Position numbers and translations under genes: made by a program. Of a stretch of DNA of 64,000 nt, positions 1 through 64,000 are shown in pieces (position 1 is the first letter of the stretch; each line of letters begins with the position of its first letter). Below the pieces are notes generated by a model, which had not been told where the DNA came from, did no database searches, and worked only from the letters and a program-made list of their open reading frames with translations. The stretch spans positions 1,426,001-1,490,000 of the forward strand of contig NZ_AHCF03000003.1 of NCBI RefSeq assembly GCF_000238275.3. The letters run 5' to 3'. This stretch comes from Pseudoalteromonas undina (GTDB lineage: Bacteria > Pseudomonadota > Gammaproteobacteria > Enterobacterales > Alteromonadaceae).

Positions 1-544
1 TTTCGTATAGGTAATCTTCAAAGCCATATTCTTCAACTAAGCTGCGAATTTTACCTATGCGGACTTGTACTTCTTTTGAATTTTCAAGGCTTTCTTTGGC
101 ACCAGGAACTGATAGCCAATCAAGTACTTGGGCGGCACTTGTTTGTGGATTTGTTGGCGCTATAGCAAACCAGCCGTTATGCCAGTGTACTGTTGTTGCT
201 GCTACCACCATTGTAAACATAAGTGGAATACTCACTAAGCGCGTAAATAAACCAATAAGTAAAAACCAACCTCCTAAAAACTCACTCCAACCGGCTAAAA
301 AAGCAAGCAAATCAGGAAACGGTAATCCTAATCCCCAGTCACTATTGCCAAACCACTGAACGACATCATCAGAGGCTAAAAACTGGTTAAAAAAACCATT
401 AGTATCGCCACTTATTGCGAGTTTGTTATAGCCTGCAATAATCATTACAGGCGCTAAAATCAAGCGAAAAAGCAAAGCAGGCAAACCATCCAATAAAGAT
501 AATTTACCTATAATATTGTCGTAAAGTGTAATTAATTTAATCAT
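1..544 (-). CDS. HvfX-like DoxX family membrane protein (3' end off the window)
   Basis: This reading frame stays open to the left edge, so only the first 181 codons are seen. It starts at an ATG preceded by AAGAG. The translation is a DoxX-type membrane protein: hydrophobic segments lie around residues 22-40, 75-100 and 105-120, with motifs LAPVMIIAGYNK, FLAGWSEFLGGWFLL and VHWHNGWFAI. The order and wording match what I recall of HvfX, the DoxX member that accompanies copper-binding RiPP (bufferin-like) operons; this subfamily call is from memory. It lies 89 bp downstream of fadH on the same strand, with no obvious terminator between them. Any partner genes hvfA/B/C would have to lie left of the window, so involvement in copper-peptide maturation is inference. 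DoxX family membership is solid. Confidence 0.75.
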   Translation of the reverse strand, partial: MIKLITLYDNIIGKLSLLDGLPALLFRLILAPVMIIAGYNKLAISGDTNGFFNQFLASDDVVQWFGNSDWGLGLPFPDLLAFLAGWSEFLGGWFLLIGLFTRLVSIPLMFTMVVAATTVHWHNGWFAIAPTNPQTSAAQVLDWLSVPGAKESLENSKEVQVRIGKIRSLVEEYGFEDYLYE

Positions 545-633
545 GCGCACTCTTGTATGTTCATTGTTTATTAAGTTATAGACTATAAACAAACATGACC
601 GCGCACAGAGCTAAATTATTTCGCCCTTAAAGA

Positions 634-2595
634 TTAAATTTGCCTTGCTACTTGTAACGCTTCAAATATTGCGCGTTTAGCATCAATAGCAGCAGCGAGT
701 TTAGCGCCACCAATAACATGCACGTTGGCGTTCTCTGCTTGTGCCTTAAATAACTCGTCGTTAGACACTTGACCAATACAGGCAATAACCGTATCAACTG
801 GCAGTACTTGAGTTTCACCAGCAACACTAATGGTTAGGCCGTTTTTATCAAAACTATGGTATTGGCAGTCTGCAATTTGTTTAACACCATGTTGTTTGGC
901 AACTTGACGATGGATCCAACCAGTAGTTTTACCTAAGTCACCACCAAAGCGCCCTGCACTGCGTTTTAGCATATAGAGTTGACGTTCATCTTTATGCGGC
1001 TGAGGTTCACACTCTATGCCCCATTGGGTTTTAAAGTCGCTGATGCTTTGTGATTTATGTTCACTTAAAAATGCCACCATATCAAAACCAATACCGCCTG
1101 CGCCTAATATAGCAATAGAATTACCCAGCTCTACTTCACCGCGTATAACTTCATCGTAAGCAAATACACGCTTATCATCGCTGCATTTAATCGTAGCTTC
1201 ACGTGGTCTTACACCAGTTGCAAATACCACATCATCAAACTCAGCTAGCATACTGTCACTAAATGCTTTACCTAATTCAATGGTTACATTTAGACGCTTA
1301 AGTTCATTACTAAAGTAAGCTAATGTATGATTGAAGTCTTCTTTACCGGGTATTTGCATCGCTAAATTGAATTGCCCACCCATATGTTGCTTTTGGTCAA
1401 TCAGGGTTACATTGTGCCCTTTTTGCGCTAAGTAACAGCTAGACGATAAACCTGCAGGCCCTGCGCCAACAACTAATACATTTTTAGCTTTCTCTGCTTT
1501 TTCTAACGGGTAATCAAGCTCAAAACCTGCTTGTGGATTTACTAAACAGGTAGCGCGCTTACCTTTAAATACATGATCTAAACAACCCTGATTACAACCA
1601 ATACAAATATTAATATGCTCAGATTGCTTAGCCGCGTATTTATTAAAAAATTCAGGATCAGCTAATAATGGACGCGCCATAGAAATTAAATCAGCTTCGC
1701 CAGCATTTAAAATATCATTAGCAATCTCTGGGGTATTAATGCGGTTTACCGCAATAACAGGCACGCTAATAACATCTTTTAAACGCCTTGACGCTTCTTT
1801 AAATGCACCCGGTGGCACCATACTCGCAATTGTAGGTACGCGCGCTTCATGCCAACCAATTCCGGTATTAAAAATATCAACACCCGCTTTTTCAAGTGCA
1901 ACCGCTTGTTGAGTTACTTCATCAGGGGTTGAACCATTAGGGATTAAATCTATAACGGAGAGTCTAAAAATAATTAAAAATTTATCCGATACTTTTGCTC
2001 TTACTGCTTTTACAATTTCAACGGCTAAACGCATTCTGTTTTCAAGGCTGCCGCCAAATTCGTCGTTTCGTTTATTAGTATGCGGTGCCATAAACTCATT
2101 AATCAAATAACCTTCTGAGCCCATTACTTCCACGCCATCGTAACCAGCCTTTTCAGCCAAATAAGCCGAGTGAGCAAAATCTTTAATCGTTTTCTTAATT
2201 GAACTTAAAGACATTTCCTTTGGTTTATATGGATTAATCGGAGCTTTTATAGCACTTGGTGCCTGATTAAAAGGGTGATACGCATAACGCCCAGCATGTA
2301 ATAATTGCAAACATATTTTACCACCATGTTGATGAACAGCTTGCGTATATGCACGATGCTTAAATACATCGTAATAACTATTAAATGATGAAGAAATAGG
2401 CGTTAACTTACCGCGTAAGTTAGGGCTGTAGCCTCCGGTAATAAGCATCGCAGTGCCACCTTTGGCACGTGCTTCATAAAAGGCACGAAGGCGTTTGCGA
2501 TTGTGCCAACCTTCTTCAAGGCCGGTATGCATTGATCCCATTACTAAACGGTTGCGTAGTTGTGTGTGTTTTAGTTCTAGTTTTTGTTCTAACAT
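634..2595 (-). CDS. fadH: NADPH-dependent 2,4-dienoyl-CoA reductase
   Basis: Reduces 2,4-dienoyl-CoA intermediates during beta-oxidation of unsaturated fatty acids. The first ~320 residues are an old-yellow-enzyme FMN barrel (NRLVMGSMHTGLEE, VMGSEGYLINEF, NTGIGWHEARVPT). The 4Fe-4S cluster cysteines are C331, C334, C338 and C350. After these come two nucleotide-binding Rossmann folds (VVVGAGPAGLSSS, then AILGAGGIGFD). The length of 653 residues is close to E. coli FadH (672), and similarity runs from end to end. I chose the ATG at 2595 rather than a TTG four codons upstream because a G-rich stretch (GGGGCACAGG) sits just before it and the N-terminus then matches the family. It is divergent from sppA across ~300 bp in which I see no further gene. 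Confidence 0.93.
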   Translation of the reverse strand: MLEQKLELKHTQLRNRLVMGSMHTGLEEGWHNRKRLRAFYEARAKGGTAMLITGGYSPNLRGKLTPISSSFNSYYDVFKHRAYTQAVHQHGGKICLQLLHAGRYAYHPFNQAPSAIKAPINPYKPKEMSLSSIKKTIKDFAHSAYLAEKAGYDGVEVMGSEGYLINEFMAPHTNKRNDEFGGSLENRMRLAVEIVKAVRAKVSDKFLIIFRLSVIDLIPNGSTPDEVTQQAVALEKAGVDIFNTGIGWHEARVPTIASMVPPGAFKEASRRLKDVISVPVIAVNRINTPEIANDILNAGEADLISMARPLLADPEFFNKYAAKQSEHINICIGCNQGCLDHVFKGKRATCLVNPQAGFELDYPLEKAEKAKNVLVVGAGPAGLSSSCYLAQKGHNVTLIDQKQHMGGQFNLAMQIPGKEDFNHTLAYFSNELKRLNVTIELGKAFSDSMLAEFDDVVFATGVRPREATIKCSDDKRVFAYDEVIRGEVELGNSIAILGAGGIGFDMVAFLSEHKSQSISDFKTQWGIECEPQPHKDERQLYMLKRSAGRFGGDLGKTTGWIHRQVAKQHGVKQIADCQYHSFDKNGLTISVAGETQVLPVDTVIACIGQVSNDELFKAQAENANVHVIGGAKLAAAIDAKRAIFEALQVARQI

Positions 2596-2892
2596 CCTGT
2601 GCCCCAATAACTGGTCTAACCTGTGTGTTTGTTCAATTCTGCTTTAATGACGCAGAATAAGCAATATACGAGCAGCTTAAACTTAAACTTTTTAATTTAA
2701 AACACCCTAAATAATCTTGTTTTATGTATAACTGTTAATTGTAAAATACGGCTAAAAGTGACATAAACATTCGTATAATCATAAGTGTAATTGAATTTAT
2801 AAATGTTTCGTTACGATTTAGCAGTTAAATTAATTTATATTCTAAGCTACTATGGCAATAACGTTTTAGCTGTACGAATTTAAGGAGCTATT

Positions 2893-4758
2893 TTGATAGC
2901 GAAGGTATTTAAAGGTATATGGACAGGGATTAACTTCTCGCGTCGTTTAGTACTAAATTTATTATTTTTATTTTTGGTTATCATTTTCATTGTCTCAGTA
3001 TCAAGTGACGGCGATAAAATCATTGTCGAAGAGGGTTCTGTCCTCAGGCTCAACCTAAACGGTCCTATTGTGGAAGAAAAAACCTACGTAGACCCTATAG
3101 AAGCGGCCATTAATGATGCAACAGCAAGCGCTGATACGCCTACTGAAATACTGCTTGATGATGTCATTGAAGTAATCAATGAGGCGTCACAAGACTCTCG
3201 TATCAGCGCAATTTTGCTTGATTTACAAGAAATGCCAAAAGCGCACTTAAATAAGCTTAAGCAAATTACAAAAGCACTTGATACATTTAAAGCAACTGGA
3301 AAAAAAGTAATTGCCTCAGGCTATTACTATACCCAAGCGCAATATTACATTGCCGCGCATGCAGACGAAATTGCGATGCACCCTTATGGTAGTGTGCTTA
3401 TTGAAGGCTACGGTATGTACCCGCTTTACTTCAAAGATGCATTAGAAAAATTAGAAGTCACTCAGCATATATTTCGTGTAGGTACCTTCAAATCTGCCGT
3501 TGAACCGTTTATCAGAAACGATATGTCAGAAGCAGCTAAAGAAGCAAACCGCGTATGGTTAGGTGCTTTATGGAACGAATATAAGCAAGATGTAAGTGCG
3601 GTGCGTCCATTTGACGAATCAAATTTTGATGAAACAATGGATACTTATTTAGCCAAAATGCAGGCTGCCAATGGTGATGCGGGTAAATACGCGCTGGATA
3701 ATAAATGGGTTGATTCTCTCAAAACTAATCAACAAATTCGTCAACAATTAATTGATCTAGTTGGCGCTGAGGAAGATGGTAAAACATTTAAACAAGTGTC
3801 TTTTGGTGAATACTTAAGCTTAGTTAAGCCGCCAATTGAGTTTGATAACCCAATGACAGAAAAAGTCGCTGTTGTTGTAGCTAAAGGTACCATCGTAGAC
3901 GGTGAGCGTCGTGCCGGTGAGATTGGCGGTGATTCAACAGCTGCACTATTACGCAAGGCACGCCTTGACGATAAAGTAAAAGCAGTCGTTTTACGTATTG
4001 ATTCTGGCGGTGGCAGCATGTTTGCCTCTGAAGTTATTCGTGCTGAAGTATTGGCACTTAAGGCCGCAGGCAAACCAGTCATTGCTTCAATGAGCTCAGT
4101 AGCTGCATCAGGTGGTTATTGGATTGCATCAGCGGCAAATGAAATTTGGGCAGCACCTAGTACGATTACCGGCTCAATCGGTGTATTTGGTACCTTTATG
4201 ACCTTTGAAGATACCTTAGCTAAAATCGGTGTTTACTCTGATGGTGTAGCGACTACAGAAATGGCCGGTTTTTCAATAACTCGCCCACTAAATGAAAAAA
4301 TGGCACAAGTGATTCAAATGAGTGTTGAAGAAGCTTATGAACGTTTTTTAAATGTGGTTGCCGATGCGCGTAATATGACCCCTGAGCAAGTTGATAAAAT
4401 TGCCCAAGGCCGCGTTTGGATTGCATCGCAAGCTCAAGAGCTTGGTTTAGTTGACAAGCTGGGTAACAAGCAAGACGCTATCAAAGCGGCTGCAGAGCTT
4501 GCTAAACTTAACTTCTATGAAGTTAAAACAATTAAACAATCACTTAGCCCTCAAGAACAAATGCTCCAAGATATTTTTGGTAGCGCCGCGGTTAAATCAG
4601 TGCTTGGACTTGAAACACAAAAATCAGCAGTACTAGCTAGTCAAGCTAACCTGCAAAGCGTGATTAAGCAATTAAGCAGCGAAGTAGAAAACCTGAAAGA
4701 TTATAACGATCCACAAGGTGTTTACGCGCGCTGTTTAGAATGTACAGTTGCACAATAA
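2893..4758 (+). CDS. sppA: Signal peptide peptidase SppA, 67 kDa type (TTG start)
   Basis: Membrane-anchored serine protease that degrades cleaved signal peptides in the periplasm. An N-terminal signal anchor spans about residues 17-37, followed by two tandem S49 domains as in the long E. coli-type enzyme. The catalytic dyad is visible: Lys200 in GTFKSAVEPF and Ser406 in VAASGGYWIA. The 621-residue length fits the family. The start is a TTG, chosen because a full AAGGAG ribosome-binding site lies five bases upstream and the signal anchor needs this start. The gene ends with a strong intrinsic terminator that runs directly into the ansA start codon. Confidence 0.93.
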   Translation: MIAKVFKGIWTGINFSRRLVLNLLFLFLVIIFIVSVSSDGDKIIVEEGSVLRLNLNGPIVEEKTYVDPIEAAINDATASADTPTEILLDDVIEVINEASQDSRISAILLDLQEMPKAHLNKLKQITKALDTFKATGKKVIASGYYYTQAQYYIAAHADEIAMHPYGSVLIEGYGMYPLYFKDALEKLEVTQHIFRVGTFKSAVEPFIRNDMSEAAKEANRVWLGALWNEYKQDVSAVRPFDESNFDETMDTYLAKMQAANGDAGKYALDNKWVDSLKTNQQIRQQLIDLVGAEEDGKTFKQVSFGEYLSLVKPPIEFDNPMTEKVAVVVAKGTIVDGERRAGEIGGDSTAALLRKARLDDKVKAVVLRIDSGGGSMFASEVIRAEVLALKAAGKPVIASMSSVAASGGYWIASAANEIWAAPSTITGSIGVFGTFMTFEDTLAKIGVYSDGVATTEMAGFSITRPLNEKMAQVIQMSVEEAYERFLNVVADARNMTPEQVDKIAQGRVWIASQAQELGLVDKLGNKQDAIKAAAELAKLNFYEVKTIKQSLSPQEQMLQDIFGSAAVKSVLGLETQKSAVLASQANLQSVIKQLSSEVENLKDYNDPQGVYARCLECTVAQ

Positions 4759-4800
4759 TGCCCTAACAGGCTGTATTGATTAGCACTTAACGTTATACTA

Positions 4801-4828
4801 AGCCCAGTTTTTTTACTGGGCTTTTTTT
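4801..4828 (+). terminator. Intrinsic terminator of sppA that contains the ansA translation-initiation region
   Basis: An 8-bp perfect stem AGCCCAGT / ACTGGGCT with a six-T loop is followed by seven T residues. The next base is the A of the ansA ATG. The only purine-rich element available as an ansA ribosome-binding site (GGG at 4818-4820) lies in the 3' arm of the stem. The hairpin may therefore both stop sppA transcripts and limit ansA translation. Confidence 0.8.
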
Positions 4829-5839
4829 ATGAAACGTAAACGCATTTACATCGCTTATACTGGCGGTACTATAGGAATGAAAAAATCAATCCGCGGCTAT
4901 ATTCCTGCCGAAGGTTTTTTAACCGAAACTGTGGTTAATAACGCAGAATTTAATCGTGAAGAAATGCCATTATTCGATATTCATGAATACTGCCCACTGA
5001 TTGACTCTTCAGATATGTCTCCTGCTCACTGGCAACTTATTGCTGATGACATAAAAAGTAAGTACCAAGATTACGACGGCTTTGTAGTGCTGCATGGTAC
5101 AGATACCATGGCCTATACGGCATCGGCTTTATCGTTTATGTTTGAAAACTTAACAAAGCCTATTATCGTTACCGGCTCACAAATTCCGCTCTCTCAATTG
5201 CGCTCTGATGGTCAAGTTAACCTACTTAATGCCATGTATTTAGCAGCTAACTACCCGATAGCGGAAGTCAGTTTGTTTTTTAATAATCAATTATTTAGAG
5301 GCAACCGAGCAACCAAAGCGCATGCCGATGGATTTGATGCATTCGCCTCCCCTAACCTAGAGCCATTAGCGCTGTCTGGCATTAATATTCAACTGTTCAA
5401 AGGTCAGTTAAGTCCGTATGTAGAAAATGAATTACAAGTTGCGCAGATCACTCCTCAAGCCATTGGTGTATTGTATTTATACCCTGGGATCAGCAAAGAA
5501 GTGGTTAAAAGCTTAGTTAATGGCAACATTAAAGCATTGGTACTGCTGAGCTTTGGTGTGGGTAATGCACCGCAAGACCCTGAGTTTTTGGATATACTTG
5601 ATGAAGCGAGTAAGCGCGGCGTTATTATCACAAACCTCACTCAATGCCTAAAAGGGCAAGTGAATATGGGCGGGTATGCCACAGGAAATGCGCTACTCAA
5701 TATAGGCGTGATCAGTGGTTTTGATATGACCTTAGAAGCCTGTTTAACTAAACTGCATTATCTTTTTAGTCAAAACTTAGAGGTCGAAACGATTCGCCAT
5801 TTAATGCAAGATAATTTGCGGGGTGAGTTAACTCGTTAG
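4829..5839 (+). CDS. ansA: L-asparaginase, cytoplasmic type I
   Basis: Hydrolyses L-asparagine to aspartate and ammonia in the cytoplasm. The 336-residue protein matches E. coli AnsA throughout. The first catalytic threonine is in AYTGGTIGM (residues 9-17) and the second in VLHGTDTMAYTASALSF. GNRATKAHADGFDAF and the ending LRGELT are also family hallmarks. sppA-ansA adjacency is also seen in enterobacteria. The start is fixed by homology (MKRKRIYIAYTGGTIG), yet it directly abuts the sppA terminator, so expression must depend on read-through or on a promoter inside sppA. Confidence 0.95.
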   Translation: MKRKRIYIAYTGGTIGMKKSIRGYIPAEGFLTETVVNNAEFNREEMPLFDIHEYCPLIDSSDMSPAHWQLIADDIKSKYQDYDGFVVLHGTDTMAYTASALSFMFENLTKPIIVTGSQIPLSQLRSDGQVNLLNAMYLAANYPIAEVSLFFNNQLFRGNRATKAHADGFDAFASPNLEPLALSGINIQLFKGQLSPYVENELQVAQITPQAIGVLYLYPGISKEVVKSLVNGNIKALVLLSFGVGNAPQDPEFLDILDEASKRGVIITNLTQCLKGQVNMGGYATGNALLNIGVISGFDMTLEACLTKLHYLFSQNLEVETIRHLMQDNLRGELTR

Positions 5840-5860
5840 GTGTTCAGCAAAACGAATAAC

Positions 5861-5889
5861 AAAAAAGGACGCTATTTAGCGTCCTTTTT
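5861..5889. terminator. Bidirectional terminator between ansA and gnd
   Basis: The stem GGACGCT-ATTT-AGCGTCC is flanked by six A on the left and five T on the right. It can therefore end the plus-strand ansA transcript and the minus-strand gnd transcript, which converge here. Confidence 0.85.
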
Positions 5890-5905
5890 ATTTACTTAGA
5901 TTTTA

Positions 5906-7279
5906 TTAACGAACTTTTGCGTCAATATCAACTAAGTCAGTTAAATGACACGTTTCCCCGCTGTGAGTCTTAATGCCATGCTCACCAAAGTAATCACGCT
6001 GGGCTTGTACTAAATGCCCATTACTTGGTGTTGTTAACGTTGCTAAGTAGGTTTGTGTTGCACTTAGCACAGGGAATGCCAGACCCGTCATGACCGCTTG
6101 GCCCGTTACTTTACGCATTGCGAGTGACTCTTTTTCAAGAGTATCAATAAACTCAACACCTTGCGCTACACTGTCTAAGTAATCTGCACGAATAATACAC
6201 CCTGCACGCCAGGTTTGTAGTGTTTTGGCTAAATCAACTTTCCACTGATGGGTACGTGAAGCACCTTTAATTAATGCAAGTCCTTGACGATACGCTAGTA
6301 AACTTGCAAGAGTAAATGCATCTTTCAATTCATCTAAATCAATATCAACTTGCGTGGTATTTTGCGCGCTATACGTCATCTCTTGTGCAGCAGTGGTATT
6401 GCATGCATTAGTTAAATGGCGTGCTTGAACAGCGGCTACTAATGACGGTACCGCAATACCCAATTCAAGTGCATTTTGAGCTGTCCATAAACCAGTACCT
6501 TTTGCGCCAACTTTGTTATCAATTAAGTCAACAAGGGGCACATTTTGCGAATTTTCAAGTGACAAAATATGGCTAGAAATTGACAATAAATAGCTATTTA
6601 ACTGGCCTTGTGACCATTCATTAAATATCTCAGCAATTTCTTTTGGCGAGCGCTTAGTTCCATGACGAAGTAACTGATACACTTCAGCAATAAGTTGCAT
6701 CAGTGCGTATTCAATTCCATTATGAACCATTTTTACAAAATGACCGCTGGCTGATTGACCAACGCGAGCAAAACACGACTCGCCTTTGTAGCTTGCAGCA
6801 ACTTTTGTAAACCATGGCTCGACACGCTCCCAGCCACCTTCAGAACCACTTGCCATCATAGCTGGCCCATGACGCGCACCCTCAGCACCACCTGAAATAC
6901 CCATGGTGGCAAACTCAAACTTGTCTTGGTATTTTAGCTTGCGATTAATTCCGTCTTTGTAATTACTGTTACCGCAGTCAACAATAATATCACTACATTG
7001 AACACCCGCTTCAATCAGCTCATTGCAAACCGCATCAACCAACTCACCCGCAGGTACAAGTAATAAAATAGAACGCGGTGTTTCTAAACGCCTAACCATA
7101 TCCCCTAGATCAGAGACAATGTGAAGTTTGTCAGCCATGCCTTGTGACTTAGCACAGCTTAATAACTCTTCACCCGCATTTGGGTTTTTGTCATAAGCGA
7201 CCAGCGTTATCCCTTTTTCAATCAAGTTCAGGGCAAGATTTTTCCCCATAACGCCTAACCCTACTAATGCAACTTGCAT
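5906..7279 (-). CDS. gnd: 6-phosphogluconate dehydrogenase (decarboxylating)
   Basis: Oxidative decarboxylation of 6-phosphogluconate to ribulose-5-phosphate, producing NADPH. Residues 6-12 form the Rossmann loop VGLGVMG. The substrate site shows SGG at 129-131 (GISGGAEGARHGPAMM) and the catalytic Lys183, Asn187 and Glu190 in KMVHNGIEYALMQ. The C-terminus carries the conserved AQRDYFGEHG. At 457 residues it is slightly shorter than E. coli Gnd (468). It stands alone, divergent from pykA. The shared 375-bp region holds a LacI-type operator at 7477-7490, so gnd could be co-regulated with the Entner-Doudoroff genes; this is inferred from position only. Confidence 0.93.
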   Translation of the reverse strand: MQVALVGLGVMGKNLALNLIEKGITLVAYDKNPNAGEELLSCAKSQGMADKLHIVSDLGDMVRRLETPRSILLLVPAGELVDAVCNELIEAGVQCSDIIVDCGNSNYKDGINRKLKYQDKFEFATMGISGGAEGARHGPAMMASGSEGGWERVEPWFTKVAASYKGESCFARVGQSASGHFVKMVHNGIEYALMQLIAEVYQLLRHGTKRSPKEIAEIFNEWSQGQLNSYLLSISSHILSLENSQNVPLVDLIDNKVGAKGTGLWTAQNALELGIAVPSLVAAVQARHLTNACNTTAAQEMTYSAQNTTQVDIDLDELKDAFTLASLLAYRQGLALIKGASRTHQWKVDLAKTLQTWRAGCIIRADYLDSVAQGVEFIDTLEKESLAMRKVTGQAVMTGLAFPVLSATQTYLATLTTPSNGHLVQAQRDYFGEHGIKTHSGETCHLTDLVDIDAKVR

Positions 7280-7476
7280 TTAGTGCCCTCCTCGGTAACA
7301 ACTATTTGGTTAGTAAATTAAAATAATACCGCGTGCATTATACTCAGGCCTTAACCATGAGCAAAGCTACATGCATTTATTACAGTTAAAATAAACACTG
7401 CAATTATATCAAACAACCGCCCTCACAGGGGAAGAAATAGCGCTGCTATTTAAATTTTTAGATCATTGACGCCCTG

Positions 7477-7490
7477 TGACACCGGTGTCA
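7477..7490. promoter_or_regulatory. LacI-family operator palindrome, gnd/pykA intergenic region
   Basis: Perfect 14-bp palindrome TGACACCGGTGTCA with the central CG typical of LacI-family operators. The same 14-mer occurs before edd (twice) and before glk/lacI. A TATAAT-like -10 for pykA lies at 7515-7520, which places this site just upstream of or touching the -35 region. From that position it could activate or repress. Confidence 0.8.
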
Positions 7491-7559
7491 TAATGATGAC
7501 ATATTCATTTTGTATATAATAGTCGCAATGTTATAAAAATTGCCTAAAACTAAAAATTA

Positions 7560-7599
7560 CTATTTAACCTGAAATCTTCTTTGAAGATTTATTAAATAG
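7560..7599 (+). promoter_or_regulatory. Two-segment hairpin in the pykA leader
   Basis: CTATTTAA at 7560-7567 pairs perfectly with TTAAATAG at 7592-7599. Inside, AAATCTTC at 7572-7579 pairs with GAAGATTT at 7583-7590 around a TTT loop. This gives two 8-bp stems separated by a small internal loop, about 55 bases before the pykA ATG. It has no downstream T-run, so it is not a simple terminator. It could be a leader structure or a DNA-level palindrome; the function is unknown. Confidence 0.5.
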
Positions 7600-7654
7600 T
7601 CACTAAAACAAAATAACCGTCAACTTGCTTAAAATAAGCGCACAGGAGAATTTA

Positions 7655-9091
7655 ATGTTAAGACGTACAAAAATAGTCGCGACACTTGGACCTGCAACAG
7701 ACAGAGATAATAACTTAGAAAAAATTATTCGCGCAGGCGCTAATGTCGTTCGATTAAACTTCTCACACGGTGTTGCACAAGATCATAAAGACCGTGCACA
7801 AGCTGTTAGAGATATAGCCGCTAAACTGGGTAAGCACGTTGCAATTCTTGCTGACCTACAAGGTCCTAAAATCCGTGTTTCAACCTTTAAAGAAGGTAAA
7901 GTAACTTTAGCGGTCGGTGCAAAATTCATCCTTGATGCAAAAATGGAAAAAGGTGAAGGCGATATTAACGCCGTTGGTATTGATTACAAAGAGCTACCAC
8001 AAGATGTAGCTCCTGGTGATTTACTCCTTTTAAACGATGGCTTAATTCAGCTTTCTGTAGAACATGTTGAAGGTCATTTAGTGCACACTGTGGTTACTGT
8101 GGGTGGGGTGCTCTCGAACAATAAAGGGATTAATCGTTTAGGTGGTGGTTTAACTGCGCCCGCGTTTACCGATAAAGACAAAGAAGACTTAATAACTGCG
8201 GCTGAAATTAATGTTGACTATATTGCCGTTTCATTCCCGCGTAGTGGCGATGATATGCGTTATGTACGTTCACTTGCAGAAGCTGCAGGCTCTAATGCTC
8301 AGCTTTTGGCTAAAATTGAACGTGCTGAAGCAGTAGAAACGCAAGAAGCAGTAGATGATATTATTTTAGCGTCTGACGCTGTGATGGTTGCTCGTGGTGA
8401 TTTAGGTGTTGAGATTGGTGACGCAGCTTTAATGGGCAAACAAAAACTCATTATTCGTCGCGCACGCTCGCTTAATCGTACTGTTGTAACAGCCACGCAA
8501 ATGATGGAATCGATGATCGATAACCCAATGCCAACTCGTGCAGAGGTTATGGATGTTGCCAACGCAGTGCTTGATGGCACCGATGCGGTCATGCTTTCAG
8601 CGGAAACAGCCGCTGGTGATTACCCAGAAGAAACGGTTGCCACAATGGCACGTGTTTGTTTAGGTGCTGAGTCGCAAAAAGAAACCCATGTTTCTAAGCA
8701 TCGTTTAGATAGCCGCTTCTCTTCTAATGCGGAGTCAATTGCACTCTCTGCAATGTATGCAGCTAATCACTTAGACTCTGTGAAAGCGATTATCACCCTA
8801 ACAGAATCAGGTAGTACAGCAAAACTTATGTCGCGTATTAGCTCTGGTTTACCCATTTACTCACTTTCACGTCATCCGAGCACATTAGGGCAAACAGCAC
8901 TATATCGTGGTGTTTACCCGGTGTTTTTTGACTCTACCAAATGTGAAAAAGATAATATGGTTAAAGATGCATTAAACACGTTAGTGGCTGCAGGTTCACT
9001 GCAAACAGGCGACACCGTGATTATCACTCATGGTGATGCAATGGAAACAATTGGTGCAACCAATACAATGAAGATAGTGACAGTGTCGTAA
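7655..9091 (+). CDS. pykA: Pyruvate kinase (PykA type)
   Basis: Converts phosphoenolpyruvate and ADP to pyruvate and ATP. The 478 residues match E. coli PykA (480) from the first residues ([18 protein letters not shown]) to the end. The B domain is around 70-170, the active-site signature [14 protein letters not shown] holds Lys220, and MARGDLG- and [13 protein letters not shown] motifs follow. I chose the ATG at 7655 because AGGAG precedes it by six bases; an upstream TTG at 7625 has no such site. The leader carries a LacI-type operator and a structured hairpin, which tie this gene to the ED genes near 54-61 kb. Confidence 0.95.
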
Positions 9092-9101
9092 AAGTCACAA
9101 T

Positions 9102-9133
9102 AAAAAACGCGAGCTAATTGCTCGCGTTTTTTT
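9102..9133. terminator. Bidirectional terminator after pykA
   Basis: The stem AACGCGAGC / GCTCGCGTT (nine bp, five-base loop) is flanked by A on the left and seven T on the right. It lies between converging pykA and the LytTR regulator gene. Confidence 0.88.
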
Positions 9134-9149
9134 ATGCTATTTATTAAAG

Positions 9150-9974
9150 TTAGCTAGCTAATGCTGCTTTTACTTTATCACGGTAACTTCTACTTACTTT
9201 AAGCTCTTGTCCGTTATCTAACACTAATAAATATTCACCACTAACCTGAGTTACCAGCTTGCTAATTTGTTTGGTGTTAACAATCGCGCTGCGATGCACA
9301 CGAACAAATAGATTTGGATCTAATTCTTGTTCAAGCTCTTTCATGGTTTTACGTAATATATGCGTTTGCCCGTCTTGGCAATGCAAACACATATAATCAC
9401 CTGCGGCATCTACCCACTGTATCGTGGCAACGGGCACTCTAACAATTTCGCCCTGCTCTTTTACTGCTAGTGACTCAGGGTAGCGCCGATCAGTTAAGGT
9501 ATCACCTGTGGCTAATTTCTTTAAAATTTCTTCGCAGTTATTACCCGTTATCCCAGCTACAAAACTGGCTAATTTTTTCTTATGGGCGTTATCCTGCTGA
9601 GTTTTTAAATAGGTATGCACTTTTTCTACCGCCTGTTTTAATCTGTTATCATCAACGGGTTTTAAAATGTAATCTAAAGCATGAATTTCAAATGCTTTAA
9701 CAGCAAAGTGGTCAAACGCAGTCACAAATACAATGGCAGGCAAGTCTTTACTACTTTCACTCAATGCACGCGCTACCTCAAAGCCATTCATGCCTGGCAT
9801 TTGAATATCTAAAAATACGAGGTCAATTTTTTCGTTTTTGCAACTTTCGATCGCATCAAATCCTGAGCTACATAGTTTGATCACTTCAATATCAGAAAAC
9901 TCTTCAAGCCTAACGGCTAAGCCTTTACGTGCTAATGGTTCATCATCAACAATCAGCGTTTTTATTCTTGTCAT
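9150..9974 (-). CDS. LytTR-type response regulator
   Basis: Two-component response regulator. The receiver domain covers residues 5-120 with acidic pocket D10/D11, phosphoacceptor D56 (FLDIQMPGMNG) and Lys105 (ILKPVDD). A LytTR DNA-binding domain occupies about 165-270 (VQWVDAAGDYMCLH-like strand, FVRVHRSAIVN, ELKVSRSYRD). Its ATG overlaps the stop of the upstream histidine kinase by four bases, so the two are translationally coupled. Members of this class (LytR/AlgR/YpdB) act as transcription factors; the target here is not evident. Confidence 0.9.
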   Translation of the reverse strand: MTRIKTLIVDDEPLARKGLAVRLEEFSDIEVIKLCSSGFDAIESCKNEKIDLVFLDIQMPGMNGFEVARALSESSKDLPAIVFVTAFDHFAVKAFEIHALDYILKPVDDNRLKQAVEKVHTYLKTQQDNAHKKKLASFVAGITGNNCEEILKKLATGDTLTDRRYPESLAVKEQGEIVRVPVATIQWVDAAGDYMCLHCQDGQTHILRKTMKELEQELDPNLFVRVHRSAIVNTKQISKLVTQVSGEYLLVLDNGQELKVSRSYRDKVKAALAS

Positions 9975-11044
9975 TTCTTCACAGCCTTCTCAAACGGAAC
10001 TCGCAGATTAACTTTCAATCCACTTGGCGTATTATGTGATAATACAAACGAGTAATTATTTTCGTAGAGCGTTTTTAATCTGTCTTGGGTGTTTGCTACA
10101 CCCACGCCTTGTGCATTAACTAACTGGCCATTTACAATTTCAGTGCCAGGGCCATTATCGCCCACTTCAAGTAATAATTCATTAGCAAATACTTGTGCTT
10201 TTATATCAATAACGCCACCTTCTGCCATGTGAGCAATGGCGTACTTAATAGCATTTTCAATGATCGGTTGTAATATTAAGCTAGGTACCAATGCTTGTTG
10301 AGCTTGCTCACTCACATCAACATTAACCTGTAACCGTTCATCAAAGCGCACACGTTCAATCTCTAAATACAGCATTAATGCATGTAACTCTTGCTCTAGT
10401 GGCACTTTTTTAATTGGATCAGTATTGAGTGTATAACGCAAAAAGTCACTCAGCTTAGATACCATTAAATTAGCATCTTTGTTTTCTTTTACCAAAATTA
10501 AAGTGGAAATAGCATTGAGGGTGTTAAATAAAAAATGAGGGTTTAACTGATATCTGAGCATTTTTAACTGCGCTTCGTGCGCCATTGTAGTTGCTTTTAA
10601 CGCTTTTTGGCGTTCACTTTGCAGTAACTGGTAATACTTAACCCCAAAGTACAAACCACTCCAACACAAAATAATATAAACGGAGTCTAGCCCTTGTTGT
10701 AAATAATAGAACCATTCTTCAGGGCGATAGCCGTGTCGATAAATTTCCCACAAGTTAAACTTTTGTACCACCGCCCAGAGCGTACCAGTTACATACGAAG
10801 CACCAAATACAACAATGATTAAGACCCAAGGCGAGGCATTCCAAATTTTGCGATATATATAACGCAAAGGGACAGTCATTAAACAGCCCGCATAGGCATT
10901 AAGTAAAATAACGAATACGTAAATATCACGCATTTCGAATACTTTAGATCCAATGTAATTAACTAACGCATACCCTATCCAGCCAGCGATTTGCAAAAGC
11001 CAGAAAAAGCGTTGTCTGTTATCAATTAAAGACTGCCAATTCAA
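9971..11044 (-). CDS. Membrane histidine kinase, LytS/AlgZ class
   Basis: Sensor kinase partner of the adjacent LytTR regulator. Four hydrophobic helices occupy roughly residues 14-32, 42-62, 72-92 and 118-136. A His_kinase domain follows (MLRYQLNPHFLFNTLNAIS), with predicted phosphoacceptor His170. The HATPase domain contains IENAIKYAI and GDNGPG. There is no periplasmic sensor domain, so the signal is probably membrane-borne or reaches it through the short loops. The 357-residue length is normal for this compact class. The pair is followed by a terminator shared with pykA and preceded by ~200 bp of non-coding DNA. Confidence 0.9.
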   Translation of the reverse strand: MNWQSLIDNRQRFFWLLQIAGWIGYALVNYIGSKVFEMRDIYVFVILLNAYAGCLMTVPLRYIYRKIWNASPWVLIIVVFGASYVTGTLWAVVQKFNLWEIYRHGYRPEEWFYYLQQGLDSVYIILCWSGLYFGVKYYQLLQSERQKALKATTMAHEAQLKMLRYQLNPHFLFNTLNAISTLILVKENKDANLMVSKLSDFLRYTLNTDPIKKVPLEQELHALMLYLEIERVRFDERLQVNVDVSEQAQQALVPSLILQPIIENAIKYAIAHMAEGGVIDIKAQVFANELLLEVGDNGPGTEIVNGQLVNAQGVGVANTQDRLKTLYENNYSFVLSHNTPSGLKVNLRVPFEKAVKK

Positions 11045-11195
11045 AATTAATTATTACCTTATAAATTTGTTATTATTATATCGATTTATCAACGTGTATA
11101 GCACTACCAACTGTCTTACTTTTTAATAGCCCTATCGCAAACGATAACGTTGGCTGATGCTATTCGGTTAAGCGATTCAATTGAGCTATATGCAT

Positions 11196-11225
11196 AAAAA
11201 AAGCGAAAGGTATGTACCTTTCGCT
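11196..11225 (-). terminator. Terminator of the SulP gene
   Basis: An 11-bp perfect stem AGCGAAAGGTA / TACCTTTCGCT with a two-base loop is followed on the minus strand by seven T residues, 24 bases after the SulP stop codon. Confidence 0.88.
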
Positions 11226-11248
11226 TCTCAATGTTTACTTTTTATTTA

Positions 11249-12805
11249 TTAAGCAAGTTTGTCTGAAGCAACTTTATAAGTCGGATCTTCAATTACGTTT
11301 ACTTCCACTAAATCACGTGCTTTATGAAGTAGTTCAGTACAGTCTTTGCTTAAGTGACGTAAATGCAACTTTTTACCCGCTTTATTGTACTTATCAGCTA
11401 GGCTATCAATTGCTTCTATTGCACTGTGATCCGCAACACGGCTGTATTTAAACTCAACAATAACGTCTTTAGGGTCGTTCTTTACATCAAATAAATCAGC
11501 AAAGTTTTTAACTGAGCCAAAGAATAAAGGCCCGTGTAACTCGTACACTTTTGAACCTTCTTTATCAATATAGTTCGTTGTGTAAATATGTTTAGCATGC
11601 TGCCAAGCAAACACTAATGCAGACACAATAACACCTACACACACTGCAATGGCTAAGTCAGTGATAACCGTCACACCCGATACTAAAACAATTACAAATG
11701 CGTCAGATAAAGGCACGCGTTTCATCATTTTAAAACTTGCCCATTCAAATGTACCCAGTACCACCATAAACATAACCCCAACTAATGCCGCTAGTGGGAT
11801 CATTTCAATTAAGCTTGAGGCAAAGATAATAAACGCAAGTAACATCAGCGCAGCACTAATACCAGATAAACGTGAACGGCCACCTGAATTAATGTTAATC
11901 ATAGATTGGCCAATCATGGCACAGCCACCCATTGCACCAAAGAAACCACATGTAACGTTTGCCGCACCTTGGCCAATACATTCTTTGTTAGAATGGCCAC
12001 GTGTTTCTGTAATTTCGTCAATCAAGCTTAGCGTTAACAGCGATTCAATTAAGCCAATTGCTGCAAGAATAAGCGCATATGGGAAGATAATTTGTAGTGT
12101 TTCTAAATTAAAAGGCACCATAGGAATATGAAACTGTGGTAAACCACCGGCAATCGTTGCAGCTTCATTACCTGTCATACCTTTTAAGAAATCAAGTACT
12201 GTACGCGCTTCTAAGTCAAGGCCAATAACTAAGCCAGTTACCGTCACAATGGCAACCAGTGACGAAGGGACTGCGGTCGTTAATTTTGGCAAAAAGTGAA
12301 TAATAGCCATAGTTAGCGCCACTAAACCGAGCATAATGTACATTGCACTGCCCGTCATCCATTCTTGACCGCCAGCACCATCAGGCACTTTAAACTGCCC
12401 GAGCTGTGCTAAAAATATAACTATCGCTAAGCCATTTACAAAACCGAGCATCACCGGATGTGGAACCATACGTATAAACTTACCGAGCTTAAATACCCCA
12501 GCCAATATTTGTAATAGCCCCATCAGCAACACAGTGGCAAATAGATATTCCACTCCGTGATCCAGTACTAAACTTACCATTACAACCGCAAGCGCACCGG
12601 TTGCACCCGAAATCATACCTGGACGACCACCAAAAATAGCCGTAATTAAGCCAACAATAAATGCGGCATATAAACCAACAAGGGGTTCTACATTTGCAAC
12701 AAAGGCAAATGCAACAGCTTCTGGGATCAAGGCAAGTGCCACGGTCAATCCAGAGAGAATATCGTTTTTAGCAGAGCTTGGCGCCCTACTGAGTAAGTTA
12801 AACAT
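11249..12805 (-). CDS. SulP family inorganic anion transporter with STAS domain
   Basis: Inner-membrane anion transporter of the SLC26/SulP family (sulfate, bicarbonate or similar; the substrate cannot be read from sequence). The transmembrane core covers residues ~15-410 with family motifs ([51 protein letters not shown]). A cytoplasmic STAS domain occupies ~425-510. The 518-residue length is usual. The start follows GAGGAACTCA. An intrinsic terminator-like hairpin lies in its leader, 27 bases before the start, so transcription attenuation or read-through from the upstream lrp-like gene is possible. Confidence 0.88.
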
Positions 12806-12831
12806 TGAGTTCCTCAGTTTTATTTAGCTGA

Positions 12832-12865
12832 CAAAAAAAGCGCTGAATTCTATCAAATTAGCGCT
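12832..12865 (-). terminator. Terminator-like hairpin directly before the SulP gene
   Basis: On the minus strand, AGCGCTAATT pairs with AATT-C-AGCGCT (one bulged C), followed by seven T residues. It lies after the Lrp-type gene and only 27 bases before the SulP start, which leaves no room for a promoter between them. A TATAAT sits upstream of the hairpin at 12874-12879. It may be an attenuator in the SulP leader, the lrp terminator, or both. Confidence 0.75.
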
Positions 12866-12921
12866 CATTTCACAATTATAGTTAATGCAGCCGATTTGTT
12901 TATCATCGGCTTATTTTTATT

Positions 12922-13380
12922 TTACAGTGGTAAGGCTGTACTACGTTTTACACAGGTCATGGTCACGTTAGAATGAACCTCTTGGACGTACTCTAAGCTA
13001 AGTAGGTTATCGCGTACAAAGTGCTCATAACCTTCTATGCCTTGAGAAATAATACGCAACATAAAGTCCATAGTACCCGCCATAGTGTAACATTCAGTCA
13101 CTTCATCATAGCTAAGTATCAGTTTTTCAAACTCGGCTAGATTCTTTTTACCATGGTTTGATAAACGTACATGGGCGTAAACCAACATATCAAAGCCAAG
13201 CTTTTTTTCATCAAGCAATGCGACTTTACTTTTGATGTAGCCATCTTGTTCTAATTTAGCAATACGACGCCAACAAGGAGACTGAGATAGGCCTACTTTA
13301 TCTGCAATTTCAGCGGTTGATAAACTTGCATCTTGTTGTAAAAGTGCCAATATTTGGCGATCTACGTGATTTAGAGACAT
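12922..13380 (-). CDS. Lrp/AsnC family transcriptional regulator
   Basis: Small feast/famine regulator of 152 residues. The N-terminal winged HTH (about 5-60: LSTAEIADKVGLSQSPCWRRIAKLEQDG) is followed by the RAM/AsnC ligand and oligomerisation domain (LVYAHVRL, AGTMDFMLRI, VQEVHSNVTMTCVK). Such proteins usually sense amino acids as octamers. No amino-acid gene adjoins it: the SulP transporter lies downstream and gloC upstream. The target is not evident. Confidence 0.88.
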   Translation of the reverse strand: MSLNHVDRQILALLQQDASLSTAEIADKVGLSQSPCWRRIAKLEQDGYIKSKVALLDEKKLGFDMLVYAHVRLSNHGKKNLAEFEKLILSYDEVTECYTMAGTMDFMLRIISQGIEGYEHFVRDNLLSLEYVQEVHSNVTMTCVKRSTALPL

Positions 13381-13464
13381 TTTATTTCTTATTTATCTAA
13401 TAAATTGGTTAAATTATACAGCCTTTTTAAAAAGCAGTCTGCATATTTTTAACAATTAAACACA

Positions 13465-14106
13465 TCAACCAAATTGACCACTTACAAACGGATTGGTTGC
13501 CTTCTCATTGTCGACATCGGTATCTTCACCATGGCCACTTAAAATTGCGGTACTCAGTGGCAACGTCATTATATGGGCCTGTATTGAGCTAATAAGCTGC
13601 TTACTGTCTCCTTTTGGAAAATCAGTACGACCGACTGAGCCTTTAAATATAACATCACCCACAATAACGGTGCTTTGCGTATCTTGATAAAATACAACGT
13701 GTCCTGGGGTGTGCCCTGGGCAATGCAGTACTTTAAATGCAAGCTGACCAACTTGTACGGTATCATCATGTACTAGCCATTCATCTGGGTAAAAAGCACT
13801 GATAGGTTTAAATCCAAACATTGTGGCTTGCATTGGTAAGTTATCAAACCAAAAGCGCTCATCCTTATGTGGGCCAATAATCTTTATATTATGTTGCTCA
13901 CGTAAACTATGAGCACCACCCACATGGTCTAAGTGTCCATGGGTTAACCAGATGGCTGACAAGCTCAAGTTATGCTGTGTTAGTGTTGCATTAATTTTGT
14001 CAACATCACCACCGGGATCTACCACCACAGCTTGCTGGGTTTGTTCGCATACTATAATTCGGCAATTTTGCATAAACTGCGTAACGGGAATTGTGATTAT
14101 TTTCAT
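13465..14106 (-). CDS. gloC: Metallo-beta-lactamase-fold hydrolase, glyoxalase II type (YcbL/GloC)
   Basis: Probable S-D-lactoylglutathione hydrolase of the short YcbL/GloC class. Metal ligands are visible: THGHLDH (H56, H58, D60, H61), H132 in CPGHTPGHV, D151 in VGDVIF and H192 in SGHG. The 213-residue length and the whole sequence track E. coli YcbL. The gene begins one base after the stop of the M14 peptidase gene (TAA-G-ATG), so the two form an operon although their reactions are unrelated on paper. Confidence 0.88.
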   Translation of the reverse strand: MKIITIPVTQFMQNCRIIVCEQTQQAVVVDPGGDVDKINATLTQHNLSLSAIWLTHGHLDHVGGAHSLREQHNIKIIGPHKDERFWFDNLPMQATMFGFKPISAFYPDEWLVHDDTVQVGQLAFKVLHCPGHTPGHVVFYQDTQSTVIVGDVIFKGSVGRTDFPKGDSKQLISSIQAHIMTLPLSTAILSGHGEDTDVDNEKATNPFVSGQFG

Positions 14107-14107
14107 C

Positions 14108-15946
14108 TTATATTTCTTTATTTTTTTGCGCTGGAATGACTATATCTTGTTCATATGACATTAAAATTGGGTATTTTAAATAAGCTTGATCGTAAAACGG
14201 GCTATGTTCATAGAGCCAATTTAAGCGCGCCTCAGGATCTGTAGCAAATGCTTTATCTAGCTTCAGTTTTTTATTAAATGCCTCTGCTAATTTCGGATCA
14301 TCGCTGAGCATTTTCTCAGCGAATGGGAGCAATGCGTAATTTTCCATATACTCTGTTCGCTGAAAAATCGTATTAAATTCACCCCATGCAAAAAAAGAGT
14401 CAGGTGCTTCTGGATGCAATAAATGCACAGCTAACTCGCCTGCTTTTTGTTGGGTACTGACTTCAAACCAACCATCTAAATCGACATTCGTGGCCGGTTC
14501 ATAGTTAAAACGTGCCGACACTCTAAATCGCCCTTCAAATGGTGCTTTATCAAAGCTATATTGCGCCACTTTTGCCATTTTTAACGGCTGAGTATTGGCG
14601 CCACTGAGTTTATTAATTGATACCCCATGTAAAGCAAGCTTTTCGATAATATCGGTATACACTGGCGGGATAAAAAACGATTTAGGGACTTCAACCGTGT
14701 GCTGTACTTCTTTTTGCCAAAAAATAGGCAGCTTGTCATAATCTTGCTTTTTACCTAAATAACTTACTTCCTGCTGATTTGACAAAGCATTCATATTCTT
14801 AGAATAAGCAATGCCTTTAAATTTGATATGAGCAGCTTGCTCAGCGTAACCACGTTTAACAATTAATTGCTTAGGCACAAATTGCTGTTCTTTTTTTACC
14901 GCATTGGCGAGTTTATCTTTATGGGTTGCTAACGCTTCAATAGCACCATCTATAAATACATAAGTCCCTAGCACGCGTTGCTTATAGGGTTTTAAAGAAT
15001 GGTTTTCGACTAAAATAGTTGGCAATGACCTTAAATCACCCCAGCCATTAGAAAAACGAGGCGTCGCCACCCAACCTGCTAAACCTGATTTAAACTCTTG
15101 TTTATCCATAACAAACACTAAAGGGCCAGGGATATGTCCTTGCTCAGTTAAAGTGTGGTCAATTACAGGTTTAAAGTAACGGTTGAGCGCATCCGAAATA
15201 GCAGGCGACTCGCTAGCAAATACTGGGTTATAGCCGTAGGTGACATCATATTGGTAATCGGCCCCATCAGTCACATGCACGTCTATATATAAATTAGGAT
15301 TATAATCGTTAATGACTGCAAGTACGCTTTTAACCTCGGGGGTATCTAATTTAGTGAAATCACGATTTAAATTAAGGTTATTGGCGTTTGTTCTAAAACC
15401 CATTTTTACCGGACCACGCTGATTAATTCGATTAAATGCGCTACTGCGTTCATGCCCATCAACATTAAGAATGGGGATAAATAGAATGTTTACCTTTTTT
15501 AATATATCGCGACGTTTACCCGTGGCAATATCTCTTAACAACATAAACATTGCATCTTTACCATCAATCTCACCAGCGTGAATTCCGGCTTGAATTAGCA
15601 CAGTTGGTTTAGTGCTGTTAGCCATTTGCCCAGCATCAAAAAAGCCTTGTTCGCTGGCAATCAACATTTTTATTGCACGTTTACTATTACTATAGCCAAT
15701 CGTTTTTGATTTAAATTGAGTGGGATTCGCCGCTACCAACCTATCAACAAATGCCATGGTATCAGCATAATTAGGAGACGAGACTCCTGCAGAAATTTCA
15801 AAGTCTGTGGTTAAAGGTCCCTGTTGTTGCAATAGCGATGTGCTCGCACCTTCCCATGGTAATAATGGCGGTAAATGACTGTTATTCGCCATACTTGCAG
15901 ATAAAACCAATAAACTTATAAACATATACTTCTCTAGCAAACGCAT
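14108..15946 (-). CDS. Secreted M14 family zinc carboxypeptidase
   Basis: Exported metallocarboxypeptidase of the DUF2817/M14-like group. Residues 1-20 look like a signal peptide. The zinc site is H123 and E126 (GIHAGEIDGKD) with H224 (YIDVHVTDG), and the catalytic glutamate is probably E314 (ILVENHS). A long C-terminal part of about 280 residues lacks features I can name. The 612-residue length is typical of Alteromonadales homologues. The start is the first ATG; a second ATG seven codons later has a GAGAAG-like site and cannot be excluded. It likely degrades peptides in the periplasm or outside the cell; the substrate is unknown. Confidence 0.85.
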   Translation of the reverse strand: MRLLEKYMFISLLVLSASMANNSHLPPLLPWEGASTSLLQQQGPLTTDFEISAGVSSPNYADTMAFVDRLVAANPTQFKSKTIGYSNSKRAIKMLIASEQGFFDAGQMANSTKPTVLIQAGIHAGEIDGKDAMFMLLRDIATGKRRDILKKVNILFIPILNVDGHERSSAFNRINQRGPVKMGFRTNANNLNLNRDFTKLDTPEVKSVLAVINDYNPNLYIDVHVTDGADYQYDVTYGYNPVFASESPAISDALNRYFKPVIDHTLTEQGHIPGPLVFVMDKQEFKSGLAGWVATPRFSNGWGDLRSLPTILVENHSLKPYKQRVLGTYVFIDGAIEALATHKDKLANAVKKEQQFVPKQLIVKRGYAEQAAHIKFKGIAYSKNMNALSNQQEVSYLGKKQDYDKLPIFWQKEVQHTVEVPKSFFIPPVYTDIIEKLALHGVSINKLSGANTQPLKMAKVAQYSFDKAPFEGRFRVSARFNYEPATNVDLDGWFEVSTQQKAGELAVHLLHPEAPDSFFAWGEFNTIFQRTEYMENYALLPFAEKMLSDDPKLAEAFNKKLKLDKAFATDPEARLNWLYEHSPFYDQAYLKYPILMSYEQDIVIPAQKNKEI

Positions 15947-16197
15947 TAATTAAAAAAATTATAGCAATTAAAGCTTTTTAGATGCCAAAACTGCGGTAGT
16001 TCAACAAAAAAATGCAGCCAATTGCAGTTTCCTTTGATTATTTGCTCAAGCCCTAGTCAAGTGCTGATAAAAACATAATTAATATCAACCTTAAGAGCAA
16101 CAATGAACATGCCTAGAATTCTGGTTTAGCTAGTTAAGTTAAATGGATACACGGCACTAAAAGGTATGACATAGCTAAAGCAGTAAATAGCAGGCAC

Positions 16198-16220
16198 AAA
16201 AAAAGGAGCCATAGGCTCCT
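16198..16220 (-). terminator. Terminator of the thrS-infC-rpmI-rplT operon
   Basis: On the minus strand, stem AGGAGCC-TAT-GGCTCCT followed by seven T, 22 bases after the rplT stop codon. The 295 bases from here to the M14 gene start hold nothing else that I recognise. Confidence 0.88.
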
Positions 16221-16241
16221 TTTCAATACTTATACAAAAAC

Positions 16242-16604
16242 TTAAGCTGCCGCTAGGCCTTCTTTTGCTTTTGCTACAAGCGCTGCGAATGCAACTTGGT
16301 CGTAAACAGCGATATCTGCAAGGATCTTACGATCGATTTCTACAGATGTCTTTTTAAGACCATTGATAAAACGGCTGTAAGACAGACCATTTTGACGTGA
16401 AGCAGCATTGATACGTGCAATCCATAATTGACGGAAAGTACGTTTCTTAGCACGGCGGTCACGGTAAGCGTATTGACCCGCTTTAGTAACAGCCTGGAAA
16501 GCTACGCGGTAAACACGTGAACGTGCTCCGTAGTAACCTTTCGCTTGTTTTAAAACTTTTTTGTGACGTGCACGTGCGACAACGCCGCGTTTAACTCTTG
16601 CCAT
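16242..16604 (-). CDS. rplT: Large ribosomal subunit protein bL20
   Basis: Ribosomal protein bL20 needed for early 50S assembly. The 120 residues begin [16 protein letters not shown] and contain [14 protein letters not shown] and [12 protein letters not shown], all hallmark segments; E. coli L20 is 118 residues. It is the last gene of the infC-rpmI-rplT block, 15 bases after rpmI. In E. coli L20 represses its own operon by binding the leader upstream of rpmI; the same may hold here. Confidence 0.97.
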
Positions 16605-16619
16605 TTCTAAAAACCCCTA

Positions 16620-16820
16620 TTAAGCGAATGGTAACATACGTGAAACTAGACCATGGTCATTTTTATGAACCATCATCTTAGGACGTAGGTGTAACTTACG
16701 CTTAGAAGTTTTCTTAGTCAGAATGTGACGAAGATGCGCTTGTTTACGCTTGAAACCGCCAGAAGCAGTCTTTTTGAAACGCTTAGCTGCGCCTCTGTGA
16801 CTTTTTAGCTTGTAAGCCAT
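16620..16820 (-). CDS. rpmI: Large ribosomal subunit protein bL35
   Basis: Ribosomal protein bL35, 66 residues. It begins [18 protein letters not shown] with a basic, lysine-rich body and the [13 protein letters not shown] segment typical of the family. The site GGAG lies nine bases before the ATG. It is separated from infC by 212 bp that probably carry the L20-responsive leader. Confidence 0.97.
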
Positions 16821-17032
16821 TGCAATAACTCCAATTGTATTGCTTTAAAATTAGTAAGAAGGCGTGAGATATATTGCTATAGCTCCACTTTAAAGGCCTA
16901 GCTTACTGCTATGTTCCGGTGAAAACCCGATATAAATACCGCAATTTTACTTTAAAACCGGTTAACTCAGGTGGACATTTTCATATCACTTGCAAACCTG
17001 AGCTAAATTCGGTGCGTATTATCGCCTAATTA
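16821..17032 (-). promoter_or_regulatory. Probable L20-responsive leader between infC and rpmI
   Basis: This 212-bp untranslated stretch lies exactly where E. coli has the pseudoknot through which L20 blocks rpmI translation. I see short complementary segments but cannot prove the fold by eye. The call rests on synteny. Confidence 0.35.
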
Positions 17033-17578
17033 TTACTTTTTAGCAACCGGCGCCATCATCATAACCATTTGACGGCCTTCAACACGATTTGGGAAAGATT
17101 CAACAACTGCTAATTCTTCTAAATCGGTTTTAATACGGTTTAATAATTCGATACCAATTTCTTGGTGAGCCATTTCACGACCACGGAAGCGGATAGTTAT
17201 CTTAGCTTTATCGCCAGCTTCTAAGAACTTGCGTAAGTTGCGTAGCTTAACCTGATAATCACCTTCATCCGTACCTGGACGGAATTTGATTTCTTTAATC
17301 TGGATCTGCTTTTGCTTCTTCTTCTGCTCTTTTAGTTCTTTGCTTTTTTCAAAGATGAACTTACCGTAATCCATAACCTTACAAACAGGCGGCTCAGCAT
17401 TTGGACTGATCTCTACAAGATCAACACCCGCTGCATCAGCCATAGCTTGCGCGTCTTTTAATGACTGAATTCCAGCTTGTTCGCCGTCGATGTCGATTAA
17501 ACGAACTTCTTGCGCTGTAATTTCTTCGTTAATACGATTTTTTTGAGCTGTTTGTTGCCCTTTCTTGCCGCCTCTAAT
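17033..17578 (-). CDS. infC: Translation initiation factor IF-3 (ATT start codon)
   Basis: IF-3 binds the 30S subunit and rejects non-canonical start codons. The 181-residue product matches E. coli IF-3 (180): N-domain with [16 protein letters not shown] and [12 protein letters not shown], a basic linker, then C-domain with [15 protein letters not shown] and [12 protein letters not shown]. By homology the protein begins at an ATT codon at 17578-17576 (ATT AGA GGC GGC), preceded by GGAGG at eight bases. E. coli infC also uses AUU, through which IF-3 limits its own synthesis. No ATG fits: the longer in-frame reading from an upstream TTG adds unconserved residues and would overlap the ribosome-binding site. 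Confidence 0.95.
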
Positions 17579-17652
17579 AGTACGTTCCTCCAAGAATATC
17601 AATAATATAAGCGTGTAGCTGGCTATTTTTGCTTGCCCTACACGCTCGATTT

Positions 17653-19563
17653 TTACTGTCGATTTTTGATTTCTTCACTGATTTTAGCTACAAAATCATC
17701 GACATTAAATTTGCCTAGGTCTTCACCTGTGCGAGTTCGTACTGCTACTTCTTGTTGCTCAACTTCTTTGTCGCCAACAACCAATAAGTAAGGAATACGC
17801 TTAAGTGTATGCTCACGGATTTTAAAGCCAATCTTCTCATTTCTCAAGTCAGCAGCGGCTCTAATTCCAAGTTTATTTAATTTTTGTACAATTTCCTGAA
17901 CATACGGTGCTTGTTTATCGGTGATATTCATAATCACCACTTGCTTAGGCGCAAGCCACGTTGGGAATAAACCAGCATACTCTTCTGTTAAAATACCAAT
18001 GAAGCGCTCAATAGACCCTAATATAGCGCGGTGTATCATAACAGGTGTACGTCGTTCGTTATTTTCAGCCACATATGTTGCGCCTAAACGACCAGGTAAT
18101 GCAAAGTCTAGTTGCACTGTACCACACTGCCACGCTCTGTCTAAGCAATCGTACAAAGTAAATTCAATTTTAGGACCATAAAACGCCCCTTCACCTGGTA
18201 GGTAATCAAATTCAATGTCATTTGCCTTAAGTGCATCAGCAAGTGCAAGCTCAGCTTTGTCCCACATTTCATCTTCGCCAATACGTTGCTCTGGACGAGT
18301 TGAAAGTTTAACTACAATTTTTTCAAAGCCGAATGTTTCATACGTATCGTAAACCATTTTAATACAGGCCGATACTTCATCCATGATTTGCTCTTCAGTA
18401 CAGAATACATGCGCATCATCTTGGGTAAAGCCACGCACACGCATTAAACCGTGAAGTGCGCCTGATGGCTCGTTACGGTGACAACAACCAAACTCAGCCA
18501 TACGCAATGGTAAATCACGGTATGATTTTAAACCTTGGTTAAATATTTGTACGTGACCTGGACAGTTCATTGGCTTGATTGCGTATTCACGCTTTTCAGA
18601 TTCCGTGGTAAACATGGCTTCTGAATATTTTTCCCAGTGACCTGATTTTTCCCATAACGAACGGTCCATCATCATTGGACCTTTTACTTCTTCGTATTGG
18701 TACTCACGTAATTTTTCACGCACAAATTCTTCTAGTTCGCGGTAAATGCTCCAACCATCGTTGTGCCAAAATACCATGCCTGGCGCTTCTTCTTGCCAGT
18801 GCCATAAATCAAGTGCTTTACCAATACGACGGTGATCACGCTTTTCAGCTTCTTCTAAACGCTTTAAGTACGCTTTAAGTTGTTTTTTATCGCCCCACGC
18901 TGTGCCGTAAATACGCTGCAGCATTTTATTTTCAGAATCACCACGCCAGTATGCACCTGCTACCTTCATAATTTTGAAGTTTTGACAGAATTTCATGTTA
19001 GGAACGTGTGGTCCACGACACATGTCTACATATTCTTCGTGGTGGTATAAACCTGGGCGATCATCTTGAGCAATATTTTCGTCAAGAATTTCTATTTTGT
19101 ATGTTTCGCCACGCGCCGCAAACGTGTCGCGTGCTTCTTGCCAGCTAACGGTTTTTTTCACTACATCGTAGTTTGTTTTTGCAAGCTGTAACATACGCTT
19201 TTCAATAGCATCAAGATCATCTTGAGATAACGAATGTTCCATATCAATATCATAGTAAAAACCGTTATCGATAGTAGGACCAATCGCCATTTTAGCGTCT
19301 GGGAAAAGTTGCTTAACTGCATGACCAATTAGGTGGGCACAAGAATGGCGAATAATTTCTAAACCATCGTCATCTTTTGCTGTAATAATTTCAAGACGAG
19401 AGTCGGCTGAAATTAAATCACATGCATCCACACGTTCGCCATTAACACGGCCGGCGATGGTTGCTTTAGCAAGACCAGGGCCAATATCGTTTGCAACATC
19501 AAGCGTGCTTACAGGGTTTTCAAAACTACGCTGACTACCGTCAGGGAGAGTAATAACTGGCAT
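17653..19563 (-). CDS. thrS: Threonine-tRNA ligase
   Basis: Charges tRNA(Thr). The 636 residues comprise a TGS domain (1-61), the editing domain ([28 protein letters not shown]), the catalytic core with zinc ligand C334 in [27 protein letters not shown] motif 2, and a C-terminal anticodon-binding domain. Position and length equal E. coli ThrS (642). It heads the operon, 74 bases before infC. Confidence 0.97.
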
Positions 19564-19937
19564 TATAAATCCTTACATACAGTGGTGACACCTACAATGT
19601 ATCACGTGTATTTTTTAATTAATTAAATGAGAATGACTCGACAACGCTTTTACGAATAAGCATTGACTATTTTTCGCCCTCAAAGGCTAATGTAGATGCT
19701 GAGTCTGCTCAACTACAAAAAAGATATTGTCGCGTGCTGCAGCGTTAATTACAAGTTTTAAGCTACTAAAAACCACGCATTTTTAACATAAATGTGCAAT
19801 TAATAACTTTTCTTCAGTCACGCCGCATGAAATTAACGTAAAGCACTATATTAAAGCAGCACACAAAGTGCTTAAACTCGCATTTTAATGCGTGTTGCGT
19901 ATAATAACCGGTAATTAAGTTATAGTAGAGATTAACA
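19564..19937. promoter_or_regulatory. Divergent regulatory region between thrS and the DUF3010 gene
   Basis: 374 bases without a supportable gene. Near the thrS start there is a small inverted repeat, TACAT (19574-19578) and ATGTA (19597-19601), around a GGTGACACC core, followed by AAGGAT as thrS ribosome-binding site. In E. coli thrS is autoregulated through structures in this position. Whether this repeat is such an operator I cannot tell. A TTATAGT before 19938 may be a DUF3010 -10 box. Confidence 0.3.
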
Positions 19938-20384
19938 ATGAGAACATGTGGTGTAGAAATTACCGGTAGCGATGTACTACTTTGTATTTTAAGTAAAGAT
20001 AACGACGTTTTTGATATTCGTGACGTGCGCCAAACACGCTTTACCTTAGGTAACGGTAACGACACTGAAATAATGCGTAAATTTCAATTTGATTTTGCAA
20101 AGCTGATGCAAGATTATCAAATTGATTCTGTTGCCATTCGCGAACGCCAGCCCAAAGGTAAATTTGCAGGTAGCGCTAAAGGGTTCAAAATGGAAACGGC
20201 TATTCAATTAATCGACAACCTCGATGTTCGCGTGTTTTCAACTACTGAAATAAAAGAGCAAGTAAAACGCAACCCAATCCCTATCGCGTTCGAAGACACT
20301 GGTCTTAAAAAATATCAAGAAAATGCATTCGTTAATGCTTACGTTTATATCATGAAAAAAACCTACCGCAGCGACGAAATGTAA
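19938..20384 (+). CDS. DUF3010 family protein
   Basis: 148-residue protein of unknown function that I place in DUF3010 from its start (RTCGVEITGSDVLLCIL) and overall form. The N-terminal strand with a Gly-Xaa-Glu, the later IRERQPKGKFAGSAKGFKMET and the end in NAYVYIMKK resemble an RNase H-like fold, a weak structural guess. It is a single-gene unit with its own terminator. Confidence 0.7.
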   Translation: MRTCGVEITGSDVLLCILSKDNDVFDIRDVRQTRFTLGNGNDTEIMRKFQFDFAKLMQDYQIDSVAIRERQPKGKFAGSAKGFKMETAIQLIDNLDVRVFSTTEIKEQVKRNPIPIAFEDTGLKKYQENAFVNAYVYIMKKTYRSDEM

Positions 20385-20402
20385 TACCAATTGCATCCTT
20401 GT

Positions 20403-20438
20403 AAAAACGCGTAATAGCTCAATATTACGCGTTTTTTT
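20403..20438 (+). terminator. Terminator after the DUF3010 gene
   Basis: The 10-bp stem ACGCGTAATA / TATTACGCGT (six-base loop) is followed by seven T and preceded by A residues. Confidence 0.88.
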
Positions 20439-20553
20439 ATGTCTAAATTTTCAAATAAAAGTGTAAGACATTAGTCTAACCCTCTTCCCTTTGTCGACAA
20501 TTCATGTTTATTTAATCAACAAGCCTTGGATAGATAAAAACATGGAGAATGTC

Positions 20554-22287
20554 ATGAAAGCGACACAAACAGTGCATAAAGAAGTAGAACAAATAAACAC
20601 TATACCGCTATCAAATAGTTATTTTAAGGGGATTCAAAGCACACCGCTAATAGAGCAAACTATTGGAGAATACTTTGATTCAATTGTCGACAATAACCCA
20701 GAGGCATTGGCAGTTGTTGTTGCTCACCAAAATATTCGCTTAAACTATAAGGAGTTTCAGCAGCAGATTGATCAGCTTGCTATGGGGTTGTTGGCATTAG
20801 GGGTTAAATCAGGTGACAGGGTCGGTATTTGGTCACCCAATAATATACAATGGTGCTTAACTCAATTTGCCACGGCCAAAATCGGCGCAATCATGGTGTG
20901 TATTAACCCAGCTTACCGCCCCAGTGAACTGCAATATGCGCTTAATAGTGTTGAATGTTCCACGCTTATTACTGCTACCTCATTTAAGGGCAGTCACTAC
21001 GTTAATATGCTACAAAGTTTAGCCCCAGAGCTAAATAGTTGCCAAAAAGGGGAATTAAAAGCCGCTAAGATTCCTTCATTAAAAAATGTAATTTGTATAG
21101 GTGATGAGCCAGTAAATGGTATGTTTTCGTTTAATGAAGTACTCGCCATGCCCACAGACGCTCACAAGTTTGAACTTCAAGCAGTGGCAAAAACTCTAAA
21201 TTGTAATCAAGACATTAATATTCAGTTTACCTCTGGCACCACAGGGAATCCTAAAGGGGCTACGCTAACGCATAAAAACATTCTTAATAATGCACTGCTT
21301 GTTGCCCAAGCAATGCATTTTACTGAACATGATAAGCTGTGTATCCCTGTACCACTTTATCATTGCTTTGGCATGGTTTTAGGCAGCTTATTGTGCGTAA
21401 GTAAAGGCGCTGCAGCTATTTATCCAAGTGATTCTTTCGATCCAAAAACCACATTAGAGGTGGTACAACAAGAAAAATGTACCGGGCTTCATGGCGTGCC
21501 TACCATGTTTATAAGCGAATTAGAGCTTAATAACTTTAGTGATTATGACTTAAGTACATTACGAACCGGCGTTATGGCAGGCTCAACCTGCCCCGAACAA
21601 GTTATGCGTAAAGTACAAACACTAATGAATATGAACCAAGTCGTTATAGCCTATGGACAAACAGAGTGTAGCCCAATCAACAATATCACTGAAACCGACT
21701 CATCAATTGAGCGTCAAGTCACCACTGTAGGACGAGCGCTTGCGCACACTGAAGTAAAGATTATTGATGAGGTGGGTGAAGTTCAAAAAATAGGCCAACC
21801 AGGTGAAGTCTGTAGCCGTGGAGCTGGTATTATGCGTTGCTATTGGAACGATGAAGAAAAAACCAAAGCTACTATCGATAATCAAGGTTGGTTACATTCT
21901 GGCGATTTAGGGGTAATGGACAGTGAAGGCTTTGTCAGTATTGTTGGCAGAATTAAAGACATGATTATTCGCGGCGGAGAAAATATATATCCCCGTGAGA
22001 TTGAGGAAGTTTTATACACCTACCCAGGGATACAAGATGCGGCAATTTTTGGTATTACCGATGAAAAGTTTGGAGAAGAAGTCTGTGCCTGGATCCAGCC
22101 TAAAGAAGGTGAAGTGCTTGATGAGCAAGCAATTCGATTATTTTTAAAAGACAAACTCGCCTACTTTAAACAGCCTAAATATATTCGCTTTGTTGAACAT
22201 TACCCGATGACGGTAACCGGAAAATTGCAAAAATTTAAAATGCGCGAACAAATGCAAGCAGAGCTCGCCGAATCTGCATTTTCATAA
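20554..22287 (+). CDS. AMP-binding acyl-CoA synthetase
   Basis: ATP-dependent fatty or branched-chain acyl-CoA ligase (ANL superfamily). Visible motifs: P-loop QFTSGTTGNPKGATLTHKN, A5-type YGQTECSP, the hinge GWLHSGDLG, IKDMIIRGGENIYPREIEE, and the catalytic lysine in TVTGKLQKFKM at the C-terminus. I chose the ATG at 20554 (577 residues) because GGAG precedes it by eight bases; upstream in-frame starts (ATG at 20542, TTG at 20491) add unconserved sequence. Members near this type serve fatty-acid or leucine/isovalerate breakdown; substrate length is not readable. Confidence 0.88.
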   Translation: MKATQTVHKEVEQINTIPLSNSYFKGIQSTPLIEQTIGEYFDSIVDNNPEALAVVVAHQNIRLNYKEFQQQIDQLAMGLLALGVKSGDRVGIWSPNNIQWCLTQFATAKIGAIMVCINPAYRPSELQYALNSVECSTLITATSFKGSHYVNMLQSLAPELNSCQKGELKAAKIPSLKNVICIGDEPVNGMFSFNEVLAMPTDAHKFELQAVAKTLNCNQDINIQFTSGTTGNPKGATLTHKNILNNALLVAQAMHFTEHDKLCIPVPLYHCFGMVLGSLLCVSKGAAAIYPSDSFDPKTTLEVVQQEKCTGLHGVPTMFISELELNNFSDYDLSTLRTGVMAGSTCPEQVMRKVQTLMNMNQVVIAYGQTECSPINNITETDSSIERQVTTVGRALAHTEVKIIDEVGEVQKIGQPGEVCSRGAGIMRCYWNDEEKTKATIDNQGWLHSGDLGVMDSEGFVSIVGRIKDMIIRGGENIYPREIEEVLYTYPGIQDAAIFGITDEKFGEEVCAWIQPKEGEVLDEQAIRLFLKDKLAYFKQPKYIRFVEHYPMTVTGKLQKFKMREQMQAELAESAFS

Positions 22288-22296
22288 GCTGGTTAA

Positions 22297-22328
22297 ATGC
22301 AAAGCACTATCAGCTTAGTGCTTTGCAT
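22297..22328. terminator. Hairpin between converging acyl-CoA synthetase and diguanylate cyclase genes
   Basis: The perfect 13-bp stem ATGCAAAGCACTA / TAGTGCTTTGCAT with a TCAGCT loop lies in the short gap between the two stop codons. T-runs are poor on both sides, so termination would be partly Rho-assisted. Confidence 0.6.
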
Positions 22329-22332
22329 TGTC

Positions 22333-23463
22333 TTACTCAATTTCAGGTTGTTTAGGAACAACAAAGTCAGTAATACTTATATTTCGTCCTGCATTTTTAG
22401 CTTTATAAACCCCTACATCAGCTGTTGCCAACAATGATTTAATTGAAGGTCTATATGTAGTGTATTTATCAATTGCAATACCAGCAGAGACAGTAATACG
22501 GTTAAAGGGTGAATACTGATGCGCAATCGGATCGTCTGCAAAGCGTTTAGGTAAGTCACTCAACCAATCTAACTCATTCGCCTGTAATGTTTTTACCAAT
22601 ATAAATTCTTCACCACCAAAACGCACCACAATATCAGCGTCACAATTTTTTAGTCGGTTTGCGACTGCTATTAATACGTTATCTCCCTCTAAGTGGCCGT
22701 AGTTATCGTTATAATTTTTAAAATAGTCGACATCAATCATGGCTAACCCTAAATATTGTGATGGCGCTAACTTGTTAATTAATGCTTTACAGCGTCTATC
22801 AAAACTATGCCGATTATGCATACCTGTTAATTGATCGGTATTGGCTTTTTCAGTTTCAAATAATTCCGCTTTATATTGCTTTCTTAATAGGGTATCTAGT
22901 TGATATTGCACTATGGCCAATACAATAACTATGCTGAAATAAAAATAAAGTGTCCACGCAATCGAAGTAGAAGAAAAAAGCTCAATAAATATCAGGGCAA
23001 TGCCAATTATTGACCATAAAACCAGTTTATGTCCTAAGTGCAGCATCGGTATGGCTATAAATGCAGCAGCTACAAGCATAGGTCCACCCTCTTTTAATTC
23101 ACTATAGCGTTGCACATATTCCCAAAAGAAATAACTAAATAAAAAACAAAATAAAACCGCATAACTGAAAAAGCGCGAATGCAAGTACTCTGAACTTAAT
23201 GTTCTATTTACAATAATGAGGACTATCGATAACAACACCATAGTTACGCGTAAAATTGTTATGGTTGAATTGGCAGGCTCTTGTTGATTAAGCCAAGACA
23301 TAAAAATAAAAGACAATAAAAACAGTGTTACTAGATAGAGTGATGCATCAGCAAGGCGCATTGAGCTTTTATTGAGTTGATTTTGGAAGTTGTGCTCTGT
23401 TGCACTTGAAAAATAAAAAATTGCGGGAATAAGACGCACCGGCACTCTCCTTAATAAGCTCAC
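22333..23463 (-). CDS. Membrane diguanylate cyclase (GGDEF, GGEEF active site)
   Basis: Probable cyclic-di-GMP synthase. About six hydrophobic segments fill residues 40-195, in the style of a membrane sensor, followed by a GGDEF domain at ~205-370 (DQLTGMHNRHSFDRR, MIDVDYFKNYNDNYGHLEGD). The active site is RFGGEEF, which is competent. There is no RxxD inhibitory site before it (ANRLKNCDADIVVRFGGEEF). The start is uncertain: GTG at 23463, or a GTG eight codons later that follows AAGGAG. The ligand is unknown. Confidence 0.88.
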   Translation of the reverse strand: MSLLRRVPVRLIPAIFYFSSATEHNFQNQLNKSSMRLADASLYLVTLFLLSFIFMSWLNQQEPANSTITILRVTMVLLSIVLIIVNRTLSSEYLHSRFFSYAVLFCFLFSYFFWEYVQRYSELKEGGPMLVAAAFIAIPMLHLGHKLVLWSIIGIALIFIELFSSTSIAWTLYFYFSIVIVLAIVQYQLDTLLRKQYKAELFETEKANTDQLTGMHNRHSFDRRCKALINKLAPSQYLGLAMIDVDYFKNYNDNYGHLEGDNVLIAVANRLKNCDADIVVRFGGEEFILVKTLQANELDWLSDLPKRFADDPIAHQYSPFNRITVSAGIAIDKYTTYRPSIKSLLATADVGVYKAKNAGRNISITDFVVPKQPEIE

Positions 23464-23612
23464 TTATCCTTATCCACACTATAGTTTATTGTTATTAATT
23501 AGCGAGTTAAATTTACCTTATTAAATAATATTATACATTACTTTTGCTATATCCTGAACAATGCCTGCTCAAGATATAGATAAGAATTATTGGGTTCACT
23601 AATAAATAGCCG

Positions 23613-25375
<1,763 letters not shown>

Positions 25376-25849
25376 TTAAGCTTTTTCGCCATCTGGGCGA
25401 AAAGTACGCTGCACACCAGTTAAAAATAAACGTAAAACTTGATCGTTACACACACGGTAATGTTTGTTTTCAACTTTACGTGAAAATGCACTGAGCTCAT
25501 GCTTACTTAAATCAAAATCAACTAAGGCTAGTGTGGCAATCACGTCTTCTGCTTTCATATTTAAAGCAATACGTAATTTCATAAAAATAATATTATTGTT
25601 TAATTTAGTCTCTGGGATTGGCTGCTCACCGTCACGTTTACCGCGCTTAGTGTTTATAAAGCCATTTAAAAATACCGCAAATTCGGTGTCACTTATTGGG
25701 GTGTAACCTTGCTCGCCCTCTTTAGTTAACCATGCAATCACCTGCTCAGTGCTGACGCTCTGCTCTGCAGCGGCGAACACGTCAACCATTGCTGAATCGG
25801 TTAAATCGAAGGTGTAGCGAATACGGCGTAAAATATCGTTATGTGTCAA
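25376..25849 (-). CDS. yehS: DUF1456 family protein YehS
   Basis: 157-residue cytoplasmic protein made of two repeats of the DUF1456 helical domain, as in E. coli YehS (156 residues). Both copies are visible: NDILRRIRYTFDLTD...AVFLNGFI and NNNIIFMKLRIALNMKAEDV...LRLFLTGVQ. The function is unknown. It lies about 100 bp downstream of lolE on the same strand and may be read through from the lol operon. Confidence 0.9.
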   Translation of the reverse strand: MTHNDILRRIRYTFDLTDSAMVDVFAAAEQSVSTEQVIAWLTKEGEQGYTPISDTEFAVFLNGFINTKRGKRDGEQPIPETKLNNNIIFMKLRIALNMKAEDVIATLALVDFDLSKHELSAFSRKVENKHYRVCNDQVLRLFLTGVQRTFRPDGEKA

Positions 25850-25946
25850 AGTAAATCCCGGGTAAATAAGTGCTCAGCAAACAAAAGCTGTTTAATAGCG
25901 GCGCAGTTTATCAGAGTTACACGTAGCGCCCTATTAAATACTGTGT

Positions 25947-27191
25947 TTAATTACCCAATACTTTTGCCGGATCAACACGTGTTGCTTGCCATGCTGGATA
26001 CAGCGTCGCCAATATTGCAAGCACAAAGGTGGCAATAACAGTTAACACAATATCTTGCCAAACTAATTTACTCGGTAAAAATTCGATAAAATACACGCCT
26101 TCTAGCGGGTTTTCACCCAGCAATAAACTCAGCCAAGTAAAGAGCTCACTAATATTGATTGCTAGAATAACGCCAATAATAGAGCCTAAAACTACGCCAA
26201 CAAATGCTTGAGTTAAGCCTTGCATTACAAAAGTAGCCAATATAGTACTGTCTTTGGCACCCATGGTTTTTAAAATAGCAATATTGCCTTCTTTTTCGCG
26301 CACTTCCATCACTAATGACGAAACAATGTTAAAACTGGCGACTGCAATAATTAAAAACACCACAATATAAACGATCGTGCGAACCATTTGAATGTCTTGA
26401 TACAAGCTGCCTTGGGTTCTAAACCAACTCGATATATACACATAATCAGTGACTGTTTGCCCTACTCTCAGCGCTATTTGGTGCGCTGCAAACACATCAT
26501 CAACTCGTAAACGTAAGCCGGTTACTTGGCTTTGATCGTAACCTAAAGTTTGTTGTGCTTTGCTAAGGTGAATAAACGCGGCACTGCTATCAATAGGACC
26601 GCCCATTTCTATAACGCCTGCGAGTGTCAATGTGACCCGTTTTGGCGCAAGTAATGATTGCCCTTTTTCACTAATTTGGGGGATCAATAAAGTGACATTG
26701 TCGCCTATTGATATATTAAGTTGAGTGACAATTTGCTTGCCTAAAATAACATCCTCAAGTGCTAGCTGACTGACTAATTTACCTTGTGTAAATTGGTTAA
26801 CCGCTGATACGTCACTCTCTAGCGAAGGCTCAACACCACGTATTTCAACTGCTTTTAATTGGCTTTTAAATTGCGCCATACCATTTACTGCTATAAATGG
26901 GGCTGCTCCTGTTACTTGTGGTTGCTGTTTTAATTTTTCGACTTTGCTGGGCCAATCAGCAATCGGCCTGCTTGGTGCTACATATTCAACTTGTGGCACT
27001 ACACTTAATAAACGATGAACCAATTGTTGTTCAAAACCATTGATCACCGATAACGCCACAATTAAAACGGCAACACCAAGTAAAATACCAATAGTAGATG
27101 CCTTAGCAATAAAACTAACAAACGCGTTTTTTTCATCTTTATGGCCTGAATAGGCTCTGAAACGTTTACTTATAAAGGCACTAAGCAACAT
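25947..27191 (-). CDS. lolE: Lipoprotein-releasing ABC transporter permease LolE
   Basis: Inner-membrane subunit of LolCDE, which extracts outer-membrane lipoproteins and hands them to LolA. The 414-residue length equals E. coli LolE. One TM segment lies near residues 30-50 (TIGILLGVAVLIVALSVINGFEQQL), then a large periplasmic domain, then three C-terminal TM segments (from ~275) with FNIVSSLVMEVREKEGNIAILKTMGAK and the ending LATLYPAWQATRVDPAKVL. The distinctive SWFRTQGSLYQDIQMVR matches LolE. Its ATG overlaps the lolD end by 11 bases. Confidence 0.94.
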   Translation of the reverse strand: MLLSAFISKRFRAYSGHKDEKNAFVSFIAKASTIGILLGVAVLIVALSVINGFEQQLVHRLLSVVPQVEYVAPSRPIADWPSKVEKLKQQPQVTGAAPFIAVNGMAQFKSQLKAVEIRGVEPSLESDVSAVNQFTQGKLVSQLALEDVILGKQIVTQLNISIGDNVTLLIPQISEKGQSLLAPKRVTLTLAGVIEMGGPIDSSAAFIHLSKAQQTLGYDQSQVTGLRLRVDDVFAAHQIALRVGQTVTDYVYISSWFRTQGSLYQDIQMVRTIVYIVVFLIIAVASFNIVSSLVMEVREKEGNIAILKTMGAKDSTILATFVMQGLTQAFVGVVLGSIIGVILAINISELFTWLSLLLGENPLEGVYFIEFLPSKLVWQDIVLTVIATFVLAILATLYPAWQATRVDPAKVLGN

Positions 27192-27879
27192 GGTTTGACT
27201 CTTTTATTGATAATTTACCATCATCTAAATACGCTATTTTACCCAGCTTGTCGGCAAGTTCTAAATCATGAGTCACCACCACAAAACTGGTGTTTAAACT
27301 TTTATTTAGCTGGTTAATTAAATCGTAAATTTTAATCGCGTTTTGCTTATCTAAATTACCCGTTGGCTCATCTGCAAGAACCAGTGCAGGCTCAGTCACT
27401 AAAGCACGCGCTATGGCAACACGTTGGCGTTCGCCACCAGAAAGTGCCGACGGTTTATGGCTACTTCTGTGCGCAAGGCCGACTTTATCGAGCATGTCGA
27501 GAGCTTTTACATTTGCTTCTTTGGCACTCAAGCCTTTTATTAACAGTGGCATAGCAACATTTTCAACCGCACTAAATTCCATTAATAAATGATGAAATTG
27601 GTAAATAAACCCTAAGTTTTGATTTCTAAACGCGGCTTGTTGGCTGCGAGAAAGTTTAGCCACATCTTGGTTTTTGATTTTTGCACTGCCAGAACTGGCG
27701 GTATCTAAGGTACCCAAAATATGCAATAAGGTACTTTTACCTGAACCTGAGCTGCCTACAATAGCTAGCATTTCACCTTGGGTTAGGGCTAAATCAACCC
27801 CTTTTAATACCTCAACTTGGTTTTGCCCGTCTTGGTACACTTTACTTATTTGTTCACAACTAATTACTAAATCATTCAT
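27181..27879 (-). CDS. lolD: Lipoprotein-releasing ABC transporter ATPase LolD
   Basis: Cytoplasmic ATPase of LolCDE. Walker A is GSSGSGKST (~42-50), the Q-loop region is NLGFIYQFHHLLMEFSAVENVAMPLL (the LolD-typical QFHHLL), the signature is LSGGERQRVAIARAL and Walker B is LVLADEPTGNLD. 232 residues, usual for LolD. It overlaps both neighbours, so the three genes are translated as one operon. Confidence 0.96.
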   Translation of the reverse strand: MNDLVISCEQISKVYQDGQNQVEVLKGVDLALTQGEMLAIVGSSGSGKSTLLHILGTLDTASSGSAKIKNQDVAKLSRSQQAAFRNQNLGFIYQFHHLLMEFSAVENVAMPLLIKGLSAKEANVKALDMLDKVGLAHRSSHKPSALSGGERQRVAIARALVTEPALVLADEPTGNLDKQNAIKIYDLINQLNKSLNTSFVVVTHDLELADKLGKIAYLDDGKLSIKESNHVA

Positions 27880-29089
27880 AACGTAATACCTCGGCTGGGT
27901 TTACTTTAGCGGCCTGGCGCGCAGGATATAAAGTCGCTAAAAAGCTCATTGCTAAGCTTAAAAGCGCAATCACACTTAAGCTAAGCGCATCAAATTTGAC
28001 CGGCAGTGAAATCCCCGATAATAAATTTAAGCCAACCAACGCCAGCAGTTCATTAATATATAAGCTAAATAAAATACCTAAAGAGGCACCTACTGCCGTA
28101 CCAATCACACCGTTATACAAACCTTGAACCATAAATACCGTTTGTACTTGGCTTGGCGTTAGCCCTAGTGTTTGCAGTATCGCAACTTCGCTTTGTTTTT
28201 CACTCACCATCATGGTGAGCGCCGACACAATATTGAACACCGCCACCAGCACGATTAAGCCCAATAACATAGACATAATGCGTTTCTCCATCGCCACAGC
28301 GGCAAATAAAGTGCCTTGGCTACTGCGCCAATCGGTGTATTTAAAATTCTTTAGAATAAGTTGGCTGTCTTGAATAAATTCATCAAGTGCAAATGGCTCA
28401 TGCAGTGACACACTTAAATTAGGGGGTGTAGAGCTACTTTGCTTTAATACTCGTTGCAATGACACACCACTGGTAAATGCCAGTCCCATGTCAATTTCTG
28501 AACCAGTTTCGTAAATAGCAGCAATTTTGAATAAACGCTGGCTAGGAACACGACCAAGGGGTGTATAAGTTGACGCATTGGGCATAATAACGCGCAGTTT
28601 ATCGCCCAAGCTAACGCCGAGTTTACGACTTAGATAACGGCTAATAGCAATGTGGTAATTATTATTTAATACGCTTTGCCAATTCCCCTGCACTACTTTG
28701 TCAGTGATTTTATAAAGCGAGCCATCATTATCATAGAGCCCTTGCAGTAGCACACCATGCAAGTCTTTATTTGTTTGTAGTATAGCTTCACCATGGCGGT
28801 ATAAACTAACATGATCAACATACGGTGATTGCTCAAGATCGGCTTTAAGAGTATTCATTTGCGCTTTAGAGTGTTGTTTTGCCTGCACTTCAACGTGTGG
28901 AATGAGTCCGAGCATATTCGTTTTCAGGCTGCTTTCAAAACCGTTCATGACACTACTTACTGTAAAGAGCGCCATTAAACCAATCGCTATACCTGCAATA
29001 GAAAAAAAAGAAATAAACGAAATAAACACATTGCCTTTGGAAGAGCGACTATATCTAAGTCCGATAAACAGGCTAACAGGTTGAAACAT
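27872..29089 (-). CDS. lolC: Lipoprotein-releasing ABC transporter permease LolC
   Basis: Second permease of LolCDE; in E. coli it recruits LolA through a periplasmic hook. The 405 residues begin MFQPVSLFIGLRYSRSS like E. coli LolC (MYQPVALFIGLRY). TM1 is about 25-48 (IAIGLMALFTVSSVMNGFESSL), then the periplasmic domain with PSQRLFKIAAIYETGSE, then three TM segments with FNIVSALTMMVSEKQSEVAILQTLGL and the ending YPARQAAKVNPAEVLRYE. First gene of lolCDE; its stop overlaps the lolD start by eight bases. Confidence 0.94.
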   Translation of the reverse strand: MFQPVSLFIGLRYSRSSKGNVFISFISFFSIAGIAIGLMALFTVSSVMNGFESSLKTNMLGLIPHVEVQAKQHSKAQMNTLKADLEQSPYVDHVSLYRHGEAILQTNKDLHGVLLQGLYDNDGSLYKITDKVVQGNWQSVLNNNYHIAISRYLSRKLGVSLGDKLRVIMPNASTYTPLGRVPSQRLFKIAAIYETGSEIDMGLAFTSGVSLQRVLKQSSSTPPNLSVSLHEPFALDEFIQDSQLILKNFKYTDWRSSQGTLFAAVAMEKRIMSMLLGLIVLVAVFNIVSALTMMVSEKQSEVAILQTLGLTPSQVQTVFMVQGLYNGVIGTAVGASLGILFSLYINELLALVGLNLLSGISLPVKFDALSLSVIALLSLAMSFLATLYPARQAAKVNPAEVLRYE

Positions 29090-29225
29090 ATTAATTAAAA
29101 CATTAATGCTAAAAGTGTGGCTTTATAGTAGCACGAACTCAGCGCAATTGAATATCACCATAAATGTAAGAAATAATTTATAAATCTTATACTTGGCTAT
29201 ATTATAAGCAAATCACTAAGCCAAG

Positions 29226-30095
29226 CTAAACTTTTAATCCTGTTACTAGATAATCAAGTAATACCCGTACATTAGTAGCAACAAATTGCCGAGGAGGATA
29301 GAGCCCCCACACACCCTCTTGCTGAGGTTGATAAGCTGTTAATATTGGTACTAACTGCCCTGTTTTTATCTCATTCTCTATGTAGTAATCCGGCAACTGA
29401 ACAATACCCAACCCTTTTTTAGCGCCGTCAACCAGTGCCCAACCGCTATTGCAATGCAACCGCCCTGCTACTTTAATATGTTTGTCACGACCGTTTTCAT
29501 TTACTCGCCAATAACTACTGTTACCAATTAAGCATTGATGCTGGTTAAGTTCACCTAACGTATGGGGTTCGCCAAAACGCGCTAAATAGCTTGGTGCAGC
29601 ACACATAATAAATCGCCGAGAGCTCAAGCGTCGCGCTTTTAAAGTCGAATCTTTTAAATGGCCTAATCTAATGGCTAAATCAAAGCCGCCCTCCAGCAAG
29701 TTTTCTTGCTCGTTAGAAAGCGTTGCGATTACTTCTACCTCGGGGTGATCATGCATAAACGAATGCACTATCGGCATAATAAAACTTTCACCATACATAA
29801 CCGGTGCGGTTAATTTAATTTTACCTTTAGGGGATGTTTGCACAGACGCGAGCCCCTGAGTGGCTTCATCCATGGCGTGTTGTAAATGTTTTACTTGGTG
29901 TAAAAACTGCTCACCTTCTTTGGTTAATACCACCTTTCGGGTCGTACGCGTTAAAAGTTGGGTATTTAACCGTTGTTCAAGCTTAGTAACATGGCGGCTA
30001 ATATGGGCAACCGATAGGCCCAACGCCTGTGCAGCTTGAGTAAAACTTCCCTCTTCGCCAACAGCAATAAACTCATCAATCCCTTCCCAACGCAT
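29226..30095 (-). CDS. LysR family transcriptional regulator divergent from adhC
   Basis: LysR-type regulator, about 289 residues from the chosen ATG (MRWEGIDEFIAVGEEGSF). The N-terminal winged HTH (FTQAAQALGLSVAHISRHVTKLEQRLN) is followed by the substrate-binding domain (KIKLTAPVMYGESFIMPIV). Longer in-frame starts exist up to 30179, but they would place coding sequence over the palindrome at 30174-30190 and add hydrophobic residues not expected before a LysR HTH. Divergence from adhC-fghA suggests it controls formaldehyde detoxification; this is inference from layout. Confidence 0.87.
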   Translation of the reverse strand: MRWEGIDEFIAVGEEGSFTQAAQALGLSVAHISRHVTKLEQRLNTQLLTRTTRKVVLTKEGEQFLHQVKHLQHAMDEATQGLASVQTSPKGKIKLTAPVMYGESFIMPIVHSFMHDHPEVEVIATLSNEQENLLEGGFDLAIRLGHLKDSTLKARRLSSRRFIMCAAPSYLARFGEPHTLGELNQHQCLIGNSSYWRVNENGRDKHIKVAGRLHCNSGWALVDGAKKGLGIVQLPDYYIENEIKTGQLVPILTAYQPQQEGVWGLYPPRQFVATNVRVLLDYLVTGLKV

Positions 30096-30114
30096 CATTA
30101 TTACCATACTGTAA

Positions 30115-31350
<1,236 letters not shown>

Positions 31351-31371
31351 TTTCTTTTAATCACCATTACC

Positions 31372-31395
31372 AGCCGTTGCTATTAAGTAACGGCT
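31372..31395 (+). promoter_or_regulatory. Intercistronic hairpin between adhC and fghA
   Basis: AGCCGTT / AACGGCT pair across a 10-base loop and are followed by four T, then AAGGA as the fghA ribosome-binding site. It is too weak for full termination. It may adjust the adhC:fghA ratio or protect the adhC mRNA end. Confidence 0.5.
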
Positions 31396-31408
31396 TTTAA
31401 GGATTGTT

Positions 31409-32251
31409 ATGTTAGAAAATATCTCAACAGCAAAAGTGGCTGGTGGCTGGCATAAGCAGTATAGCCATACTTCCTCAAGCACCCATTGCAGCATGCATTT
31501 TGCGGTATTTTTACCACCAGGCGCCAGTGAAAAAAATAAAGTACCAGTACTTTATTGGTTATCAGGATTAACCTGTACCGATGAAAACTTTATGCAAAAA
31601 GCAGGCGCGTTTAAAAAAGCGGCGGAGCTAGGCATTGCTATTGTCGCACCTGATACCAGTCCGCGTGGTGAAAACGTTCCTAACGAAGATAGCTACGATT
31701 TTGCCCAAGGTGCAGGGTTTTACGTCAATGCAACGCAGGCACCTTATAATACTCATTTTAATATGTACGATTATGTGGTGAAGGAACTACCTGCATTAAT
31801 AGAGCAACATTTTCCAGTAACAACTAAAAAAGCAATTTCTGGGCATTCTATGGGTGGTCACGGCGCATTAATGATTGCCCTTAAAAATCCTAAAGCTTAT
31901 ACCAGCGCTACAGCATTTAGCCCAATTGCAAACCCGATAGATTGTCCTTGGGGTGTTAAAGCCTTTACTGGCTACTTAGGTACTGATAAATCAGTCTGGG
32001 CAGAATATGATAGCTGCGAATTAATGCAACAAGCCAAACAAGCTGATTATTTACCTATGTTGGTTAGCCAAGGTGATGCAGATAACTTTTTAGATGAGCA
32101 ACTTAAGCCACAAAAGTTAGTAACTGTAGCTACACAGAAAGGCTATCCGTTAACACTCGAAATGCAAGCTGGTTACGACCATAGTTACTATTTCATTAGT
32201 AGTTTTATAGACCAACACTTATTATTTCATCATCAGTTTTTAACTGCTTAG
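31409..32251 (+). CDS. fghA: S-formylglutathione hydrolase
   Basis: Hydrolyses S-formylglutathione to formate and glutathione, the second step of formaldehyde detoxification. Alpha/beta-hydrolase of the esterase D family: oxyanion motif YWLSGLTCTDENF, nucleophile Ser147 in SGHSMGGHGAL, probable acid Asp in SQGDADNFL and catalytic His in AGYDHSYYFI. 280 residues, as in E. coli FrmB/YeiG. The last 47 bases overlap the 3' end of a lipoprotein gene on the other strand. Confidence 0.94.
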   Translation: MLENISTAKVAGGWHKQYSHTSSSTHCSMHFAVFLPPGASEKNKVPVLYWLSGLTCTDENFMQKAGAFKKAAELGIAIVAPDTSPRGENVPNEDSYDFAQGAGFYVNATQAPYNTHFNMYDYVVKELPALIEQHFPVTTKKAISGHSMGGHGALMIALKNPKAYTSATAFSPIANPIDCPWGVKAFTGYLGTDKSVWAEYDSCELMQQAKQADYLPMLVSQGDADNFLDEQLKPQKLVTVATQKGYPLTLEMQAGYDHSYYFISSFIDQHLLFHHQFLTA

Positions 32252-32579
32252 ATTCATTACTGTGTAGAGTAGATTTATCGACTTCTACACATTCTTTTAA
32301 GACCTTAGTAACCTGCCTACATTTTCTAATCACACCGTCATCTCCTTTTACTAAACTAAATACTGCAGAGTCTATTTTTAAACCTAGCTCTGCAAAAGAA
32401 AATCCGTCCTTATCAACGGGAACTGGCTCAAATGGATTTTCATAAGGAGTAGACCGAGCTGGATTTTTCATCCGCTGATTTTCTTGTGCATTTGAGGCTG
32501 CTTGTCCATCCAACATAACGCCAAAAAATGTACAGCCATTAAGCATCAGCAATAGTGATAAAAAAAATATTTTTTTCAT
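32205..32579 (-). CDS. Small hypothetical lipoprotein
   Basis: 124-residue protein with a clear lipoprotein signal: KK at the N-terminus, hydrophobic core FFLSLLLML, and lipobox LNGC with Cys16. No Asp follows the cysteine, so sorting to the outer membrane by the Lol system is expected. The mature part is hydrophilic with two cysteines (RKCRQ, LKECVE) that could form a disulfide. I do not recognise a family. The 3' end overlaps the fghA end by 47 bases on the opposite strand. Confidence 0.75.
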   Translation of the reverse strand: MKKIFFLSLLLMLNGCTFFGVMLDGQAASNAQENQRMKNPARSTPYENPFEPVPVDKDGFSFAELGLKIDSAVFSLVKGDDGVIRKCRQVTKVLKECVEVDKSTLHSNESKQLKTDDEIISVGL

Positions 32580-32781
32580 GTTTAACCCTTTAGTAGCTTC
32601 AACTTTAACTATTTAGTTAATAGAGTAACTCCATTAAAAAAGTAAAACTGTAAAAATCTGTTAGTAAGTGAAAATTGTTTACAACATAATTTATACTAAA
32701 GTATTTTATTATCACTCTCGCAAAATGATATAATATAACATATAATTAAACTCGTTTTTTCATCCATACCAAAGCATATTT

Positions 32782-33966
32782 ATGTCATTACCTTTATCTC
32801 AAAATCGTTTACACCATATAGACTTACTCCGAGGTCTTATCATTATATTTATGGTGATTGATCACGGCATGTATTATTGTCTAAATTATTCAGTGACCGA
32901 TCCCATGACCATACCAGGAACAGATGCGCTTACTTTTTTCACTCGTTTTATATCGCACTTTTGTGCGCCATTATTTGTATTTTTAGCGGGCCTTTCAGCT
33001 GCGATAACCGAGCATAAATACACTTCCACGCAAGCTTTTTCAAAAAGTTTAATTATACGTGGACTAGTGCTTATATTATTTGAATTTACTATTGTGTCAT
33101 GGTCTTGGAGCTTTAATCCACTGTTTCCAATGTTATACGCTCAGGTTATTTGGGCGATAGGTTGGGGATTTATTATTCTAGGGCTTTTACGCTTAATCGG
33201 TCTGTATGCAATTTTTGCCATGGGCTTAATTTTAGTATTTGGCCACAACTTATTTGATGCCGTCAACTTTGAGCCAAATACAATCGCAAATACGATATGG
33301 TCTATTTTACATCAGAAAAATGTACTCGAACTTCCTTTTAACTTTAAAATTAGAACCACCTACCCCGTAGCTCCTATTGTTGGGTTAATGGCGTTAGCCT
33401 ATTGTGCAGGTGTTTATTACAAAGCCAAGCAATACAGTAACCGAGTTATGGATTATGGCTTAATTTTGGGTGTAAGCTGCCTAGTTTTATATACGCTTTT
33501 GCGTGGCTTTAATCTTTATGGTGACGCGTCAATATTTACGATTAGTGACTCTTATTTACTCACTATAATGTCATTTTTAAACCCGACCAAATATCCACTT
33601 TCCCTGCAGTTTATGTTGTTAACCGTTGGTATAGGCCTAATTATGCTTAAACTATTGAGTAAGCTAAAAAGTGATTTTTCGCCAAAGTTTTTACAAGTAT
33701 TGGGTAAAACCAGTATGTTCTCGTACTTAGCCCACTTGTATTTACTGCATGCAATAAGTTGGTTACTTCTCCCTGTTTTAGGCTTTAGTTTTTCTGATAT
33801 GACTTATGGCGAAACACTGGTGGGTTTACCAACTGGATACGGTATGAGCTATGTTGCAACACTGCTATTTATTGCAGTTGTAATTGGCCTAACAGCCGTT
33901 CTTGCCAATTATTATCTAGCATGGAAGCAAAAAAATAAACACAGTTTAATTGCTAAGTATATTTGA
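32782..33966 (+). CDS. DUF1624/heparan-alpha-glucosaminide acetyltransferase-like membrane protein
   Basis: 394-residue polytopic membrane protein with about ten hydrophobic helices. The N-terminal RLHHIDLLRGLIIIFMVIDHG is the hallmark of the DUF1624/HGSNAT-type acyltransferase fold, with an R/D pair in the first helix and a conserved H. SHFCAPLFVFLAGLSAAI and YLAHLYLLHA fit the same superfamily. It probably moves an acyl group across the membrane; the substrate is unknown. Transcribed alone. Confidence 0.78.
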   Translation: MSLPLSQNRLHHIDLLRGLIIIFMVIDHGMYYCLNYSVTDPMTIPGTDALTFFTRFISHFCAPLFVFLAGLSAAITEHKYTSTQAFSKSLIIRGLVLILFEFTIVSWSWSFNPLFPMLYAQVIWAIGWGFIILGLLRLIGLYAIFAMGLILVFGHNLFDAVNFEPNTIANTIWSILHQKNVLELPFNFKIRTTYPVAPIVGLMALAYCAGVYYKAKQYSNRVMDYGLILGVSCLVLYTLLRGFNLYGDASIFTISDSYLLTIMSFLNPTKYPLSLQFMLLTVGIGLIMLKLLSKLKSDFSPKFLQVLGKTSMFSYLAHLYLLHAISWLLLPVLGFSFSDMTYGETLVGLPTGYGMSYVATLLFIAVVIGLTAVLANYYLAWKQKNKHSLIAKYI

Positions 33967-33975
33967 ACAAACATT

Positions 33976-33998
33976 AAAAAAGGCGCTATAAAAGCGCC
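33976..33998 (-). terminator. Terminator of fabY
   Basis: On the minus strand, GGCGCT / AGCGCC with a five-base loop followed by six T, 21 bases after the fabY stop. It may also work weakly for the converging membrane-protein gene. Confidence 0.82.
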
Positions 33999-34018
33999 TT
34001 GCTAACAAGTATGTGTGC

Positions 34019-35926
34019 TTAGAACATATCTTGATAGGAATTTGTTGTACTAAATGTAATTGCTTTTTCAAAGCCTGGCAGCGTAATGCTGTGCTCATCT
34101 AAAACAATCTCATTTTCATCAATCAAGCCATCACCAAAACGGTAAATTAGCGAGTATTGACCTAAATCGGCTTGCGTTTGGTAAATATGCTGTGCATCTT
34201 TTACTTGGCTATGTTTTTCAACATAGCTGTTCATCAGTGCATCACCATGGCGTTTAGCAAGCATTTGCATGGTTACTTTTGCGCTCAGCACAGTCGCTGT
34301 TGCATTATTTCCACCAAAGCCTTTTGAGTTAATAAACGCAATATCCATATCACCACAATCGTAGTGGCTATTACGAATATCTAAATGTTCGCTGTAAACA
34401 TCGTCGGCTACTTTATCAATGGTGGTAATACCCGGCATAATATTATGACTAAATACACCTAACGTAATCGCAAGCTGATCGCCACTAGCAGGCGCAATAG
34501 TATGGCCTACATAGGCTTTAGGCGCAGTCACTTTCCAGTTATCAATAGCAAATGTTTGCGCTACTTTATGATAAATTAAAGATTCAGTAACACGATTTTG
34601 TGGCGTACTTGAGCCGTGCGCTAAAATAAAGCTACGTTGTTGCAGTGCCTCTTTACCTAACAAGCTAGTAGCAAGTGCTGCTGATTTCGCCATGGTGATG
34701 TAATTGCCAGGCCCAGGTGAGGTAATTGACTTTTTAACTCCATCGGCATTCACAAATACATCCGGCACACTGCCCATAATATCTGCACCGAGTTCCAGAG
34801 CCAGTGCATCATCCATTAATATAGCAACCTGAGCCCCCTCACCTAAGGTAAAACCGCAGTTCTCACCAAATGGACGACTACTTTTACGGTAATCAGGCTC
34901 ATCATCATTGGTTAAATTATCTAAACGGCGCAAACCTTCAATATTAGCCAGCGCACTCATATTACCAAAACCTTCAACCACTTCTGGAGTAATCGCACAT
35001 TCAACACTGGCAACCACTGCAACACGGGTACGACCAGCTTGAATATCGTTAACGGCAGCGCGCAAGTTATATAAAAATGTGGCACATGCGCCTGAAGTTG
35101 AAAAAGTCGTCCCCACATTCCCAGTAACATAGGCGTTAATAAAATCGGTCGACATCGTATTTAAACCCAGCGCTAACTGTTTAGTACTAACACGATCGCC
35201 CTGCTGACGCGCTTTAACTAAACCACCTAAGCCTTTATCATCCATTTGACCAATAACCGATGCTGAATAGGTACCAATTTTATCTGGCTCTACGCTATTC
35301 ATAATATGTTGCCAATCAAGTCCTGTTGATTTTATTGCATCGGTGGCAGCAAATATGGTCGCTTGTAAACCGCGCGGCTGGTAGCGGCTGTTATACATAA
35401 TGGCAGGATCAAACCCGGTTGGAAATTGCCCAGCCGACTTAATCGGGTTATCACGGGTTGAGTCATGTTTTACATCTAGCTCAGCAGCAATCGTGACTTT
35501 TACTTTTTTATTATCAAGGTCATCTATTTGCCAGTTGCTTGGTAAAGGCGATGGTAAGTCACGACGACGTGTTTCAAACACAATTGCACTATCATCTGAA
35601 GCCGTTAAAGTCATTTTTTGCTGCCAAGGTGTGGCATCAACGTCAAAATGTTCTTTTTCAATTTTTCGAATTAATGTACCAGCAATAATTTGCTCACCAA
35701 AGCGTGCTTCAATGTCGCTTTGCTCAACATGATTACCTTGGCTGTCTTCAAGTTGGCCGTTTACTGTAGTCACTAAGTTCATTAATGTGGCAAGGCCTAA
35801 AAACGTTTCTTGGCGAGCTTGCGCCGCTAAGCTATCTAACACGATACGACGATAACCTTGATGAAAAGAAGTACGGCCAGCGGCATTAATGCCTCCCATG
35901 CCTACAATAACGGGTAATGCAGTCAT
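34019..35926 (-). CDS. fabY: Beta-ketoacyl-ACP synthase FabY-type
   Basis: Condensing enzyme with thiolase fold. At 635 residues it is much longer than FabB/FabF (~410) and tracks what I recall of Pseudomonas aeruginosa FabY (PA5174), which starts fatty-acid synthesis by condensing acetyl-CoA with malonyl-ACP. Catalytic residues are visible: Cys281 in STSGACATFLYNL, His in ILAHGSSTPQNRV and His in AYVGHTIAPASGDQL. The first ~180 residues (GMGGINAAGRTSFHQGYRR) and the C-terminal ~90 (LIYRFGDGLIDENEI) are the FabY-specific extensions. Single gene with its own terminator, divergent from a GlxA-like regulator. Confidence 0.88.
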   Translation of the reverse strand: MTALPVIVGMGGINAAGRTSFHQGYRRIVLDSLAAQARQETFLGLATLMNLVTTVNGQLEDSQGNHVEQSDIEARFGEQIIAGTLIRKIEKEHFDVDATPWQQKMTLTASDDSAIVFETRRRDLPSPLPSNWQIDDLDNKKVKVTIAAELDVKHDSTRDNPIKSAGQFPTGFDPAIMYNSRYQPRGLQATIFAATDAIKSTGLDWQHIMNSVEPDKIGTYSASVIGQMDDKGLGGLVKARQQGDRVSTKQLALGLNTMSTDFINAYVTGNVGTTFSTSGACATFLYNLRAAVNDIQAGRTRVAVVASVECAITPEVVEGFGNMSALANIEGLRRLDNLTNDDEPDYRKSSRPFGENCGFTLGEGAQVAILMDDALALELGADIMGSVPDVFVNADGVKKSITSPGPGNYITMAKSAALATSLLGKEALQQRSFILAHGSSTPQNRVTESLIYHKVAQTFAIDNWKVTAPKAYVGHTIAPASGDQLAITLGVFSHNIMPGITTIDKVADDVYSEHLDIRNSHYDCGDMDIAFINSKGFGGNNATATVLSAKVTMQMLAKRHGDALMNSYVEKHSQVKDAQHIYQTQADLGQYSLIYRFGDGLIDENEIVLDEHSITLPGFEKAITFSTTNSYQDMF

Positions 35927-36054
35927 AATTTACCTTTAAAATGCGTGTTATAAGAATATGACATTAGTTTAATTGGATTATAGAGACGTCTTTGTGCTTT
36001 AATAGCCAAATAAGCGGCATAAAAGGCCAAAAACAACTGGTCGGAGCATTCACA

Positions 36055-37065
36055 ATGAGCAACAACCCATTAACTCCCCCCATAAATATTGGTATCGCAG
36101 TGTTTGAGCATTTGTTGGTAACCAGTCTCACATTACCGATTGAGATGCTGCGTGCGGGTGAGGCTTTTGCTAAAGGCCATAGTGATAAAAATAACTTTAA
36201 ACCTCTGGCTATTCATTTAGTGGCTAAAAATAGTGATGCCATTAAGACGCGAACTGGACTATCGATTATTCCTGATTGTACTAGCGAAAACTCACCTTAT
36301 TGCGATTTAGTTATTGTGCCTGGTATTTGGCGTAACCCTCGCCCGGTGATACGCGCTAATCAACAATTAGTCACTTGGCTGATCGAGAGCTTTACCGTAG
36401 GAAGTCATATAATTGGAGTAGGCACAGGTAATTGTTTTGTTGCAGAGGCTAGTTTACTTGACGGACATCCCGCTACTACCCATTGGCATTATGCTAAACA
36501 GTTTAAGCATGACTACCCTAATGTAAGTTTAAAACCTGATTTTTTTATCACCCAGTCAGAACGTATGTATACCGTAGCCAGTTTAAATGCACTTGCTGAT
36601 GTTATCGTACATATTATTAGTCAATATTATGGTAAGGAAGCGGCACAACATGTGGAGCGCAACTTTTCCCATGAAATTCGTAAACCCTATGAAGATCAAC
36701 GTTACTTAGAGGGAGCAGTAGATAGACACCCAGATGAGCTGATTGCACAAATACAGTTTTGGTTAAAAACCAATCTAGCCAGTGAGCTCAACTTACAGGA
36801 GGTTGCGGCTCAATTTAGTCTAAGTTATCGCACCTTTACCCGTCGCTTCAGAAGTGCCACTAACCAAAGTCCAATCGAATATTGGCAACAATTACGAGTA
36901 GAAGGCGCCAAAGATTTATTGGCATCTTCTAATTTATCGATTCAGGAAGTTGCTTTAGAGGTTGGCTATAATGACCAAGGGCATTTAACCCGAGTATTTA
37001 AAAAAGTATTACGCCAAACACCCAGCGAATACCGTAAAGTCGTGCGACGAAAATTATTTGGTTAA
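36055..37065 (+). CDS. GlxA-type AraC family regulator with DJ-1/GATase1-like domain
   Basis: 336-residue regulator. The N-terminal DJ-1/PfpI-like domain covers ~5-190 (INIGIAVFEHLLVTSLTLPIEMLRAG, VPGIWRNPRPV, VGTGNCFVAEASLL); the elbow is GTGN with a cysteine after it. A C-terminal AraC double HTH (~225-330) contains LQEVAAQFSLSYRTFTRRFRSATNQSPIEYWQQLR and VALEVGYNDQGHLTRVFKKVLRQTPSEYR. I chose the ATG at 36055, with GGAG eight bases before it, over an earlier in-frame start at 35992. It is divergent from fabY, so it may regulate it; no operator is evident. Confidence 0.85.
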   Translation: MSNNPLTPPINIGIAVFEHLLVTSLTLPIEMLRAGEAFAKGHSDKNNFKPLAIHLVAKNSDAIKTRTGLSIIPDCTSENSPYCDLVIVPGIWRNPRPVIRANQQLVTWLIESFTVGSHIIGVGTGNCFVAEASLLDGHPATTHWHYAKQFKHDYPNVSLKPDFFITQSERMYTVASLNALADVIVHIISQYYGKEAAQHVERNFSHEIRKPYEDQRYLEGAVDRHPDELIAQIQFWLKTNLASELNLQEVAAQFSLSYRTFTRRFRSATNQSPIEYWQQLRVEGAKDLLASSNLSIQEVALEVGYNDQGHLTRVFKKVLRQTPSEYRKVVRRKLFG

Positions 37066-37194
37066 GTTTTAACTAAACCGTGTTCACTTTTGATGGTTAG
37101 CAAAGATTGATATAGCCTTGATTAGATTTTTTTATATATATAAATTATAGTATTACGCATGAAGCGTGGTGAAATTAATACAGGGAGATAGCTG

Positions 37195-38424
37195 ATGGAT
37201 AAACTTACCAATCTGCTTGTCGATCAACAAAGCAACGCATCCATTGAGGCTAAACTAGCTGACTTACTCGCGTTAGTTCGCAAACATTTAGATATGGATG
37301 TTGCTTTTATATCTGAATTTATTAACGATGAGCGGGTTTTTAAAGTGGTCGATAATCCCTCTGAAAACCAAATTGTTAAAGTGGGTAATGCCGATCCGAT
37401 TAATGAAACGTATTGTCAAAAAATCACCGATGACAAGCTTAGTCCTATTATTACTAATACCAACGCAAACCCAATAACCAAGGCTATGCCCGTAACCGAA
37501 AAGTTAGGTATAGGCGCCTATATCGGTGTACCTATCAACCTGTCAAACGGTAAATTATACGGTACTTTTTGTTGTTATAAATCACACCATGATGAGAGCT
37601 TGAACGATCGCGATTTATCGTTTTTAAATATTATTTCGGAAATAGCGACTGGCTTAATTGAAAAAAACTTATCAAAAAGTATATCGCGTAATCACGCCAA
37701 GTCAGCTATTGAGCAAATTATTAGCGATAATGATATTAGTATCTACTTTCAACCTATTTTTAGTTTAAAAAATAATAAAGTTGCAGGTTTTGAATCACTT
37801 GCTCGATTTTTTACTACGCCTTATAAAACTCCTGATGTATGGTTTAAAGAAGCAAAAAAGGTTGGCTTAAATGAAGCATTAGAAATGCTAGCCATTAAAA
37901 ATGCAGTCACCAACATAGCCAAATTTAATAATTCAACTTACATTGCCATTAATTGCTCACCATCGCATATCCTAAGCGGTGCACTTAAAAATACATTACA
38001 AAACATTGACTGCACTAGGCTAGTATTAGAAATTACTGAGCATTCGCCAATTTCCGACTACGAAAAAATGCGAGCTGCACTTAGGCCTCTCAGAAACAAA
38101 GGCCTTCGCTTGGCTATTGACGATGTAGGCGCAGGCTTTTCGTCATTTCAGCATATTTTAGAGCTTGAAGCCGATATTATTAAATTAGATATCAGCCTCA
38201 CACAGAATATAAACACTGATGATCGTAAGTTTTTGCTAGCAAAAGCACTGTGTGGGTTTGCAAAAGCAATCGACTGCACCATCGTTGCCGAAGGAATTGA
38301 AACTGAAGAAGAACTCAACTCGTTAAGAAAGCTCAATGTAGATAGTGTGCAAGGTTATTTTATTGGCCGCCCCGCAGCAATTAACGATGCACTTAGTTTG
38401 TTAAACGCAACTCTACCAGCATAA
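37195..38424 (+). CDS. GAF-EAL cyclic-di-GMP phosphodiesterase
   Basis: 409 residues. A GAF sensor domain spans about 18-155 (DMDVAFISEFINDERVF, LGIGAYIGVPI, GTFCCYKS). An EAL domain spans 172-405. The signature is ESL with Glu200 (AGFESLARF). The other metal/catalytic residues are present: NCSPSHI, LEITEH, AIDDVGAGFSS, KLDISL, AEGIET and the C-terminal VQGYFIGRP. It is therefore probably an active phosphodiesterase despite the ESL variant. The GAF ligand is unknown. Together with the GGDEF protein at 22.3 kb it shows c-di-GMP signalling. Confidence 0.88.
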   Translation: MDKLTNLLVDQQSNASIEAKLADLLALVRKHLDMDVAFISEFINDERVFKVVDNPSENQIVKVGNADPINETYCQKITDDKLSPIITNTNANPITKAMPVTEKLGIGAYIGVPINLSNGKLYGTFCCYKSHHDESLNDRDLSFLNIISEIATGLIEKNLSKSISRNHAKSAIEQIISDNDISIYFQPIFSLKNNKVAGFESLARFFTTPYKTPDVWFKEAKKVGLNEALEMLAIKNAVTNIAKFNNSTYIAINCSPSHILSGALKNTLQNIDCTRLVLEITEHSPISDYEKMRAALRPLRNKGLRLAIDDVGAGFSSFQHILELEADIIKLDISLTQNINTDDRKFLLAKALCGFAKAIDCTIVAEGIETEEELNSLRKLNVDSVQGYFIGRPAAINDALSLLNATLPA

Positions 38425-38426
38425 AA

Positions 38427-38448
38427 AACGCCACTATTTAGTGGCGTT
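38427..38448. terminator. Shared terminator overlapping the mgtC-like stop codon
   Basis: The stem AACGCCACT-ATTT-AGTGGCGTT follows the EAL stop and contains the TAA of the converging MgtC-like gene (38438-38440). The A-run at 38423-38428 gives a U-tract on the minus strand. The two genes end only 13 bases apart and use the same hairpin. Confidence 0.75.
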
Positions 38449-38950
38449 CGCTATCTGTACCGTCTTTTCGATAATAACGTTTGTGATAACTTTTTACTTT
38501 AGCGTGCACACCTTTGCTAAGACTTTTAAACTTAGCTTCGAGCACATCAACACCATATAAAATACCAACCACCAATATAGAAAGCTTAATTGCTGCACCT
38601 AGGTTTTCGGTTGCGATCATCACCCCAATAGACGCAAGCACCCAAATAGTAGCCGCTGAGGTAACCCCTACCACGGCACCGTCTTTTGCTAGCATAACGC
38701 CTGCGCCTAAAAAGCCAATACCCGTGATTATTTGCCCCACTACACGAGAATGATCAATCACATCTCCTTGTAAGTTAAACGCCGTTGATAAAAACAAATA
38801 TGTACCTAAGGTTATTAACGCTGATGTGCGAATACCTACGGGTTTGCCGCGCAATTGGCGCTCTATACCAATAATAGCGCCACAAAAAGCAGCGGTGCCG
38901 ATGGCTGCCCATGAGTAAGGCGCTACGTCGATAAAATCTAAAAATGTCAC
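38438..38950 (-). CDS. MgtC/SapB family membrane protein
   Basis: 170-residue membrane protein with four hydrophobic helices in residues 10-130 and family motifs AAFCGAIIGIERQLRGKPVGIRTSALITLG, GQIITGIGFLGAGVM and GVTSAATIWVLASIGV. It has a short basic tail rather than the long C-terminal ACT-like domain of Salmonella MgtC, so it is the short SapB-like type. Its role may involve Mg2+ limitation or membrane potential. It lies 13 bases downstream of the GNAT/C39 gene, in the same direction as rimK-GNAT/C39. Confidence 0.88.
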   Translation of the reverse strand: MTFLDFIDVAPYSWAAIGTAAFCGAIIGIERQLRGKPVGIRTSALITLGTYLFLSTAFNLQGDVIDHSRVVGQIITGIGFLGAGVMLAKDGAVVGVTSAATIWVLASIGVMIATENLGAAIKLSILVVGILYGVDVLEAKFKSLSKGVHAKVKSYHKRYYRKDGTDSERH

Positions 38951-38963
38951 TTAATATCCTAAT

Positions 38964-40109
38964 CTATTTTACTTTACCAATAGCAACTGCCGTTCTGAGC
39001 CTTTGGCTACCAAATGCCGACATTTTACTAAAGTCGCTACGTGCAATTGGTACGTACTGACAATCTATTGCTAGCTGGTTATCTTTTCCAGGCTCGCAAA
39101 ATGGGTCATGTACGTAAACACAATGTGCATCTAAATGGGTTACACACACCCAGTGCGGTGATTTTTTACCATCAAACCGATACGTACTAATTAACAGCAA
39201 CACACTAAACCCCTGACTCAACCAGTTTTCTATGTCAGTTAATTCAACATCTTTTTGTGTAACTGAAATATTTGCCGCTGCAATACCCTCAACAAACTGT
39301 TGATGAACCGTGGCCAATACTGATTTTTTGTTATCACTGCGAACCCCATCTAAAAATAATGGTTCAGATGTATTAACAATTACCTCACTTGTAAAACCGC
39401 GTTTATTTGCAGCCAGTGCCAAGCCAAATGGGTGACAACCGCCATGCCCAGAGGTCATAAAAATCGTGGTGCCTTCACGCCACAAAGCTAATTCATGTGA
39501 CTGACTCAGCTCTGTGTTTGAGTCAAGAGCAGCCATTGCCATTAATAACGCAGCAGGGCCACAGGTAAACTCGGTGGTTTGCTGATACCATGGCGTTAAA
39601 CGCTCAACCTGCAACTCACTGGTTTGGCGAATATTTTTTTGCATGCGTAAGGCATCACTGTGATCGTCATAATAATCACTGTATTGACCAAATACGCGAT
39701 ACCCCACACTTTTATAAAGCCCAATGGCGCTGTCGTTATTTACTGCAACTTCTAGGCGCAAATAAATACGTCCACGCTCACTGGTCGCTTTTTCAAGTTC
39801 ATTGAGTAATTTTTTGGCTATGCCCTTGCCCTGCATTGTTGGTAATACGGCTAACGAATACAAACGCGCTAAACGCGTGCCTTTATGGCACCACACTAAG
39901 CCATAGCCACATAGTTGCGCATTTTGCTCAGCAACTAATAAAATCCCATGTTTAGCCCCAAGCCAGCGCTTTAAACTACGCGCACTTAGCTTATCGTTAC
40001 TAAAGCAAGTATTTTCAAGCGCCACCAACGCCTTTAAGTCAGTGGTTATTGCAGGGCGAATAACTAGCTTGGTCGTCACTGTTACTTTTTCAGCCAAAGC
40101 AATAGGCAT
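38964..40109 (-). CDS. Fused GNAT acetyltransferase / C39-like cysteine peptidase
   Basis: 381 residues with two domains. An N-terminal GNAT fold covers ~15-160: acetyl-CoA loop VLPTMQGKGIAKKLL (residues 88-102), then NDSAIGLYKSVGYRVFGQYSDYY, typical of RimI. A papain-like C39 domain (DUF3335 type) covers ~170-378, with candidate triad Cys183 (TTEFTCGPAALLMAM), His319 (SPHWVCVTH) and Asp335 (YVHDPF). Its ATG shares one base with the rimK-like stop codon (TAATG), so the two are coupled. The fusion beside an ATP-grasp ligase suggests coordinated modification and cleavage of a protein or peptide. The substrate is unknown to me. Confidence 0.85.
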   Translation of the reverse strand: MPIALAEKVTVTTKLVIRPAITTDLKALVALENTCFSNDKLSARSLKRWLGAKHGILLVAEQNAQLCGYGLVWCHKGTRLARLYSLAVLPTMQGKGIAKKLLNELEKATSERGRIYLRLEVAVNNDSAIGLYKSVGYRVFGQYSDYYDDHSDALRMQKNIRQTSELQVERLTPWYQQTTEFTCGPAALLMAMAALDSNTELSQSHELALWREGTTIFMTSGHGGCHPFGLALAANKRGFTSEVIVNTSEPLFLDGVRSDNKKSVLATVHQQFVEGIAAANISVTQKDVELTDIENWLSQGFSVLLLISTYRFDGKKSPHWVCVTHLDAHCVYVHDPFCEPGKDNQLAIDCQYVPIARSDFSKMSAFGSQRLRTAVAIGKVK

Positions 40110-41503
40110 TAGCCGCGGCCTCGTGCTTCTAACCGCTGTTTAAACTCATCCATTATGATCATGTATAGCTCGTCACCTAAGTAACCATCTTCTACTTTGT
40201 GATCAATGCTCGGGTTGTCGTTTACTTCCAATACATACGCACGACCTTGGTGCTCTTTAACATCTACACCGTATAAACCTTTACCCACTGTTTTGCAGGC
40301 CTTTAAAGCAGCGTCTAACACAGCTTTTGGTAACTCAAAGGTTGGTAGAGTTTCAAAGCCACCGGAAAAAAACCGTTTTGCGTCATGGTTGTATATTTGC
40401 CAATGGTTACGCGCCATTAAATAACGACATGCATAAATAGCACGACCATTAAGTACCCCTACGCGCCAATCGTATTCGGTGTACATGTACTCTTGTGCCA
40501 ATACCAACGCACTCAGTGCGAATAATTCACTAAGCTTAGCTTCTAATTCATCACGATTAGCAACTTTATAAACGCCTTTTGAAAACGATCCTTCTGGCAT
40601 TTTTAATACCAGCGGATAAGTAAATGCTGCTTCTAATTGTTCAAGCGTTTGGACTGATTGATCAGCCACAACTAGCGTTTTTAAGCTCGGTACTTTTTGA
40701 TAATTAAATGCATCATGTAAGTACACTTTGTTACAGCACCGTAAAATAGACTCCGCATCGTCAATCACCACTAAACCAAGGCTTTGCGCTTTACTTGCAA
40801 GGCGGTAGGTTGGGTGATCAATCGCTGTTGTTTGACGAATAAACAACGCATCAAATTGGGCAATATTATCTATTTCCTCAAAGCTGAGTGCTTTTGCGTT
40901 AATACCATGTTTCGCTGCTGCTTTTATAAAGCGAGCTATTGCATCTTTATCACTTGGCGGTACTTTCTCGTTATGATCAACCAAGATCGCCATATCCCAA
41001 CGAAAACGGCGTTCTACTTTACCAATACGCCATTGCGTTTGGGTAAACTCATTGAGCTTTTCAATAAACGCAGCATATTGTTGCTCACTTAATGAGGTTA
41101 AAGAGCCTTGTTGCAATAAACCTTGCTGATCGACAAATAAAATAGGAGCTGGGTATTGTTTAAATACCGATTTAGCCGCTTTACCTTGTAATTCGTTTAG
41201 AGCATTACCAAAATAAACTGCGCCATCAATATGCCCAGTATTTAAAATAGGTGCTTGTCCACTTCTAAGCGCGTTTATTGTTTTAACGCTTGGTAATACT
41301 TGGTGTTTGCGGGCTTCTGCAAGCAATGAACAATAATAACCCTTACTCAAGTATTGGCTTGAGTCGCATAAATTAATAATGCGGGTTTTAGGTTCGTTAC
41401 GTTTGGGGTAATCTCGTAAATAGGTGTCAAATGTAATTACATTTTCAAATGAAAGAGCAACTGCTTGCTCATTGTTATCAACCACAATTAAGGTTTTAAA
41501 CAC
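40109..41503 (-). CDS. RimK-like ATP-grasp ligase with RLAN domain
   Basis: 464-residue ligase. The N-terminal ~150 residues are the RimK-like ATPgrasp N-terminal (RLAN) domain (LRDYPKRNEPKTRIINLCDSSQYLSKGYYCSLLAEARKHQVLPSV). The ATP-grasp core is ~230-455, with VLKMPEGSFSKGVYKV as ATP-binding loop, EYDWRVGVLNG, and the metal-binding LEVNDNPSIDH. The family joins glutamate or similar amino acids to a carboxylate or protein tail. This long type travels with the GNAT/C39 fusion seen directly downstream. The target is not known to me. First gene of a three-gene run. Confidence 0.87.
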   Translation of the reverse strand: MFKTLIVVDNNEQAVALSFENVITFDTYLRDYPKRNEPKTRIINLCDSSQYLSKGYYCSLLAEARKHQVLPSVKTINALRSGQAPILNTGHIDGAVYFGNALNELQGKAAKSVFKQYPAPILFVDQQGLLQQGSLTSLSEQQYAAFIEKLNEFTQTQWRIGKVERRFRWDMAILVDHNEKVPPSDKDAIARFIKAAAKHGINAKALSFEEIDNIAQFDALFIRQTTAIDHPTYRLASKAQSLGLVVIDDAESILRCCNKVYLHDAFNYQKVPSLKTLVVADQSVQTLEQLEAAFTYPLVLKMPEGSFSKGVYKVANRDELEAKLSELFALSALVLAQEYMYTEYDWRVGVLNGRAIYACRYLMARNHWQIYNHDAKRFFSGGFETLPTFELPKAVLDAALKACKTVGKGLYGVDVKEHQGRAYVLEVNDNPSIDHKVEDGYLGDELYMIIMDEFKQRLEARGRG

Positions 41504-41814
41504 GACTTTTCCTAGTTAAGTCAAAATATAAATTATACCTTGGCTAGTTAGCTCAGGTAGTTAAACAGCAAATAGAAACACCTATCGCACTAAGTGCAGC
41601 AAATAGCAAATCACTTAATACGATAGGTGCTTTAACGAATATCTACTATAAACGTTAGCGCTTAAATTGCTTAAGCGACATGTGATTTATAAGCCCTTTT
41701 TTAAATACACACAAACGAGATATTTTTAGCGTGAAGATAAAAATATTTGATGAACTTTTTTATTGTTAATTTGTGTTTTAAAATAGCCAAAATTTACCAC
41801 TAAAAGTGATCATT
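41504..41814. promoter_or_regulatory. Divergent rimK-like/yjdM region with a long imperfect inverted repeat
   Basis: 311 bases without a gene. At 41579-41629 CACCTATCG pairs with CGATAGGTG (nine bp). After a 3x3 internal loop, TAAGTG (41591-41596) pairs with CACTTA (41612-41617) around a 15-base loop. An AAA/TTT pairing can extend the base past one bulge. It lacks a clear T-run. It could be a structured RNA, an operator pair or a degenerate repeat. Confidence 0.45.
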
Positions 41815-42150
41815 ATGTCTCTTCCCGCTTGCCCTAAATGCCAATGTGAATACATTTACGAAGACCAACAGCTGCTTATATGCCCAGAATGTGCTTATGA
41901 ATGGAACCCAAATAATACAAGCGATGAAGACGCTATTTTGGTAAAAGATGCAAACGGCACTTTACTAGCCGATGGTGACAAAGTAACCGTTGCGAAAGAT
42001 TTAAAAATTAAAGGCAGTTCTCAGGTTATAAAAATTGGTACTAAAGCTTTGGTAAGACGTGTGCTTGATAAAAAAGATCACCAGCTAGATTGTAAAGTAG
42101 ATGGCATTGGCGAAATGATGGTAACGGCTAAGTTTGTGAAAAAAGCCTGA
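41815..42150 (+). CDS. yjdM: YjdM (PhnA) zinc-ribbon protein
   Basis: 111-residue cytoplasmic protein, same length as E. coli YjdM. The N-terminal zinc ribbon has two CxxC knuckles (CPKCQCEY and CPECAYEWN), followed by an SH3-like domain with [29 protein letters not shown]. The name PhnA is historical; it is not phosphonoacetate hydrolase. I chose the ATG at 41815 because the protein then begins MSLPACPKC like E. coli; an upstream GTG adds three residues. Confidence 0.93.
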
Positions 42151-42202
42151 AATTACAAAAACTCACTTGTAAAAATTAACACAAAGCAATAACGCTTAAC
42201 TG

Positions 42203-42754
42203 CTAATTTTTTAGCTCTTTAGATAGCGCAGCTAATGTTTGATCGTAAGCATTCTGATTAAAGTTACTTGAGTGTGGGTTCATAAAACCATGTAAGTAAT
42301 CAACATGCTTTACGTTAACATTAGCCTTTGTTGCAAGCTCCACCTGTAATGATTTAACATCAAAGTGCGGCTCATAATGCGGAAAAATGAGTTCAATCTC
42401 AAATTGTGGTTGTATATCTGTATGGTGCCTAATTTGCGAGCTGTAAAAACAAATGCCCTTAGCTATCGTTTTAATCGCCGGGTGTGCAGACATTGACCAA
42501 ATTGCCGATGCGCCAACACTAAAACCAATCAATATGGTGCTGCCAGCGAGTGGTTTAATCGCTTTTTGTAAAATAGCTACATACTCATCAAGGCCTATAT
42601 GCTGACTAAAATACTCATAGGCCTGCTGTTCACTGTTAAATGCCATATCAACCCCGCCATAGGGATCGACAATAGACTGAGCGTTTAGTTTTTCAGCAAA
42701 TGCTTTTAAAGCCGCTGTATTACCAAAAATATCACTGACCAATACCAAGTTCAT
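42203..42754 (-). CDS. Small alpha/beta hydrolase, dienelactone-hydrolase-like
   Basis: 183-residue single-domain hydrolase. The nucleophile elbow is GFSVGAS with Ser79, and a late histidine lies in DYLHGFMNPHS. A final acid around FPHYEPHFD is likely but not certain. The size and late HGF motif are like dienelactone hydrolases, though the nucleophile is Ser rather than Cys. The substrate is unknown. Confidence 0.7.
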   Translation of the reverse strand: MNLVLVSDIFGNTAALKAFAEKLNAQSIVDPYGGVDMAFNSEQQAYEYFSQHIGLDEYVAILQKAIKPLAGSTILIGFSVGASAIWSMSAHPAIKTIAKGICFYSSQIRHHTDIQPQFEIELIFPHYEPHFDVKSLQVELATKANVNVKHVDYLHGFMNPHSSNFNQNAYDQTLAALSKELKN

Positions 42755-42858
42755 AAACGGCTCATCTTTAATTTTATTCTATAAGTTTTAGGCAATAATT
42801 TAACAAAGAGGCCTACGAGATGCTGCGCCTCAGAGTAAGAGACAAATAAATACTACAT

Positions 42859-43335
42859 TCAAAGCACTTCAACCACATCGTAACTATGTTTTAGATCACC
42901 GAGTGTTAAACTAACTTCATCATCGACTTGTTTACCTAATAACTGTTGCCCTAATGGTGCGCCAGAGGTAAGTACTTGAATGGTTGTGCCTTTAATATCA
43001 ACGGTTAATCCACCAGCTGCTGGGCCTAAATAAAACCATTTTTGTGTGCTGGCATCGTCTTCTAAACATACCAATGAGCTTATAACGACAGTGCCTGTAA
43101 CGGGTTCGTTGTATATGGCTTCAAATAGTTGTATTTCTTTATAGCACTCATTAACTCGCTCTGCATGGCCTTGTGCTAAATAGGCAGCTTCAAGCCCGAG
43201 GGTATCGTATTGGGTCTCTGCAATACTTTCTTCATGGGTAGCGGTATCGTGAGCTGTTTGAGCTGCAATTTTAGCAGTGTTTAGTTGCTCATCTAAGGCA
43301 AAACGAAGGTGCTCAGTAACATGGGCTTTATTCAT
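42859..43335 (-). CDS. GreA/GreB-family transcription factor-like protein
   Basis: 158-residue protein with the Gre layout. An N-terminal helical hairpin covers ~1-75 (AQTAHDTATHEESIAETQYDTLGLEAAYLAQGHAERVNEC). A C-terminal FKBP-like domain covers ~80-158 (VSSLVCLED-like, YLGPAAGG, VLTSGAPLGQQLLGKQVDDEVSL). It is not GreA or GreB proper. The acidic tip residues that drive transcript cleavage are not clearly in place, so it may compete with Gre factors or DksA in the RNA polymerase channel rather than cleave. It lies downstream of secF2, separated by a strong hairpin. Confidence 0.78.
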   Translation of the reverse strand: MNKAHVTEHLRFALDEQLNTAKIAAQTAHDTATHEESIAETQYDTLGLEAAYLAQGHAERVNECYKEIQLFEAIYNEPVTGTVVISSLVCLEDDASTQKWFYLGPAAGGLTVDIKGTTIQVLTSGAPLGQQLLGKQVDDEVSLTLGDLKHSYDVVEVL

Positions 43336-43376
43336 TTGGAAAATTCACTCAATTCGGTAAAAATAATTTTGCCATT

Positions 43377-43431
43377 TTAGCATTGTTGCTACATCGAACA
43401 CTATCCCTTTGCTGTGTAACAACAATGCTAA
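43377..43431 (-). terminator. Strong hairpin between secF2 and the Gre-like gene
   Basis: TTAGCATTGTTG and CAACAATGCTAA form a perfect 12-bp stem. On the minus-strand RNA one U-G pair and UAC/GUA extend it to about 16 bp, with a 23-base loop. It begins 10 bases after the secF2 stop. The T-rich tract is about 10 bases beyond, so it may protect the secDF2 mRNA end as well as terminate. Confidence 0.6.
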
Positions 43432-43440
43432 TATTTAAGG

Positions 43441-44370
43441 CTATGGCATATCCATTAATGCCTGCGTTTGCTGATCCACTTGCTTATCGTAGTTTTTAGC
43501 ACTTAACCCAAGTAGCTCAGGTAATGTAGCAGCAATACAAATAGACGACAGCGTGCCTACGACTATTCCTGCAAACAAAGCAATGGCAAACCCCTGCAGC
43601 GGCGCGCCAGCTAACAGCCAAACACTTGCCACTGTTGCGAGCGTAGTTCCTGAGGTAATAAGCGTACGAGTTAAGGTGCTTTTAATAGCACTGTTGATAA
43701 TACGACTTGGTTTTAGCGAAATATTTGTTGGTATGCGTAATAGCTCGCGTACTCTATCGCCCACTATTATTGAGTCATTTAGGGAGTAGCCAATAATTGC
43801 CAATAAACTGGCTAAAACGGTTAGGTTAAACTCTATTTGTAACCACGAAAATAAGCCAACCACCAGCACTAAATCATGTAATAAAGCCACCACAGAGCCT
43901 AATGCTAAACGCCACTCAAACCGAACAGCTAAATAAATCATTACCGCTACCATCGCAGCAAATAAGGCTAAGCAGCCTTGCTCAAATAATTCATCACCCA
44001 CTTGAGAGCCAATATAAGCCGATGATAAAACCTCAGCGTTTATATCTGGGTTTTGGCTAATCGCGGTTTTCCAAGCATCATTATTAGCTTCCTCACTTGG
44101 CGCTTGCGTTAATTGAAAATGATTATTGCCCTGTGCTGTAAGTTCAAATTCACCTTGATGGTTTTTAGCAATAAATTGCTCAAGCTGTTTTAGTTCAACA
44201 CCTTGGCTGGTGGTAAATTCTGTTAAATAACCACCCGTAAAATCAAGGCCAAAATTAAGCCCTTTTTGTGCAATGGTGAATACTGATAACAACACAAATA
44301 TGGCACTTATAAGCAAGCCTGTATAACGCATACGTGACCCTGTCTCACATTTTAAAAAAGTGTTAAGCAT
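43441..44370 (-). CDS. secF: Protein translocase subunit SecF, second copy (SecF2-like)
   Basis: Partner of SecD in the proton- or sodium-driven complex that helps pull preproteins across the inner membrane. 309 residues: TM1 at ~15-35, the periplasmic P4-type domain after NFGLDFTGGYLTEF, then five TM segments with ASLLAIIGYSLNDSIIVGDRVRELLR and LTRTLITSGTTLATV. The start overlaps the secD stop by eight bases. No yajC, tgt or queA genes are near, as would be expected for the primary locus, so this is probably the second, inducible copy. Confidence 0.9.
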   Translation of the reverse strand: MLNTFLKCETGSRMRYTGLLISAIFVLLSVFTIAQKGLNFGLDFTGGYLTEFTTSQGVELKQLEQFIAKNHQGEFELTAQGNNHFQLTQAPSEEANNDAWKTAISQNPDINAEVLSSAYIGSQVGDELFEQGCLALFAAMVAVMIYLAVRFEWRLALGSVVALLHDLVLVVGLFSWLQIEFNLTVLASLLAIIGYSLNDSIIVGDRVRELLRIPTNISLKPSRIINSAIKSTLTRTLITSGTTLATVASVWLLAGAPLQGFAIALFAGIVVGTLSSICIAATLPELLGLSAKNYDKQVDQQTQALMDMP

Positions 44371-46201
44371 GCGCGTTTACTCCTGCTTTTTTGCCCAGCT
44401 TTAAATATAAGCTTTGGCTTAAATATTTCGATACATACACACCAGTAAACACCGATGTAATAAGACCAAGCGCCAGCGTTATCGCAAAGCCTTTTACTGG
44501 GCCATATCCTATGCCATATAAAATAATCGCGGTGATCATGGTGGTAATATTGGCATCAAATATAGTATTAGCAGCCTGTTTATAACCCTCTTGGATTGCT
44601 TGATACGGGGGGCGACCTTTGCGACGCTCTTCTTTTATGCGTTCAAATATAATCACGTTAGTATCAACCGCCATTCCTATAGTTAATACTAAGCCTGCTA
44701 TCCCTGGAAGAGTTAAAACCACCCCAGGTAATAACGACATTAGCCCCACTAAAGAGGTTAAGTTTAAAATTAACGCAACATTTGCAATAAGCCCTAAACG
44801 GCGGTACCACAGTGCCATAAACGCAAGTGTTAAACCCATGCCTAACATTAACGCTGCTAATCCATTATTAATATTGTCTTGGCCAATGCTTGGGCCAATA
44901 GTTTGCTCATGCACTATCGTTACAGGCGCAGTAAGTGATCCTGCGCGTAGTAGTAGCGCTAAATCGGCAGCGGCTTGTTGGCTCTGCATATTGGTTATAC
45001 TAAACCGCGAGCTTAAATGCTGGGCAATGTTCGCCACATTAATGACTTCGCTTTTTTTAACCACTTCACCTTTAGCATTTTGTGAATACTCTGAATAGAG
45101 CGTTGCCATAGGTTTACCTATATTCGCCTTTGAAAAAGCCGACATAGCATCGCCACCTTGGCCATCTAAGCTCAGTTGTACCAAAGGTTTACCCCAGTCA
45201 TCACGGCCTATATTAGCGTTATTAATATGCTCACCGGTAAATATAGGTACAGGGTCGAGCTTAATAGTCCCTCCCGATTGCAAATTAAACGTTTGCCCGC
45301 CTCTCTCTTTAAGTTGATAAAACCCCAATGACGCGGTTGCACCAATTATGCGTTTTGCTTCAGCTGGATCTTGCACGCCAGGTAGCTCAATACGAATGCG
45401 CTGCTTACCTTGGCGCTGTGTAACGGCCTCAGTTATACCGAGCTCTTCTATGCGTGAGCGAAGTGTGGTGAGTGTTTGGCTCATCACTTCTTTATCAAAT
45501 GCGCTGCGCCCTTGCTCAGAATAGCTAATTTTAACGACCTGTAAGTTGCCATTAGTTGATGTGGTTGTAGTGAGGTTTTCAAAACGGCTTTTAAGCTCTT
45601 TTATGACAACTATTAGCTTATCACCAGCATTCTCAAGCGCACTTATTTCAAAGCCCTGATTAGTCTGCTTCGCTTTAACGCCATAGGCTTTTTGTTTAAC
45701 AATAATAGCTTTTGTTTGTTGATATGCACTGAGTAATTGCTCATCAACCGCTTTTTCTAAATCAACATCAAGTACAAACAATACCCCGCCGTTTAAATCA
45801 AGACCCAGCTTTATGGGCGATAAGCCAAACTCTTGTAACCAAATAGGGCTGGTTGCATGTTCAACAATTTTAACTTGTGTGTTTGGAAAGTTTGATTTTA
45901 AAGCCGCCTGAGCTTGGGCACTTTGCGTTGGTGTATTTAAAAGTACATTAATATTTGCTTGGTCTTTTAAACTTTCACTCACTTCAAAACCTTGGCTATT
46001 TAAAAAGCTAACTAGGTTTTCAGTACTTGGCATTACTTGCGTTTTAACATCAGAAGCTGCACTAATATGCAACCATGACTTATTCGGATATAAATTAGGT
46101 AAGGCGCTTATTGCTAGTAACACTAATACAATCAGCATGGCTACATAGCTCAATTTAAACTTAGCCTTAAATGGCTTTTTCTCTTTTTTTAGACTTAACA
46201 T
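44363..46201 (-). CDS. secD: Protein translocase subunit SecD, second copy (SecD2-like)
   Basis: 612 residues, like E. coli SecD. TM1 is ~17-37. Periplasmic P1 head and base domains include PIKLGLDLNGGVLFVLDVD and TLRSRIEELGITEAVTQRQGKQRIRIELPGVQDP. Six TM segments from ~450 contain LVLTIGMAVDTNVIIFERIKEE, with the conserved Asp. Translation starts at ATG 46201 with AAGGA six bases upstream. That ribosome-binding site is complementary to a segment just after the upstream VemP-like gene. The layout small-exported-peptide - secD - secF without yajC is that of the export-regulated SecDF2 of Vibrio. Confidence 0.92.
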   Translation of the reverse strand: MLSLKKEKKPFKAKFKLSYVAMLIVLVLLAISALPNLYPNKSWLHISAASDVKTQVMPSTENLVSFLNSQGFEVSESLKDQANINVLLNTPTQSAQAQAALKSNFPNTQVKIVEHATSPIWLQEFGLSPIKLGLDLNGGVLFVLDVDLEKAVDEQLLSAYQQTKAIIVKQKAYGVKAKQTNQGFEISALENAGDKLIVVIKELKSRFENLTTTTSTNGNLQVVKISYSEQGRSAFDKEVMSQTLTTLRSRIEELGITEAVTQRQGKQRIRIELPGVQDPAEAKRIIGATASLGFYQLKERGGQTFNLQSGGTIKLDPVPIFTGEHINNANIGRDDWGKPLVQLSLDGQGGDAMSAFSKANIGKPMATLYSEYSQNAKGEVVKKSEVINVANIAQHLSSRFSITNMQSQQAAADLALLLRAGSLTAPVTIVHEQTIGPSIGQDNINNGLAALMLGMGLTLAFMALWYRRLGLIANVALILNLTSLVGLMSLLPGVVLTLPGIAGLVLTIGMAVDTNVIIFERIKEERRKGRPPYQAIQEGYKQAANTIFDANITTMITAIILYGIGYGPVKGFAITLALGLITSVFTGVYVSKYLSQSLYLKLGKKAGVNAHA

Positions 46202-46206
46202 AGTTA

Positions 46207-46307
46207 TTCCTTATTACTAGGCATAGCCCAGTAACGTACCTATTAGGCACAATTAATCTGCAGGTCAAAACGCGATGCGTTAAAACCAATTAACATTAAA
46301 TAAGGAA
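46207..46307 (-). promoter_or_regulatory. secD2 translation switch: anti-SD element, internal hairpin and SD
   Basis: On the minus-strand RNA, UUCCUUAUU (46307-46299) begins three bases after the vemP-like stop. It is perfectly complementary to AAUAAGGAA (46215-46207), which contains the secD2 Shine-Dalgarno sequence; one further G-U pair is possible. A second hairpin, UUACUGGGC (46234-46226) with GCCUAGUAA (46222-46214), ends beside the SD and overlaps the long-range helix by two bases, so the two folds compete. A ribosome halted at the 3' end of the small gene should disrupt the long-range helix. Confidence 0.75.
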
Positions 46308-46309
46308 CT

Positions 46310-46771
46310 TTAAGCGTGATAGGTAGTTACAGCGGTGTATAACAGGTTAGCGTCTTTCCAGCCGCTCAAGCGCGACTTTTTACTTTTAAATAGCCAGGTA
46401 TACCAAGGCTGACTTATGTTGACTGCTTGCGGTCGCAAAAAAATATGCCTACACCCATTTAGGGCAAAAAACTCATGCACTACATCGTATTCAGGATCGC
46501 CCTGCGCACTATGTAGAAATAAAAATGAGTTATTGGCTGTTAACCTAGGTTGATGAGCATCAAAATCAGAATGCTTTGAGTTTTTGTGCTTTAAATTGCC
46601 AAGCGATTTTGTAGGTGTAGGAGTGTTAGTTAAATGGTCAACATTAACAATATCGGTAAGACTGCTTAAGTTACTGCCTAAACCCTGCTTTACGCTCATA
46701 GCATGGCTTTGCACACTAAAGAGTGCAGCAAAAAACAAGCATGTAGCGAAAAAAACGCGAAATTTAAACAT
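46310..46771 (-). CDS. vemP: VemP-like secreted export-monitoring arrest peptide
   Basis: 153-residue protein upstream of secD2-secF2. Residues 1-24 form a Sec signal peptide (basic start, hydrophobic FFATCLFFAALFSV, AXA-like site SHA). The middle is hydrophilic with no known domain. Near the end is SRLSGWKDANLLYTAV (residues 133-148), which resembles the arrest motif of Vibrio alginolyticus VemP as I remember it (an SGWK core with an essential Trp). The distance from this Trp to the C-terminus, 15 residues, is also similar. VemP stalls its own ribosome until export pulls it free and thereby controls SecDF2. Location, size and the downstream RNA element support the same role. The match is from memory and not from an alignment. 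Confidence 0.78.
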   Translation of the reverse strand: MFKFRVFFATCLFFAALFSVQSHAMSVKQGLGSNLSSLTDIVNVDHLTNTPTPTKSLGNLKHKNSKHSDFDAHQPRLTANNSFLFLHSAQGDPEYDVVHEFFALNGCRHIFLRPQAVNISQPWYTWLFKSKKSRLSGWKDANLLYTAVTTYHA

Positions 46772-46884
46772 TTGCCATTTAAAACTAAAATAAAGGATAG
46801 CTAGTATATAAGGGCAGCTAATTAAAATACAATAGCCGTTCTTAAGCTAATTCATTTATATAATATCAAATACTGAGATCCTCG

Positions 46885-48681
46885 ATGCGCTCCAGACAAA
46901 GTTCAGTAAAACGCCCCGACGCCATGAATTTAAAACAAAGCGTTCAAACTCTTTGGCCTTATATCACTAAGTTTAAAGGCCGTGTGCTGATTGCTATATT
47001 AGCGCTCATCGGTGCTAAAGGCGCGACATTACTCATGCCATGGGCTTTAAAAGAAATAATTGATTCGGTTGATAAATCAATTAATCCACTACTTCTTGTT
47101 CCTACTTTATTACTGATTATGTACGGCGCATTGCGCTTTGCTAGTGTATTTTTGGGTGAAGTACGCGATGGAGTATTTTCGCGAGTCACCGAGCATGCCA
47201 TGCGAGATATTGGACTTAAAGTGTTTAAACATTTGCACTCATTAGATTTAGCTTTTCATTTAGATAGGCAAACTGGCGGCATAAGTCGAGACATAGAGCG
47301 CGGCACCAGTGGCTTAAGCTTTTTAATGCGTTTTTTAATGTTTAATATTGTGCCCACGTTGTTTGAAATAATGACTGTGGCGATTATTTTTGGCAGCTTG
47401 TTTTCTATTTGGTTTGCGCTGATCACCCTATTGGCTGTGGCTATTTATATTTTTTTTACCGTGACGGTTACCCAATGGCGAAACCGCTTTATTCGTGAGT
47501 CAAATGCTGCCGACAACCAAAGTAATACCCGCGCCATCGACAGTTTATTAAATTACGAAACCGTAAAATACTTTAATAATGAACAGCATGAAGCCCAAAC
47601 TTACGACACATTTTTAGCAACCTGGGAACAAGCACGATTAAAAAATCGACTCTCGTTACTGGTGCTTAATTCAGGGCAAGCGCTGATCATTGCGTGTGCA
47701 ATAACCGCATTAATGTGGCTTGGTGCCAATGAAGTGGTCACCGGCGAGTTAACGATTGGTGAACTGGTAATGATTAACGCGTATATGATTCAGCTTTTTT
47801 TACCCCTTAACTTTTTGGGGTTTGCGTACCGTGAAATACGCCGCGCTCTTACCGACCTTGAAAACATGCTTGGATTACTAAATACCTCTCCCAAAGTAGC
47901 AGATAGCGAAACCGCGCAACCATTAGCACTCAAAAATGGGGCAATTAGCTTTGAAAACGTCAGCTTTAGCTACGATAGCAAGCGTCCTATTCTTAAGAAT
48001 GTCAGTTTTCATGTAAATCCTGGTGCTAAGGTAGCGGTTGTAGGTGCTAGTGGCGCAGGTAAAAGCTCGTTAGCCCGCTTGTTATACCGTTTTTATGAAC
48101 TTTCATCGGGCGCGATTAAAATTGATAATCAAGCCATAAACACGGTCACCTTGGCAAGTTTGCGTGAAGCTATTGCCATAGTGCCGCAAGATACTGTGTT
48201 ATTTAATACCAGCATACGCGAAAATATTCACTACGGCAGACCCAGCGCCAGTGAAGATGAAGTAAACAAAGCCATAAACATGGCGCACCTAACAGACTTT
48301 ATTAATAGCCTAGATAAAGGCGATAAAACCTTGGTAGGCGAACGCGGACTAAAAGTCTCTGGTGGCGAAAAACAACGTATTGCTATTGCTCGCGCTATTT
48401 TAAAACAATCGCCAATTTTAATTTTTGACGAAGCCACTTCGGCGCTGGACTCACAATCTGAGCAAGCCATATTAAATGCTATGCGAGAAGTTGCCTCTAA
48501 TCATACCAGTATTGTTATTGCGCACCGCTTATCAACAATTACCGATGCCGATACAATTATCGTACTCAAAGCGGGAGAAGTACTAGAACAAGGTAAACAT
48601 GATGAATTACTCATGCAAAATGGTGAATATGCGCACATGTGGACCTTACAACAAAAGCAGTCAAAGGCTGCAATAAACTAA
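46885..48681 (+). CDS. Atm1-like ABC transporter (fused permease-ATPase)
   Basis: 598-residue half-transporter. Six TM helices lie in ~30-320, and QTGGISRDIERGTSGLSFLMRF and SLLNYETVKYFNNEQHEA are the hallmark of the Atm1/HMT1 class that exports glutathione-linked metal or sulfur compounds. The nucleotide-binding domain shows Walker A GASGAGKSS (387-395), signature VSGGEKQRIAIARAI and Walker B ILIFDEATSALD. It probably works as a homodimer in the inner membrane. It is divergent from the vemP-like gene. Confidence 0.9.
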   Translation: MRSRQSSVKRPDAMNLKQSVQTLWPYITKFKGRVLIAILALIGAKGATLLMPWALKEIIDSVDKSINPLLLVPTLLLIMYGALRFASVFLGEVRDGVFSRVTEHAMRDIGLKVFKHLHSLDLAFHLDRQTGGISRDIERGTSGLSFLMRFLMFNIVPTLFEIMTVAIIFGSLFSIWFALITLLAVAIYIFFTVTVTQWRNRFIRESNAADNQSNTRAIDSLLNYETVKYFNNEQHEAQTYDTFLATWEQARLKNRLSLLVLNSGQALIIACAITALMWLGANEVVTGELTIGELVMINAYMIQLFLPLNFLGFAYREIRRALTDLENMLGLLNTSPKVADSETAQPLALKNGAISFENVSFSYDSKRPILKNVSFHVNPGAKVAVVGASGAGKSSLARLLYRFYELSSGAIKIDNQAINTVTLASLREAIAIVPQDTVLFNTSIRENIHYGRPSASEDEVNKAINMAHLTDFINSLDKGDKTLVGERGLKVSGGEKQRIAIARAILKQSPILIFDEATSALDSQSEQAILNAMREVASNHTSIVIAHRLSTITDADTIIVLKAGEVLEQGKHDELLMQNGEYAHMWTLQQKQSKAAIN

Positions 48682-48873
48682 GCCTCTCGGGTACGATTGA
48701 AGTATCTGAGTGCTTTTTTTTGCTATTTTGCTAGTATTTCATTCATCTTATCGACCGGTACGGTTATTCACCTCAAAAGGTTTGTTTGCAGTGAAGTTAT
48801 CAATACAATCAAGTAGCTATTTTTATAACAAAAATATAACGAATTAAATAACGTGAATTCATAGGGGAAAATA

Positions 48874-50952
48874 ATGAAAAAGAGTTTAATTGCAGCGGCG
48901 CTCGCTGCCACATTTATTACTGGCTGTTCTGAGCCACAAACAACAAAAACTGAGCAAGTAGCAGCAGTTGCAGAAAAGCCACAAGCAACAGAGCAAGCCG
49001 AATTAGGCACGTTTGGGGTTGATTTAACTGCGCGTAACGAAGCTGTAAAACCAGGCGACGATTTCTTCATGTACGCCAGTGGTTCATGGTACGACAACTA
49101 TGAAATGCCAGCAGATAAAACCCGTTACGGTGCATTCTCTGCGCTAGCTGAGCGCAGTGAAGATCGCGTTAAAGAAATTATTGAAGAAATTGCAGCGCGT
49201 GAAAACTTAAACGCCGAAGAGCAACTAGTCGCTGACTTTTATAACTCGTACATGGATACCGAGACGCTTAATAAACTTGGTATCACGCCAATTAAGCCGT
49301 TGCTTAACGACATTAATACGGTTGCCTCTACTGATGATTTGGCAAAAGTATTTGGCCAATCTTGGCTTACGGGTGTGCGTGCTCCAATTGGTGGCGGTAT
49401 GTGGTTTAACCGTTTAGATCCCAATAAATACGAAATGTCATTAGGTGCAGGTGGCTTAGGCTTACCTGATCGTTCTTACTACCTTGAAGATGCAGAACGT
49501 TTTGTAAAAACCCGTGAAGCGTATGTTGCACATATTGCCGATATGCTTAAATTTGCAGGGGTTGATAATACCACAGAGCGTGCACAAGCGATTTTAGCGC
49601 TTGAAACCAAAATTGCAGAAGGTCATTGGCCGCGTGAAAAACGCCGTAATCGCGATTTAACCCTAAACCAAGTAAAACGTGATGAGCTAAGTACGCAATA
49701 CCCCGGGTTTAACTGGGATTTATATTTTGCGCAAACAGGTTATAAAGTACCACAATTAAACGTATCGCAGCCTGAACCTGTTAAAGCCATGATTGACCTA
49801 ATCAATAACGAAGATTTAAGCGTATGGAAAGACTACCTTACATATCATGCGATTAATGGTAACTCACGACTATTATCTGAAGAAATATTTAACACTAGCT
49901 TTGCCTTTTATGGAAAAGAGTTAAATGGTCAACAAGAGCCACGTCCACGCTGGAAACGCGCTATCAGCCAAATGTCTGGCACTAGCTCATTGGGCTTTGC
50001 AATTGGTAAAATTTACGTAGATCGTTATTTCCCTGAGTCATCTAAGCAACAAATGTCTGAGCTTGTTGAAAACTTACGCACAGCACTTGGTGAGCGTATT
50101 GATAACTTAGACTGGATGGGCGCAGAAACAAAAGTAAATGCGCGTGCAAAATTAGCGGCGTTTGTGCCAAAAATTGGTTATCCAGATGAATGGCAATCGT
50201 ATGAAGGCTTAAGCATTAGCAAAAATGATTTAATGACTAATGTAAAAAATATGCGTGAGTTTTTCCAGGCTGAAAGTGTAGAAAAAGAGCTGAAAAAGAC
50301 CGATCGTAATCGTTGGGGCATGACACCACAACGTGTTAATGCTTACTACAATAGTTCGTTTAACGAAATTGTATTCCCTGCCGCTATACTACAACCGCCA
50401 TTTTTCGATCCAAATGCAGATCCAGCAGTAAACTACGGTGGCATTGGCGCTGTAATTGGCCATGAGATGGGCCATGGCTTTGATGATCAGGGCTCAAAAT
50501 CTGACGCTAACGGCATTCAACGTAACTGGTGGACTGATGAAGATCGTGCTGCTTTTGATGCTAAAGCCGACAAGCTCGCTGCTCAGTACAGCAAATATGA
50601 GCCAATTCCAGGTAACTTTGTAAATGGCCGCAACAGTTTAGGTGAAAATATTGGTGATGTGGGTGGTTTAGCCATGGCTTATCATGCTTACAAACTAAGC
50701 TTAAATGGTAAAGAAGCACCGGTAATTGACGGTGTAACCGGCGATCAACGTTTCTTCTTAGCATGGGCACAAGTATGGAAAGAAAAACGTACTGAGCAAA
50801 GCATGTTAAATCAATTACGTGGTGGTACACACGCACCGGGTCGCTTTAGAGCACAAGCACCTCGTAACCATGACGCTTGGTATAAAGCATTTGATGTAAA
50901 ACCAGGCGATCAGTTATACCTACCAGAAGAAGAACGCGTTCGTATTTGGTAA
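48874..50952 (+). CDS. M13 family (neprilysin/PepO) zinc metallopeptidase lipoprotein
   Basis: 692-residue oligopeptidase. The N-terminus is a lipoprotein signal with lipobox ITGC (Cys18); Ser follows, favouring the outer membrane. The zinc site is HEMGH (H530, E531, H534) with E591 in ENIGDVGGLA. NAYYNSSFNEIVFPAAILQPPFF precedes it and the C-terminal W is the usual end. M13 enzymes cleave peptides of limited size outside or in the periplasm. Single gene with a terminator. Confidence 0.93.
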   Translation: MKKSLIAAALAATFITGCSEPQTTKTEQVAAVAEKPQATEQAELGTFGVDLTARNEAVKPGDDFFMYASGSWYDNYEMPADKTRYGAFSALAERSEDRVKEIIEEIAARENLNAEEQLVADFYNSYMDTETLNKLGITPIKPLLNDINTVASTDDLAKVFGQSWLTGVRAPIGGGMWFNRLDPNKYEMSLGAGGLGLPDRSYYLEDAERFVKTREAYVAHIADMLKFAGVDNTTERAQAILALETKIAEGHWPREKRRNRDLTLNQVKRDELSTQYPGFNWDLYFAQTGYKVPQLNVSQPEPVKAMIDLINNEDLSVWKDYLTYHAINGNSRLLSEEIFNTSFAFYGKELNGQQEPRPRWKRAISQMSGTSSLGFAIGKIYVDRYFPESSKQQMSELVENLRTALGERIDNLDWMGAETKVNARAKLAAFVPKIGYPDEWQSYEGLSISKNDLMTNVKNMREFFQAESVEKELKKTDRNRWGMTPQRVNAYYNSSFNEIVFPAAILQPPFFDPNADPAVNYGGIGAVIGHEMGHGFDDQGSKSDANGIQRNWWTDEDRAAFDAKADKLAAQYSKYEPIPGNFVNGRNSLGENIGDVGGLAMAYHAYKLSLNGKEAPVIDGVTGDQRFFLAWAQVWKEKRTEQSMLNQLRGGTHAPGRFRAQAPRNHDAWYKAFDVKPGDQLYLPEEERVRIW

Positions 50953-50986
50953 TCCCCTAACAACCGTTCATCGTTTGTAACGAATA

Positions 50987-51016
50987 AACAGCCCGCTTAT
51001 GCGGGTTGTTTTATTT
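50987..51016 (+). terminator. Terminator after the M13 peptidase gene
   Basis: AACAGCCCGC / GCGGGTTGTT (ten pairs with one G-T) around a TTAT loop, followed by a T-rich tail. Confidence 0.82.
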
Positions 51017-51117
51017 TTGGCTACTAACAATACTTACTAGCCCTGCCCCGCATTTACCTTTAGAATATGGGCTTGCAATTTTTTTCAATTATTTATACAT
51101 ATTAAGGCGAAACGCAG

Positions 51118-51831
51118 ATGGGAAGAGCTTACCAAAACAAAAAAGATTCAATGGCTAAAACTGCGGGTGCTAAAACTAAAGTTTATTCTAAATACGGTAA
51201 AGAAATTTATATTTGTGCTAAAAATGGCGGTGTTGATCCAGACGGCAACCTAGCACTACGTCGTTTAATTGAACGCGCTAAAAAAGACCAAGTACCGGCT
51301 CACGTAATTGAACGTGCTATTGATAAAGCCAAAGGCGGCGGCGGTGAAGACTATGCAGCCACACGTTATGAAGGTTACGGCCCAGGTAATTGCATGATTA
51401 TTGTTGATTGTTTAACCGACAACAACAAACGTACTTTTGCTGATGTACGTGTATGTTTTACCAAAGCAAACGCTAAAATTGGCGCACAAAACTCAGTTTC
51501 ACACTTGTTTGATCACCTTGCTATTTTTGTGTTTGACGGTGACGACGATGAAACCGTACTTGAAGCGCTGATGATGGCAGATGTTGATGTTACCGACGTT
51601 GAAGTAGAAGATGGCAAAGTGACCGTATTTGCACCGCACACTGAATACAACAATACCCGCACAGCACTTGAAGAAATGGGTGTGACAGAATTTGACGAAG
51701 ACTTAATTGCTTTTGTACCTCAAGTTGAAGCTCCTATTGAAGGCGAAGACGTTGAAGTTATGGAGCGCTTTTTAGCCATGCTTGAAGATTGTGACGACGT
51801 ACAAAACGTGTACCATAACGCTCAATTTTAA
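51118..51831 (+). CDS. yeeN: YebC/PmpR family protein, YeeN subtype
   Basis: 237-residue member of the YebC/TACO1 family. The start [30 protein letters not shown], the [37 protein letters not shown] core and the ending [12 protein letters not shown] follow E. coli YeeN more closely than YebC itself. The family was described as DNA-binding regulators; more recent work links members to ribosomes and difficult peptide sequences. Which applies here cannot be read from sequence. Single gene with its own terminator. Confidence 0.88.
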
Positions 51832-51902
51832 TCGTTAAGCGAACAACCTGAACTTCGAATGATAAATCTGTTTCAAGCAGAGTTCAGATCAAATAATGTT
51901 TA

Positions 51903-51926
51903 AAGGTCAACTTAGTTGGCCTTTTT
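51903..51926 (+). terminator. Terminator after yeeN
   Basis: AAGGTCAAC / GTTGGCCTT with a three-base loop (one T-G pair), then five T. Confidence 0.82.
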
Positions 51927-51953
51927 GTTTTATGTAAAATGGATTAATTAATT

Positions 51954-53231
51954 TTGAATACCCTTTCACAACTTCGAAGCGGCCAATTGCTTGGTGCAAC
52001 ACATCTACAATTGGTTGAAACGCTAAGCGACTTTCCTGAAGAAATTTTTACACTTGCTGATACCCTCGAAGTCTTGGATTTATCAAATAACAATTTATCT
52101 GATTTACCTGATGGATTTGCTTGCTTAACAAAATTAAAACGACTGTTTTTGTCGTTTAATCAGTTTAACCATATACCTAAAATACTCGCTAAGTGCCCCG
52201 CTCTTATTATGGTTGCCTTTAAAGGTAACCAAATAACTGAGTTTGCAGATAACAGCCTGCCTAAAGCGATTGAATGGCTTATTCTTACAGATAATAAAAT
52301 AGCCAAACTGCCTGCAACATTTGGCCAATACACTGCGCTTAAAAAGCTGGCTTTGGCAGGTAACCAACTCAGTGCTCTACCAACAAGCATGGCAAACTGC
52401 CATAACTTAGAACTAATTAGACTCTCTGCAAATCAATTAACTCATGTTGATGATTGGCTATTTGAACTTCCTAAGCTTACTTGGCTTGCATTTGCAGGTA
52501 ATTGCTTTAATAAATCACAGTGCCTTACCCAATCAAATTTAACCAATAAACCACTGAGTGACTACTCGCTCAGTAAAGTAATAGGCCAAGGCGCATCAGG
52601 AATTATTCATCTTGCTTATTCAACAAATAAAGAGCCGGTTGCTGTTAAGTTATTTAAAGGGAGTATTACAAGCGATGGTTATCCGCTGGATGAAGTTAAT
52701 TGCTGCTTGCAAGCGCTTGAGCATCCAAACTTAATTAAAGTACTGGCTTACATTGAACAACAGCAGCAGCTTGGTTTAGTGATGGAGTTAATTGATTCAA
52801 GCTTTACGAATCTAGGCTTACCTCCCAGCCTTGATACCTGTACTCGTGATACATTTGAAAGCGATTGCCATTACTCTGCCGATACAATTTATAGCATTGC
52901 AAAGCAAATGGTTAGTACTGTGGCACACTTGCACCAACACAATATAAGCCATGGTGACATTTATGCGCACAATACTATGGTAAACGCGCAAGCAAGGGTT
53001 CTGTTTGGTGATTTTGGCGCAGCTACTGATCTTACTATGCTGAGTGATTATCAACGTCAACAAATGCAATTAATAGAAGTGCGCGCTTTAGGGTGTTTAA
53101 TTGAGGACTTACTTACCACCTGCCACGAGCAAAGTGCTGAAGTAATGCACTTACAACATATTTCGCAGCAATGCATGAGCGAAAATGTTGCACAGCGGCC
53201 AACGCTTAGAGTATTAGCTGACTTTTTATGA
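51954..53231 (+). CDS. Leucine-rich-repeat protein kinase (TTG start)
   Basis: 425 residues combining LRRs and a eukaryote-like kinase. About seven LRRs lie in ~15-190 (repeated LxxLxLSxNxLxxLP form, e.g. LEVLDLSNNNLSDLPDGF, LKKLALAGNQLSALPTSM). The kinase domain is ~205-425: glycine loop IGQGASGIIHLAY, Lys232 in PVAVKLF, catalytic HGD with Asp335 (SHGDIYAHNTM), and DFG with Asp353. HRD is replaced by HGD, as in some bacterial and small-molecule kinases, but Lys, Asp and DFG remain, so it may be active. The start is a TTG with only GGAT as a weak site; no ATG fits. No phosphatase or FHA partner is adjacent. Confidence 0.83.
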   Translation: MNTLSQLRSGQLLGATHLQLVETLSDFPEEIFTLADTLEVLDLSNNNLSDLPDGFACLTKLKRLFLSFNQFNHIPKILAKCPALIMVAFKGNQITEFADNSLPKAIEWLILTDNKIAKLPATFGQYTALKKLALAGNQLSALPTSMANCHNLELIRLSANQLTHVDDWLFELPKLTWLAFAGNCFNKSQCLTQSNLTNKPLSDYSLSKVIGQGASGIIHLAYSTNKEPVAVKLFKGSITSDGYPLDEVNCCLQALEHPNLIKVLAYIEQQQQLGLVMELIDSSFTNLGLPPSLDTCTRDTFESDCHYSADTIYSIAKQMVSTVAHLHQHNISHGDIYAHNTMVNAQARVLFGDFGAATDLTMLSDYQRQQMQLIEVRALGCLIEDLLTTCHEQSAEVMHLQHISQQCMSENVAQRPTLRVLADFL

Positions 53232-53235
53232 TTGC

Positions 53236-53260
53236 TGCGGCCATGAATCTTATGGCCGCA
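53236..53260. terminator. Hairpin between converging LRR-kinase and hydroxylase genes
   Basis: The 9-bp perfect stem TGCGGCCAT / ATGGCCGCA with a seven-base loop lies between the two stop codons. T-runs are weak on both sides. Confidence 0.55.
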
Positions 53261-53275
53261 ATCTAAAACTACAGA

Positions 53276-54400
53276 CTATTTTTGTTTTTTAAACGGGTAA
53301 ATTTGTTGCTTTAGCATACCTACAGGCATGTAGTCCCCGACAACACCATATTCTTTAGGCCACTCTGCTTGCCCCTTTACCGCAGTACCAAATAAGTAAT
53401 CTAAAAACGAGAAATGGGCTGCATAATTTCGATCAATGGCAGCTTTATCGGATGCGTGATGCCAATGGTGAAACTGGGGAGTAACCATAAAATATTTCAA
53501 CCACCCAAATTTTACATTCACGTTAGCATGATTAAATACGGCTTGAAAACCAACAATAATTACATATAAGCTGATTATTTGCTGTGAAAACCCCAGCACA
53601 AATATAGGGGTTAACACTAAACTACGGGTGATCAGTATTTCTAAAATATGCTGACGAGAGCCTGCGAGCCAATCCATTTCTTTGGCACTGTGATGCACAC
53701 CATGAAATCGCCACATAAATGGCACTTCGTGATACGCACGATGCGTCCAATACTGCATTAAATCAGCCACCAAAATAATTAAAAATAGCTGAAGTATAAA
53801 CGGCATTTGCGCTATGTAAGCTTGCAGTGTGCTCGAAACCGCCCAACCAAACCCATAATGAACAAAATGATTAGTAACCAGTAATACAAAGCCCACTATT
53901 AAGTGATTAACAAAGAAATGGTTTAAATCCCCGCGCCATTCACTACGAAGTATTTTTTGCTCTTTACGATGCGGAAGTAGTTTTTCAATTAAAATAAAAA
54001 TTAAGGTAGAGCCTAGTAAGTCTAATATAAACCAATCTAAGCCAATATAAGGAGTGTTATCTGCAAAGTCATTCACTTCAACATTCGGGCCACCAAAGCT
54101 AATGGCCAGTATAATAAAAAACCACGCAGTGGCACCCAAACGCTTATTGGTATTTCGTACAAAATTAAGTAACCCTAAGCTACCGGAAATAATAAGAGCA
54201 ACAAACATGAGCTGACGTAAAAAGTCAACGCTATAGCTTTTGCGTAATTCTGGAGTCGTTAAATATTCCGGAAAGTGGAATGCAAGCACTCCTAAGCAAC
54301 TTAATATTGCCAAAAAGCAAGCAATATAACCGCTGATATTACCCTCACCAATTTGCAGGTGACTAGTACGAAATATTTTTTTAGTGACGTGTTTTAGCAT
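53276..54400 (-). CDS. Sterol desaturase / fatty acid hydroxylase family protein
   Basis: 374-residue membrane protein with about seven hydrophobic helices. The di-iron histidine boxes are present: HRAYHE, HGVHHSAKEMDW and HHWHHASD, with FNHANV between them. This is the bacterial fatty-acid-hydroxylase superfamily, whose members hydroxylate or desaturate lipids or cleave ether lipids. The substrate cannot be assigned. Single gene. Confidence 0.87.
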   Translation of the reverse strand: MLKHVTKKIFRTSHLQIGEGNISGYIACFLAILSCLGVLAFHFPEYLTTPELRKSYSVDFLRQLMFVALIISGSLGLLNFVRNTNKRLGATAWFFIILAISFGGPNVEVNDFADNTPYIGLDWFILDLLGSTLIFILIEKLLPHRKEQKILRSEWRGDLNHFFVNHLIVGFVLLVTNHFVHYGFGWAVSSTLQAYIAQMPFILQLFLIILVADLMQYWTHRAYHEVPFMWRFHGVHHSAKEMDWLAGSRQHILEILITRSLVLTPIFVLGFSQQIISLYVIIVGFQAVFNHANVNVKFGWLKYFMVTPQFHHWHHASDKAAIDRNYAAHFSFLDYLFGTAVKGQAEWPKEYGVVGDYMPVGMLKQQIYPFKKQK

Positions 54401-54474
54401 TATTTTCCTTAATATAATATGCAGTCCCTATTCTAGTGCACATATTCTAGCAAACTTTGGGCTAACTAAAACAC

Positions 54475-54499
54475 AAAAAAAGCCACGCAGTGCGTGGCT
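54475..54499 (-). terminator. Terminator of the edd-eda-gap operon
   Basis: On the minus strand, AGCCACGC / GCGTGGCT around a three-base loop, followed by seven T, 37 bases after the gap stop. Confidence 0.87.
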
Positions 54500-54535
54500 T
54501 GGCTGGATAAAGTAAAATTTAACTACACGGAAAAA

Positions 54536-55540
54536 TTATAAATAAGCACCCAGCGCTTTAACTTGATCTAACATGCGGTTTGAGAAACCCCATTCGTTGT
54601 CGTACCACGCCATAACTTTAACCAATTTACCATCAGCACGCGTTTGCGTTGCATCAAAAATTGATGATGCTGGGTTATGGTTAAAGTCAATAGAAACAAG
54701 CGGTAGCTCATTGTACTCTAAAATACCTTTCATAGAGCCAAACGCAGCGTCTTTAACCACTTGGTTAATTTCTTCAATGCTTGTATCGCGCTTAGCAATA
54801 AAGGTTAAGTCAACCAATGACACATTGATGGTTGGTACACGTACCGCCATGCCATCTAATTTACCGGCAAGTTCAGGCAGTACTAAACCAACGGCTTTCG
54901 CTGCGCCCGTTTTAGTTGGGATCATAGATTGAGTTGCACTTCGCGCACGGTATAAATCTGGGTGGTATACATCAGATAAATTTTGGTCGTTAGTGTATGC
55001 ATGAATGGTGGTCATGCTACCTTGTTCAATTCCTACTGTATCGTTAATTGCTTTAGCAACAGGCGCTAAACAATTGGTTGTACATGAAGCATTAGAAATA
55101 ATGTTGCTATCGGCATTAATTACATCGCTATTTACACCGTGCACTACGGTAGCATCCATATCTGTACCAGGAGCCGATACCACTACTTTTTTCGCGCCCG
55201 CTTCAATATGCTTATTAGCTGCTTCGCGAGAAGTAAATAACCCCGTACATTCAAGTACGATATCAACGTTTAGTTCTTTCCACGGTAAATTAGCAGGGTC
55301 ACGCTCTTGCGTTAGCGTGATCACATCATCGCCAATTAGCATAGTGTTATCTTTAAGTGTTACTTGCTGTGAAAAACGACCATGTACTGAGTCAAACTGA
55401 GTCAGATGAGCATTTACATTGGCTGGGGCTAAATCGTTAATAGCCACAATTTTAATTTCATTATTTTGCGCTGATTCATACAGTGCACGCAATACATTAC
55501 GACCGATACGGCCGTAGCCATTAATTGCTACATTAATCAT
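54536..55540 (-). CDS. gap: Glyceraldehyde-3-phosphate dehydrogenase, ED-cluster type
   Basis: Oxidises glyceraldehyde-3-phosphate with NAD and phosphate. 334 residues: Rossmann [10 protein letters not shown], Asp36 at the NAD ribose position, catalytic Cys153 ([12 protein letters not shown]) and His180 (IHAYTND). The segment [47 protein letters not shown] is the type found next to ED genes in Pseudomonas. It overlaps the eda end by four bases (ATGA), so it is the last gene of edd-eda-gap and processes the triose phosphate that KDPG cleavage yields. Confidence 0.95.
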
Positions 55541-56169
55541 TTTTGACTCCTATTAACTTCACATGCTTGGCGAGCAAGCGTTTCAATAGCTTGCCAGTCT
55601 TTATTTTCAATAAGTTGTTTGTCTAACATCCACGTACCACCTACACAAATAACATTGTTAAGTGCTAAGTAATCAGGCGCTGTAGCTAAACTAATGCCAC
55701 CGGTTGGACAAAAAGTAATATCAGGTAATGGGCCGCCAATCGACTTAATCATCGCGGTTCCGCCTGCGGCTTCTGCAGGAAAAAACTTTAAAAATTTAAA
55801 GCCGTGCGCTGCTAAATTCATCACTTCGCTTGGGGTTGCTGCACCAGGTAAAAAAGGAATACTTGACTCTTTTGCCAATGCTAATAGTTCATCGCTTACG
55901 CCTGGGCTCACCATAAAGTCAGCGCCCGCTTCTACTGACGCGTTAAAGCTTGCTTTATCAACCACAGTGCCAGTACCTACATAGGCCTCTGGTACTTCAG
56001 CTTTCATTAACTTTACAGCTTGTGCAGCAATTGGTGTACGTAGTGTAATTTCAAGTGCTTTTAAGCCACCGTTGTACAACGCTCTTGCAAGTGGTGCGGC
56101 ATCTTCTAGTTTTTCGATTACCACCACTGGCACAACGGGTGCCGATGCTAAGATTTTTTCAATACTCAT
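55537..56169 (-). CDS. eda: KDPG aldolase (2-dehydro-3-deoxy-phosphogluconate aldolase)
   Basis: Splits KDPG into pyruvate and glyceraldehyde-3-phosphate. 210 residues: Glu40 and Arg44 in LEITLRTP, Schiff-base Lys128 in [11 protein letters not shown], and the phosphate-binding CPTGGIS. I chose the ATG at 56169, preceded by GAGG at eight bases; a TTG seven codons earlier overlaps that site. It starts 33 bases after edd and overlaps gap. Confidence 0.95.
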
Positions 56170-56202
56170 TACTTGTTCCTCATTACCCAATATGGCTAAT
56201 TA

Positions 56203-58065
56203 TTATTCAAGTCCAAAAGCACTTGCACCTAAGTCGGCACTGCTTACGATATTTCTAAATCCAGTAAATAATTCACGGCCTGTACCAAATGTTTGGCTTG
56301 CTTGGCTAATTTGTAGCTCACGCTGTGCAAGATCTTCGTCGCTTACATGCAGTTTTAAAATACCATTTGGCGCATCTAAAGTAACAATATCGCCTTCATG
56401 GATTTTAGCTATAATGCCGCCTTCAACTGCTTCAGGTGCTAAGTGGATTGCCGCAGGAACTTTGCCTGATGCACCCGACATACGTCCGTCAGTAACAATA
56501 GCCACTTTGTAGCCCTGATCTTGTAATGTTGCCATTACCGGCGTGAGCTTATGAAGCTCTGGCATGCCTTTAGCTTTAGGGCCTTGCTCTTTAAGAACAG
56601 CAATAAAATCTTGGTTAAGCTCACCACGGCTATATGCGTCTTGTAACTCACCTTGTGAGCTAAATACTTTTGCTGGCGCCGACACCACTTGATGCGACTC
56701 TGCAACAGCAGATACTTTAATAACTGCTTTACCTAAGTTACCCGTTAGTAGCTGTAAACCACCTTGCTTGCTAAATGGATTGCTTACAGGACGAAGTACT
56801 TCTTCATCATGTGAGTTTTCAGGACACGCAACCCATTTAACTTTACTAGGGCCATTGGCATCACTCATAATCAAGTTATCGTCTTTATCAAGCAGTGGCT
56901 CACACATGTAAGGTGCAAGACCTTCGCCTAAAATAGTAGTCACATCTGTATGTAGGTAGCCAGCACTGGCTAATTCACGCATTAAGAAGCCCATACCACC
57001 GGCTGCTTGGAAATGGTTCACATCTGCTGAGCCATTAGGGTAAATACGCGTCAGTAACGGTACAACTGCTGATAAATCAGACATGTCTTTCCACGTAACC
57101 TGAATACCAGCCGCTTTTGCAATCGCCACAATATGGATTGCATGGTTGGTTGAGCCACCAGTTGATAGCAAACCAACGAGGCCATTAATAATGGTTTTTT
57201 CGCTGATCACATCGGCTAAACACGGACCATCTTTGTTTTCTGTAAGCTGCTTGAGCATGGTCTCAACTGCATTACCCGTTAAGCCATCACGCAATTCTGT
57301 GTATGGATTAATAAACGAGCTACCTGGTAAGTGTAAGCCCATAATTTCCATTAACATTTGGTTTGAATTTGCAGTGCCATAAAACGTACACGTACCAGCA
57401 CTGTGATAAGAAGCACTTTCCGCCTCTAATAACTCATCGCGAGATACTAAACCTTGGGCAAACTTCTGACGAACACGTGCTTTGTCTTTATTTGGAATAC
57501 CTGACTGCATTGGTCCTGCTGGTAAAAAATACACAGGTAAGTGACCAAATGATAAAGCACCAATTAATAAGCCAGGAACAATTTTGTCACACACACCTAA
57601 ACAAAACACACCATCAAACACGTCATGCGATAAAGAAACCGCAGTAGACATAGCAATAACGTCACGAGAGAAAAGCGATAGTTCCATGCCGTCACGACCT
57701 TGGGTAACGCCATCACACATCGCAGGTACACCGCCAGCGACTTGCGCGGTCGCGTCAAATTTAGTGGCAATGCTTTTAATTAAATCTGGGTATTCTTTGT
57801 AAGGCACATGCGCAGATAACATGTCGTTGTATGAATTAATAATTGCAAGGTTTGGCACCTCATCTGCTTTTAAACGCGCTTTGTCATCGCTACTGCACGC
57901 AGCCATAACATGGGCAATATTGCCACAGCCTAAACCAGCACGAACTCTTGTTTGTTTTTTTGCGTGCGAAATACGATCTAAATAGGCTTGACGGGTTTGT
58001 TTACTGCGCTCAATAACGCGTTCTGTGACTTCTTGAATTCGAGGGTGCAACATAATTTTACTCAT
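56203..58065 (-). CDS. edd: Phosphogluconate dehydratase
   Basis: Dehydrates 6-phosphogluconate to KDPG, the first committed ED step. 620 residues of the IlvD/Edd family. The Fe-S ligands are Cys159 ([10 protein letters not shown]), Cys226 ([10 protein letters not shown]) and probably Cys117 (AMCDGVTQG). [12 protein letters not shown] and the C-terminal [18 protein letters not shown] are also typical. It leads the edd-eda-gap operon. The promoter region carries two copies of the 14-bp LacI-type operator. The ATG has only a weak ribosome-binding site. Confidence 0.95.
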
Positions 58066-58067
58066 CT

Positions 58068-58133
58068 CTATTCGTTAGAGGATAAAGGCTCAGTAACAAT
58101 TATAGACTCCACGAAAATAACTGTACTGAGCAT
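58068..58133 (-). CDS. Possible 21-codon leader ORF before edd
   Basis: An ATG at 58133 opens a frame of 21 codons that ends in TAG two bases before the edd ATG. That spacing would allow translational coupling to edd, whose own ribosome-binding site is poor. The leader ORF itself has only a weak TAAG upstream, and its peptide has no familiar composition. It may be chance. Confidence 0.2.
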
Positions 58134-58186
58134 CTTTGACTTACCCGTTCAAAGGTACGCTACCAGGGAGCCTCTCACAACAACCC

Positions 58187-58200
58187 TGACACCGGTGTCA
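58187..58200. promoter_or_regulatory. LacI-family operator, edd proximal copy
   Basis: TGACACCGGTGTCA, here extended to the 20-bp palindrome CCCTGACACCGGTGTCAGGG (58184-58203). It would cover the transcription start of the edd promoter at 58205-58234. Confidence 0.85.
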
Positions 58201-58204
58201 GGGT

Positions 58205-58234
58205 ATTAACGCATGACAATGACACCGGTGTCAA
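58205..58234 (-). promoter_or_regulatory. Probable edd promoter
   Basis: On the minus strand, a consensus -35 TTGACA (58234-58229) lies within the distal operator. 18 bases later comes GTTAAT (58210-58205) as -10, putting the start site in the proximal operator. A second possible -10, TATAAT, lies nearer to the gene at about 58096-58101, with a poor -35. Confidence 0.5.
58220..58233. promoter_or_regulatory. LacI-family operator, edd distal copy
   Basis: Second exact TGACACCGGTGTCA, centred 33 bp from the proximal copy, close to three helical turns. It overlaps the -35 box of the edd promoter. Confidence 0.85.
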
Positions 58235-58337
58235 CCCTGAGTAATAAAAATAGTCATTTTTTTTAACATGTGCAATAAATAAACGTGAATTTTTAGTGAA
58301 ATATTAGCGGCAAATAATGAAGGTTAAAAATGCAGAT

Positions 58338-58374
58338 AAAAAAAGCCCGAGTAAGCGTCACTCATACTCGGGCT
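58338..58374 (-). terminator. Terminator of the glk-lacI operon
   Basis: On the minus strand, the 10-bp stem AGCCCGAGTA / TACTCGGGCT with an 11-base loop is followed by seven T. It lies 17 bases after the lacI stop and separates this operon from edd-eda-gap. Confidence 0.87.
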
Positions 58375-58391
58375 ACTGTGAAAAAGCGGTT

Positions 58392-59405
58392 TTATTTTAC
58401 GGCTGCGGTTGACTCTCGCGTGATTAATTTTGCTTCTAAAATCACCTTATACGGCGACTCTTGCGGCTCAATAATATGGGTAATTAACTGGGTAACAGCT
58501 TGTTTAGTCATTTCTTCTACGGGTTGCGCTATAGTCGTTAGCCCAGGCCAAATATGACGCGCTATGGGGGCGTTATCAAAGCCAGCAATAGAAATATCAT
58601 CTGGTACACGCAAGTTACGCTGTGTGGCTAATTTAAGCACGGCGGCTGCCATGTAATCATTCGATGCAAATACAGCAGTAGGTCGTGGCGATAAATCTAA
58701 AATACTACGCGCACTGTCTACCCCTGAGTGATAACTAAAGTTACCCTCTTCAACTAAGCGTTCATTAAATTCAATACCATGGCTTGCTAACGCGCGCCTG
58801 TAGCCTTTAAAACGTTGCTGTGTAGCACTGTGATCTGGGTGACCTTTAATAAACGCGATAGAGGTATGCCCTAGGTTTATTAAATGTTCGGTAATTTCAA
58901 ATGCGCCCTGCTCGTCATTACTGGTAACAGAAATAGAGTCATCTTCTAAAATAGCAGAAGCCACTCGAGCATAAGGAATCTTTTTCGACTTTAAAAAGTC
59001 AACCAGTTCTGAAAAGTCACAAAATGGTGGCGTAAGTACTAAACCATCAAGGCGTGATGACTGTAATAGCTGCTCTATATTATTAATAAGTGCATCACCT
59101 CTGAGCTCACAAGGGTGAATCAGCAAGTTATAGTTGTTTTCTTGGCAAGCAGCTAATGCGCCTGTTTGCACTCGAGTAATATAACTTTTACTTGGGTTAT
59201 CGTATAAACAACCAATAATAAAACTACGGTTTTGTGCAAGCCCTCGAGCAATGGGATTAGGTGTGTAATCAAGCTCTTTAAATACCGCTAATACTTTCTC
59301 GCGGGTGGCCGCGCTCACATTTGGTTCGTTATTCAGTACGCGCGATACCGTTTTTTTAGATACACCGGCATAACTAGCAACGCTATTTATAGTGACTTTT
59401 TTCAT
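58392..59405 (-). CDS. LacI family regulator, second gene of glk-lacI
   Basis: 337-residue LacI/GalR protein. HTH and hinge: VTINSVASYAGVSKKTVSRVLNNEPNVSAATREKV...NPIARGLA. The periplasmic-binding-protein-like effector domain includes FIIGCLYDNPS, DGLVLTPP, HTSIAFIKGHPDHSATQQRFKGYRRAL and GFDNAPIARHIWPGLTTIAQP. It lies 29 bases downstream of glk, between glk and the edd operon, so it is one of two candidates to bind the TGACACCGGTGTCA sites. The effector is probably an ED or glucose-related intermediate; this is inference. Confidence 0.92.
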   Translation of the reverse strand: MKKVTINSVASYAGVSKKTVSRVLNNEPNVSAATREKVLAVFKELDYTPNPIARGLAQNRSFIIGCLYDNPSKSYITRVQTGALAACQENNYNLLIHPCELRGDALINNIEQLLQSSRLDGLVLTPPFCDFSELVDFLKSKKIPYARVASAILEDDSISVTSNDEQGAFEITEHLINLGHTSIAFIKGHPDHSATQQRFKGYRRALASHGIEFNERLVEEGNFSYHSGVDSARSILDLSPRPTAVFASNDYMAAAVLKLATQRNLRVPDDISIAGFDNAPIARHIWPGLTTIAQPVEEMTKQAVTQLITHIIEPQESPYKVILEAKLITRESTAAVK

Positions 59406-59434
59406 CTATTTATTTCCAAATGTATGCAACGTAA

Positions 59435-60433
59435 TTAAACCTGTTGACTCGTATGCAAACACGCGGCAGCACCAATTAAAGGAATGTTGTCTTGTGTTAC
59501 TAATGTGACCGGAATTTGACCTGTATATTGCGACATTATGCCCTTTTGTGAAAAGCGCTCCATGAAGCGGCTTTCCAGTAAACGAGCCTGCATTCTTGGT
59601 AATATGCCACCGCCAATATAAAGGCCACCAAGAGCACCGTAAGCAAGCGCTAAGTCGCCTGCTACACTGCCAATCCAATCACAAAACTGATTAAGCGTTG
59701 CCTCACATACTTCACATTCACCGCTGTTGGCTAAGCTACTAATTTGTGCAGCGTCTAAATTCTTTGCGGCGACCCCTTTAACTGCAGCCATTGCTTTATA
59801 TAGATGAGCAATGCCTGGTCCAGAAAACACCGTTTCTACCGATACATGTGGGTGGTCTTTCTTAAGTGCTTGAATAAGCTGAGCGTCAAGTTCATTTACC
59901 GCCGCTAGAGAAATATGACCACCTTCTGAACTCATTACCGCACACGAATGTGCAGTTCTTACTAAACACGCTGCACCAAAGCCTGTACCTGGGCCCATTA
60001 CACCAATATTTGCTGTGTCGTCTGCTTGGCCAGGTTTAACGGTTACGTTTTGAGAAGGATCTAAATACGGAGCGGCGTAAGCGAATGCAGCGAAGTCGTT
60101 TATTACGCTTAATTGTTCAAGGTCAAAATGCTGTTTGAAATCATTAACGCTAAAGTGCCAACCTAAGTTAGTTAAGTGAACTTGGCCTGCGTTAATTGGG
60201 CCTGCTACTGCTAGGCATGCGCGTTTAGGATTTATATGAGACACTGTTGATAAGTAATACTCGGTAGCACTTTCGAGGGAGCCATAATTAGCACTTGGAA
60301 ACGTATGATTATGCTCAATGGTAAATTGATTACTTGATTCATCAAACCCCGTGATCAACGCAAAGCGAGCATTTGTGCCGCCAATATCGGCAACCAGAAT
60401 TGGATCAAAGTGTGTGCTAGAGTGTAAACCCAT
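59435..60433 (-). CDS. glk: Glucokinase
   Basis: Phosphorylates glucose with ATP. 332 residues of the bacterial Glk group: phosphate loop LVADIGGTNARFAL (16-21 DIGGTN), catalytic Asp113 in INDFAAFAYA, the sugar-binding MGPGTGFGAACL and SSEGGHISL, and YIGGGILPRM near the end. First gene of glk-lacI, consistent with entry of free glucose into 6-phosphogluconate and the ED route. Its upstream region, shared with a divergent lacI gene, carries a LacI-type operator. Confidence 0.94.
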   Translation of the reverse strand: MGLHSSTHFDPILVADIGGTNARFALITGFDESSNQFTIEHNHTFPSANYGSLESATEYYLSTVSHINPKRACLAVAGPINAGQVHLTNLGWHFSVNDFKQHFDLEQLSVINDFAAFAYAAPYLDPSQNVTVKPGQADDTANIGVMGPGTGFGAACLVRTAHSCAVMSSEGGHISLAAVNELDAQLIQALKKDHPHVSVETVFSGPGIAHLYKAMAAVKGVAAKNLDAAQISSLANSGECEVCEATLNQFCDWIGSVAGDLALAYGALGGLYIGGGILPRMQARLLESRFMERFSQKGIMSQYTGQIPVTLVTQDNIPLIGAAACLHTSQQV

Positions 60434-60606
60434 AGTGTTATCTCTTTTGTTTAAGTAATGAGTACTTATTATTTTAATGGGGTATCATTGATACTTATTT
60501 ACTTTGAGCTATCACCTCAAAGCAGCTATCACTGTAAAAAAGGCTACCTTTAATAATAAAGGTAGCTAATACGTTTTGACAACAAAATGATAAAACGTCC
60601 TTATTG

Positions 60607-60620
60607 TGACACCGGTGTCA
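60607..60620. promoter_or_regulatory. LacI-family operator between glk and the divergent lacI gene
   Basis: Fourth exact copy of TGACACCGGTGTCA, 174 bp before the glk start and 104 bp before the lacI start. A TTGACA at 60649-60654 lies downstream toward lacI. Both genes could be controlled from it. Confidence 0.82.
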
Positions 60621-60723
60621 TGAAAAAATCAATAAAAAAATGCCTTTATTGACAAATAAGCTTGAAAAAAATCACTAATAAACGAGAATAGCCCCTTATT
60701 GTCCTCTTAAATAAGTAATCGTG

Positions 60724-61740
60724 ATGAAAGGTAAAGCCACCTCATTTGATATAGCCCACTATGCTGGGGTGTCTCAATCTACAGTTTCTCGTGCTTTACG
60801 AAATAGTCCCTTGGTAAATGATGAAACCCGAAGGCGGGTTCATGACATTGCCAAAAAGCTTAATTACAAAGTTGATAAAAACGCCAGTAACCTGCGCACT
60901 CAACAAAGTAGCACCCTAGCGTTATTGTTGTTTGAAGATCCGACCTCAGATGAATCGCAAATCAATCCGTTTTTTTTAGCCATGCTGGGCAGTATTACTC
61001 GCGCTTGCGCTAAAGAGGGTTACGATTTACTCGTGTCATTTCAATCTGCCAGTGCTGATTGGCAGGCAGATTACGAAGACAGTCACCGTGCAGATGGCAT
61101 CATTTTATTAGGTTATGGCGACTACATAGATTTTCAGCCTAAATTTAACACCTTACTTGAACAAAACACCAAATTTGTTTGCTGGGGAGCAAGTGTTGAT
61201 AACCGCCCTGATTTAACCATAAGTTGCGATAATTATGGCGGCGGTAAACTCGCCGCTGAGCATTTATTGGCACATAGCCGAAAAGACTGCGCGTTTATAG
61301 GCGATGCCTCTGATCATAGCCCCGAATTTTTTGCCCGCTTTAATGGCTTTAAAGACGCGTTACAACAAAATGGCATTACACTTAATGAGCGTAAAATTGC
61401 CAATGCTATCTCTACCGAAGAATCAGGCTATCATGCCACTCGTTCATTAATTGCTAATAACATTACCTTTAATGCACTTTTTGCTGCCAGCGACCTTATA
61501 GCAATAGGCGCAATACGGGCATTAAAAGAAGCCAATATTAACGTACCAAAAGATGTAGCCGTGATAGGCTTTGATAATATATCTATTGCCAGTTACATTA
61601 ACCCGCCGCTGACAACCATAGAACAAAATACCACTATTGCTGGGCAAATGTTGGTTGAAAACCTATTAAAGCTCATTAGGGGTGAGCAAGTGCAAAGCAC
61701 CCTACTACCACCGCGTTTAATTGCACGTGGCTCAAGCTAA
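60724..61740 (+). CDS. LacI family regulator divergent from glk
   Basis: 338-residue LacI/GalR protein. HTH TSFDIAHYAGVSQSTVSRALRNSPLVNDETRRRV and hinge KNASNLRTQQ. The effector domain includes TLALLLFEDPTSDESQINPFF, DGIILLGYGDYI, FARFNGFKDALQQ and GFDNISIASYINPPLTTIEQN. I chose the ATG at 60724 over a GTG directly before it. Divergence from glk and the operator between them make it the second candidate regulator of the ED regulon, or an autoregulated sensor of a different sugar. Confidence 0.9.
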   Translation: MKGKATSFDIAHYAGVSQSTVSRALRNSPLVNDETRRRVHDIAKKLNYKVDKNASNLRTQQSSTLALLLFEDPTSDESQINPFFLAMLGSITRACAKEGYDLLVSFQSASADWQADYEDSHRADGIILLGYGDYIDFQPKFNTLLEQNTKFVCWGASVDNRPDLTISCDNYGGGKLAAEHLLAHSRKDCAFIGDASDHSPEFFARFNGFKDALQQNGITLNERKIANAISTEESGYHATRSLIANNITFNALFAASDLIAIGAIRALKEANINVPKDVAVIGFDNISIASYINPPLTTIEQNTTIAGQMLVENLLKLIRGEQVQSTLLPPRLIARGSS

Positions 61741-62030
61741 TTTATTCAGTAAAACCACTTTTAAGAAGCAACAAAATTAAAAACAACAGCGCTCTTTTAC
61801 CTTAAATTAATTCAGGCTTTATTGCATTTTTACGGTCATTTGTCCTTTTTGCTTTCAATACTATAGCTGGTGCTTTCGTAACATTAACAGGCTATTCACA
61901 CCTCGCTATCACATTAGTTTTTTTAATCTGAAAGCAGCTGTTTTTAATGTGATTTTTCACTCGTCAATGCATGCTTTTATCACTACAATCCTGTTTTTAT
62001 TTTATTGTTAAAACTTCAAGCGATCATCTC

Positions 62031-62660
62031 ATGCTATTAACCATCGTTTATATTATAGGTATTACAGCAGAAGCCATGACCGGTGCTCTTAGCGCTGGGC
62101 GCAGAAACATGGATTGGTTTGGTGTTATGTTAGTAGCCAGTGCCACAGCTATTGGTGGTGGTAGCGTACGAGATATTTTATTAGGTAACTACCCACTTAC
62201 TTGGGTAAAACACCCAGAATATTTACTGATCACTTGCCTAGCCGGTATTGTTACCACTTGGTTGGCAAAATGGGTGGTTAAATTTAAAGGCATATTTATG
62301 CGCCTAGATGCACTAGGTCTTGCTGCGTTTAGTATTATTGGCTGTCAAGTTGGACTTAATATGGGTTTGCACTATGGAATTTGTGTGGTCGCAGCTATAG
62401 TAACAGGTGTATTTGGTGGATTATTACGAGATTTAATTTGTCGCCAAGCACCATTAGTACTTCATCATGAACTTTACGCAAGCGTAGCGCTTATAGTCGC
62501 GTGTTTATACTTAGCGCTACACCACTACAACATTGATGACAATATCAGCGTGGTTGCAAGTTTAGTGGTAGGCTATTTAATTCGAATGGCATCGGTACGC
62601 TTTAAGTGGCGCTTACCAACATTTAATTTATTAGAACCCGCTAATTTAAATAATGAGTAA
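62031..62660 (+). CDS. yicG: TRIC-type channel / UPF0126 protein YicG
   Basis: 209-residue membrane protein with seven hydrophobic helices in two repeats, each with the TRIC signature: ATAIGGGSVRDILLG and TGVFGGLLRDLICR. It follows E. coli YicG (205 residues) closely from MLLTIVYIIGITAEAMTGALSAGRR. Family members conduct K+ in trimers, and some bacterial relatives are linked to glycine transport. I chose the ATG at 62031 by homology; an in-frame ATG at 61971 adds 20 unconserved residues. The ~290 bases upstream, after lacI, show no gene. Confidence 0.9.
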   Translation: MLLTIVYIIGITAEAMTGALSAGRRNMDWFGVMLVASATAIGGGSVRDILLGNYPLTWVKHPEYLLITCLAGIVTTWLAKWVVKFKGIFMRLDALGLAAFSIIGCQVGLNMGLHYGICVVAAIVTGVFGGLLRDLICRQAPLVLHHELYASVALIVACLYLALHHYNIDDNISVVASLVVGYLIRMASVRFKWRLPTFNLLEPANLNNE

Positions 62661-62672
62661 TAACAGCAGCGG

Positions 62673-62912
62673 TTAATGCCCACCTGCCCTAGCACTTTTA
62701 AATAGCCCGAATACTTTTCGGGCTAACAAACTAACCACAAAAAGAACTCCCAAAGCAAAACACAGTATGCTCAAGGGCATAAACAAGCTTTCATGTAGAA
62801 CACCATTATTATCAATATACTGATACATACTGTTTTCTATCAGCATAAAACCCGTGCCAAGCAATAAAAAGCAAACACTCAATGTGGCTGTTTTGTTTGT
62901 AAAAAAGCGCAT
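62673..62912 (-). CDS. DUF3955 small membrane protein
   Basis: 79 residues with two hydrophobic helices (about 9-27 and 43-66). Between them lies MYQYIDNNGVLHESLFMPLSILCFALGVL, which matches what I recall of DUF3955. Function unknown. It may be the last gene of a run with the upstream acetyltransferase and YidC-like genes, though 110 bases separate it from the former. A hairpin lies within its last codons. Confidence 0.75.
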   Translation of the reverse strand: MRFFTNKTATLSVCFLLLGTGFMLIENSMYQYIDNNGVLHESLFMPLSILCFALGVLFVVSLLARKVFGLFKSARAGGH

Positions 62913-63022
62913 AATCTATCCATAACTATTTTATTAAATTGTCGGGATAGCAGTTTGAATGAGCGAATATTAATCTACAGTGACTGAGCAACATTAATTT
63001 TTTAAAATAAAAGTCACGCTCA

Positions 63023-63457
63023 TTAAACTAAGCTTTTAGACATATAATAAAACCTGTCGTCTGCTTTATCTATGCTGAAACCTGAACGTGTGTAAAGCTT
63101 GTGCGCAGGGCTTATTTTAAAAACCCGAAGCCTAAGTTGCATAGCACCTCTGTGCACAGCTAAACGAGAACACTCACTAATTGCTGCTGCACCAACACCT
63201 ATATTTTGAAACGCAGCATCTACTTGTAAGTCACGTATATAGCAACCCTCATCATCAAAAGCCAAGCGCATTGCACCCACTACATCGCCATTTAACAAAA
63301 CATCCCAATTTTCAAGGTCTGAAATTTGCTCACATATTTTAAGTTGCTGCCAATCAACGCCATAATGTTCATAATATCCACGCATATTGGTATAGGTTAA
63401 CTGTGCAGAAGCCATTAAATCGGCTGTGGGCTGATAACACATATTCATTATTGCCAT
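63023..63457 (-). CDS. GNAT family acetyltransferase
   Basis: 144-residue single-domain N-acetyltransferase. The core is VVGAMRLAFDDEGCYIRDLQVDAAFQNIGVGAAAISEC (pyrophosphate loop QNIGVGAAA), followed by LRLRVFKISPAHKLYTRSGF. The substrate is unknown. It begins 18 bases after the YidC-like stop codon, so the two are probably co-transcribed. The exact start among closely spaced ATGs is uncertain. Confidence 0.82.
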   Translation of the reverse strand: MAIMNMCYQPTADLMASAQLTYTNMRGYYEHYGVDWQQLKICEQISDLENWDVLLNGDVVGAMRLAFDDEGCYIRDLQVDAAFQNIGVGAAAISECSRLAVHRGAMQLRLRVFKISPAHKLYTRSGFSIDKADDRFYYMSKSLV

Positions 63458-63475
63458 TCCTTTGTTTAGCGACCT

Positions 63476-64000
63476 TTACAAAACTTGTTGTGCTTGCTGG
63501 TTTTTAAAATATCTATTTACTAATAATGACTGCAACAAGCTAGTACTACTTGATGCAGCCCAGTACAAACCAATTGCAGAAGGAAAGTTAACCAGAGTAA
63601 CAACACAAATAATTGCGGGAATTAGGAACAATAATGTGCTGGTTTGCTCTGCGCTACCAGGCATCATCATCATAGATAAATATGTAATAGCCCCCACTAG
63701 TAACGAAAGCGCAATATCAGGCTTTGCAATACTGGCAATCCAAGCAAACTTACTATTAAATACAATTTGTTGCAAAGCTTGAAAAGTTCCAAGGCCAAAT
63801 ACCCCTTGGCTTGCCATATTAGTCACACTTTTTTTATCGATAAACTTAATGTTGTGCTTTTTATACAGCGCCATAGTTAATTTTGCGATTTCGCTGGGCT
63901 GGTTTTTATAGTTGTTTTTTATGCTATCTAGCTCAGGTTTTAGTGCGGCAATTGCTTTTTTATTTCTAACCATATTAGCCATAGCAACAAGGTTAATCGG
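63476..64000 (-). CDS. YidC/Oxa1-like membrane insertase (5' end off the window)
   Basis: The frame runs open into the right edge: codons before the internal ATG at 63982 read PINLVA, in keeping with the family. The visible 175 residues contain ALKPELDSIKNNYKNQPSEIAKLTMALYKKHNI (the cytoplasmic coiled loop of YidC/Oxa1), then FQALQQIV and three hydrophobic helices, ending with PSAIGLYWAASSSTSLLQSLLVNRYF, the typical last TM. It is too divergent and wrongly placed to be the main YidC (no rpmH-rnpA-yidC order), so probably a paralogue. Confidence 0.8.
   Translation of the reverse strand, partial: PINLVAMANMVRNKKAIAALKPELDSIKNNYKNQPSEIAKLTMALYKKHNIKFIDKKSVTNMASQGVFGLGTFQALQQIVFNSKFAWIASIAKPDIALSLLVGAITYLSMMMMPGSAEQTSTLLFLIPAIICVVTLVNFPSAIGLYWAASSSTSLLQSLLVNRYFKNQQAQQVL

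Follow-up and report, generated by a model that had tools for sequence, protein, structure and literature searches.

A putative VemP-type arrest leader before secD2-secF2 in Pseudoalteromonas undina, and related tails before other envelope genes

Our comparisons suggest that the small open reading frame preceding the second secD-secF pair of Pseudoalteromonas undina encodes an export-sensing arrest leader of the VemP type, a variant in its PTC-proximal residues. We put the probability of this reading, which is drawn from sequence, at about 0.86. The leader lies in a window of 64,000 nucleotides, by which we mean the whole stretch of DNA that was analysed (contig NZ_AHCF03000003.1, positions 1,426,001 to 1,490,000).

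The leader and the second secD-secF set

In the window, the leader is followed by a gap of 108 nt, by secD2 and then by secF2. Because the other secD of the same genome, 42% identical to that of the window, has YajC upstream, we take the pair in the window to be the second, yajC-less set. The features of the locus are the following.

46310..46771, minus strand: putative VemP-type leader ORF, 153 codons (153 aa), with its ATG start at 46771 and its TAA stop at 46312-46310
46700..46771, minus strand: signal-peptide-like start, residues 1-24, recognised by eye and conserved in the 34-row alignment
46502..46546, minus strand: conserved middle element, residues 76-90, RLTANNSFLFLHSAQ, from the alignment; its F-x-H-x-x-Q is common to S41-type leaders
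46400..46408, minus strand: PWY, residues 122-124; of the 59 secD-type leaders in the window's family, 48 have a Trp at this place
46313..46372, minus strand: putative arrest motif, R134-A153, RLSGWKDANLLYTAVTTYHA, from the alignment, the VemP comparison, the profile and dN/dS
46300..46308, minus strand: predicted 5' arm of the stem, GUUCCUUAU, beginning 1 base past the leader stop codon (folding prediction)
46206..46214, minus strand: predicted 3' arm of the stem, AUAAGGAAU, containing the secD2 Shine-Dalgarno AAGGA at 46212-46208 (folding prediction)
44363..46201, minus strand: secD2, the proposed target, from a domain match and the tree
43441..44370, minus strand: secF2, overlapping the end of secD2, from a domain match

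An earlier note on this DNA had described a small exported-type ORF of no known domain in front of a yajC-less secD-secF pair. This is confirmed by the gene order and by searches of Pfam and NCBIfam, in which the leader protein had zero matches. Comparison with solved structures gave nothing up to E 10, and an Rfam scan of 43000-47500 returned zero families reaching the gathering score. Promoter and terminator scans of 46150-46960 found 1 and 0, respectively, against 1.8 and 1.0 in shuffled sequences. A divergent ABC transporter gene (46885-48681) occupies the leader's other side. Immediately downstream of secF2, a GreA/GreB C-terminal-like protein is encoded at 42859-43335 (minus strand), and elsewhere in the window a 425-residue protein joins leucine-rich repeats to a protein kinase domain (51954-53231, plus strand).

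VemP systems are distinguished by a first secDF set that is sodium-driven and a second that is proton-driven. Among 22 genomes, a YajC-like ORF was found upstream of 14 of the 14 SecD1 loci examined (21 are listed), three of these ORFs being checked by Pfam and the others by eye. All 16 SecD2 loci of these genomes had a leader, of Trp type in 13 and of Cys type (see below) in 3. In a tree of 30 rows, the split between SecD1 and SecD2 has 100/100 support.

Conservation of the tail and its likeness to VemP

The C-terminal tail of the leader reads SRLSGWKDANLLYTAVTTYHA. The earlier note had feared that homology searches could miss this protein, but phmmer gives 68 relatives at E <= 1e-3, 33 of which were aligned with the window leader (34 rows). 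Conservation is highest over the last 20 residues; the start and residues ~74-102 are also kept, and the rest is freer. The same note had staked its proposal on conservation of SGWK among orthologues, and on this point it stands, the tail being present in 33 of the 34 rows. The exception, P0068, has 107 aa, a C-terminal half that fails to align, and no tail. In the 59 secD-type leaders of the window's family, R is kept in 95%, G in 98%, W in 100%, K in 97%, N in 95% and Y in 98%. Their C-terminal end has T in 88%, Y in 91%, H or L in 50 of 58 and S in 84%.

Several observations bear on the level at which selection acts. Across 5 Pseudoalteromonas leaders, dN/dS is 0.07 in the tail versus 0.22 in the middle, and the residues of the tail motif are written in varied codons, R by 5 and one Ser position by 6. 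The motif Lys is encoded by AAA in 57 of 57 leaders, and this position is therefore uninformative on peptide-level selection. Since the other residues are kept across codon changes at low dN/dS, the tail is under purifying selection at the level of the peptide. A leader acting as RNA only was rejected, given the codon variety at fixed residues and the dN/dS of 0.07.

To compare the tail with the VemP sequence printed in PMC5449182, we used as its BLASTP stand-in P0069 of Vibrio parahaemolyticus, 98% identical to VemP. Residues 134-150 of the window leader align with residues 139-155 of P0069 with 8 of 17 identical, 13 similar and no gap; a comparison of this kind had been proposed in the earlier note. 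The window leader and VemP have in common, ungapped, R-x-S-G-W-K-x-x-N-x-x-Y-x-A. The likeness of the SGWK core described in the earlier note thus holds, and that of the spacing to the C-terminus holds approximately, W being 16 from the end (counted inclusively) versus 17 in VemP. The window leader is identical to VemP at R139, W143, K144 and Y150, which in the tunnel contact A752, uL22, U747 and C2610, respectively (PMC5449182, section 8). It also fits the consensus RxxxWKxxNxxY (with R134, W138, K139, N142 and Y145), by which Fujiwara et al. classified uORFs as VemP-like (PMC10987492, section 20). The PTC-proximal residues L153, N154 and Q156, which VemP needs, are replaced by V148, T149 and Y151 in the window, and for this reason we regard the leader as a variant and not as VemP itself. 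The replacements count against a VemP-type arrest, since in the alanine scan described in PMC5449182 17 of the 19 positions of the VemP arrest segment matter.

The likeness extends to other features. VemP of Vibrio also lies before a second secDF set, has the tail motif and is followed by a predicted stem over the secD2 Shine-Dalgarno; where VemP has a Sec signal peptide, the window leader has a start that by eye resembles one. The two differ at their ends, LNSQFSA in VemP and VTTYHA in the window: VemP goes on from ALNSQ into variable ends, whereas window-type leaders end nearly flush with the stop. In VemP, Arg-85 follows a short hydrophobic segment at a distance of three residues (PMC11470409), whereas the window leader has, by eye, a hydrophobic patch (FLFL, 83-86) without Arg so placed.

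The differences at the end might instead reflect an export-sensing arrest of another geometry, in which the ribosome comes to rest on the stop codon or beside it, with T-Y-[HL]-[SA]-stop at the peptidyl transferase centre, nearer to the NAP-stop class. This would suit the nearly flush end, the placing of W (at 16 residues from the end in 60 of 65 leaders of the window's family) and, unlike VemP, the conservation of T, Y, H or L, and S up to the stop (88%, 91%, 50 of 58 and 84%). Yet R, GWK, N and Y stand at VemP spacing, ungapped, which favours the same tunnel contacts, and we consider the other geometry an unlikely, if respectable, alternative to the VemP-type arrest.

Could the resemblance to VemP be due to chance? 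We searched with a profile (A3) made of 30 tails from the window's family and containing zero Vibrio rows. Of 394 genomes of the order, 82 gave a match; they represent 18 of 114 genera, in 10 families. VemP proper is among the matches (L144, SGWKETNAMYVALNSQFSA, is an example). The next gene was secD in 74 of 85 matches, 4 of the 85 coming from genomes already matched by a full-length profile (A1). Over 321 genomes of the class, A3 matched three: the window's own, another member of the family, and one chance frame (E 9.7e-4, with an internal stop). As the order-level matches include VemP and the class level is nearly silent, the profile appears specific with VemP within its reach, and chance resemblance was rejected on this comparison. 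When the whole family was compared with Vibrio VemP by profile, only 26 columns aligned, around the signal peptide, and the middle had no similarity, as the earlier note had judged for the rest of the protein. We therefore claim homology, on these alignments, for the two tails only; that of the middle is unproven.

Other known monitors share parts of this arrangement. The RAPP-like uDF_RQH_Enterobacterales of an Alteromonas is a uORF of secDF2 with a signal, an arrest tail and a stem over the Shine-Dalgarno, and its arrest induces secDF2, as its authors showed (PMC10987492). Its tail, however, is of the R-A-P-P kind, whereas the window leader has no proline after P122 and no R/Q/H-A/G-P-P-like C-terminal motif. 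SecM (secA) and MifM (yidC2; PMC7897499) also monitor export or insertion by acting on the next gene, but with other targets and with arrest motifs that have no similarity to that of the window. The uDF_NAP-stop and uA_NSP-stop leaders of Bacteroidota have a conserved end flush with the stop (PMC10987492, section 6), but it is NAP or NSP where the window has YHA. A tail of SecM, RAPP or NAP-stop type was rejected for the window leader, these motifs being absent.

The predicted stem and a proposed mechanism

The stem predicted over the secD2 Shine-Dalgarno has a free energy of -36.8 kcal/mol (z -3.58), and 0 of 200 shuffles were as good. The predicted pairing of the Shine-Dalgarno with the stop-codon region is 0.53-0.88 in 9 of 9 secD loci of the same genus (a near-identical pair included), against 0.05-0.34 in shuffles. 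Over all 57 loci tested in the family, mean pairing is 0.36 versus 0.13 in shuffles, and it exceeds 0.5 in 26 of 57. A halted ribosome that reaches into such a stem is the scheme given for vemP-secD2 in PMC5449182, and mutations demonstrated it for a different leader, one of an Alteromonas (PMC10987492).

We propose that the window ORF serves as a monitoring substrate of the VemP type. Its signal peptide would bring the nascent chain to the Sec translocon, and the tail, from PWY through RLSGWKDANLLYTAVTTYHA, would bind the exit tunnel and stop translation in the final few codons unless the chain is pulled by export. The halted ribosome would intrude on the stem masking the secD2 Shine-Dalgarno and open it, so that SecD2F2 would be made when export is slow. 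Ribosomes extend about 15 nt beyond the P-site. If the P-site were at Y151, which aligns with Q156 of VemP, the ribosome would reach 3 or 4 bases into the first arm. The gene order, the peptide-level conservation of the tail, its homology with the VemP tail and the predicted stem come from our data; stalling and the codon at which it happens, relief by export and the rise in secD2F2 expression are what we infer.

Two other roles were considered. The stem begins 1 base past the stop, so a terminating ribosome would disturb it, and the leader could merely couple translation, its passage opening the stem with neither stall nor sensing. The signal peptide would then have no role, however, and residues are kept while codons change (dN/dS 0.07); we find such coupling highly improbable. 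The leader could also be a working periplasmic partner of SecD2F2, its tail being kept for a function after export, which would fit the signal peptide and the presence of a leader at 16 of the 16 SecD2 loci examined. But the middle is mostly free, and only the tail has a counterpart in VemP, whose action in the ribosome tunnel is established (PMC5449182). Such a partner would also be unexpected before S41, yqjA or chaA genes, and we think this role improbable.

Related leaders across the order and their target genes

The full-length profile A1 matched 65 of 295 family genomes, in 17 of 52 genera, including 10 of 16 same-genus genomes, one of which (G018) has an S41-type leader with a degenerate motif. 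secD is the next gene in 59 of the 65 matches, 57 with a placed start and 2 on fragmentary or broken loci. Four of the six same-genus genomes lacking a match have a single SecD, of the first type; the other two (G064 and G267) have secD2 behind a different leader, which we call Cys type. Its tail is I-[DN]-[ND]-C-[KRQ]-P-A-N-L-T-[YF], with PWY and F-L-[HD]-x-x-Q kept, the GWK core being replaced by (N/D)C(K/R/Q) in one secD2 lineage. Cys-type leaders precede secD2 in 6 of 295 family genomes (7 matches, one of them an SGWK leader), and the three SecD2 proteins behind such leaders in the tree form one clade. The Trp altered in W143A, which is employed as a mutation of the VemP arrest motif (PMC7793623), is thus absent in nature from Cys-type leaders. 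In Marinobacter nauticus (L268), one of the secD cases of the pattern scan described below, a leader with RLGGWKESNQLY precedes secD, perhaps by transfer out of the order.

Cys-type leader loci: L282, L283, L284, L306-L311

A second kind of target is a peptidase. In 6 of 65 family matches of A1, the next gene encodes an S41 peptidase with a signal-like start; Pfam PF03572 was found in 5 of the 5 S41 proteins submitted. Four more S41 loci lie in two other families (2 Pfam-checked). When a profile of six S41-type leaders was compared with the window's family, 74 columns matched at 99.1%, with F-x-H-x-x-Q and PW among them. Four S41-type leaders (L062, L070, L071 and L072) have, by eye, a second hydrophobic stretch before PW. 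Stem pairing in the S41 type was 0.65-0.98 in 7 of 9 loci and 0.47 and 0.24 in the others, against 0.15-0.33 in shuffles (L069 was omitted and the second ATG taken for L070); L106 and L112 have long stems beginning at the stop codon. The S41 loci L347 (G030) and L346 (G045) have tails with degenerate cores, one without Trp, and are weak relatives. Another weak relative with a degenerate core (L345, G053) precedes a possible metallopeptidase whose Pfam score is below the cut-off. Relatives picked out by leader similarity include those of Colwellia, Thalassotalea profundi, Paraglaciecola marina and Pseudoalteromonas, the gene behind being read only where the relative equals a fetched locus. The S41-type profile matched 45 of 295 genomes of the order, which is not a count of S41 leaders, because 13 of the 16 loci returned were secD-type leaders matched crosswise and 3 were S41.

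Loci where the leader immediately precedes the gene of an exported S41 peptidase, in most cases with a stem masking its Shine-Dalgarno: L062, L069, L070, L071, L072, L073, L093, L106, L112, L124, L242

A third target is a DedA gene. In family f18 it follows the leader in 18 of 18 matches (18 of 246 genomes, 12 of 154 genera), some of these genomes having also contributed rows to the search profile. At L088, ExuR lies upstream and MzrA downstream of DedA, and from the E. coli gene order exuR-yqjA-mzrA we take the DedA protein behind these leaders to be YqjA. Most rows of the yqjA-type tail read R-x-G-G-W-K-E-S-N-x-x-Y-R-G-x-L-T-Y-H-S, dN/dS is 0.12 in this tail and 0.27 in the middle (9 sequences), and hhalign matches the type to the window's family at 96.4% over 81 columns. 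The stem test gave pairing above 0.5 in 0 of 15 yqjA-type loci; in a looser test, the stretch after the stop was the best complement, within the gap, of the stretch from Shine-Dalgarno to start in 7 of 17. The linkage of leader and yqjA is firm, and its control is not firm. MzrA at L088 has a SecD-TM1 domain, also found in SecD (window 44363-46201), a possible link between the two targets.

Leaders before YqjA-type DedA: L088, L110, L111, L113, L313-L328, L348, L349
Leaders before YqjA-type DedA, pattern-scan loci (Serratia, Yersinia, Hafnia, Edwardsiella and relatives): L163, L164, L166, L177, L183, L185, L187, L197, L202, L204, L205, L228, L237, L243, L251, L256, L277

A scan of genomes with the motif pattern gave at least 119 stretches; among the matches listed, the motif is near the C-terminus in 108 and internal or due to chance in 11. 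The gene behind, again among the matches listed, is secD in 79 (76 by BLAST or read at the locus edge, 3 from SecD starts recognised by eye), a YqjA-kind DedA gene in 17 (Yersinia 7, Serratia 6, and Hafnia, Edwardsiella, Edaphovirga and Enterobacillus 1 each), and ChaA in 3 (Photobacterium frigidiphilum, Vibrio proteolyticus and V. inusitatus). Of the other matches listed, 2 have a RodA-like gene behind the leader (P. lutimaris and P. pectinilyticum), and one each has a DedA gene at a distance of 451 nt (P. lutimaris), an S41 gene (in a MAG) or an FtsX/MacB-like permease (in a Pseudohongiella MAG); in 4, at locus ends, the gene behind was unreadable. Among the same matches, secD follows the leader in 11 of 12 from Pseudoalteromonas, one being at a locus edge, and Photobacterium lutimaris has three such leaders, two of them before non-secD genes. 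The order of genes is leader, ChaA, DedA at L104 and leader, DedA, RodA-like at L157. The leader before the permease (L179, 6151-6576, plus strand) carries RLSGWKDGNFQY, with W 16 from the end. Counts from the pattern scan and the profile searches are not additive, because species overlap between the sets.

Further-target loci in Vibrio and Photobacterium: ChaA, L104, L186, L229, L247; DedA at +451, L222; RodA-like, L157, L180, L203

The earlier note had proposed a diverged VemP in Pseudoalteromonas-like bacteria. Position, tail and stem agree with a diverged VemP outside Vibrio, and its scope was underestimated, since the tails reach ten families and several kinds of target genes. We lean, with some reserve, towards the view that export-sensing arrest leaders form a superfamily across the order, in which VemP is a single branch. 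Such leaders would share the tail R-x-[SAG]-G-W-K-x-x-N-x-x-Y and would stand before secDF2, exported S41 peptidases, yqjA (DedA) accompanied by mzrA, chaA accompanied by a DedA gene, and RodA-like genes. Sec activity, read via the ribosome, would thus tune several envelope functions, and one secD2 lineage has replaced the GWK core.

How much of this is already in print? VemP is treated as a Vibrio device in the relevant parts of PMC11470409, PMC7793623 and PMC7897499. Fujiwara et al. (2024) reported 339 VemP-like uORFs with the consensus RxxxWKxxNxxY; Pseudoalteromonas may be among them, the taxa being listed in the supplement of that paper (PMC10987492). Our literature searches found no relevant report on VemP in Pseudoalteromonas, Shewanella or Serratia or with DedA, which leaves absence from print unproven, nor any on arrest at Pseudoalteromonas secDF or on an upstream ORF of yqjA. 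The single occurrence of "VemP" in a Pseudoalteromonas paper proved to be the name of an author. The supplement of PMC10987492 aside, they also found no report of VemP-tail leaders before S41, yqjA, chaA or RodA-like genes, or of the Cys type. As described in PMC10987492, its screen covered uORFs of secA, secDF and yidC; targets beyond these genes would be invisible to a screen of this type, because it took the neighbours of those genes.

Few arrest peptides have been seen in a ribosome structure, and VemP is among them. The natural variants described here (VTTYHA ends, GWQ, YWK and the Trp-less Cys type) are ready-made mutants that can show which tunnel contacts are needed. If the leaders stall, an arrest module is distributed across ten families of a single order and has been recruited to targets beyond secDF. 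Through a leader before yqjA, Sec activity in enteric bacteria would be coupled to a DedA protein. That the tail recurs in front of other envelope genes is more surprising than the window leader itself.
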